This document shows positions 1 to 30,046 of a DNA stretch of 30,046 nucleotides, one piece after another (the first letter of the stretch is position 1; every line of letters begins with the position of its first letter). The stretch comes from a virus. The stretch spans positions 1-30,046 of the IMG/VR virus record IMGVR_UViG_3300025289_000094. One strand, 5' to 3'. Made by a program: the position numbers and the translations under genes. The notes beneath the pieces were generated by a model that was not told the origin of the DNA, ran no database searches, and saw nothing but the letters and a program-made list of their open reading frames with translations.

Positions 1-1
1 G

Positions 2-154
2 GAGGGTGAACGAAAACTCCTGCTGCAGGTCGCGTCACCGGTCCATGCCGACGAACTCACTGCCCGGCTGGGTCTGTATGCCGCCCAGTACCTGCAGGGT
101 CGCTTTCCGGACAAAAACGTTCGGGCCAATTTCGCCGCAAAAGTACCCGCATGA
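2..154 (+). CDS. C-terminal end of an unidentified protein (partial)
   Basis: An open frame enters from the left edge and ends with TGA at 152-154, giving about 50 residues with no stop. The TGA overlaps the next start codon as ATGA (151-154), the same coupling used by the following genes, which supports a real gene end rather than a chance frame. The visible part is mixed charged and hydrophobic (for example LLLQVASPVHADELTARL) with no motif I recognise. The function is unknown. It is the first visible member of a four-gene plus-strand operon. Confidence 0.55.
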   Translation, partial: EGERKLLLQVASPVHADELTARLGLYAAQYLQGRFPDKNVRANFAAKVPA

Positions 155-555
155 CTCACCCCGTCCCGCCCATCCTCTGCCACGCTACCAGCGGCGAAGC
201 CTTTGAGGGCATCCGGCGCGTCGGGCACATTCGCCAGCCCGTCTGGTCCGTAGACGGCGAAGACCCGGCTGCCGTCGAATACGCCTTGATGCACGCCTAC
301 GACCGATGGGGCGCGAGACACTCCTTCTGCGCGATCTTCTTCCGGTCGGTCAATGCCCGCAAGTGGAACATCGGCCACGCGGCCAGCGGCCGCATCGCGT
401 TCTACGAGTGCATCTTGGACGTCCCCGTCGGCCACATCACCCAGGTGCTGCGCATCCGGCACTACCTGGCCGGCCGAGACCCGCAGGTCGTGCTGGCGGC
501 GCCGGCGATGTTCCAGGCCCAGCTTGCCAGCCAATACGCTGAGGTGACCCCATGA
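151..555 (+). CDS. Hypothetical protein, 134 aa
   Basis: The 134-residue frame starts at an ATG overlapping the previous stop (ATGA) and ends by overlapping the next start (ATGA at 552-555). It is probably soluble: no membrane segment is visible, and there are several aromatic and histidine residues (WGARHSFCAIFF, ARKWNIGHAASGRIAFYEC). I do not recognise a family. Tight coupling on both sides says it is co-translated with the two small membrane proteins that follow. Because it lies on the plus strand upstream of a regulator gene, it may belong to the phage non-structural region or to an adjoining accessory operon; the sequence does not decide this. Confidence 0.6.
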   Translation: MTHPVPPILCHATSGEAFEGIRRVGHIRQPVWSVDGEDPAAVEYALMHAYDRWGARHSFCAIFFRSVNARKWNIGHAASGRIAFYECILDVPVGHITQVLRIRHYLAGRDPQVVLAAPAMFQAQLASQYAEVTP

Positions 556-911
556 GCTTCAAGCAATTCCTGTTTATCCTCCCCGTCACCGCCTTCTGTC
601 TGCTCTGCGAATATAGCGCCCGACTGGCCGTGTTCGTCGTGCAGCACAGCCCAGCCGCTCAGGCTGCTGCTGGGCTGGCCGTCACCGGTCTCGCCGGCGG
701 GCTGGCGGCCTTCGTCGCCTACCGGCCGCTGCCTGTCCCGGAAGAGCCTATCGCCGACCGCATCGCCCGCGAAGACGCCGAAAACATCATCCGTGTCGCC
801 ACCCTCGTCGCAGCCGCCAACCAGCCCCCCCAGGCAGGTGACCGCACGGCTGTAAGCGTAAATCCGCCTGGGGGAGTGGCCCCGGAAGGGGTGGGGGGCT
901 GGATCCAATGA
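552..911 (+). CDS. Small membrane protein, 119 aa
   Basis: Two hydrophobic stretches are visible near the N-terminus: about residues 5-29 (FLFILPVTAFCLLCEYSA) and about 35-57 (AAQAAAGLAVTGLAGGLAAFVA). A soluble, acidic C-terminal half follows (PVPEEPIADRIAREDAENI). This suggests a two-pass inner-membrane protein with a cytoplasmic tail. The start overlaps the previous stop as ATGA, and the end overlaps the next start (908) in the same way. The last 25 residues are Gly/Pro-rich and look unstructured. No family is recognised. The topology resembles small holins, but the lysis region of this phage is on the other strand, so I do not assign that role. Confidence 0.6.
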   Translation: MSFKQFLFILPVTAFCLLCEYSARLAVFVVQHSPAAQAAAGLAVTGLAGGLAAFVAYRPLPVPEEPIADRIAREDAENIIRVATLVAAANQPPQAGDRTAVSVNPPGGVAPEGVGGWIQ

Positions 912-1492
912 GCGAAACCCGCCTCTGGCCATCGGCCTTCGCCGCCCTCCTCGCCTCCCTGTGCTGGGCGCTGGCCACCCGCCCCAACCTGGCAGACTGG
1001 CAGCGCCTCTTCCTGTCCACCGCCGGCGTCCTCCTCGGCCTCTACGCCACCCTCAACGCCGTCGGCTGGCTCAGCCAGTTCCTGCCCACCTGGGCCGAAT
1101 TCCTCAACCGCCTGCGCCACCCGGAGATAGACATCGCTGGCGCCGTGCGCGGCCTGAACGAACTCCAACTTGCCTATGCCCTCGGCGCCAGCGGCCGGCT
1201 CGAACGCCGCGCCTGGTCCGGCGGCATCGAGACCGTCTTCGTCCAGGGCGGCCGGGAACTCTCCGCTGACTGGTTCGCTAACTACCTTGACCTGTGCATC
1301 GGCTACGGCACGGAAGACCTGCCCAGCTTGCGCCGGCACGCCAACGGGAGTGCTGCCCAGCTGGACGAACAGGCCGCCATCCACTGGCTCATCGCTGCCG
1401 GCTATGTCGAACCCCGCCCCGGCCAGCGCTTCACCTGGCTGCCGGGAACGGATGCCGAAACGACCCGTAAACGCCTCTTTGGGGACGATTGA
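908..1492 (+). CDS. Membrane-anchored protein with soluble C-terminal domain, 194 aa
   Basis: Two N-terminal hydrophobic segments are visible (about residues 8-24, PSAFAALLASLCWALA, and 33-55, LFLSTAGVLLGLYATLNAVGW). About 135 soluble residues follow, rich in Trp, Leu and Ala, with a segment (AAIHWLIAAGYVEPRPGQRFTWLP) that could be a winged-helix-like fold. The start overlaps the preceding stop (ATGA at 908-911). It is the last gene of the coupled plus-strand set, followed by an 82-base gap before the regulator. No known family is recognised. A membrane-tethered protein-interaction or DNA-reading domain is possible, but that is a guess from the order of segments only. Confidence 0.6.
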   Translation: MSETRLWPSAFAALLASLCWALATRPNLADWQRLFLSTAGVLLGLYATLNAVGWLSQFLPTWAEFLNRLRHPEIDIAGAVRGLNELQLAYALGASGRLERRAWSGGIETVFVQGGRELSADWFANYLDLCIGYGTEDLPSLRRHANGSAAQLDEQAAIHWLIAAGYVEPRPGQRFTWLPGTDAETTRKRLFGDD

Positions 1493-1522
1493 GCGATTTT
1501 CGACTCTGCCCCTGCCGGCCGA

Positions 1523-1543
1523 AGGTGTATAGCAGGTGTATAG
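1523..1543 (+). repeat. Tandem 10-bp direct repeat upstream of the XRE regulator
   Basis: AGGTGTATAG occurs at 1523-1532 and again at 1534-1543, a period of 11 bases (one helical turn), 32 bases before the GTG start of the XRE-type regulator gene. The second copy runs into TATAGT, which could serve as a -10 box. Direct repeats on one face of the helix next to a regulator gene are typical of autoregulatory operators, but binding is inference. A one-mismatch copy, AGGTATATAG, lies at 4538-4547 at the far end of the adjacent cassette. Confidence 0.4.
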
Positions 1544-1574
1544 TCGGCCCTGTTTTTGAACGGAATAGCTGAAC

Positions 1575-1994
1575 GTGGCTTCTGATATGACTCTCTCAAA
1601 TACCCCCGCCTTTTCTGCCTCGGATTTACGCTGGTTCCGGGAGGGGCTGGGCCTGTCCCTGGCTGGTCTGGCCGATGCGCTTAGCAAGGTCAGCGGCCGC
1701 ACGCCTCCGTACACCCGCGGCTACATCTCCAACCTGGAGAACGGCCGGCAGGCGATCTCGGAAGGAATAGAGGTCGCCGTTCGCCGCCTGCACGCCCTGC
1801 ACCAGAGCGAAGGCCTGCCGCAGCTGGCTACTGTGGAGATTCAGGCCGACCCCATGACCGTCGAGCCTGGCGCCATCTACGCCGGCAGCTCCCGCCGGTG
1901 CAAGTGGGCCGACTGCCGGAAGCCCTTCATCCCCAGCGGGCCGGCGCAGAAGCAATGCCCGGAATGCAAGGTGCTGCGAAGAAAGGGGGGATGA
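1575..1994 (+). CDS. XRE-family helix-turn-helix regulator with C-terminal zinc-ribbon-like tail
   Basis: This is probably a DNA-binding repressor or regulator. Residues about 17-75 read as an XRE/Cro-type helix-turn-helix: an opening helix (WFREGLGLSLAGLADAL), a loop with TRGYISNLENGRQ as recognition helix, and a closing helix (VAVRRLHALH). The C-terminal 35 residues carry four cysteines spaced as in a small zinc ribbon (CKWADC ... CPEC). The start is a GTG at 1575 or an ATG at 1587; neither has a clear Shine-Dalgarno, so a leaderless message is possible. It sits just upstream of the methylase cassette and has its own tandem repeat upstream. A temperate-phage repressor or a cassette regulator both fit. 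Confidence 0.75.
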   Translation: MASDMTLSNTPAFSASDLRWFREGLGLSLAGLADALSKVSGRTPPYTRGYISNLENGRQAISEGIEVAVRRLHALHQSEGLPQLATVEIQADPMTVEPGAIYAGSSRRCKWADCRKPFIPSGPAQKQCPECKVLRRKGG

Positions 1995-2035
1995 TGGGCA
2001 CATCAATTTCGGATCGGGATGTCGGGATTGCAATG

Positions 2036-2041
2036 TATAAT
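2036..2041 (+). promoter_or_regulatory. Candidate promoter (-10 TATAAT) of the ParB-like/methylase cassette
   Basis: A perfect TATAAT lies at 2036-2041 in the gap after the XRE gene; no good -35 hexamer is seen 16-18 bases upstream. A start site 6-8 bases downstream would fall at about 2047-2049, inside the left arm of the inverted repeat 2042-2052/2071-2081. That placement has regulatory consequences, described in the findings. Confidence 0.5.
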
Positions 2042-2081
2042 CTCCTTCAACTTGGACAAATTGCAGTCACAGTTGAAGGAG
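2042..2081 (+). promoter_or_regulatory. RBS-sequestering hairpin in the leader of the ParB-like gene
   Basis: The arms CTCCTTCAACT (2042-2052) and AGTTGAAGGAG (2071-2081) are perfect 11-base reverse complements separated by 18 bases. The right arm contains the Shine-Dalgarno AAGGAG of the ATG at 2087, so in a transcript carrying both arms the ribosome site is paired. A transcript starting at the TATAAT box at 2036-2041 would lack about half of the left arm. The pairing is seen directly; control by it is inference. Confidence 0.6.
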
Positions 2082-2086
2082 GGGTA

Positions 2087-3493
2087 ATGCCCGCGATCCG
2101 ACACATTCCCGTTGAAGAACTCAGCATTGACTTGAATAATTACCGTACACTTCGGCAGCCTGACGAAGTAAGCGCCGTGCATGCCATGATCGATTCGAGT
2201 CCAGGTCGGTTTTGGGCCCTAATGGAAAGTCTGTTAGATGATGGGTATCTTCCCACTGAGAACATAATTGCACTGAAGGCCGAAGTCAATGGAACGTTAG
2301 TTGTAAAGGAGGGCAATCGTAGGGTGGCTTCGATGAAGCTGATACTTGGAATGTTTGCCGATGACGAATTTACTATCCCCGACAATCTCAAGGATAAGAT
2401 CTCAACCCTACTGCCTGAATGGGTTTCCGCCAACAGAAGCCTTCCGTGCACAATCTACGATACCGCAGAAGCTGCGGCAGTTAGCCGGGTAGTGAGACTA
2501 ACCCACGGCAAGGGCGAGGCGGCTTCTCGTGAAAACTGGAGCGCCTTAGCGCGGGCGCGTCATGCTCGAGATGAGAGCGGATCAAACGAGAATGCGCTCG
2601 ATCTTCTTGAAAAATACCTCGAGGCGGGGAAGAACATCACCCACACAGAACGCAGTGCTTGGGGGAGCGAATTCCCGCTCACGATTTTGGAAGAGGCGAT
2701 GAAGAAATTGGCTCCTCGGCTGGGGGTAATCAACGCACCGAAACTTGTCGAGGCGTACCCGAAGGTCAAATACAGGGATCAACTAGACGAAGTTATCAAA
2801 GCTATAGGTACGGGTCAAATCAATTTCGAGAAGATGCGATCAAAGTCGGTGGACTTCGCCTTGCCGTTTGGCATCCCTCCGATGCCAGAAGATTCAGAAA
2901 GTACCACGGATGCAAACCGAACTAAGAGTGGTGGTGGCCAAGCAACCGGATCGCAAAGTGAGACCAGTAAAAGCACAAGTACTTCTACCGGCGCTGGCAG
3001 AAAACCAACCGCAACATCAATCAATGACACGCGCTCAGTGAGAGCCGCACTACGAAAATTCAAACCAGCGGGAGAAAATCGCGAAAAGCTAGTTGCTCTC
3101 AAAGACGAAGCGATTGCTCTTGACATTAGCAAGACTCCTCTCGCATTTTGCTTCGTCCTACGAAGCATGTTTGAACTTTCCGCCAAAGCCTACTGCGCCG
3201 AGCACGCAAGTAAAGGCGGGCCAGTTCTATTGAAAGCAGACGGTGGGGATAGAAAGCTTGTGGAGGTTCTCAAGGATATACACAAACATTTAGTCACCTT
3301 AGACAGCGGCAAGCCGGACAAAGAGAAAGTAAAGCTTTTCCACGCAGCAATTACAGAGCTGACAAAGCAGGAAGGCCTCCTTTCGGTTACCTCAATGAAC
3401 CAGCTGATCCATAATCCGCACTTTTCCCTTACTGCCAAGGACATTGCGATCACGTTTGGGAACATCGTCCGCTTCCTGGAAGCAATGAACTAA
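2087..3493 (+). CDS. ParB-like N-terminal domain protein, 468 aa
   Basis: The N-terminal ~90 residues resemble a ParB/Srx-type domain: HIPVEELSIDLNNYR opens it and the signature VKEGNRRVASM lies at about 73-83. This fold binds or hydrolyses nucleotides (CTPase in ParB, nuclease in other relatives). A Ser/Thr/Gly-rich linker spans roughly 266-305. A helical C-terminal domain (about 310-468) follows, ending near NQLIHNPHFSLT; it recalls HEPN-like domains, but I see no clear RxxxxH, so that is weak. ATG 2087 is chosen because AAGGAGG precedes it by 5-6 bases; longer in-frame starts overlap the XRE gene. Codon and base use are clearly AT-richer than in its neighbours, as in the methylase 16 bases downstream, so the pair looks transferred as a unit. 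Chromosome partitioning is unlikely, because no ParA is present. Confidence 0.7.
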   Translation: MPAIRHIPVEELSIDLNNYRTLRQPDEVSAVHAMIDSSPGRFWALMESLLDDGYLPTENIIALKAEVNGTLVVKEGNRRVASMKLILGMFADDEFTIPDNLKDKISTLLPEWVSANRSLPCTIYDTAEAAAVSRVVRLTHGKGEAASRENWSALARARHARDESGSNENALDLLEKYLEAGKNITHTERSAWGSEFPLTILEEAMKKLAPRLGVINAPKLVEAYPKVKYRDQLDEVIKAIGTGQINFEKMRSKSVDFALPFGIPPMPEDSESTTDANRTKSGGGQATGSQSETSKSTSTSTGAGRKPTATSINDTRSVRAALRKFKPAGENREKLVALKDEAIALDISKTPLAFCFVLRSMFELSAKAYCAEHASKGGPVLLKADGGDRKLVEVLKDIHKHLVTLDSGKPDKEKVKLFHAAITELTKQEGLLSVTSMNQLIHNPHFSLTAKDIAITFGNIVRFLEAMN

Positions 3494-3509
3494 GGGAAGG
3501 AGGCCTTCA

Positions 3510-4427
3510 ATGAAGTACCCCTCTCCTCTGCGGTATCCAGGTGGAAAAAACAAACTGGCCTCATTTGTCGACCTGATTCTCCAACAAAACCAATTATTGG
3601 GCGGAGAATATATTGAGGCATATGCCGGCGGAGCCAGCATTGCACTGCGCCTACTCATGACAGGGCGCGTGTCTCGCATACACATCAACGACATTAGCCA
3701 GCAAATCTATTGCTTCTGGGATGCAGTTCTCAACGAAACCGATGCATTAGTGCAAAAAATCCGCAAGACCCCGATATCAATGAGGACCTGGGGTCAACAG
3801 CGGGCAATTCTGGATCATCCCGAAAACAGAACACCGCTGGAGATAGCATTCTCCACATTCTTTCTGAATCGCACAAATCGATCGGGGATCATTACTGGAG
3901 GCGTGATCGGAGGAAAGTCGCAAGCGGGCGATTGGCAACTTGACGCGCGCTTCAACAGGGAAGGCCTAATCACTCGGATTCAGGAGATAGCCAAATTCCG
4001 CCAGGGCATAAGCCTATACAATCTGGATGCAGCAACATTCATCCAAAAAATCCCCAATCAATTGGCCACAAAGGCTCTAATGTACCTTGACCCACCGTAC
4101 TATTCGAAGGGGAAGAGGCTGTACACCAATCACTACTCTCATGCTGACCATGCTGCAATTGCCGCCATCATCTCAAAACTAAAAATCCCCTGGATGGTTT
4201 CTTACGACAATGCCCCGCAAGTATATGATCTATACGATCAATACGAGAGGCAAACTTATTCACTGCAGTACAGCGCAAATCTCCATGCAGAAGGCGCTGA
4301 GGTGATATTCTTTAGCCCCGATCTAATTGTCCCGGAAGTGGAAAACCCCGCAAGAATAAAAGCGAACGACCGCAGAGGTGAGGGGGGCACCCCGACGGTC
4401 ATTCGTGAACAGTCTACCAAAGCGTAG
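3510..4427 (+). CDS. DNA adenine-N6 methylase, D12 (Dam) class
   Basis: It transfers methyl from S-adenosylmethionine to adenine N6 in DNA. The D12-class motifs appear in the usual order: RYPGGKNKL at residues 8-16, the SAM-binding EAYAGGAS at 36-43, an N-x-D-like motif (HINDIS) near 58, and the catalytic DPPY at 194-197. The length (305 aa) is normal for Dam-type enzymes; the last ~30 residues are a polar tail. The start is preceded by GGAAGGAGG. No restriction endonuclease is adjacent, so it is a solitary methylase paired with the ParB-like protein. It may protect phage DNA from host restriction, or supply the modification that the ParB-like partner reads; the pairing is seen, the function inferred. 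The base composition is AT-rich relative to the phage late genes. Confidence 0.88.
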   Translation: MKYPSPLRYPGGKNKLASFVDLILQQNQLLGGEYIEAYAGGASIALRLLMTGRVSRIHINDISQQIYCFWDAVLNETDALVQKIRKTPISMRTWGQQRAILDHPENRTPLEIAFSTFFLNRTNRSGIITGGVIGGKSQAGDWQLDARFNREGLITRIQEIAKFRQGISLYNLDAATFIQKIPNQLATKALMYLDPPYYSKGKRLYTNHYSHADHAAIAAIISKLKIPWMVSYDNAPQVYDLYDQYERQTYSLQYSANLHAEGAEVIFFSPDLIVPEVENPARIKANDRRGEGGTPTVIREQSTKA

Positions 4428-4464
4428 GCGCGAAGTCAATCAACTGTCAAACCCTTTACAAAAC

Positions 4465-4492
4465 ACAGCCCCCGACTCTCGCCGGGGGCTGT
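4465..4492. terminator. Hairpin terminator between converging operons
   Basis: ACAGCCCCC (4465-4473) pairs perfectly with GGGGGCTGT (4484-4492), with an extra G-C pair inside and a loop of 8. It is 37 bases after the methylase stop and about 60 bases from the end of the minus-strand late operon. The downstream tract is TTATATA on the plus strand and TTTTGTAAA on the minus strand, so it can plausibly stop transcription from both sides. Confidence 0.75.
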
Positions 4493-4551
4493 TATATACC
4501 CTGTGCCACCGCACGCCAGGCGGCAGGTGGTTGTCATAGGTATATAGCGGA

Positions 4552-5049
4552 CTACTTCGCCGCGGCCTTGATGTCCTTGGCCATCTGCTTCGTGGTCAAC
4601 GCCGGCACGTACTGGAACACCAGCTTCTTCAGCAGCAAGTAGTACACGCTGGCCACGCCGGCCACCTGGCCACCCGCCACCACCAGGGCATTGGCGAAAG
4701 ACAACAGTGCGCCAACAAGCCCCAGTGGATCAGAAGTATCCAGGGTGGGCCACACAAGGGTACGCAGGAAGTCACTGGCGCCGCCCCATAAGAACGAGGC
4801 GACCACACCGCCGGCAAAGATTACCCAGGTGATCGCGTCCGAGGAGATGGGCTTGCCGCCGCGCTCCACGTAGACTTTGTACAACTGGGCCAGCGCCGGC
4901 AGCGCCAGCATCGTCAGGAACGTCCATGCTGCTTCCGGGATGGCCGGCGGCTCGCCCTCCTGCAGCGGGGCGGCCGCCACGATCAGCGGCATCACCAGGA
5001 TCAGCACGACCAACAGCCAGGTGCGGAACTTCGGGGAAAACGTCTTCAT
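4552..5049 (-). CDS. Membrane protein at the end of the late operon, 165 aa (holin-like candidate)
   Basis: The N-terminus (KFRTWLLVVLILVMPLIVA) is a strong signal-like membrane segment with AAA at its end. Further hydrophobic stretches lie at about 40-60 (AAWTFLTMLALPALAQLY), 73-92 (ITWVIFAGGVVASFLWGG) and 105-140 (LVGALLSFANALVVAGG...VASVYYLLL). The C-terminus is short and Lys-rich. Several passes plus a basic tail suit a holin or other lysis-accessory role at the end of a late operon, but no family is recognised. The ATG at 5049 is chosen because AAGGAG lies 6-7 bases upstream; a TTG further up would overlap that site. Confidence 0.65.
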   Translation of the reverse strand: MKTFSPKFRTWLLVVLILVMPLIVAAAPLQEGEPPAIPEAAWTFLTMLALPALAQLYKVYVERGGKPISSDAITWVIFAGGVVASFLWGGASDFLRTLVWPTLDTSDPLGLVGALLSFANALVVAGGQVAGVASVYYLLLKKLVFQYVPALTTKQMAKDIKAAAK

Positions 5050-5085
5050 CGAAAACTCCTTCAATAGTGGGGTTCAGGGAGGCGA

Positions 5086-5322
5086 TTAGGGCACATACTC
5101 CGGCCAATGCCACGTGCCGGGGCCATCTCCGATTTTCACGGAGGTTTTGAGTTCCGGTAGGTCGTTCCAGTCAACCGGCATAACGTAGAGGTTCACCACT
5201 TCCGGCGAGAACACCTGGCAGACACACGCCGCCGCGTGTTGCCCATCGGGACGTTCGAAGTGGACAATTCGTCCCACGGAGGGCGTTTGCGTCTTCACCT
5301 GGGTTGCTTCATCTTCTTGCAT
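5086..5322 (-). CDS. Hypothetical protein, 78 aa
   Basis: A short soluble protein with no known family recognised. The middle (VGRIVHFERPDGQHAAACVCQVF) has a beta-rich look, and NLYVMPVDWNDLP is followed by a Trp/Pro-rich end (GTWHWPEYVP). The ATG at 5322 has an excellent Shine-Dalgarno (AAAGGAG, 7 bases upstream), which favours it over longer in-frame starts. It lies between the two small membrane genes and the last membrane gene of the late operon. Small proteins of this shape are common near phage lysis and baseplate genes, often annotated only as hypothetical. Confidence 0.6.
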   Translation of the reverse strand: MQEDEATQVKTQTPSVGRIVHFERPDGQHAAACVCQVFSPEVVNLYVMPVDWNDLPELKTSVKIGDGPGTWHWPEYVP

Positions 5323-5406
5323 CGAGATCTCCTTTGGGTAGTTGAGTAGGGGTAAGTGCTTCGGTTTGCGCGCCAACATCCTCACATGGGTCTCACCTCC
5401 TCCCGT

Positions 5407-5697
5407 TCATCGCGGCTTCCGCCGGCGCTCCTGCAGCCGTGCGATCTCCGCCTTCAGGCGCGTGCGCTCGTCTCGCAGCTTCTCGTTTTCGTTGAGCAGC
5501 TCAATGATGCGCTCCGCCTGGCTGGTATTCGACGTCTGCAGCGTCTGAATGGTGGCCACCTGGCTGGCGATAATCCGGCTCTGGATGTCCTGGCGATTGG
5601 CGCCGAACATCCGCAGCGAGATCAGGCCGCCGGAAACCAGCACGATGAATGTGCCGATCTGGATCAATAGGGTTTGCAATTCAGGATTTATTCCCAT
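5407..5697 (-). CDS. Single-pass membrane protein with C-terminal coiled coil, 96 aa
   Basis: Residues about 8-31 form one hydrophobic segment (LLIQIGTFIVLVSGGLISL). A long amphipathic helix follows (about 50-90: AERIIELLNENEKLRDERTR) and a very basic end (RRRKPR). Topology and length match Rz-type inner-membrane spanins or small coiled-coil phage membrane proteins, but there is no nested Rz1 lipoprotein that I can see. The start overlaps the end of the upstream membrane gene by 17 bases. The ribosome site is weak (GGTGGG), so translational coupling is likely. A lysis-accessory function is inferred from position. Confidence 0.6.
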   Translation of the reverse strand: MGINPELQTLLIQIGTFIVLVSGGLISLRMFGANRQDIQSRIIASQVATIQTLQTSNTSQAERIIELLNENEKLRDERTRLKAEIARLQERRRKPR

Positions 5698-5968
5698 GTC
5701 CCACCATCAGGCCGGGAAGCAGCATCACCCCCGGACCCGGTAACAGGGCCAGCAACGCCGGCCGCAGAATTACGAAGGGTTCTGGCAGCACGCCCAGCAA
5801 GAAAAGAACGTAAGCCACAGCGCACGCCACCAACGACGGCGCCATGTAGGCGACACTGTTGGGCACATAGCGGTAGCGGTGAAACGTCAGCAGAATGCAG
5901 CCGATGGAGAACAGCGCTGCCAGGATGTTCAGTGTCGGAAATACCTGGTTGTAAAGTATCGTAATCAT
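5681..5968 (-). CDS. Three-pass small membrane protein, 95 aa (holin candidate)
   Basis: Three hydrophobic segments are visible: about residues 8-29 (VFPTLNILAALFSIGCILL), 37-60 (SVAYMAPSLVACAVAYVLFL) and 65-88 (FVILRPALLALLPGPGVMLL). Size and topology are those of a class I holin. It starts 12 bases after the stop of the lysin candidate, with AGGACGCAGGT before the ATG at 5968. A long in-frame upstream extension is Arg/Gly/Ala-rich and is a shadow of the lysin gene. Being directly next to the lysin supports a lysis role. Two other small membrane proteins nearby compete for the name holin, so I do not choose one firmly. Confidence 0.62.
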   Translation of the reverse strand: MITILYNQVFPTLNILAALFSIGCILLTFHRYRYVPNSVAYMAPSLVACAVAYVLFLLGVLPEPFVILRPALLALLPGPGVMLLPGLMVGHGNKS

Positions 5969-5979
5969 ACCTGCGTCCT

Positions 5980-7152
5980 CTACTCTGGTTTCACCTTGCT
6001 CATCTGCACCCACTTCCCTTGCTGGCGCGCCGAGGGCGCCCGCAGGATCAGCCCGAAGTTGCCCCGCGGCTGACCGGTGGTCGTGCTGAAGACCGCTGTG
6101 CGCCCGATTCCAATCTGGTCGCCTTTGTCCATCGCCGCACCCTTCACCTGGGCCAGGCGGTCGCCGGTCTCTTCGAACAGCGGCGCCTTCTCGTCTTTCA
6201 CGATGTAGGCCTTCTCGGCGGTCGGCGGTCGTGGCGTGCCTGGCTCCGGCGTTGGATATCCTGGCGTGCCGGCCTGCAGCATCCGCACGGCGCGCTCCAG
6301 CTCCTCGATGCGCGCCAGCAGTCCTTCCAGCGTCAGCGGTTCCGGCTCCGGCAGAACTACGGTTGGGTCCTGCGCGGCGATGACTTCCAGCAGGTGCGTG
6401 AGGATGGCGTACTCCCATTCCCACCAGATCCATGCCGGATAGCCGCCGGCGATCACGCCGGCGTGAAACTCATCCACCTCGTCCGGCGTCGGCTGCCAGC
6501 CGCGCTCTTCGTAGGCCGCGCCTGCGGGGATGATGGGGATATCCCGGATGGCGCGGTGCTGCGCCACGCTCTCTTCCAGCTGTTCGAGCACGTCGTGCGA
6601 TTCCTGCCAGTAGACCTGGGGACAATAAAAGTCCAGACCTTCGGACAACTCTGCCCAGGGCATCTCGGCGTGACGTTTTGGGAACCGGAACGAGGTCAGC
6701 CCAATCGGCGTGTCGGGCAGTTGCGCCCGCAGCAGGTTGCGGAACTTGCGCGCCTGGGCCGCGTAGGGCCCTTTCCAGTCGGCCTCGGCGTCGTCCATCC
6801 AGCCGGCCAGGTTCAACTGCCGTACCCGGTAGACGACCTTCTCGGTTTGCTTCACCTGGTCCACGTAGCCATACGTCCAACTAAAGCCCCAGACCTCAAT
6901 ACCCTCGGCCTGGAACGCCTGGACAAATGCTGGCAGGATGTCGTCCGCCCACACCAGCACCTTGTCGCCCACCTTCATCACCGGCCGCTGGTTGTACAGG
7001 ATCAACCCTTCCGAGACCTTGGGGCAGATCCACGTGAAGCCCAGCGCCTTGCAGGCTTGCGCCGCGGCCTCGTTGCTGCCGTAGTAGGCGGTGATGTCCT
7101 TGATTTCATGGACGAACAGGCCGGGGCCGGTAGGGAGATGTGCGCGGCTCAT
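5980..7152 (-). CDS. Putative endolysin: TIM-barrel glycoside-hydrolase-like domain with C-terminal tail domain
   Basis: Residues about 10-270 look like a TIM barrel of glycoside-hydrolase type: FVHEIKDITAYYG, then TWICPKVSEG, VWADDILPAF, EVWGFSWTYGY, GLTSFRFP, LDFYCPQVYWQES, IPIIPAGAAY and WIWWEWEYAI read as successive strand-ends. Acidic residues on these strand ends fit a peptidoglycan- or glycan-cleaving enzyme. A short coiled coil (LEGLLARIEELERAVRML) and a Pro-rich linker lead to a ~75-residue terminal domain that may be SH3-like and bind the cell wall. ATG 7152 is chosen: GAAAGGAAG precedes it and it overlaps the upstream stop (ATGA). A longer in-frame extension to 7485 is Arg/Pro-rich noise over the upstream membrane gene. 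The exact enzyme class is not certain. Confidence 0.6.
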   Translation of the reverse strand: MSRAHLPTGPGLFVHEIKDITAYYGSNEAAAQACKALGFTWICPKVSEGLILYNQRPVMKVGDKVLVWADDILPAFVQAFQAEGIEVWGFSWTYGYVDQVKQTEKVVYRVRQLNLAGWMDDAEADWKGPYAAQARKFRNLLRAQLPDTPIGLTSFRFPKRHAEMPWAELSEGLDFYCPQVYWQESHDVLEQLEESVAQHRAIRDIPIIPAGAAYEERGWQPTPDEVDEFHAGVIAGGYPAWIWWEWEYAILTHLLEVIAAQDPTVVLPEPEPLTLEGLLARIEELERAVRMLQAGTPGYPTPEPGTPRPPTAEKAYIVKDEKAPLFEETGDRLAQVKGAAMDKGDQIGIGRTAVFSTTTGQPRGNFGLILRAPSARQQGKWVQMSKVKPE

Positions 7153-7433
7153 GTGCGACTTCCTTTCAGGTAAGGGCGGAACTCCACGACGCACGAGACG
7201 ACGAACAGCACGCCCAGGCCGGCCAGCACGAGCATCACGCCCGGCGAGTAGATGTACTCCGCCTCGATGGGCACGACCACCTGGTCGAGCGTCCAGTACC
7301 ACAGCCCCAGCACGCCGATCCAGAGCCAGCGCGCCAGCACAATCGGCTCGCCGCGGTACCACGGCCGCACCAGGCGGGCGATGACCGCCGGCACGCCCAG
7401 CAGCATCAGGCAGTTGAACAGGATGAGGGCCAA
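7149..7433 (-). CDS. Small multi-pass membrane protein next to the lysin (holin candidate, start uncertain)
   Basis: At least three hydrophobic segments are visible: N-terminal ALILFNCLMLLGVPAVIA, LARWLWIGVLGLWYWTL, and VMLVLAGLGVLFVVSCVV. It ends by overlapping the lysin start (ATGA), the classical holin/lysin order. The only usual start in frame is a TTG at 7433 without a ribosome site. It cuts the first membrane helix, because the same frame continues upstream as STWAIFAGGALAL back to the previous gene's stop. An ATG at 7485, coupled to the previous gene as TGATG like many junctions here, is one base out of frame with this gene. A one-base indel or sequencing error near 7456 would unite them, giving about 111 residues. 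Confidence 0.6.
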   Translation of the reverse strand: MALILFNCLMLLGVPAVIARLVRPWYRGEPIVLARWLWIGVLGLWYWTLDQVVVPIEAEYIYSPGVMLVLAGLGVLFVVSCVVEFRPYLKGSRT

Positions 7434-7484
7434 TGCGCCGCCGGCGAAGATCGCCCAGGTTGAGCAACAGTCGCAGACTGTCCA

Positions 7485-8336
7485 TCAGCTCACCGCCCGT
7501 GTCACGTCGGCCAGCACTTCGAAGCTGCCCTGGCTGAGCGTCCCCACCGTGCCGTCGGTGTTGATCAGCTGCACGTCGTAGGTGTACACGCCCGGCTTCA
7601 GTAGCTTGGTGGCGGCCGGCTTGACCGCGACGTTGATGTCGCCGGCGGCCGCATCACTGATGGTGATGGCGCCGTCGCTGTCGGTGCCGTAGGCAGCGCC
7701 GTTGAGCACCAGCAGCCCGTCGCTGCTGCCGGACAGGTTTAGCCGCACCCGCAGCAGGGCGGCGGTGTCTGCCTTGCGGTCGTCGGCCTTTACGGTGAAG
7801 TCCAGGGTGGTGTAGCTGGCCAGGTTCCCCAGGGCGGTGAGGGCGATGTTCCACTGGTCGCCGCGCTGCTGCGCGATCTCGCCGTCTGCTATGGCCGCCA
7901 GGATGCTTTGCGCCGTCATCGTCAGGGTGCGGGTGGCACTTGCCCAGATGTCCGCCACAAGAGTCCCAAAGCTGGTCAGCGTCCGGGTTGCGCTGGCCCA
8001 TACATCCGCCGCCGAATGACTGGAACGGCTAGTAATCGTCGCGTTGACATTATTGACCCACGTCCGGCCCACAATCCACAAAGCCGGGATGTGCTGCGCG
8101 TCTACGGTGGCGGTCGCCGTCTTGAACACAGCAGTATAGAGCGCATTGGCGTCCACGCTCCCGCTGGCCAGCGTGTAGCGATACAGCCCATCGCCAACCT
8201 CTACGGCACTTCCGCCCGTGACAATCTCGGTGTCGCCTTCGTACACGTCCACGGTCACGGTCAGACCGGTGGTAGATAAGCCGTCCGTTGTGTAATGGGC
8301 GAGAAACACAAGGGCATTACCCTGTTGCTCTAACAT
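7485..8336 (-). CDS. Tail/baseplate accessory protein (BppU-like layout), 283 aa
   Basis: The N-terminal ~90 residues are beta-rich (ALVFLAHYTTDG, LTVTVDVYEGDTEIVTGG, VGDGLYRYTL, ALYTAVFKT), resembling N-terminal domains of baseplate or upper tail-fibre proteins. A middle part holds a repeated motif (DVWASATRTLTSFGT and DIWASATRTLTMTA), common in phage tail-tip proteins. The end is an Ig-like beta domain (PGVYTYDVQLINTDGTVGTL). The ATG at 8336 lies inside the end of a 56-codon gene, with AAGGAGG 6-7 bases upstream. The position between the adhesin and the lysis genes supports a structural tail role. The exact family is not established. Confidence 0.6.
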   Translation of the reverse strand: MLEQQGNALVFLAHYTTDGLSTTGLTVTVDVYEGDTEIVTGGSAVEVGDGLYRYTLASGSVDANALYTAVFKTATATVDAQHIPALWIVGRTWVNNVNATITSRSSHSAADVWASATRTLTSFGTLVADIWASATRTLTMTAQSILAAIADGEIAQQRGDQWNIALTALGNLASYTTLDFTVKADDRKADTAALLRVRLNLSGSSDGLLVLNGAAYGTDSDGAITISDAAAGDINVAVKPAATKLLKPGVYTYDVQLINTDGTVGTLSQGSFEVLADVTRAVS

Positions 8337-8487
8337 TTTTGGCCTCCTTCGCGGCCACGCGCTCTAGGTCGGCCTTATCCTTCGCCGTCAGTTCCACCTT
8401 GCCAAAACTTACCTTGTCGCCCAGTTCCACCTTGCGGCATGAGATTTCTTTGCCGTCCTCAATGACCGTTACGATAATCGTCTTCAT
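8317..8487 (-). CDS. Small protein, 56 aa, between tail genes
   Basis: ATG at 8487 overlaps the stop of the upstream gene (ATGA at 8484-8487), and TAA at 8317-8319 lies 20 bases inside the next gene. The product begins MKTIIVTVIEDGKEISC and ends in a charged helix (AKDKADLERVAAKEAKN). Without it there would be an unexplained 147-base gap in an otherwise gapless operon, and it carries the Shine-Dalgarno of the next gene inside its coding sequence. No family is recognised. The beta-then-helix layout is common among tiny phage tail-region proteins of unknown role. Confidence 0.65.
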   Translation of the reverse strand: MKTIIVTVIEDGKEISCRKVELGDKVSFGKVELTAKDKADLERVAAKEAKNVRATG

Positions 8488-8807
8488 ACTTCCTCCGGCT
8501 CAATCGCCATCAGGCTATTCTCTGCTAGGAACTCCGCCCAGTTGTTGATGTAATTCGGCCATATCTCAATCACGGAGTTTTGAAATTCGTCCGCGAAAAT
8601 GTCCTGTATCAGCACCCGCATTTCCTCCGTTATCGAACCAGAAGCCCCGCGATGGGTAACGGGTTCTTGTCCGGTTGCGGATAGCGGGACGCCGAAGGAA
8701 TTGGCCTCGCCGTCGGTTTCCGGGCCAATAGCGGTGAACAGGGCGTTCAGCGCGGGCTTGTCGGTTTCGGGCAGGATGATGTTAAGGCGATATTTCCAGA
8801 CAGTCAT
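8484..8807 (-). CDS. Hypothetical tail-region protein, 107 aa
   Basis: An acidic soluble protein: MTVWKYRLNIILPETDK, a Gly/Ser-rich middle with TGQEPVTHRGAS, then EEMRVLIQDIFADEFQNSVI and a C-terminal acidic end. I recognise no family. It begins 7 bases after the stop of the leucine-rich-repeat protein and its end overlaps the next small gene (ATGA). Position directly after a probable receptor-binding protein suggests a tail-fibre accessory or assembly chaperone. Fibre chaperones often sit there, but no sequence feature proves this. Confidence 0.55.
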   Translation of the reverse strand: MTVWKYRLNIILPETDKPALNALFTAIGPETDGEANSFGVPLSATGQEPVTHRGASGSITEEMRVLIQDIFADEFQNSVIEIWPNYINNWAEFLAENSLMAIEPEEV

Positions 8808-8814
8808 TTCGTCC

Positions 8815-10056
8815 TCAATTCGTGGTTACAGTCCAGCCGCGCGATTGCAGCGTGGCCTTGTCGGTTAGTCCTGTCGCGCTCGGAGTGGCATTGCCTGTCC
8901 CGCCAAGATTCAGTACCCGCGTTCCGGTAGTCTTGTTGGCGGCAACAAAAGCGGCAAGGATAGCGTCCACCGCCGCCTCCGTTAGCTGGTTGTTTTGCGC
9001 TTGGAAGTTACCGAGAGTAATTGATACGCTTCCCCCGGCGTAATCCGTTAGCTGGTTGGAGTAGCATAGGAAAAATGTCAATGCTGTATTGTTTGAAAGG
9101 TCGGGAATACTGCCTGTCAATTGATTGGCATAGCAGTAAAATTGTATCAATGCTGTATTGTTTGAAAGGTCGGGAATGCTGCCTGTCAATTGATTGGCAT
9201 AGCAGTAAAATTGTATCAATGCTGTATTGTTTGACAGGTCGGGAATGCTGCCTGTCAATTGATTGAAATGTCCAAAAAATTGTGTCAAGGCAGTCAAGTT
9301 GCTTATGTCCATAAACTGCCCGAATAGCGATTTTGAACTCCAATTAATTATAGTAATCCGGCTCGGTGTAGTCGCACCTAGCGTTACCCAATCCGGCGCG
9401 GCGGCAAGTGTCTTGACAAAACTAGTACCCGTTCCCGTCTGCCCGTCCCCCGCCGCCCACACACCGCCAGCATCAGCGGACTCTGTAAACGCAAGACTGA
9501 CGCTCGTAATACTTGACCACACTCGGAAAAGGTCTGTTGAAACGTCCACCGCGCCCTGCAAAGCGCGCCGTTCTTCCAGGTAGGCAAGCAATAACGCCTC
9601 GTTACCAGAGGACAGAGTGCCTGGAATTACAACCAACTCGTAGAAATCGGCCGGATTGAGAGAGAACGAACCCGTGCTGTTTTGCTTATGTGTGTAAATC
9701 TGCGATGCCGACCATGTGGCCGCACCTACTGTGTAAGTACCTGCGGCAAGGGATGTAACGGCAAGGCTGTCATTCGAGCGGTCAAAGTAAACTCTATCTC
9801 CATCGCCATCACTTCTCCAAACCGGCTTGTTCAGCGTCGTCCCCTGTGTGGCATGATTCCCGTTGCCACTAAGGTCAGATGCCCGCCCAATCACATCTCC
9901 GTCAGCAGTAACGGGTATCGTACCTGACGAGTCGGTGAACAGCGTGGATGTGTCGCTGAAATCCAGCCACAGGACGGGGGAGAGGTCAAGCGGCGAGAAC
10001 GCAGACACGCGCCTGCGACTGCGCCCCAAGGGGGTGAGGCCGATGGAGTTAATCAT
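8815..10056 (-). CDS. Probable receptor-binding tail protein with leucine-rich repeats, 413 aa
   Basis: Three parts are visible. The first ~110 residues carry LWLDFSDTSTLF and a DLSGNGNHATQGT motif typical of LamG/concanavalin-like phage and surface proteins, ending in beta-rich text. The middle (about 125-225) includes a segment seen after such domains (ELVVIPGTLSSGNEALLLAY). From about 235 on there are 23-residue leucine-rich repeats of the NQLTGSIPDLSNNTAL type, at least three clear copies plus degenerate flanking ones. LRR and LamG folds bind proteins or glycans, so host-surface adhesion is the likely job. It lies between baseplate genes and the lysis region, where adhesins usually sit. 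The repeats are almost identical at DNA level. Confidence 0.7.
   Translation of the reverse strand: MINSIGLTPLGRSRRRVSAFSPLDLSPVLWLDFSDTSTLFTDSSGTIPVTADGDVIGRASDLSGNGNHATQGTTLNKPVWRSDGDGDRVYFDRSNDSLAVTSLAAGTYTVGAATWSASQIYTHKQNSTGSFSLNPADFYELVVIPGTLSSGNEALLLAYLEERRALQGAVDVSTDLFRVWSSITSVSLAFTESADAGGVWAAGDGQTGTGTSFVKTLAAAPDWVTLGATTPSRITIINWSSKSLFGQFMDISNLTALTQFFGHFNQLTGSIPDLSNNTALIQFYCYANQLTGSIPDLSNNTALIQFYCYANQLTGSIPDLSNNTALTFFLCYSNQLTDYAGGSVSITLGNFQAQNNQLTEAAVDAILAAFVAANKTTGTRVLNLGGTGNATPSATGLTDKATLQSRGWTVTTN
9078..9284 (-). repeat. Three tandem 69-bp repeats inside the adhesin gene
   Basis: Units at 9078-9146, 9147-9215 and 9216-9284 have an exact 69-base period (23 codons). The first two differ at a single base (A/G at 9109). 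The third matches over its first ~50 bases with one change, then diverges. Degenerate in-frame units flank them on both sides. The near-identity points to recent duplication and allows copy-number change by slippage or recombination without breaking the reading frame. Confidence 0.9.
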
Positions 10057-10059
10057 CCG

Positions 10060-11283
10060 CTACACCGCTCCTGCGTTCTGCACCGCGGCACGCGCCAGCA
10101 CCACGTCGAGCAGTTGGTTGCGCTCACCGGCGATGTCCAAGTTGCCCGGCTCGGAATAGGTCACGGCCTCCAGGTACACAGCGGAGGGGTCGCTATCCAG
10201 GCTGGCGTAGGGGGTGAGGTCAAAGGGGTACAGCCCCTGCACCTTCAGCCAGGCATCCGGCCGCACCAGTTCGAGCGGCGTCACCGCCTGGCCGGCTGCC
10301 AGGATGCGCCGGTTGGCGTCCATCGCCTGCACGGTGTAGCGCGGGGCAGTCGCCGGGCTGGCGGCCGCACGGTAGTGGAATCGGCGGCCTTCCAGGACGG
10401 CCGCCACCCAGCGATTGTTCGAGGTGTCGCCCAGGCGGGCGTTGTCGAAGAGGATGTCCAGGGCGCGCCGGTCGGCGTCGTGCGCCTGCGGCACCTGGAG
10501 CGTGTTAGTCTCCACCGTGGAAGCGGCGATGAATTCCCCCACGGCCACCACCAGGGTCTGTTGCGCGCTGACGTTCTCGTTGCCGGTGTTGATGGTCTGG
10601 TTGTAGACCACCCACTCCAGCGTGCGCCCATAGCCGCGGCAGCGGGCGGTGATGCGCGCCACACCCGGCGTCTGCCCGCCCTGGCCGGCATCCAGTTGGA
10701 TGGACGGCCGATTCGGGTCGGAGTACTTGTCCAGCACCAGCTGCGCGACGTCATCCGCCACGCCGGAGCTGCTCATCCGGCCGCCGCTCACCACCTTCTC
10801 CTTGACCCCATAGCGGGCCTGGCTCACGGTGTCGTTGACCTTTGTCGAGCGCACCGCCCCGCCGGCACCGAACAGCAACATGCGCGCCAGCGCCTCCGGG
10901 TCGTAGTCCTGCACGCTGCTGCCCACTTCGATATCGGTGGCGGTGTTGTAGCGCACCCAGGCGCGGTTGCCCATCGACTCCAGCGAGACGAACAGCGTCA
11001 CGCCGGAGGGTAGACTTAGTTCCAGTTCATGGATGTAGCCTTCCCAGGCCAGCTCGCCGGCAGCGCCGAAGCTCTGCACCTGCATTCCCAGCCCGCGGGC
11101 GAAGAAGTCGCGCAGTTCGTCCAGGGTGCCCAGGAGCGTGAATTGGCTGGCCCAGAAACCGCCCATCGCCCGGATCTCGTGCTGGTAGCTGCCCTCTTCG
11201 AGACCCACGCCCGGCAGCAGGGTGCGACCATAGACCGCGCCCTCGGTTACCGGGTTGTTGGTGAGGACGACGGATCCGATCAT
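10060..11283 (-). CDS. Baseplate/tail-tip protein, 407 aa
   Basis: A large beta-rich protein with motifs such as GGFWASQFTLLGTLDELRDFF at the N-terminus, WEGYIHELELSLPSG at about 80, a middle helical part (DDVAQLVLDKYSD), then beta-rich text to the end. Its organisation (N-terminal beta domain measuring 'WEGYI', then further domains) fits hub or tail-associated proteins downstream of the distal tail protein. The start overlaps the previous stop (ATGA at 11280-11283). The place after tape measure and the first tail-tip gene supports a baseplate hub role. I see no clear peptidase or lysozyme motif, and family assignment is by position and texture only. Confidence 0.6.
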   Translation of the reverse strand: MIGSVVLTNNPVTEGAVYGRTLLPGVGLEEGSYQHEIRAMGGFWASQFTLLGTLDELRDFFARGLGMQVQSFGAAGELAWEGYIHELELSLPSGVTLFVSLESMGNRAWVRYNTATDIEVGSSVQDYDPEALARMLLFGAGGAVRSTKVNDTVSQARYGVKEKVVSGGRMSSSGVADDVAQLVLDKYSDPNRPSIQLDAGQGGQTPGVARITARCRGYGRTLEWVVYNQTINTGNENVSAQQTLVVAVGEFIAASTVETNTLQVPQAHDADRRALDILFDNARLGDTSNNRWVAAVLEGRRFHYRAAASPATAPRYTVQAMDANRRILAAGQAVTPLELVRPDAWLKVQGLYPFDLTPYASLDSDPSAVYLEAVTYSEPGNLDIAGERNQLLDVVLARAAVQNAGAV

Positions 11284-13226
11284 GCCGCCCCCCGCAACAG
11301 ATGCCAGCGCGGCACGGTGCGCAGCACCACGGTGCCTGTCAGGCCGAACGCAGCCTCCGGGACGCCGGCACTGTTCTGGCTCAGCACCAGGAAATACAAC
11401 CGCGCCTGGCGTGCCGGCGGGATGGCCGGCAGCGCGCCGCGGGTCTCGTAGTTGGACATCGGTCGCACGACGTCAGTGGCGGGTGAAACCTGCACCAGGT
11501 TGGTGTTGCGTCGCAGCACGCCGCCATCGATGGCCACGCCGCGCCCGATAGTCAGGGTCTGGCCATTGAATTCAGTGGTCACCATCGACCACTCATCCAC
11601 CGGGATGAGCACCAGGTCGAAGATCTCCAGGTCCGGCGTGGTGCTGTCCAGACTCTGTGCCATGACCACGAAATTCAGGCTGAAATTAAGTAGGCTGGCA
11701 GCCTCCGGGCCGCGTGGTGCGTTGGGCAGAATTTCGAAGCGGCCCAGGTCCACCACCTCGATGCCCTCGCCCACGTCCTGCAGGGGCACGTCCTGGCCGT
11801 CCACGGTGGCGCTGTGGGTCAGGCGCAGCCGCACCACCACCTGGCCGTTGCTGCTGCCCACCTGGCGGCAGCGCAGGAAGACCCGGTAGGCGCCGGCAAA
11901 ATTGACCTCACTGGTGCTGCTGTAGGTCATCGTGGCACGCGCCACCATTGCCTGGTTGGTGGCAAAGGTGCACAACGCGTGGCTGCCGCCGGGTGCGCCG
12001 GTGTCCGCCACTTCGCTGGTGTCGGTGCCGTAAGCCTCGGACCAGCCGGTCGGGTTCTGCCCGCCGGCGTTGATCATGCTGATGAACGTGGTCAGGCCGC
12101 GGCTCTTCATCCCCACGATGACCGTACTGGGCACCAGCGGGGCGCCGGCGCCGCTGGGGTTGTACCAGATGAGATGGGTAAGCGCCGCTTCGTCGCCGGC
12201 GATGGCGTCGCTGGCGATTTCGACATAGTTTTCGTTGATGCACACCACCGGGTTGGCGTCCTGCACCGGCGAGGTTGTCCAGGTGGTGACGACCGTCAGG
12301 CGCAGCCGAATCCAGTAGCCGGCCACACCGTTCACGGTCGTAGAGGCCCAGTCGTTGTCCGGGTTGGTGAAGTTCACCGGCACCGGGTAGGCGGTGAAGC
12401 TGTTGAGCTGGCCCACCCCGCCGCCGGCGCTCCACGCCGAGCCGTCCCAATACTCCACCACGAACGTGGCATTGAAGTTGCCGATAGTGCTCAACCGGAA
12501 GCGGGCGTTGAACCACGGCCCGGTAGTGGAGCCCAGGTAGACGGCATCATCCACCGCCGGCGTGCTGGCCGAGACTTCCCACAGCGCGTAACTGCCGGCG
12601 GCCACCAGGTTCGAGGAGAAGGCCGTCAGGCTGTCGTCGTAGTTGTAGATGTGGGTGAGCTCGTTGGTGTGGCGGTAATTGCCAACCTGCAGCGAGGCCT
12701 CGGCCGTGGGTTCGTCGGCGTGCACCAGGTTGGTCGGCGTCGGGAAGGACTCCGGCACCGCCCCACGCCACATGGCTTCGCGCACGACCTGCCACTCGGT
12801 GTCTTCGAGGTCGTACTCGGCCTCGAAGGGCACCTGGAACAGGTCCGGCAGCTGCATGCTGGCCGCCCCCAGCACCAGGGCGTAGCGGGCGTTGGTCTCG
12901 CCGGTGGCCTGTGCCTGCAAGTAGACCGGCGTGCGCTGCCAGGGCGCGCTCTCCAGGCTGTTGTACTCGCGTGCCCGCCGCAGCAACTTGAACAGGTCCT
13001 GCAGCATCGACGCGCCGCTGTCCTGGCTGGTGGCCCGGATGTTGAGGCGCAGCCGCTCCACCACTGGCAGCAGTTCGAAGGCCTGCAACTGGTCGCCGCT
13101 GAAGGTCAGGCGCGGGCGGATGTCGGTCGGGCCCAGCCCGCCGGCCGCAGCAATGATGCCCGGTTCGGTGGCGTCAATGAGGTTGACTTCGAGGGTGCCG
13201 TCGGTGAGCTTGTAGGTGCGGGTCAT
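11280..13226 (-). CDS. Distal tail / baseplate structural protein, 648 aa
   Basis: This is the first gene after the tape measure, where siphovirus distal tail proteins stand. The N-terminal ~160 residues (TYKLTDGTLEVNLID, then PVVERLRLNIRATSQDS and FKLLRRAREYN) look like a tail-tube-like domain. The remainder is a series of beta-sandwich modules rich in Trp, Ser and Thr (EYWDGSAWSAGGGVGQL, VVRLRLTHSATVDG) that resemble carbohydrate-binding modules. It is longer than a minimal distal tail protein (~250 aa), so it probably fuses that domain to added adhesion modules. The start directly abuts the tape-measure stop (TAAATG). Binding function is inferred. Confidence 0.62.
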   Translation of the reverse strand: MTRTYKLTDGTLEVNLIDATEPGIIAAAGGLGPTDIRPRLTFSGDQLQAFELLPVVERLRLNIRATSQDSGASMLQDLFKLLRRAREYNSLESAPWQRTPVYLQAQATGETNARYALVLGAASMQLPDLFQVPFEAEYDLEDTEWQVVREAMWRGAVPESFPTPTNLVHADEPTAEASLQVGNYRHTNELTHIYNYDDSLTAFSSNLVAAGSYALWEVSASTPAVDDAVYLGSTTGPWFNARFRLSTIGNFNATFVVEYWDGSAWSAGGGVGQLNSFTAYPVPVNFTNPDNDWASTTVNGVAGYWIRLRLTVVTTWTTSPVQDANPVVCINENYVEIASDAIAGDEAALTHLIWYNPSGAGAPLVPSTVIVGMKSRGLTTFISMINAGGQNPTGWSEAYGTDTSEVADTGAPGGSHALCTFATNQAMVARATMTYSSTSEVNFAGAYRVFLRCRQVGSSNGQVVVRLRLTHSATVDGQDVPLQDVGEGIEVVDLGRFEILPNAPRGPEAASLLNFSLNFVVMAQSLDSTTPDLEIFDLVLIPVDEWSMVTTEFNGQTLTIGRGVAIDGGVLRRNTNLVQVSPATDVVRPMSNYETRGALPAIPPARQARLYFLVLSQNSAGVPEAAFGLTGTVVLRTVPRWHLLRGAA

Positions 13227-15083
13227 TTAACGCTTCCTCAGCAGGGCCGCCAGCATGACGGCGTCCATCTTGTTGTTGATGTTGACGTTTTGAATCGTCA
13301 CGTTTCCGCCACCGCTGCCGGCGCGGTCCGACGGGGCCAGCCCGCCGCGCGGGGTGACGGTGACACGTTCGCCAGGGGTGAGGTGCATCTCCACCGGTAC
13401 GCGGTCCGGGCCGGGCATCCCCTGCACGGTGAATTCGCCGCCATGAGCCAGGTAGCCGCCCTGTTTGGAGCGGATGCTGTTGATCATGTTGCTGTTGGTG
13501 GAGCTATAGGTGCTTTCGTACACCGTGCGCTGGACGGTGGTGATAGTCACTGTCTTGTCTGGAGGAATGGAGGCGAGCTCGTCGGCAGCATTTGTTGCAG
13601 CACTCGCAACACCCATCAGTCCAGTAATCCACGCATCTGTACCCACTTCAGTGGCGTCGGTGACGTTGTTTACTTGGTTGATCATGGCGACCTGCGCCTG
13701 GTCAATCAAGCCAAAGCCTTCAGGGCCGGCCAGGCGGGCCAGGGCGTCAATTTCCTGTTGTGTGAACCCATCGAGGGCCAGTTTCTGTTCGATGAGCTTG
13801 AAGACCATCTGTTTGGACTGCCGCTCCCAGGCCGCCTCCAGGTCGCCCACCTTTTCTTCCGCCCCGGCGATCTTCTCTCGCAGCCCGTCCAATTCGGTGC
13901 GCTGTTCTTCGGTCAGGTAGCTCAAACTTTCCAACTCGGCGATTCGGTCTTGCCATTCACGGATGTCGCCGTTAAGGTCGCCCACCCGTTGCTTCATGTC
14001 CTCGAAATCCTGCACCAGGTCAGTGGACATAAGCTGGTGGAGGCCTTCGAGTTGGAACTTGGCTTCTTCTGTTGCCACGGCTACCAGCTTGTATGCCAGC
14101 GAGGTGGTATCGAGGCCCGCCGCAGCAGCCTCTGCCGCTTTGGCCTGCTCGTACATGGCCTCGTTGGTGAAACCAATGCCCTCCGTGAAGAAACCGCCCA
14201 CCAGACCTGCCTCGCGCATTGCAGCAGAATATTCGGTGAAGTTGTTGGTGTTGGCGAATATCGAAAGGGCGAGGTCTCGGTTGCGGTCAGTGGCCTCAAA
14301 AATTCGGTCGAGGAACGGGTCGACACCTTCGTTGATAGCATCTCCCAGGAAGATGCCAAAGTTGCGAACTTCAGCCCCCAACCGCTGCCAGTTGCTCGTG
14401 GCCTTGAAGCCGGCAGCGTCGAGCTTTTCCAGCTTCTCGGCCCCCAACTCCATCGCCGCCCGCTGAAAGGCCAGGTCGCGGGTCAGGTTCTTGTTGGTCT
14501 CCATAAGCTCGTCCATACGGGCGCGCACCTGGGCGGCGCTCAGACCAAACTGGTCAAGCCGTAGAATGCTCTGGTTGGCCAACAACAGGGTGAAGTCTTC
14601 GAAGGAGGATTTGGCGTCCTTGCCCACGGCGGCGCCGAGACCGATGGCGATGCGGGTAAGTTTGTCCGCTTCCTGCGCCGTCTCGGCCAGGCCCATTGCA
14701 AACAGTTTTGTGGCATTGACGGATGCCGAGAGGTTGTCCACCGCACCGCCGGCGGCGTTGGAGACTGAAATCATGGCAAGCTGCGCTGCCCCCGCTGAAC
14801 CCGTGTAGGCCTCCAGGGCATCCCGGCTGCGGCTGTACTGGTCGCCCAACAGAACCAACTGCGGCACCAGCTGCACCAACCGGACAAGCTGGTCGGCAGC
14901 AGCCCTGCCGACACCCAGGAGCGCGCCGCCCAGCAGGATGTTTCCCGCCGTCAGCATCTTGGTGATTCCCGTCAGGTCCTTGGCCCCCGTGCCGAGATTC
15001 TTCATCTCCTGCGAGGCCTGCTTCACCCCATCGCCCTGCTTGATGAGGCGGAAGATGATGTCAAGTACGGATTGTTCAGCCAT
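13227..15083 (-). CDS. Tail tape measure protein, 618 aa
   Basis: The N-terminus (SVLDIIFRLIKQGDGVKQAS) and the following Gly/Ala/Leu-rich hydrophobic segment (about 43-80, with NILLGGALLGVGRAAADQL) are typical of tape measures. A long helical region follows (about 100-260) and a strong coiled coil (about 355-430, DMKQRVGDLNGDIREWQDRI). The C-terminus contains GEFTVQGMPGPDRVPVEMHL, a motif common at tape-measure ends. It sets tail length and threads the tube. By the usual ~1.5 angstrom per residue rule, 618 residues imply a short tail of roughly 90 nm; this is an inference. The start overlaps the stop of the frameshift-fused chaperone by one base (TGATG). Confidence 0.88.
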   Translation of the reverse strand: MAEQSVLDIIFRLIKQGDGVKQASQEMKNLGTGAKDLTGITKMLTAGNILLGGALLGVGRAAADQLVRLVQLVPQLVLLGDQYSRSRDALEAYTGSAGAAQLAMISVSNAAGGAVDNLSASVNATKLFAMGLAETAQEADKLTRIAIGLGAAVGKDAKSSFEDFTLLLANQSILRLDQFGLSAAQVRARMDELMETNKNLTRDLAFQRAAMELGAEKLEKLDAAGFKATSNWQRLGAEVRNFGIFLGDAINEGVDPFLDRIFEATDRNRDLALSIFANTNNFTEYSAAMREAGLVGGFFTEGIGFTNEAMYEQAKAAEAAAAGLDTTSLAYKLVAVATEEAKFQLEGLHQLMSTDLVQDFEDMKQRVGDLNGDIREWQDRIAELESLSYLTEEQRTELDGLREKIAGAEEKVGDLEAAWERQSKQMVFKLIEQKLALDGFTQQEIDALARLAGPEGFGLIDQAQVAMINQVNNVTDATEVGTDAWITGLMGVASAATNAADELASIPPDKTVTITTVQRTVYESTYSSTNSNMINSIRSKQGGYLAHGGEFTVQGMPGPDRVPVEMHLTPGERVTVTPRGGLAPSDRAGSGGGNVTIQNVNINNKMDAVMLAALLRKR

Positions 15084-15813
15084 CAGTGCACATACTTCCT
15101 GTAGGTCGGGTGGGCCGCTCGCCGTGCGGCGAAGTAAGCGTCCACCACCTGGTTGGCGTTCTGCCGGCCGGTCTCGGCCTGCGTTTCGTTGGCCATCACC
15201 TCAATCGCCAGCAGCCATTCGCCGGGGATGTCGTCAATCTCCCACGGCCGCACCTGGGCGCCGGTGATGAGGTTGAACTTCTGCGCCAGCAGGATGCGAA
15301 CGAAGAGCGGGTGTCGTGTGACGCCGGTGGTCCGCAGGTCCACCAGCGCCGCGCTCAGTTTTTTTCCAGCAGCTCCCGGTTCGAGTGCGCCACGATCCGG
15401 CCGTAGGTTTGCTCGGTCACCCAGCGCCACAGCGCCAGGTCTTCGGCGGCCAGCTTATGGGCGAAGGCCTCCACGTCGGCGGGCGTCACGTGCGTTGCCG
15501 GGTCGTCGTGCTGGCTCCATATCTCCGCCAGCCAGGCATACAGCTTGCGGTTGCCCGCCTGCATCTGCTCGTTGAGCTTCTGCCAGCGGCGCTTGCCCAT
15601 CAGGCCCTTGATCTGCGGCGCCCGCTTGATGGCCTCGGCAACCGCCCGCAGGTCGGTCTGGATGGCTGCAAAGGCGTCCAGCACGTTCTGCGGTGGGTTC
15701 ACCCACACGTGGATCGGCGGGGCGTCCACCAGTTGCTCGCTGTAGCCGGCCAGCTGCACCGGCTGCACGATCTTTGGGACCGTGATCTGCTTGATGAAGT
15801 TCGAACCGTTCAT
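15083..15813 (-). CDS. Tail assembly chaperone, -1 frameshift product (gpGT-like), about 243 aa
   Basis: If ribosomes slip back one base on A AAA AAC (15364-15358), they bypass the TGA at 15357-15355 and continue in the overlapping frame as LSAALVDLRTTGVTRHPLF down to 15083. This adds 91 residues. That second frame has no ribosome site of its own and is open only from about 15430. The added domain (IPGEWLLAIEVMANETQAE, FAARRAAHPTYRKYVH) resembles the T part of gpG/gpGT chaperones. In lambda and many siphoviruses the ratio of short to long form matters for tail assembly. The exact junction is from 15358 on. Confidence 0.85.
15320..15364 (-). promoter_or_regulatory. Programmed -1 ribosomal frameshift signal
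   Basis: The slippery heptamer A AAA AAC (15364-15358) lies in the zero frame, followed by 7 bases (including the TGA), then a hairpin. The stem GGCGCTGGTGG (15350-15340) pairs with CCACCGGCGTC (15330-15320): 11 pairs with two G-U, and a 9-base loop. Heptamer, spacer length and downstream stem all match the textbook -1 signal. Confidence 0.9.
15355..15813 (-). CDS. Tail assembly chaperone, short form (gpG-like), 152 aa
   Basis: It lies between the tail tube gene and the tape measure, the standard place for tail assembly chaperones that coat the tape measure. ATG 15813 has AGGAGG at good spacing; a longer in-frame extension upstream is noise. The N-terminus is beta-rich (IKQITVPKIVQPVQLAGYS), followed by helices (VLDAFAAIQTDLRAVAEAI, GKRRWQKLNEQMQAGNRKL) and ending in RELLEKN. 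The last sense codons are GAA AAA AAC before TGA. They contain the slippery heptamer A AAA AAC, which allows production of the longer form. I am sure of the frameshift architecture and less sure of any named family. Confidence 0.8.
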   Translation of the reverse strand: MNGSNFIKQITVPKIVQPVQLAGYSEQLVDAPPIHVWVNPPQNVLDAFAAIQTDLRAVAEAIKRAPQIKGLMGKRRWQKLNEQMQAGNRKLYAWLAEIWSQHDDPATHVTPADVEAFAHKLAAEDLALWRWVTEQTYGRIVAHSNRELLEKN

Positions 15814-15934
15814 TGGGTCTACCTCCTGTGATAGACATCCCTGGAGGGCCGGCTGGCAGGCGGCAGGGTCCGCTTTTCGGAGCCTCGGGTGCGGTCGCCA
15901 CACCAGTGAGGCCCTAGCCAGCCGGTGGAAGTCA

Positions 15935-16960
15935 TCAGATGGCGGTGACGTTGGTGCTCACGACTACCTGAATCTGCTTGGCGCCGCCGCCGTCCATGTC
16001 GTACTCGCTCTGCAGGATGGCGGTGTGGACGTTGTTGCCGCGGTCGTTCTCGCCCAGCGGGATGACGTCCTGCCACACGCCGCCGATATCCACCTTCAGG
16101 GAGTGGACTTCGCCCGCACCGATCTGCGGGCCGAGGATTTCCAGGCGCACCACACTGTAGGTCTTGGCCTGCATCAGGTCGTAGATGGCGTCAGCGGTCG
16201 CATCCCCCTCGAGGCTTAGCGCCAGCGTGGCGTCGATGAAGCCCTGGCCGTGGGTGGTAAAGGTCTTGGTGGTCGAGCCAAAGAACTTGGGGTGCGCGCC
16301 GGGCATCAGCTGCAGGTCGAAGCCGCGCATGCCGCTGGAGGCCTCGGTGGAGTCGCCTACCGCGCTCCAGGCGCTGTAGCGGTAGTACTGCGCCAGCTTG
16401 CCGTTCATTTCAGCGTGCGAGGGCAGGCTCAGCCCGCCGGTGAAGCTGGTGGGCGTCCACTGGCGGGCGTAGTAGTCGGCCTCGATGGAGACCGGTGAGG
16501 CGTCCATGCCCTGGTTGATTGCCGAGCTGATGCGCAGGCGCTCGATCTGCAGGTACTCGGCCTCGTAGGCCTGGGTGTCGTCGCCCAGTTCCAGGGTGGC
16601 GGAGTTGAGCGTGTTGCCGGCGGTCAGGCTGGGGGTGTGGGTCCACAGGTAGTCGCCCACACCGGAGCTCTGCTCGGTCGGGGTCACCTGGCCCTTGAGG
16701 CTCAGGCTGAACAACAACGGCAGCAGCTGGTAGTAGGCGTGCGGGAAGCGCAGCGTGTCGCTCACCGCATACTGGTCGATGCGGCTGCGGTTGAACTGGC
16801 TACGCACGCCGATGTTGTCCTGGATCATCACCGGCTTGCGGTCGGGCTTGATCGGCTGGTGTTCGCCCAGCAGGATGGTGTCGGCCGCCACGGCAGTGCC
16901 GGGCGTGCCTGTCCCTTCCACGCCGATCTGCATTTTCGAAAGGGCGCGTTCTCCACTCAT
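15935..16960 (-). CDS. Major tail tube protein, 341 aa
   Basis: It is a beta-rich protein (FTTHGQGFIDATLALSLEG, YSVVRLEILGPQIGAGEV, QIQVVVSTNVTAI) placed directly before the tail chaperones and after the tail terminator region, which is where the tube protein is encoded. The N-terminus ALSKMQIGVEGTGTPGTAVAA is typical of tube proteins, which start with 'K.qiG.E...GT...A'. It polymerises as hexameric rings to form the tail tube. The length of 341 aa is longer than minimal tubes (~150-250), suggesting an added domain. The start overlaps the preceding stop (ATGA at 16957-16960). A 121-base gap follows before the chaperone gene. Confidence 0.78.
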   Translation of the reverse strand: MSGERALSKMQIGVEGTGTPGTAVAADTILLGEHQPIKPDRKPVMIQDNIGVRSQFNRSRIDQYAVSDTLRFPHAYYQLLPLLFSLSLKGQVTPTEQSSGVGDYLWTHTPSLTAGNTLNSATLELGDDTQAYEAEYLQIERLRISSAINQGMDASPVSIEADYYARQWTPTSFTGGLSLPSHAEMNGKLAQYYRYSAWSAVGDSTEASSGMRGFDLQLMPGAHPKFFGSTTKTFTTHGQGFIDATLALSLEGDATADAIYDLMQAKTYSVVRLEILGPQIGAGEVHSLKVDIGGVWQDVIPLGENDRGNNVHTAILQSEYDMDGGGAKQIQVVVSTNVTAI

Positions 16961-17217
16961 GATTCGTTCTCCTTTTCGCCTTCATCGGCGGGTGGGGTGT
17001 CCTGCTCTTCAGGTTCGACAGGTGATTTGTGCCGGCTACGACGGGGCGCCAGCGGTCGGGCCACAGGTGCCGCCTGGCCAGCTTCCACGAACGTGCCGGC
17101 GGCGATGCACTCAGCGAGTGTGTCGGCCACGCCCAGCTGCTGCGCTTCCTGCTCGGTCACTCGGTTGGGGAGGCCCGGCACCCCCAGGCCCGGGCCGGTG
17201 TACACGTAGGTTTTCAT
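16957..17217 (-). CDS. Small protein, 86 aa, between tail terminator and tube genes
   Basis: The first ~45 residues (MKTYVYTGPGLGVPGLPNRV, then EQEAQQLGVADTLAECIAAG) look like a small folded domain. The rest is disordered: basic in the middle (RPLAPRRSRHKSP), then strongly acidic (EPEEQDTPPADEGEKENES). It starts one base after the previous stop (TGACATG) and its end overlaps the tail tube start (ATGA). No function is established. Short proteins with this 'Y.Y.G.G' opening and charged tail are frequent in head-tail regions of GC-rich phages. Confidence 0.6.
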   Translation of the reverse strand: MKTYVYTGPGLGVPGLPNRVTEQEAQQLGVADTLAECIAAGTFVEAGQAAPVARPLAPRRSRHKSPVEPEEQDTPPADEGEKENES

Positions 17218-17218
17218 G

Positions 17219-17698
17219 TCACGCTCCTGCTTCCACGGTGAAGCTCTCGCCCGATTCCTTGACGAGGTAGTTGAAAATCATGCCGACATGGCTGGCGCTG
17301 CCATAGCCGAGAAAGTCCGGCCCCTCGTACCACTTCGCCGGCGGGGCGGGCGGGGTGAAGTTGGAGACCCGGCTGCCCAGGGTGAGGTTGGCGGCGAACT
17401 TCTTCCACACCCGGTCCACCAGCGGCACCGCCTGGGCCATGCCCTCGGCCAGGGTGAGGCCGGGCAGGTAGACCCAGATGGCCATATCGTGCTGGAGGAT
17501 GCGCGGGGCGCTCATGCCATACGAGGTGTTGCCGCCGCGTGTCCCGATGAGCGCCGTCGGCAGGGCGGTCAGGGTACCGGGCCATTCGTTGTAGTCGTAG
17601 ACCTCGCCGAGGGCGGAAGTCTCTTTGGCGGAATAGGCCTCAGTGAGCACCTCCTGCATGAGGGTTTTGACGCGTGGGGACCAGGTTTGAAAGCTCAT
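17219..17698 (-). CDS. Tail terminator / tail completion protein candidate, 159 aa
   Basis: It is placed right after the gp10-like gene and before the tail tube, the usual slot for the tail terminator, which caps the tube and joins it to the head. An N-terminal helix (MSFQTWSPRVKTLMQEVLTE) and beta strands (HDMAIWVYLPGLTLAEGMAQ, GMIFNYLVKESGESFTVEAG) suit the alpha/beta fold of this group. No diagnostic motif is visible, so the name is mainly by gene order. It starts two bases after the previous stop. Confidence 0.6.
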   Translation of the reverse strand: MSFQTWSPRVKTLMQEVLTEAYSAKETSALGEVYDYNEWPGTLTALPTALIGTRGGNTSYGMSAPRILQHDMAIWVYLPGLTLAEGMAQAVPLVDRVWKKFAANLTLGSRVSNFTPPAPPAKWYEGPDFLGYGSASHVGMIFNYLVKESGESFTVEAGA

Positions 17699-17700
17699 CG

Positions 17701-18123
17701 TTACACCTTCGCCCAGCGCACCATCGCCTCGCTGATGGCTTTGGCGATCTGCTTGAGTTTGGGCCGCAGGTTCTTGAACATCTGCGCCACCTGGCCGGCG
17801 GTCTGCTGGCCGCGGCGGGCGGTGCTGCGGTAGTGGTAGCGGGTGCTCTCTTCCAATGCCCGCGGGTAGGGGAAGCCCCGAGCGCTGCGCACGTGGGTCT
17901 CGGCAATCCCCTGAAATCCGCCGGTCACCGGTGCGGTGCGGGTGGCGATGGAGCCGCGGTACAGACCGGTCTTGAAAGCGGCCACGTCCCGCCAGCCGAT
18001 GGCCGCCAGGCCGATACCGATCTGCGCGCCCTGCTGAGCACGCCGGCCGAGTTCTTCTTCGAAGCCGGCCAGGCGGGCGATCTGCTCATCGAGCTTGGGG
18101 ATTTGGAACGTCGCGCTGAACAT
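17701..18123 (-). CDS. HK97 gp10-like head-tail protein, 140 aa
   Basis: A helical N-terminus (IPKLDEQIARLAGFEEELGR) is followed by a segment typical of gp10-like proteins: AAFKTGLYRGSIATRT (compare 'P..TG.L..SI'), then GFPYPRALEESTRYHYR (compare 'yA...E.GT'). A basic helical end follows. Such proteins act in head-tail joining or as minor tail components. ATG 18123 overlaps the connector stop by one base (TGATG). An upstream in-frame extension of 62 codons is Arg/Pro-rich and lies inside the connector gene. Gene order (connector, gp10-like, terminator, tube) is that of HK97-type phages. Confidence 0.72.
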   Translation of the reverse strand: MFSATFQIPKLDEQIARLAGFEEELGRRAQQGAQIGIGLAAIGWRDVAAFKTGLYRGSIATRTAPVTGGFQGIAETHVRSARGFPYPRALEESTRYHYRSTARRGQQTAGQVAQMFKNLRPKLKQIAKAISEAMVRWAKV

Positions 18124-18992
18124 CAGCCCACCTTTACCCGCTGGACCGCTTCGAGCAGGGCCAGCGCTTCGGCGTCCAGGCTCTTGATGTGCATCAGGCG
18201 GCCGAGGTCTGGCCGGGCCTCGGCGTCGGTGTAGCCGGCCTGGGCGCGCTTGAACTGGTGGGTGGCCTGAATGAGGGCGGCCTGTTTCACTACTGCCGGC
18301 GGTCGCCACAGGTCAATTTGGACGTTCTGGGCGTGCTCCGCAGCGCTGGTGCCGTTGCGGCCGCGTACCACAGTGAGCGTCTGGTTCTCGCCGGTGGCCA
18401 CCACCTCGAGGTACTCGCTGCCAATGCGCAGCAAAGCGCCCGGTGAAAAGCGTGGCGCAGCGCCCCACAGGTCGATGCCCTCCACTTCGTTCACCGTGAG
18501 GGTGGCGGCGCTATCGCTCAGCGGGTTGTCTTCCACCTCGTCGGTGCTGTCCTCGAAGGCGCCGGCGCGGTCGTCGTGCCAGCCCCACACGGCGGTGATG
18601 CGGATGGCCTTCTGGCCGGTGGGCCAGGTGACCTGGTCGCCGTTGATGTCCAGCCGGATGCGGTTGTAGCTGCCCCGCGGGCCGTAATCGTTGCCGCCCA
18701 TCAGCATGTAATCGCTGGCGTCCAGCGCGGTGTAGGTCAGGCCGTTGTCGTCGCTGATCGCCACCTCAGACACGGAAATCAGATCGCCGGGCCAGAGGTC
18801 CTGGCCGCCGCCGCCGGGGAAGTAGCGGATCTCGCTCACCGGGTAGAAGACCCGTTCGCAGTAGTCGTCAATCCAGCGGCTGATGGCGTGCGCCAAGCGC
18901 AGGAAGGCCTGGTCGTAGGTGGTGTTGGTGGAGCGCAGGGCGTCCGGGGCGTTGTTGCGCAGGTCCGCCAGGGTGATGTAGAGATTAGGCAT
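18123..18992 (-). CDS. Head-tail connector (gp6/gp15-like) with inserted domain, 289 aa
   Basis: The N-terminal helices (LRNNAPDALRSTNTTYDQAF, then LRLAHAISRWIDDYCERVFY) match head-tail adaptors of the gp6/gp15 type, which form the ring below the portal. The centre has beta-rich text (DLISVSEVAISDDNG, IRITAVWGWHDD) and a likely inserted beta domain (about 165-235, with GALLRIGSEYLEVVATGENQ). The C-terminal helices carry PAVVKQAALIQATHQFKRAQ. At 289 aa it is longer than simple adaptors (~100), explained by the insert. ATG 18992 is chosen; its start overlaps the glycosyltransferase stop by 8 bases, and the 17-codon upstream extension would cut into that gene. Confidence 0.72.
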   Translation of the reverse strand: MPNLYITLADLRNNAPDALRSTNTTYDQAFLRLAHAISRWIDDYCERVFYPVSEIRYFPGGGGQDLWPGDLISVSEVAISDDNGLTYTALDASDYMLMGGNDYGPRGSYNRIRLDINGDQVTWPTGQKAIRITAVWGWHDDRAGAFEDSTDEVEDNPLSDSAATLTVNEVEGIDLWGAAPRFSPGALLRIGSEYLEVVATGENQTLTVVRGRNGTSAAEHAQNVQIDLWRPPAVVKQAALIQATHQFKRAQAGYTDAEARPDLGRLMHIKSLDAEALALLEAVQRVKVG

Positions 18993-19836
18993 GGACGCCC
19001 TCCAGGAGCCCGAATTCGGCGGCCAGCGCCCGCAGGTCGTCATCGAGGACGTTGCCCATGTGCTGGGTGAGGCGCTGGGGGGTGGTCAGGCGCAGGTACC
19101 CGGCTTCGTCAATCGATTCGTCAAACGCACGTTCGTGGCTGGTGCCCTCATCGTTCCACTTCGTCAGTGGGGCAATCCGGCCGGCAACCGCCAGAAACTG
19201 GCAGTGGTGCGCCTGGGCGTAGGCCTGCTGGCCATCGACGGTGATGCGCACCTCGTCGGTGTTAATTATTTCTTGCGTCAGTTGGGGCAGCCCCACAGAG
19301 AGGCAGTACTCCCGGTGCCATTCTTTCGGCATGAAGTTGCCGACTTCCACCTCGCCGTGCTGGCGGGCCCAGGCGATGGTGTTGCGGGTCCCCCAGCGGA
19401 ACATCGCCCGCGTCGGGTAGCCGGACACCGCGCCCACGTTGGCGAAGGCAGTCAGCAACTCTTCCTGTGCCGTCCACCAGCCAGGGTGGTAGAGCATGTC
19501 ATCGTCGGCCATGCCGAGGAGAGTGTCTGGTGGAACCATGTGAAATATGGACGCCCGTGCCGAAGATTTGCCGACGTTGGGCGAGAGGATGAGGGTCTCG
19601 GGGCGAAAGTCGTGCACCAGCCAATCGGTGAGGGCCGGGCAGCTGCCGTTGTCCCACACCAGCACCGGAACCTCGCAACCGGCGTTGGCGCGCAAACTGC
19701 GCAGGCTGAGCTGCACGACTTCGAGGCGTTCGCTGTGGTAGCCGCGCTCGTCGGGCAGGTGGGTGATGACGGCTGCCACACGGTTGGGGGCCTGCGGCAG
19801 TTTCTGGTGGCGCAGGGGGTTAGATCCAATTCTCAT
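18985..19836 (-). CDS. Family-2-type glycosyltransferase, 283 aa
   Basis: It is likely a GT-A fold transferase using a nucleotide sugar. Visible elements are the N-terminal VAAVITHLPDERGYHSERLE, the VPVLVWDNGSCPALTDWL segment (compare 'vivvDngS.d'), SPNVGKSSARASIF (compare 'N.G.a.ar..g'), and the metal-binding acidic motif GMADDDMLYHPGWW (about 105-120). It is sandwiched in the head operon: its start lies within the end of the methyltransferase gene (17-base overlap, GGGAGG upstream), and its end overlaps the head-tail connector start. No membrane segment is visible, so it would be cytoplasmic. The substrate is unknown; virion-protein glycosylation is one possibility. Confidence 0.78.
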   Translation of the reverse strand: MRIGSNPLRHQKLPQAPNRVAAVITHLPDERGYHSERLEVVQLSLRSLRANAGCEVPVLVWDNGSCPALTDWLVHDFRPETLILSPNVGKSSARASIFHMVPPDTLLGMADDDMLYHPGWWTAQEELLTAFANVGAVSGYPTRAMFRWGTRNTIAWARQHGEVEVGNFMPKEWHREYCLSVGLPQLTQEIINTDEVRITVDGQQAYAQAHHCQFLAVAGRIAPLTKWNDEGTSHERAFDESIDEAGYLRLTTPQRLTQHMGNVLDDDLRALAAEFGLLEGVHA

Positions 19837-20359
19837 CGTCCGCGCCTCCCTTCATGCGATACATGTCCGTCACCGCGTTGCGGAAACCGGGCGGATTCGT
19901 CGCAAAGACGATGCCGTGCTCGGCGATGCGTTGCAAGGCCGCCCGGGCGTCTGTGTATTCCGGCCGGTTGCTGTTGTCAAGGACCACGATGCCGCCTGGT
20001 CGCACCAGTTGGCCGGCAACCGCACACCACGCCGGCCGTTCGTCCCGCGCACCGTCGATCAGCATCAGGTCAAACGTTCCCGGCATCTCGGCAACCAGTG
20101 TTTCGGGTGTACCGTTGTAAAAGCGCACCACGTCGCCATCCACCTGCGATTCCGTCACCTGTTGCCAGGCGGGGTCACGCTCCACCGACACCACGTGCTG
20201 GGCGCGTTTGGCAAACCAGCGGGTGGAGCCGCCACTGCCGTGCTCCAGCACGGTCCAGTGCGGTTGGATGAGCGCATCCAGGTACAACACGATGGCCGGA
20301 TGCAGCCAGGGCACGTCCCGCGTGCCGGGTGCGCCAGGAAGCCACCACGCCTCAGACAT
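19820..20359 (-). CDS. Class I SAM-dependent methyltransferase, 179 aa
   Basis: Rossmann-type SAM-binding motifs appear: TVLEHGSGGSTRWFA (motif I, about 35-50), VVSVERDPAWQQ (acidic end of strand 2), FDLMLIDGARDERPAW (motif around strand 4), and VRPGGIVVLDNSN (strand 5). The core is short, as in FkbM- or sugar-methyltransferase-like enzymes. The start overlaps the upstream enzyme's stop by 8 bases with GGAGG before it. Its tight coupling to a glycosyltransferase and a DUF115-like enzyme suggests joint action on a glycan. The substrate cannot be read from sequence. Confidence 0.82.
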   Translation of the reverse strand: MSEAWWLPGAPGTRDVPWLHPAIVLYLDALIQPHWTVLEHGSGGSTRWFAKRAQHVVSVERDPAWQQVTESQVDGDVVRFYNGTPETLVAEMPGTFDLMLIDGARDERPAWCAVAGQLVRPGGIVVLDNSNRPEYTDARAALQRIAEHGIVFATNPPGFRNAVTDMYRMKGGADDENWI

Positions 20360-21602
20360 GGGCGGCCTCCAATAAGTTGGCAGGCAAACCGGTCACGGCC
20401 GCCAGGGCACGGGCGCCGCCGGCCGCCTGCAGGCGGGAATCGATGGCCATCATGCACTGCACGCTCTCCTCGTAGATGCCGAGCATGGCGCCGGCGTCGT
20501 AGGCGTGCTGCGTGTGGGCTTCGAACAGCGCTTCGAACTGCACCCGGGCGTCGTCCTTGCCAGTCAGACGCCAGACGTTCCAGAGGTATTCCGCTTTGCC
20601 GGCCTGGTGGTGCATCAGCGCCTTAAGGCGTTCGGCCTCGCCCATCGCTTTGGCGGCGGTGAGCTCGCAGGCGTTGCGATCGACGATGTACTCGAGGCCG
20701 GTGAGCTCGCGGTGCTTGATCATCGTTTCCAGGAAACCGTCCGCCTGGCCGAGCGCCCCAGCGGCCTGGCCGGCGGTGGCGGCGATGGCTTCGCATTCAT
20801 TCACCAGCTGCGCGACGCGGTCGTAGTCCTGACCCTGAAGCTCGAGGGCCATCGCCTTGCGCAGCTGTAGGTTTTGCTTGTCATAGTGGTTGAAGGTGGT
20901 CCGCAGGACCTTGGCACGCTCAGCCATGTAGGCTTCGTCCAGCGGAGCGATCTCGCCGTCGTAGCCATAGCGCAGTTTGGTCCAGTGGCCGTGGCCGGAG
21001 AAGAGCTTAACCGTCACCCCCCGGCCGGCGGCGATGCCCAGCCAGAACTGAAAGCACGGCATTTGGAATTCGAACTCGGTGCCGCTGCCCATCTCCACGC
21101 AGTAAATCTCGATGCGCTGCTTGCCCTTCAGGATGGCCAGGGCGATGGCGTAGACGAAGGTGGAGGTGAAGTAGCGCACCGGCCGCTCGCTCTTGCCTGT
21201 GACCAGAAGGACGTTGGCCAGCAGGGTGTCTTCCACCTCTTCGATGGGGTAGCGCACCGAGCTTGGCACATCCGGGTCCACGTCCTGCATGTAGACCGGG
21301 TAGTCGTGCTCCTGCTGCAGCCAGGCCCAGTGGCCCTTGTCGTTGGGGTTGTGCTCGCTGCGGTAGATGGCCGGGACGTGCATCTGGAAGACGGCGTCGA
21401 CCCGCTGCGGCCAGGGCGGGTCCAACCGAACGGCTTTTACGCCCTGCAACAGGTCAACGGAATTGAGCGCCTGGCCGTTCGGCCCGATTTCGGTCATGCG
21501 GCTGGCGGCCTCATTGAGCACCCAGATTTCCTTGGTCTTATCGCCCCAGGGAACCAGGTGCCGGGTGTCAGGGTGGGAACCTACAATGCAGACGGTGTTC
21601 AT
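20352..21602 (-). CDS. Rossmann-fold DUF115-like enzyme, 416 aa
   Basis: The N-terminus NTVCIVGSHPDTRHLVPWGD and EIWVLNEAASRM is a nucleotide-binding-like strand-loop. The centre (about 145-205) has FTSTFVYAIALAILKGKQRI and YCVEMGSGTEFEFQMPCFQF, a pattern I know from DUF115 / MptE-like and sialyltransferase-like proteins found beside glycosyltransferases. The C-terminal half is helical with many Ala and Glu (about 240-416). ATG 21602 is chosen; the only earlier in-frame start is a TTG without ribosome site. It is the first of three coupled enzyme genes inside the capsid operon. The reaction is unknown; sugar activation or transfer is the best reading. Confidence 0.6.
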   Translation of the reverse strand: MNTVCIVGSHPDTRHLVPWGDKTKEIWVLNEAASRMTEIGPNGQALNSVDLLQGVKAVRLDPPWPQRVDAVFQMHVPAIYRSEHNPNDKGHWAWLQQEHDYPVYMQDVDPDVPSSVRYPIEEVEDTLLANVLLVTGKSERPVRYFTSTFVYAIALAILKGKQRIEIYCVEMGSGTEFEFQMPCFQFWLGIAAGRGVTVKLFSGHGHWTKLRYGYDGEIAPLDEAYMAERAKVLRTTFNHYDKQNLQLRKAMALELQGQDYDRVAQLVNECEAIAATAGQAAGALGQADGFLETMIKHRELTGLEYIVDRNACELTAAKAMGEAERLKALMHHQAGKAEYLWNVWRLTGKDDARVQFEALFEAHTQHAYDAGAMLGIYEESVQCMMAIDSRLQAAGGARALAAVTGLPANLLEAAHV

Positions 21603-21635
21603 CGGATTTTTTGCGACCTCTGTCAAGTGGTGAAA

Positions 21636-21661
21636 GGGAGGGGCGACCCTGCACCCCTCCC
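21636..21661 (-). terminator. GC-rich hairpin between capsid and enzyme genes
   Basis: GGGAGGGG (21636-21643) and CCCCTCCC (21654-21661) form a perfect 8-base stem with a 10-base loop, in the 68-base gap after the decoration-type gene. On the transcribed strand the stem is followed by TTTCACC, a poor U-tract. It may reduce transcription into the enzyme trio or stabilise the upstream capsid message. Confidence 0.5.
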
Positions 21662-21670
21662 TACGTCAGG

Positions 21671-22156
21671 TTAGGACGAGCTGATCGGCGTCAGGCCCGG
21701 GTAGACCGGTTCCAGGAACGCATCGGCGTTGACCAGCAGCGCCGACATGCTCGAGGAGCCCGGTACCAGCCGGACACGCACGAACTTGCCACCGGTGAGG
21801 GCGGCCGCCACGTCGGCGGGATCGACCTCGATCAGGAAGCTGGTGTTGTCCTGGCTGGCGTTGATGCTGATGCCAGTGGCGGCGCCATCAGAGACGGCGC
21901 CCCAGGCATCGGTGCCCACGGCCGAAGACTGGCGGTACTTGAACGCCACGCCGGCTTCCGTGCCGGAGTCAGCATTCTCGGTCGAGGCTTCGACGACCAG
22001 CACCAGGCTGTCGCCGGCCACGTTGCCGAACTTCACCAGGAGGGTCAGCCAGTGGGCGAGGGACACGTCGACAAACGGCGTCGACAGGGTGACCTCGGTG
22101 GTGTCCTGCGGCGAGAGCAGCGGGACGACCTGAAGTTTTTCTCCAAAGCGGATCAT
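21671..22156 (-). CDS. Probable head decoration or capsid-associated protein, 161 aa
   Basis: It is beta-rich throughout (LTLLVKFGNVAGDSLVLVVE, FLIEVDPADVAAALTGGKFV, RVRLVPGSSSMSALLV) with AFKYRQSSAVGTDAWG in the middle. It lies directly downstream of the major capsid gene and has an ideal ribosome site (AAGGAG, 6 bases before the ATG), so high expression is expected. These features suit a decoration/stabilisation protein, but no family motif is visible, and proteins of this 'local measurement of a tested sample' texture also occur as tail-region proteins. The role is inferred from position. Confidence 0.55.
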   Translation of the reverse strand: MIRFGEKLQVVPLLSPQDTTEVTLSTPFVDVSLAHWLTLLVKFGNVAGDSLVLVVEASTENADSGTEAGVAFKYRQSSAVGTDAWGAVSDGAATGISINASQDNTSFLIEVDPADVAAALTGGKFVRVRLVPGSSSMSALLVNADAFLEPVYPGLTPISSS

Positions 22157-22187
22157 GGGAGTCTCCTTATCTGTCAGCCAGCCCGGG

Positions 22188-23477
22188 TTAGGAGCTGGTG
22201 CTCAGCACAACATAGGGCGAGCGGGCGGAAGCGCCGCTCTTCGGGGTGAGGCCGGACTTCCAGAACGGCGCACCGTCCGACCGCGCAATGAAGCGGAAGG
22301 CGGTTTCGTCGGTCAGGAACTGGACGTGGATCGAGGAGGCTACTTTCACCCCGTCACCCTTCTTGATGGCCTTGTACTGCTTGAGGTCCACCAGCATCAG
22401 GTCACCGGTGGTGCCCAGCGCTGCGGCATACTCCACCTCGATCACCGGCCGGCCAAACAGGCGGGCGTACTGCGAGTCCGCCAGGCCGCCGGGCGGCTGG
22501 TACACCGGCTGATCGCCGATGGTCATCACCGCCAGTTGCGGGTGCACGTCCTGCTCGGCCAGCCAGACGTACTGCGAGCCGCCGCCTGCCCAGCGCCGTG
22601 CCCACATCGCCAGCACATCGGCGGCGATGATGGCGTTGGCGTTGGTGCGGGTCACGACCTGGGTGGCCGGGTGGCCCATGATGCCCTTGTTGCCGGCGCC
22701 AGCGGGCGCACCGTTGTAGATGTCGTCTTCCATCATGAAGACCAACTCGGTGGGCACGTTGTTGTTCAGCCAGCTTTCGAGCGCCACGGTGTCTTCCAGC
22801 TGCTCGTCGGTGGCGTAGCACAGCGCGGCATACTTCTTCAGCTTCAGCTCGAGCTGGTCGAACTTCGGCCGGGAGGCCGTCAGGGTGCCGCCTTCTTTCA
22901 CGCGGTAGCCCTGCACGCCGCCCATGCGCGAGCCATTGGCCCGGCTGGTCTCGTCGACACGATTCCAGGTCATGCCGTTGCTGTTGGGGCCGATGGTCTC
23001 CATGTCGACGCGCTGGAGGATCTGGCCGACCTCGTACATGCGCTGCTCGATGGTGTTGTTCGCTTGCGAACGCACCAGGAAGCCGCCGGCGTCCGGCTGC
23101 GACTCGTTGAGGCCGAGGCCGGCCTTGCGCGAGAGCAGGCGAACGTCCATGTTCGCCGGGTTGAGGGCGGCGTGCTTGACCGCCATGAAGAACTGGCCGT
23201 CGGACTCGAAGTCCTTATCGGCCTCGTCTTCAACCACCTCGACGTTGTTGCCCGGGTTGCCCTTGGCGGGTGCAGATGCGGCGAAGGCCTTCACGGCCGT
23301 TTCGGCCGCTTCCTTGGCCATTGCCTTGGCGGTCTCCACGGAGACCAGGGTGACCTCGGGCGGGTCATTCTCGAACTCGGTGCCGCGCAGGGCGAGCGCC
23401 TTCTGTTCGGAGGTGAGCTCTTCGACCTTCAGACCCATCGTCTTGGCGAAGTTCTCGAGGATCTCTTTCTTGTTCAT
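22188..23477 (-). CDS. Major capsid protein from internal in-frame start, 429 aa
   Basis: The ATG at 23477 (Met325 of the fusion) is preceded by AGAGGAG at 7 bases, a better ribosome site than that of the full-length gene. The product starts MNKKEILENFAKTMGLKVEE, a charged helical delta-type domain, and continues through the HK97-fold capsid to the common stop. The length (429 aa) is close to that of normal HK97-type major capsid precursors. Nested in-frame products are well known in phage head genes (lambda C/Nu3), where the shorter protein is the scaffold; here it would be the capsid itself. Confidence 0.7.
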   Translation of the reverse strand: MNKKEILENFAKTMGLKVEELTSEQKALALRGTEFENDPPEVTLVSVETAKAMAKEAAETAVKAFAASAPAKGNPGNNVEVVEDEADKDFESDGQFFMAVKHAALNPANMDVRLLSRKAGLGLNESQPDAGGFLVRSQANNTIEQRMYEVGQILQRVDMETIGPNSNGMTWNRVDETSRANGSRMGGVQGYRVKEGGTLTASRPKFDQLELKLKKYAALCYATDEQLEDTVALESWLNNNVPTELVFMMEDDIYNGAPAGAGNKGIMGHPATQVVTRTNANAIIAADVLAMWARRWAGGGSQYVWLAEQDVHPQLAVMTIGDQPVYQPPGGLADSQYARLFGRPVIEVEYAAALGTTGDLMLVDLKQYKAIKKGDGVKVASSIHVQFLTDETAFRFIARSDGAPFWKSGLTPKSGASARSPYVVLSTSS

Positions 23478-24449
23478 GGGATTGCTCCTCTTCGGTTGGG
23501 TGGCGGAGGGTCCGCCTGTTCGGGGTTGCACCGCACGCCCTTTGGCCTTGACTGCCGGCGCCGCAGCGCCCTCTGGCTGTCCTTCGGCGGCGGGGGCCGC
23601 GTGAGCAAGTGATTTGAGCGCCGTGACCACGTTGGCAGTCATCATGCGCGGTTCAGCCGGCATCACCGTGAGAGTGTCACGGCGCAGCGGCCACTTCGTG
23701 ATTTCCCCCGTCTCCAGGGCCACGGTCTTGCCCGGGATGGCTTCGCTGGAGGTGCCGATCAGGCCGGCCTCGATAAGGCTCTCCAGCGCCTGGATGTACT
23801 TGTTGCGGCGGTTGAGCACGCGCTCCACCCACAGCCCGACCTCGTCGAGCACCGCTGACTTCCAATCCACGACCCCCAGTACCTCGTCGGCGTCCGGGCC
23901 GGTCTTGTCCAGCGCCTTGCCGATGCCGTGCTCCCAGTCCACGTAGAGCACACCGGCGGCGGTGTACGAACTGGAGAAGTCGGTGTTTTTGGTGAAGAAC
24001 TCACCCAGGCTGCCGTCCGGGTTGGGACCCGAGCGCAGGAATTCGAGATCACGCTGGTCGTCGTCGCCCCACAGCGCCAGGTAGTTGCCGACGCGCAGGG
24101 AGTCGTCGTTGGCGCCCAGGCTCTTGAGCGGATTGCGGCCGGCTTCCAATACCTGCAGTTGAATGGACTTGGCCACCCACTCGGTCTGGCGCTCGACCTC
24201 TTCCCACTCCACCGGCGGGGCGAAGACGATGTTGCCGCCCTCGTTGCGGCTGTAGGTCACCCGGAAGTACTTGCCGCCCTTTTCGATGACCAGGTGATCG
24301 GCAAAGGTCTCCATCACCCAGGTGTCATCCATCGACACCAGGTCTGGGCTGAGCGGGTGGGCGGCCCGCCAGGCCTGGCGCACCTCTTCCAGTTGCTGGT
24401 CGAGACTGGCGGCCTTGTTGGCGGTCGAACGATTGATTTTCTTGGACAT
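22188..24449 (-). CDS. Fused prohead protease and HK97-type major capsid protein, 753 aa
   Basis: One frame covers both maturation protease and capsid. Residues ~40-100 are a small beta-rich domain (WVMETFADHLVIEKGGKYFR). Residues ~110-270 look like the HK97/herpes-type serine protease, with VLYVDWEHG (His174) and GTSSEAIPG (Ser234/235) as likely catalytic pair. A Pro/Ala-rich linker (~283-323) leads to a delta/scaffold-like helical region (~325-430) and then the HK97-fold capsid (from ~455, DAGGFLVRSQANNTIEQRMY, with AALCYATDEQLEDTVALESW). The start at 24449 has GGAG before it. A strong internal ribosome site precedes Met325, so the capsid part is probably also made alone. The protease would release capsid from the fusion; cleavage sites are not determined. 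Confidence 0.85.
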   Translation of the reverse strand: MSKKINRSTANKAASLDQQLEEVRQAWRAAHPLSPDLVSMDDTWVMETFADHLVIEKGGKYFRVTYSRNEGGNIVFAPPVEWEEVERQTEWVAKSIQLQVLEAGRNPLKSLGANDDSLRVGNYLALWGDDDQRDLEFLRSGPNPDGSLGEFFTKNTDFSSSYTAAGVLYVDWEHGIGKALDKTGPDADEVLGVVDWKSAVLDEVGLWVERVLNRRNKYIQALESLIEAGLIGTSSEAIPGKTVALETGEITKWPLRRDTLTVMPAEPRMMTANVVTALKSLAHAAPAAEGQPEGAAAPAVKAKGRAVQPRTGGPSATQPKRSNPMNKKEILENFAKTMGLKVEELTSEQKALALRGTEFENDPPEVTLVSVETAKAMAKEAAETAVKAFAASAPAKGNPGNNVEVVEDEADKDFESDGQFFMAVKHAALNPANMDVRLLSRKAGLGLNESQPDAGGFLVRSQANNTIEQRMYEVGQILQRVDMETIGPNSNGMTWNRVDETSRANGSRMGGVQGYRVKEGGTLTASRPKFDQLELKLKKYAALCYATDEQLEDTVALESWLNNNVPTELVFMMEDDIYNGAPAGAGNKGIMGHPATQVVTRTNANAIIAADVLAMWARRWAGGGSQYVWLAEQDVHPQLAVMTIGDQPVYQPPGGLADSQYARLFGRPVIEVEYAAALGTTGDLMLVDLKQYKAIKKGDGVKVASSIHVQFLTDETAFRFIARSDGAPFWKSGLTPKSGASARSPYVVLSTSS

Positions 24450-24468
24450 GGCGTCTCCGGTAACAAAA

Positions 24469-24534
24469 AGAGCGGCGACTGATGAACACAGGCACCCGCG
24501 TGTTGCGGGGCATCTGTGCCTCAGTCGCCGCTCT
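24469..24534 (-). terminator. Terminator-like or attenuator hairpin 5' of the protease-capsid gene
   Basis: AGAGCGGCGACTGA (24469-24482) and TCAGTCGCCGCTCT (24521-24534) form a perfect 14-base stem. Inside it, CACAG/CTGTG and CCCGC/GCGGG extend the structure. On the transcribed minus strand the stem ends in U5, then GUUA, like an intrinsic terminator. It stands only 19 bases before the protease-capsid ATG, on the same strand, so it must be read through, processed or regulated for capsid expression. Confidence 0.75.
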
Positions 24535-24635
24535 GTTCTCTAGGGCCGGGTCCGTACCCGACCCCAACAAAAGTAGCTCTGTCTAGGCGTGCCGCACATC
24601 GTGCTGGCGGCTATGCAATTGGTCTTGCAGGATTT

Positions 24636-24664
24636 ATGCTACATGCAATCGAAATTGTTGTCAA
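24636..24664 (-). promoter_or_regulatory. Candidate sigma70-type promoter for the capsid genes
   Basis: On the minus strand TTGACA (24664-24659) is followed after exactly 17 bases by TAGCAT (24641-24636), just downstream of the head morphogenesis stop. Expected transcription start is about 24629, giving a leader of some 180 bases with two hairpins before the capsid gene. The spacing is ideal and the -35 is perfect; the -10 has two mismatches. Confidence 0.6.
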
Positions 24665-24668
24665 GCCC

Positions 24669-25361
24669 CTACAGGATAACGATGGCCGTCCAGCAGCGCT
24701 CGCGGGGGTGGGCGGGGTAGCTGGTCGTCCAGCCCTGGCTGCGCAGTCGCAGGTGGTTGGGCCGGCAGACATTGCACACGCCGCCATCGTCCAGGGTGAA
24801 CCACAGGCGGTCGGTGAGGATGCCCTGACGATTGAGTGCGTCCTCGTAGATGTCCAGGCCGCGGTCCCAGCCGCGGGCTGTCTCGGTGATGGCGATGTTC
24901 GTCGCCCGCACCGGCCCGAAGCGGCTTTCCAGTGATTTGACCAGCCCGTCGAAGTCCAGCTGGCCGTTGAAGTACTGCTGCAGTTTCTCCTGGAGTGCCG
25001 CCTGGTCCTTGGCGACGATATCCCGCACCAGGCTGAAGCTGTACGTGCCGGCCCAGTTCGAGGCCTCGCTCAATACCTCGTCCCAGTCCACGCCCACACC
25101 CAGGCGCAGCATGGCGGCTTCGGCGCCGGTCTCGGCGGTCTCACGCAGTGAAAGCACCAGCAGCGCCAGCAGCGCCGCCAGCCACGGCTCCCAGAAGGTG
25201 TCGCCTGGGTCCTGGGGGTTGTCCCGGTCCAGCCGGCTGATCAGGTCGAGGTACTGCTCCTCGAGGCTGATGCCCAGCAGTTCGGCCAGGCTGAGCTCGC
25301 GCTCGTCCTTCGCCTTGCCGTCCGGGTCGATGTCGCCGGTCAGGCTGACGCGGTCGCTCAC
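24669..25361 (-). CDS. Head morphogenesis protein (SPP1 gp7 / Mu F-like), 230 aa
   Basis: The C-terminal ~60 residues show the gp7/F-type signature: RLWFTLDDGGVCNVCRPNH, then AHPRERCWTAIVIL, i.e. a Cys-x-x-Cys followed by His-Pro and Cys, a likely metal site. The middle has ATNIAITETARGWDRGLDIY, also typical ('ia.TE......g'). The N-terminal half is helical with a hydrophobic stretch (WLAALLALLVLSLRET). Such minor head proteins bind the portal and are ejected with or help package DNA. The start overlaps the portal stop (ATGA at 25358-25361). A promoter follows directly after its stop. Confidence 0.82.
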   Translation of the reverse strand: MSDRVSLTGDIDPDGKAKDERELSLAELLGISLEEQYLDLISRLDRDNPQDPGDTFWEPWLAALLALLVLSLRETAETGAEAAMLRLGVGVDWDEVLSEASNWAGTYSFSLVRDIVAKDQAALQEKLQQYFNGQLDFDGLVKSLESRFGPVRATNIAITETARGWDRGLDIYEDALNRQGILTDRLWFTLDDGGVCNVCRPNHLRLRSQGWTTSYPAHPRERCWTAIVIL

Positions 25362-27013
25362 GGGTAGCTCTCCCAGCCTCCCAGGGCGGCATACACCCGG
25401 GCCGGCTCGGCGCCCTTCTCCAGCGCCCCTTTCACCGCTCCTACCAGGGCAGCGTCAAAGTGGCCCGATTCCAGCAGCTGCCGGCCGCCAACGAAGACCG
25501 CCTTGATGGCCTCCTTGTCGACGGCCCGACTCAGGCCGATGCGCACCAGGTCGGCGAACTCCGCCGGCAGGCGCTCCGCAACGAACTCCGCCGCCGACTT
25601 GGCCCCGCCCAACCGGGCAGCGTTGCGCTGCCACTGCCCCAGTTCCTTGAGTGCATCCTCCAGCTGGGCCTTGGCGTTCGGGTCCATCTTCGGCCGGGGC
25701 GCACGCTCCGGCTCCTTCGCGTTATTCCCCTGTGCCGGGTCGCCGAAGCGTTCGAAGCGCTCCTGGGCAAGCTCCGCCTGGCGGGCCTTCTCCTCGCGGA
25801 TGGCGGCCAGGGCCAGCTTGTCGTCATCGGACAGCTCGTAGCCCAGGACGTGCATCGAGAACTCGGCAGCTTCCGGGCTGGCGGCGATGGCAGTGACCAT
25901 GTTGTAGAGCGCAAACGAGCGCTCCTTCTCGTCCTCCTGGTAGACGTCAATGCCGCCCTCATTGACCTCGATCTGGTAACCGTTGGGGCCGAAGACCTGC
26001 TCATTGAAGGCGTCGAAGATCTCCCGCGTCTCGGGGATGATGGTCTCGGTGTAGAAGCGGATGTCATCCTGCTGCACCACCCCACCACCGCCCAGGCCGC
26101 CGGCATCGTTGCTGAAGAGCTTGCTCTGCGGGATACCCAGCGCCTGGCTGATGTCTTCCCGCTTCTTGTCGGTGAGATCGCTGTCTTCCAGGCCTTCCAA
26201 GCCCTCGCCGATGGTGACGACCTGCACCTGGTCGGCGTTGAAGACCTTTTGCTGGAAGGCGTTGGCAATGCCTCGGTAGAACTTGTTCCACCAGGCTTCA
26301 AACTTGTCCCGCTCGTCCTTCTTGGTCTTGTCGCCCACCAGCAGCAGGGTGGCCTTGATGGCGCCGCGCCCGAAGAAGCCGGTGGCGAACAGGTCCACAT
26401 TGAACAGCACGCCGGCCGCCGAGAGCGCCGCTCGCACCGGGTAGTTGGCCGGCGGGCCGATCTCGCTGTAGGGGTCAGCCAGCCAGAAGTAAGCGATCTC
26501 CTCGAGCTTGAATTCCTTCTCGACGACGGTGCTGCCAGGGCCGGTCATCCTGCGATTCCAGGCGCGCAGGTCACCCACCTTCGGCCCCTCCTTGAAGTAG
26601 AGCGGGTCCACCGACAGCGGGTTGAGGTACTTCAGCGACTTGGTTACGTCGTACTTGTTGGCGTTGTTGAACACGTAGGCCCGGCCGGTGAGCATCCGGG
26701 CGGCCGCGATCAGGTACAGCAGTCGCTTCGGGTTGGGCAGGAACCCGACCTTGTTGCGGTAGTCGCTCGACTCCTCGACGAGGTCGCCCTTGAGGTTCTT
26801 GATCTCAAAAGGGATGGACCCGACCGTCGAGGCCACCAGGCGCACGCCGCGGTACAGCCAGGGCACCTTGGCGAAATAGTCCGAGGCGGTCATCTCGATG
26901 CCGGCGCGTGGGTCGCCGCTCAGCCAGTTCCAGGCCTCGGGGTGGTCGTTGTCGTCGCCAATGTTGATCGCCGCCGACTTGCGGCCGTCCGTAAAGATTA
27001 CTTTTCGTGCCAT
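25358..27013 (-). CDS. Portal protein, HK97 family, 551 aa
   Basis: It forms the ring through which DNA enters and leaves the head. Typical segments are YFAKVPWLYRGVRLVASTVG (about 43-62), FLPNPKRLLYLIAAARMLTG (about 88-108), YVFNNANKYDVTKSLKYLNP, LSAAGVLFNVDLFATGFFGR (about 195-215), and GIPQSKLFSNDAGGLGGGGV after the stem region (about 300-320). The C-terminal ~110 residues are a helical, Ala/Glu-rich extension (MDPNAKAQLEDALKELGQWQ). Of two ATGs six bases apart, that at 27013 has AGGAG at proper distance; the first (27019) touches the Shine-Dalgarno. It follows terL by 12 bases. Confidence 0.88.
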   Translation of the reverse strand: MARKVIFTDGRKSAAINIGDDNDHPEAWNWLSGDPRAGIEMTASDYFAKVPWLYRGVRLVASTVGSIPFEIKNLKGDLVEESSDYRNKVGFLPNPKRLLYLIAAARMLTGRAYVFNNANKYDVTKSLKYLNPLSVDPLYFKEGPKVGDLRAWNRRMTGPGSTVVEKEFKLEEIAYFWLADPYSEIGPPANYPVRAALSAAGVLFNVDLFATGFFGRGAIKATLLLVGDKTKKDERDKFEAWWNKFYRGIANAFQQKVFNADQVQVVTIGEGLEGLEDSDLTDKKREDISQALGIPQSKLFSNDAGGLGGGGVVQQDDIRFYTETIIPETREIFDAFNEQVFGPNGYQIEVNEGGIDVYQEDEKERSFALYNMVTAIAASPEAAEFSMHVLGYELSDDDKLALAAIREEKARQAELAQERFERFGDPAQGNNAKEPERAPRPKMDPNAKAQLEDALKELGQWQRNAARLGGAKSAAEFVAERLPAEFADLVRIGLSRAVDKEAIKAVFVGGRQLLESGHFDAALVGAVKGALEKGAEPARVYAALGGWESYP

Positions 27014-27025
27014 CGCCATCTCCTC

Positions 27026-28591
27026 TTAGGACATCAGCCAGGTGGAAGTTTCCAGATGGGCGAGGGCGACCGCATCACCGCTATCCGGGGAGCGTCCGAG
27101 GCGCTCGATAATGTCTTCTTTGCTCTCAACTTGAATTCCCTGAGCGCTCACCTTCCAGCGCGGCGCACACAGATCCGCCAGCAGTTCCGAGTCCGGCGGC
27201 AGCGCCAGGTCCTCCCCCAGCTGCGGGTCCAGCGCCTCACGCAGGCTCCAGTACATCCAGGCCCGCACGTTGCGCATCTTGAACTTGCCGCTGCGGTCCG
27301 TCTGGTCCGCCCCCGACGCCACGTTGACGCCTTGCGCATCAACCCCGTCCATCTCATGCAGGAAGTCATACACGCTGGTGCCCACCCCGATCAGGTCCAC
27401 GTTCACCGTGGCATCCGCCAGCGCCTCCTTTTTGTCTTCGGCCTTTTCTTCGCCTTCGGTCTCCGCTTCAACCACCAGCGCCAGGTCCCGCAGCATGCGC
27501 ACCACCAGGCCGGCCCCCGTCTGGCCATCCGGCACGGTCTTGCCTTCATGCTTCTCCAGCTCGCCAAAGTAGTTGGCAAAGCGTGGCGCCAGCACGAACT
27601 TGTCCCCACCGCCGCGGGCCACGTCGGCCCCGATGGCAGTGAGCGGGCCGCGCACAAAGTCCGGGTCAGCGGTGCGCTGCTCCCAGCGTTCCTGGGCCAG
27701 GCGCACCCACTCGGTGGGGATCACCTGCCAGACGTTGTCTTCCCGCCCGATCTTGAAGTCGCCGAACAACAATTGCGACCGCAGCGGCTCCGGCATGTTC
27801 TGCAGGATGGCTTCGTAGCCAGTGGTGGCCAGGAAGGGGTTGTCGGCCAGGCGGGCGGGGATGAACGTGCGGCTCTTGGGCTGGATGGTCTCGTCGTTCC
27901 ACTCGAAGGGTTCACCGGTCTCGACTTCCTGCTCCTTGCCGTCCACCATCGCATACCAGCGCAGTTCCCCTGGGCGGGCCGGCTTTGGGTGCTGCGGGTC
28001 CAACCAGGCCCCCCAGCGCTGGATGACCCACTCGCCTTCGGCACTCTCCGGCGGGTTGCCGGTGGCCACCACCCGCACCCGCTGGCCCGGGGTCGTGCTG
28101 CGTGCCCAACCGATGATGAACTCGTACTGGCTTTGGGTGAATTCAGTGAGCTCGTCGAAGCCCTTGAGGTCGTGCGGCCGCCCGCGCCACTTGCGTTTGT
28201 CGTGGTCGAACTGCACCGCACCGAAGTCCAGCCGGCGGCCGTCGTTCAGCTTCCAGATCTTGCGCTGGCTGTTGTACTGGCCGGCCTCGCCGATGATCTC
28301 CCGTGCCCGCTCCTCAATCTCCTTGAGGTTCTCGTACTCCCGCCGGAAGATGACCGCCTTGCGGTGCGCCGTGATCGACAGGCCCAGGAGCAGGTCGGAC
28401 TTGCCGCCGCCGGCAGCGCCGCCATAAAACAACTCATCGGCCGGGCTGTCGTAGGCCAGGCGCTGCGGCACCGAGGCTGGCTCCCACAGGGGCATATCCA
28501 CGGTGAGCAAGGCGTCCAGCTGCGCCCGCTCCTCGTCGGTGAGGTAGGGCAGCAGGTCGATCATCTCGGCCACCGGCGAGGCGTCAGTCAC
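27026..28591 (-). CDS. terL: Terminase large subunit, 521 aa
   Basis: It is the DNA-packaging motor and nuclease. The Walker A motif is GGAAGGGKS (residues 57-65), followed by AVIFRREYENLKEIEERAR, and a Walker B-like LKGFDELTEF (about 145-154) with VRVVATGNPP (coupling motif) downstream. The C-terminal RNase H-type nuclease shows IGADVARGGGDKF (about 317-330), NVDLIGVGTSVYDFL and the terminal RSPDSGDAVALAH, supplying the acidic triad. GTG 28591 is chosen: AAGGAGG precedes it by 6-7 bases and it overlaps the terS stop by 8 bases; an ATG 15 codons earlier lies deep in terS. The gene order terS-terL-portal is standard. Confidence 0.93.
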   Translation of the reverse strand: MTDASPVAEMIDLLPYLTDEERAQLDALLTVDMPLWEPASVPQRLAYDSPADELFYGGAAGGGKSDLLLGLSITAHRKAVIFRREYENLKEIEERAREIIGEAGQYNSQRKIWKLNDGRRLDFGAVQFDHDKRKWRGRPHDLKGFDELTEFTQSQYEFIIGWARSTTPGQRVRVVATGNPPESAEGEWVIQRWGAWLDPQHPKPARPGELRWYAMVDGKEQEVETGEPFEWNDETIQPKSRTFIPARLADNPFLATTGYEAILQNMPEPLRSQLLFGDFKIGREDNVWQVIPTEWVRLAQERWEQRTADPDFVRGPLTAIGADVARGGGDKFVLAPRFANYFGELEKHEGKTVPDGQTGAGLVVRMLRDLALVVEAETEGEEKAEDKKEALADATVNVDLIGVGTSVYDFLHEMDGVDAQGVNVASGADQTDRSGKFKMRNVRAWMYWSLREALDPQLGEDLALPPDSELLADLCAPRWKVSAQGIQVESKEDIIERLGRSPDSGDAVALAHLETSTWLMS

Positions 28592-29273
28592 TCCCACCCT
28601 CCTTGCGCTGGCGGGCCTTGTCCAGGATGGCAGCAATGCGCGCCGCCCGGTCGGCGTCCGTCAGGCCGGAGTCGGTGAGGTCCAGCTTGCCTTCCAATTC
28701 GGTGCGGTCGGTGAATAGTTTGTAGTGCCGGCCCATCAGCTGCAGGCCGTCCAGCGGGTCATGCCATTCGATATCCACGCCGATCTTCGTCTGGCGCACG
28801 CGCTTGATCAGGTGGCTGTAGCCGTCCTTGCGCAGTTTCGCCAGGTCAAACTTGGCCACCAGGCCGGCCGGGTACTGGTTGCCTTTGCGGTCCACATTGA
28901 AGACCTCGATGATGTCCATGTAGTCGGTGGGGTCGAAGCCGCGCACGATGGTGGACAGGCGCGCCAGCACCTCCTCCTCGGCCACCACACGGGTGCGCAT
29001 CAGGAAATGGATGCATTCCTTGATTTTGGGATTCTTCAGGTTATCGTGGGCGGTGCTTCCGAGCACCGAGTAGGCGCCCTTGTACCCCGCTTCCTTCGCC
29101 GCCTTGATCCCGTTGTAGCCCCCGGTCACGTAGTGCAGCGCAAACATGGCCTGCAGCATGGTGATGCCAAACTGGGCCACGAGCTCCTGCGGGTCGACTT
29201 CAGCGATTTCGGTCTTGGGGCTGCGCGTCTTGGCTTTTGTGACGCGTGCCGGTCGGGCGCTCTTGGGGGGCAT
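28584..29273 (-). CDS. Terminase small subunit, 229 aa
   Basis: It recognises phage DNA for packaging. It has a basic N-terminal tail (PPKSARPARVTKAKTRSPKT) and a helix-turn-helix-like region about residues 45-75 (GGYNGIKAAKEAGYKGAYSV), matching small terminases of the Terminase_2 type. A helical middle follows (KIKECIHFLMRTRVVAEEEV) and a C-terminal part with DGLQLMGRHYKLFTDR, a segment often seen in this group ('K.lEllgk..glf'). It is the first gene of the late operon and has its own promoter at 29352-29379. The end overlaps the terL GTG by 8 bases. Confidence 0.85.
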   Translation of the reverse strand: MPPKSARPARVTKAKTRSPKTEIAEVDPQELVAQFGITMLQAMFALHYVTGGYNGIKAAKEAGYKGAYSVLGSTAHDNLKNPKIKECIHFLMRTRVVAEEEVLARLSTIVRGFDPTDYMDIIEVFNVDRKGNQYPAGLVAKFDLAKLRKDGYSHLIKRVRQTKIGVDIEWHDPLDGLQLMGRHYKLFTDRTELEGKLDLTDSGLTDADRAARIAAILDKARQRKEGGSD

Positions 29274-29310
29274 GCCATCCCTCGTCCCCTGCGTCCGCCT
29301 TGTTAAATAC

Positions 29311-29340
29311 TGACCGGCGCGGGGATGTCCACGCCGGTCA
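29311..29340 (-). promoter_or_regulatory. Leader hairpin upstream of terS
   Basis: TGACCGGCG (29311-29319) and CGCCGGTCA (29332-29340) form a perfect 9-base stem with a 12-base loop, starting about 5 bases after the expected start of the terS transcript. It is followed by GTATTTAAC, not a full U-tract. A 5'-end stem of this kind can protect a message or act as a weak attenuator. Confidence 0.55.
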
Positions 29341-29351
29341 ACTCATCTGCG

Positions 29352-29379
29352 ATTATAGCAGAGGATGCGCGTCAGTCAA
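29352..29379 (-). promoter_or_regulatory. Strong sigma70-type promoter of the late operon
   Basis: On the minus strand TTGACT (29379-29374) and TATAAT (29357-29352) are 16 bases apart, about 80 bases before the terS start. Five of six and six of six consensus bases make it the best-matching promoter in the window. It would drive terS-terL-portal and beyond. Confidence 0.72.
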
Positions 29380-29403
29380 TCCGGTTTGCGCGCCAACCGG
29401 ATT
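29378..29403. promoter_or_regulatory. Inverted-repeat operator overlapping the late promoter
   Basis: AATCCGGTT (29378-29386) and AACCGGATT (29395-29403) are perfect 9-base inverted repeats with an 8-base spacer. The left arm shares two bases with the -35 box of the terS promoter. Position and symmetry are those of a repressor or activator dimer site. The regulator is not identified. Confidence 0.55.
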
Positions 29404-29413
29404 TGGTGCGGCT

Positions 29414-29677
29414 TCACATCTGCTCCCAATAAGGCAGGTACTCGGTGTCGTAGGTGTCTTCGGGGACTGGATACCCTTTGAACTTGAGATACATTTCGTT
29501 GACTGACCTTTCCTGCTCATAGATCTTGCAGTACTCACAGATACTACTCACCGTGAACCAGCCAAACCCGTTGTTGTGGACCTGATAATCTTTCATTTTG
29601 TGCCCCAGGACGGGGATTTTGTCGAGCAGGAACGGGCCACGGTCAACACAAAAGAATTCAAGCCAAAGGTTGATCAT
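29414..29677 (-). CDS. Hypothetical protein, 87 aa
   Basis: A small protein with a Cys-x-x-Cys pair (ICEYCKIYEQE, about 46-56), many aromatics (NNGFGWFTVSS) and an acidic Tyr-rich end (EDTYDTEYLPYWEQM). I do not recognise it. Its ATG overlaps the stop of an upstream minus-strand frame (ATGA). The gene ends 11 bases before the operator/promoter of terS, so it is either a separate small transcript or the end of an operon cut by the right-hand junction. A CxxC zinc-binding role is possible but not shown. Confidence 0.55.
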   Translation of the reverse strand: MINLWLEFFCVDRGPFLLDKIPVLGHKMKDYQVHNNGFGWFTVSSICEYCKIYEQERSVNEMYLKFKGYPVPEDTYDTEYLPYWEQM

Positions 29678-29838
29678 CGTCCCACCAACGCCACCTGGGC
29701 ATACAGGCTCAGCACGCAGGCCATCAGCAGCAGGGTCAGCCCCAGCTGCAGGAAGGCTTTGAGGATGGCATGCCGGGTCCCGCTAGGAAGATCGCCCTTG
29801 TGCCGTGGGACCGCCACGACGCCGCGCCCGGTGACCAC
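29674..29838 (-). CDS. C-terminal part of a small membrane protein (start lost or unclear)
   Basis: The convincing part is the end: AILKAFLQLGLTLLLMACVL and SLYAQVALVGR, one membrane helix, coupled as ATGA to the next gene. Upstream the frame runs into the region that reads as a MerB-like gene on the opposite strand, and the only usual starts are GTG codons (29838, 29817) without ribosome sites. The N-terminus was probably lost at a junction near 29770-29790, or the gene simply starts at a weak GTG. No function is assigned. Confidence 0.35.
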   Translation of the reverse strand: MVTGRGVVAVPRHKGDLPSGTRHAILKAFLQLGLTLLLMACVLSLYAQVALVGR

Positions 29839-30046
29839 TTTGGCGTGCCGGCCGCCCAGTGGTGGGACAACATCGCGTTCACTTGATCGACGATGCTCAT
29901 CTTCCGGTCGGAAGAGCACATCGACCGCTGGTGCGCTTCTCGGGAGCTGACGCGCGGTGCCGCCATGTCCCCGGAGCAGTGCTGGCAACTTGCCCAAGCT
30001 TGGTACGCGAACGTTTTGCGCCCCGACTGGCGCAGAAAGACACTGG
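29770..30046 (+). pseudogene. MerB-like (alkylmercury lyase-type) C-terminal fragment with in-frame TGA; possible selenoprotein
   Basis: A plus-strand frame reads KIALVPWDRHDAAPGDHFGV, PAAQWWDNIAFT, then TGA (29884-29886), then STMLIFRSEEHIDRWCASRE and MSPEQCWQLAQAWYANVLRP to the window edge. The pattern 'AFTC.TM..FRSEEH...W' is one I know from MerB-like proteins, where the second active-site cysteine stands just before STM; here that codon is TGA. The N-terminal ~100+ residues expected of the family are absent upstream, so the gene appears truncated at about 29770-29790. Either it is a decaying fragment with a nonsense mutation, or the TGA encodes selenocysteine, as the hairpin after it allows. 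The family call is from memory of motifs. Confidence 0.45.
29891..29923 (+). promoter_or_regulatory. SECIS-like hairpin after the in-frame TGA
   Basis: TCTTCC (29900-29905) and GGAAGA (29910-29915) form a perfect 6-base stem with a GGTC loop. An outer stem CGATG/CATCG (29891-29895/29919-29923) is separated by a small internal loop. The first loop G is 20 bases after the TGA. Loop guanines, stem length and distance fit the bacterial SECIS pattern. Random GC-rich hairpins are common, so this is suggestive only. Confidence 0.4.

What the first reader, a model, noticed from the sequence alone, without database searches (positions are those of the whole stretch)
29770..30046. TGA at a conserved cysteine position in a MerB-like frame, followed by a SECIS-like hairpin
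Seen: the frame is open on both sides of TGA 29884-29886, and both sides read as one protein (WWDNIAFT | STMLIFRSEEHIDRWC). Known: MerB-type lyases use a cysteine at this place, bacterial selenocysteine often replaces catalytic Cys, and SECIS hairpins follow UGA directly with G in the apical loop. The stem TCTTCC/GGAAGA with GGTC loop starts 14 bases after the TGA. Inferred: a selenocysteine-containing organometal lyase relative. The counter-hypothesis is a nonsense mutation in a gene already truncated by the phage junction.
Basis: partly seen in the sequence, partly recalled or inferred. Interest (0 to 1): 0.68.

Follow-up and report, generated by a model that had tools for sequence, protein, structure and literature searches.

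The report
Selenocysteine MerB-like lyase fragment on phage
The odd stop codon at the end of this phage contig is almost certainly read as selenocysteine: about 60 bacterial relatives of the enzyme that breaks carbon-mercury bonds carry the same stop at the same catalytic position, followed by the same RNA signal, but the phage contig holds only a piece of the gene, joined on through a short shared sequence.

Summary
The TGA at 29884-29886 is real and sits at the catalytic Cys159 position of MerB-type organomercurial lyases. It is not a nonsense mutation. Surveys of about 400 genomes in each of three phyla (those of a Chloroflexota, an Actinomycetota and an Acidobacteriota MAG), with the loci found first, gave 61 MerB-like genes with TGA at exactly this codon, 19 with Cys and 1 with Trp. 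Nearly all TGA genes carry the same hairpin: about 7 bp, loop GGUC, 19 nt from the UGA. Synonymous codons in it are frozen (Arg CGG 57/58, Ser TCG 59/61), and five of seven pairs show compensatory changes. SelB is found in 53 of 56 TGA genomes and 6 of 12 Cys-only genomes.

The frame as drawn is not one native gene. Up to 29857 the DNA is phage (antisense of a HicA-like toxin gene); from 29842 on it is selenoprotein merB. Both genes are cut short and share an exact 16-nt word at the joint. An assembly chimera, or less likely a recombinant, is the best account.

Selenocysteine MerB-like proteins are already catalogued (MerB2, SaoL); this clade scores far below SaoL's cut-off. A sister class with TGA at both catalytic cysteine sites may be new.

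The parts
29674..29857 (-). Phage DNA: C-terminal part of a HicA-like toxin gene, its 5' end missing in the window; read in antisense it gives the false upstream half of the 'MerB' frame
   Evidence: Matches phage contig L002, where the intact product hits PF07927 HicA_toxin at 1.8e-6
29842..29857 (.). Junction: 16-nt word GGCGTGCCGGCCGCCC shared exactly by the phage gene (L002) and the merB gene (L034)
   Evidence: Exact shared runs of 18 nt with L002 (29840-29857) and 16 nt with L034 (29842-29857)
29842..30046 (+). 3' fragment of a selenocysteine MerB-like lyase gene, open to the contig end
   Evidence: About 80% nucleotide identity to the merB genes of L034 and L064 from here on, none before; Pfam MerB
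29884..29886 (+). TGA read as selenocysteine, equivalent to MerB Cys159
   Evidence: TGA at this column in 61 homologous genes, Cys in 19; PDB numbering
29899..29916 (+). SECIS-like hairpin: upper stem 29900-29905 with 29910-29915, apical loop GGTC 29906-29909
   Evidence: Conserved with compensatory changes in 59 sequences; fits the published bacterial SECIS model; fold of this window's RNA

Best explanation
The end of the contig carries the C-terminal fragment of a bacterial selenoprotein gene of the MerB (organomercurial lyase) family. In the source organism the UGA is decoded as selenocysteine: SelB with Sec-tRNA is recruited by the hairpin 13 nt downstream (GGUC loop). Sec replaces Cys159, one of the two metal-binding catalytic cysteines of MerB; the other, Cys96, and the proton donor Asp99 are conserved in the full-length relatives. 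The likely work is protonolysis of a carbon-metal bond: the Cys96 thiolate and Sec159 selenolate bind the metal and Asp99 protonates the leaving carbon; selenium would help by its low pKa and high affinity for mercury or a similar soft metal. Shown by computation: position, conservation, hairpin, machinery, MerB fold. Inferred: actual Sec insertion, substrate and catalysis. In this contig the fragment is joined within a 16-nt shared word to a phage hicA-like gene, most likely by an assembly error (about 3 in 4), otherwise by microhomology recombination. It is not a phage gene, and this copy could not make a whole lyase.
For: 61 MerB-like genes with TGA at the same codon against 19 Cys and 1 Trp. 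Frozen synonymous codons in the hairpin (Arg CGG 57/58, Ser TCG 59/61). Base pairing 93.5% with compensatory changes in 5 of 7 pairs, beyond 500 shuffles for the paired and covariation measures. Spacing, loop and energy fit the bacterial SECIS model. tRNA-Sec, SelA and SelB in the genomes; SelB in 53/56 TGA genomes vs 6/12 Cys-only genomes. Cys159, Cys96 and Asp99 by alignment to solved MerB; the model's best structural matches are MerB and MerB2. Junction word shared by phage and merB, both genes truncated. No other viral contig with the gene.
Against: No protein or reporter evidence of Sec insertion. The query profile was built largely from TGA-bearing genes, so the Sec:Cys ratio is biased towards the Sec clade. 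Three TGA genomes lack a SelB hit (G252, G661, G647; at least two look like small, partial genomes). Within the Chloroflexota sample SelB is common anyway (234/301). The excess of folding energy over synonymous shuffles is only slight. The source genome of the window's fragment was not found.
Confidence: 0.9

Rival explanations
1. The TGA is a nonsense mutation or sequencing error in a decaying merB fragment that the phage picked up.
For: The gene is truncated at the junction in this contig.
Against: The same TGA stands in about 60 distinct genes of three phyla that are otherwise open over the full length; the downstream RNA is conserved at synonymous sites.
Confidence: 0.03
2. The join is natural: the phage or prophage recombined by microhomology with a host selenoprotein merB, or picked up host DNA, so the contig is a true molecule.
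For: The 16-nt shared word is also what microhomology recombination uses; the window's phage part differs from L002 between about 29733 and 29857, which could reflect a real variant.
Against: The break lies inside two genes at once and within 190 nt of the contig end; no other viral contig has the join or the gene.
Confidence: 0.22
3. UGA is read as another amino acid in the source organism (reassigned code) rather than as Sec.
For: One homologue (L099) has TGG (Trp) at the site.
Against: UGA also ends several of these genes (in-frame TGA at +72 to +75 is the terminal stop); tRNA-Sec, SelA and SelB are present; the hairpin is specific to the TGA genes.
Confidence: 0.02

Closest known systems
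MerB organomercurial (alkylmercury) lyase, PF03243 / PRK13239 (PDB 3f2f, 3f0o); MerB2 (PDB 5c17)
   Same: Same fold and domain; Cys96, Asp99 and the 159 position conserved in full-length relatives
   Different: Sec instead of Cys at 159; about 22% identity over the fold; below the NCBIfam MerB cut-off (35-54 vs 193 bits); no mer operon neighbours seen
SaoL, MerB-like organometallic lyase of the SAO selenoprotein system (NF040728; listed in PMC13188914 with motif CU)
   Same: MerB-like selenoprotein; partial profile match; both are predicted to use Sec in the MerB fold
   Different: Scores 37-46 bits vs the cut-off of 140; the residue before U is mostly T or N, not C; no conserved neighbour genes
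'Organic mercuric lyase MerB2' / 'Alkylmercury lyase MerB-like' selenoprotein entries of published catalogues (PMC7435645, PMC9312934)
   Same: Predicted Sec MerB-like proteins; they may include this clade
   Different: Only the name and one example accession (given as SaoL in the later list) could be read; no sequences were available here to compare
Bacterial SECIS element (model in PMC13188914; E. coli fdhF type)
   Same: Apical loop starting with GG, upper stem, 16-37 nt spacing, energy below -7.5 kcal/mol
   Different: The lower stem is not conserved across the family; only about 7 bp are shared

Membership tests
Bacterial selenoprotein gene | In-frame UGA aligned to a conserved Cys of homologues | tested here: met
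   61 TGA, 19 Cys, 1 Trp at the column
Bacterial selenoprotein gene | bSECIS hairpin: loop 3-9 nt with G in the first two places, stem of at least 4 bp, 16-37 nt from the UGA, energy at most -7.5 kcal/mol | tested here: met
   Loop GGUC, 6-bp upper stem in the window, spacing 19 nt, -13.7 kcal/mol for 45 nt; conserved in the family
Bacterial selenoprotein gene | Host encodes SelA, SelB, tRNA-Sec | tested here: met
   Met in relatives' genomes; the window's own host is unknown
Bacterial selenoprotein gene | Sec shown in the protein | not testable with these tools
   Needs expression and mass spectrometry or 75Se
MerB (PF03243) | Pfam domain above gathering score | tested here: met
   Fragment 44.8 bits, full relatives 90-103 bits vs 27
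MerB (PF03243) | Catalytic Cys96, Asp99, Cys159 | tested here: met
   Cys96 and Asp99 present in full-length relatives, Sec in place of Cys159; the window fragment holds only the 159 site
MerB (PF03243) | Cleavage of organomercurials | not testable with these tools
   No assay; no mer genes recognised nearby
SaoL (NF040728) | NCBIfam equivalog cut-off of 140 bits | tested here: not met
   37-46 bits; 0 of 380 genomes of the G004 phylum over the cut-off
SaoL (NF040728) | CU motif at the Sec site (PMC13188914) | tested here: not met
   The residue before U is mostly T or N, never C in the genes listed
SaoL (NF040728) | Lies in the SAO gene cluster | tested here: inconclusive
   No conserved neighbours in 20 loci, but neighbours were not scanned against the Sao models one by one

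The most novel reading that the evidence does not exclude
A large family of stand-alone selenocysteine MerB-like lyases, separate from SaoL and the SAO cluster, is spread through uncultured lineages of three phyla. It includes a sister class in which both catalytic cysteines (96 and 159) are UGA-encoded, each with its own SECIS-like hairpin: a possible di-selenolate carbon-metal lyase.
Probability: 0.5. Interest if true: 0.68.

Novelty: new member of a known kind. Interest (0 to 1): 0.5.

Why it matters
Selenolates bind mercury far more strongly than thiols, so a lyase with Sec at the metal-binding site is directly testable for methylmercury breakdown, or for other organometal chemistry, in uncultured bacteria. 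Standard gene callers stop these genes at the UGA, so the potential for organomercurial breakdown may be undercounted. The case also warns that ends of viral contigs can carry host genes through short-word joins.

Tried and rejected
L003, the only other IMG/VR hit of the trimmed query, looks spurious: the ORFs there do not resemble MerB. A phage DNA search found no match in INPHARED. A conserved operon around the selenoprotein merB was sought in 20 loci; apart from merB pieces and their antisense ORFs only small, scattered clusters came up. Folding-energy excess over synonymous shuffles was a weak test. SaoL proper could not be fetched: no genome of the G004 phylum sample scored over cut-off, and the two Haft papers are not held. 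The families of G103 and G741 gave no closer copy of the window fragment, so its source organism stays unknown. A second in-frame TGA at +72 to +75 in several hits is just the terminal stop. L075 (TGA plus an upstream TAG, insertion in the hairpin) looks like a pseudogene or frame error and was left out of the RNA alignment.

Full report
What is there. The window is a 30,046-base virus record. Its right end holds a phage block on the minus strand (capsid, portal, TerL, TerS). Beyond it, at 29884-29886, lies a TGA in a + strand frame that is open on both sides. With Cys put at the TGA, the 92-residue peptide matches Pfam MerB at 1.5e-11.

Where the MerB part starts. A second phage contig, L002, is identical to the window up to about 29732, similar but diverged up to 29857, and unrelated after that. 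There both carry, on the minus strand, a gene whose intact L002 product matches HicA toxin (PF07927, 1.8e-6). The window lacks its N-terminal part. On the other side, the selenoprotein merB genes of L034 and L064 match the window from 29842 towards the contig end at about 80% nucleotide identity, and not before. The word GGCGTGCCGGCCGCCC (29842-29857) is exact in both L002 and L034. So the stretch up to about GDHF is phage antisense, and only GVPAAQWWDNIAFT-U-... is MerB. A joint inside a 16-nt shared word that cuts both genes is what a short-word assembly error gives; microhomology recombination would look the same. No other viral contig holding the gene was found, and the only other contig with the HicA-like gene continues without merB.

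Is the TGA selenocysteine? A profile made of the window fragment and two Cys-type plasmid MerBs brought seven genome loci. The four nearest, from an acidobacterial, a Gaiellaceae and two Chloroflexi MAGs, all have TGA at the very codon, in otherwise open frames of about 228 codons with a MerB-like N-terminal half. Surveys of about 400 genomes from each of the phyla of G004 (L009), G002 (L007) and G001 (L006), with the earlier loci and after removing duplicates, gave 61 genes with TGA there, 19 with TGC/TGT and one with TGG. Alignment to solved MerB puts the codon at Cys159, with Cys96 and Asp99 conserved upstream. An AlphaFold model of L009 (mean pLDDT 73) finds MerB and MerB2 crystal structures first.

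The hairpin. After the TGA comes CTCTTCC-GGTC-GGAAGAG or close variants. Among the TGA genes Arg is CGG in 57 of 58 and Ser is TCG in 59 of 61, though both have six codons; the Cys homologues keep neither. On 59 sequences 93.5% of cells pair, five of seven pairs have compensatory changes, none of 500 shuffles reaches the observed pairing or covariation, and slid versions pair 44-62%. L080 changes an inner C-G to U-A at the cost of Glu to Lys, L095 changes C-G to G-C at the cost of Glu to Gln, and L106 swaps outer pairs. Loop, stem, spacing (19 nt) and energy fit the published bacterial SECIS constraints (PMC13188914). The excess of folding energy over synonymous shuffles is only slight.

The machinery. 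tRNA-Sec, SelB and SelA occur in G001-G004, SelA of G003 being a contig-edge fragment. SelB occurs in 53 of 56 TGA genomes and 6 of 12 Cys-only genomes, Fisher p = 0.0005. In the G004 phylum sample at large it is 234 of 301, so within that phylum alone the association is not significant (17/18, p = 0.14). The window's own host is unknown.

History. On a quick maximum-likelihood tree of 75 proteins the Sec/Cys/Trp label needs five changes, against 17 when labels are shuffled. The window fragment groups with L034 and L064 (support 99). Sec looks old and stable in these lineages; the direction of change is not settled, since the root is arbitrary.

How it would work (from established MerB chemistry; inferred for this clade). 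Cys96 and residue 159 bind the metal and Asp99 protonates the leaving carbon. A selenolate at 159 is a stronger nucleophile and a stronger mercury ligand. Neighbour genes are not conserved, so mercury as the substrate is inferred from family alone.

What is known already. Sec-containing MerB-like proteins are in published catalogues: 'Organic mercuric lyase MerB2' (PMC7435645), 'Alkylmercury lyase MerB-like protein' (PMC9312934) and SaoL with a CU motif (PMC13188914). The clade here is far below SaoL's cut-off (37-46 vs 140 bits) and has mostly TU or NU. I therefore file it as a new member of a known kind; the older lists may already include parts of it.

A by-product. Six more distant homologues (L054, L059, L060, L082, L083, L084) have a second TGA at the Cys96 place (motif U-G-x-E/D), followed after 17 nt by a loop of the xGUxx kind on a GCUGGC/GCUGGC stem; a sister, L058, has TGC there. 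This looks like a double-Sec MerB-like class; in the two members tested no NCBIfam model reached its cut-off. It was not followed further.

Noticed in passing
L054, L059, L060, L082, L083, L084: TGA 65-68 codons before the main TGA: A diverged MerB-like class with TGA at both the Cys96 and the Cys159 place (UG-x-E/D ... U-x-x-M-x-LFRSEEH), each with its own SECIS-like hairpin: a possible double-selenocysteine lyase. Sister L058 has Cys at the first site.
   Followed up: partly
window 29674-29857 and L002 2896-3192: HicA-like toxin gene carried by this phage next to the terminase genes; intact in L002, 5'-truncated in the window. No HicB partner was looked for.
   Followed up: partly
L099 (G967): A MerB-like homologue with TGG (Trp) at the catalytic 159 codon, one base from TGA; its genome has SelB.
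   Followed up: no
L096 1939-1992: The hairpin keeps a 6-bp stem but the loop region is AGTTCC with Ser in place of Arg: a variant SECIS loop.
   Followed up: no
window 29733-29841 vs L002: After about 350 identical bases the two phage contigs diverge within the HicA-like gene, mostly at what look like silent sites of that gene, which hints at a second phage variant or recombination just before the joint.
   Followed up: no
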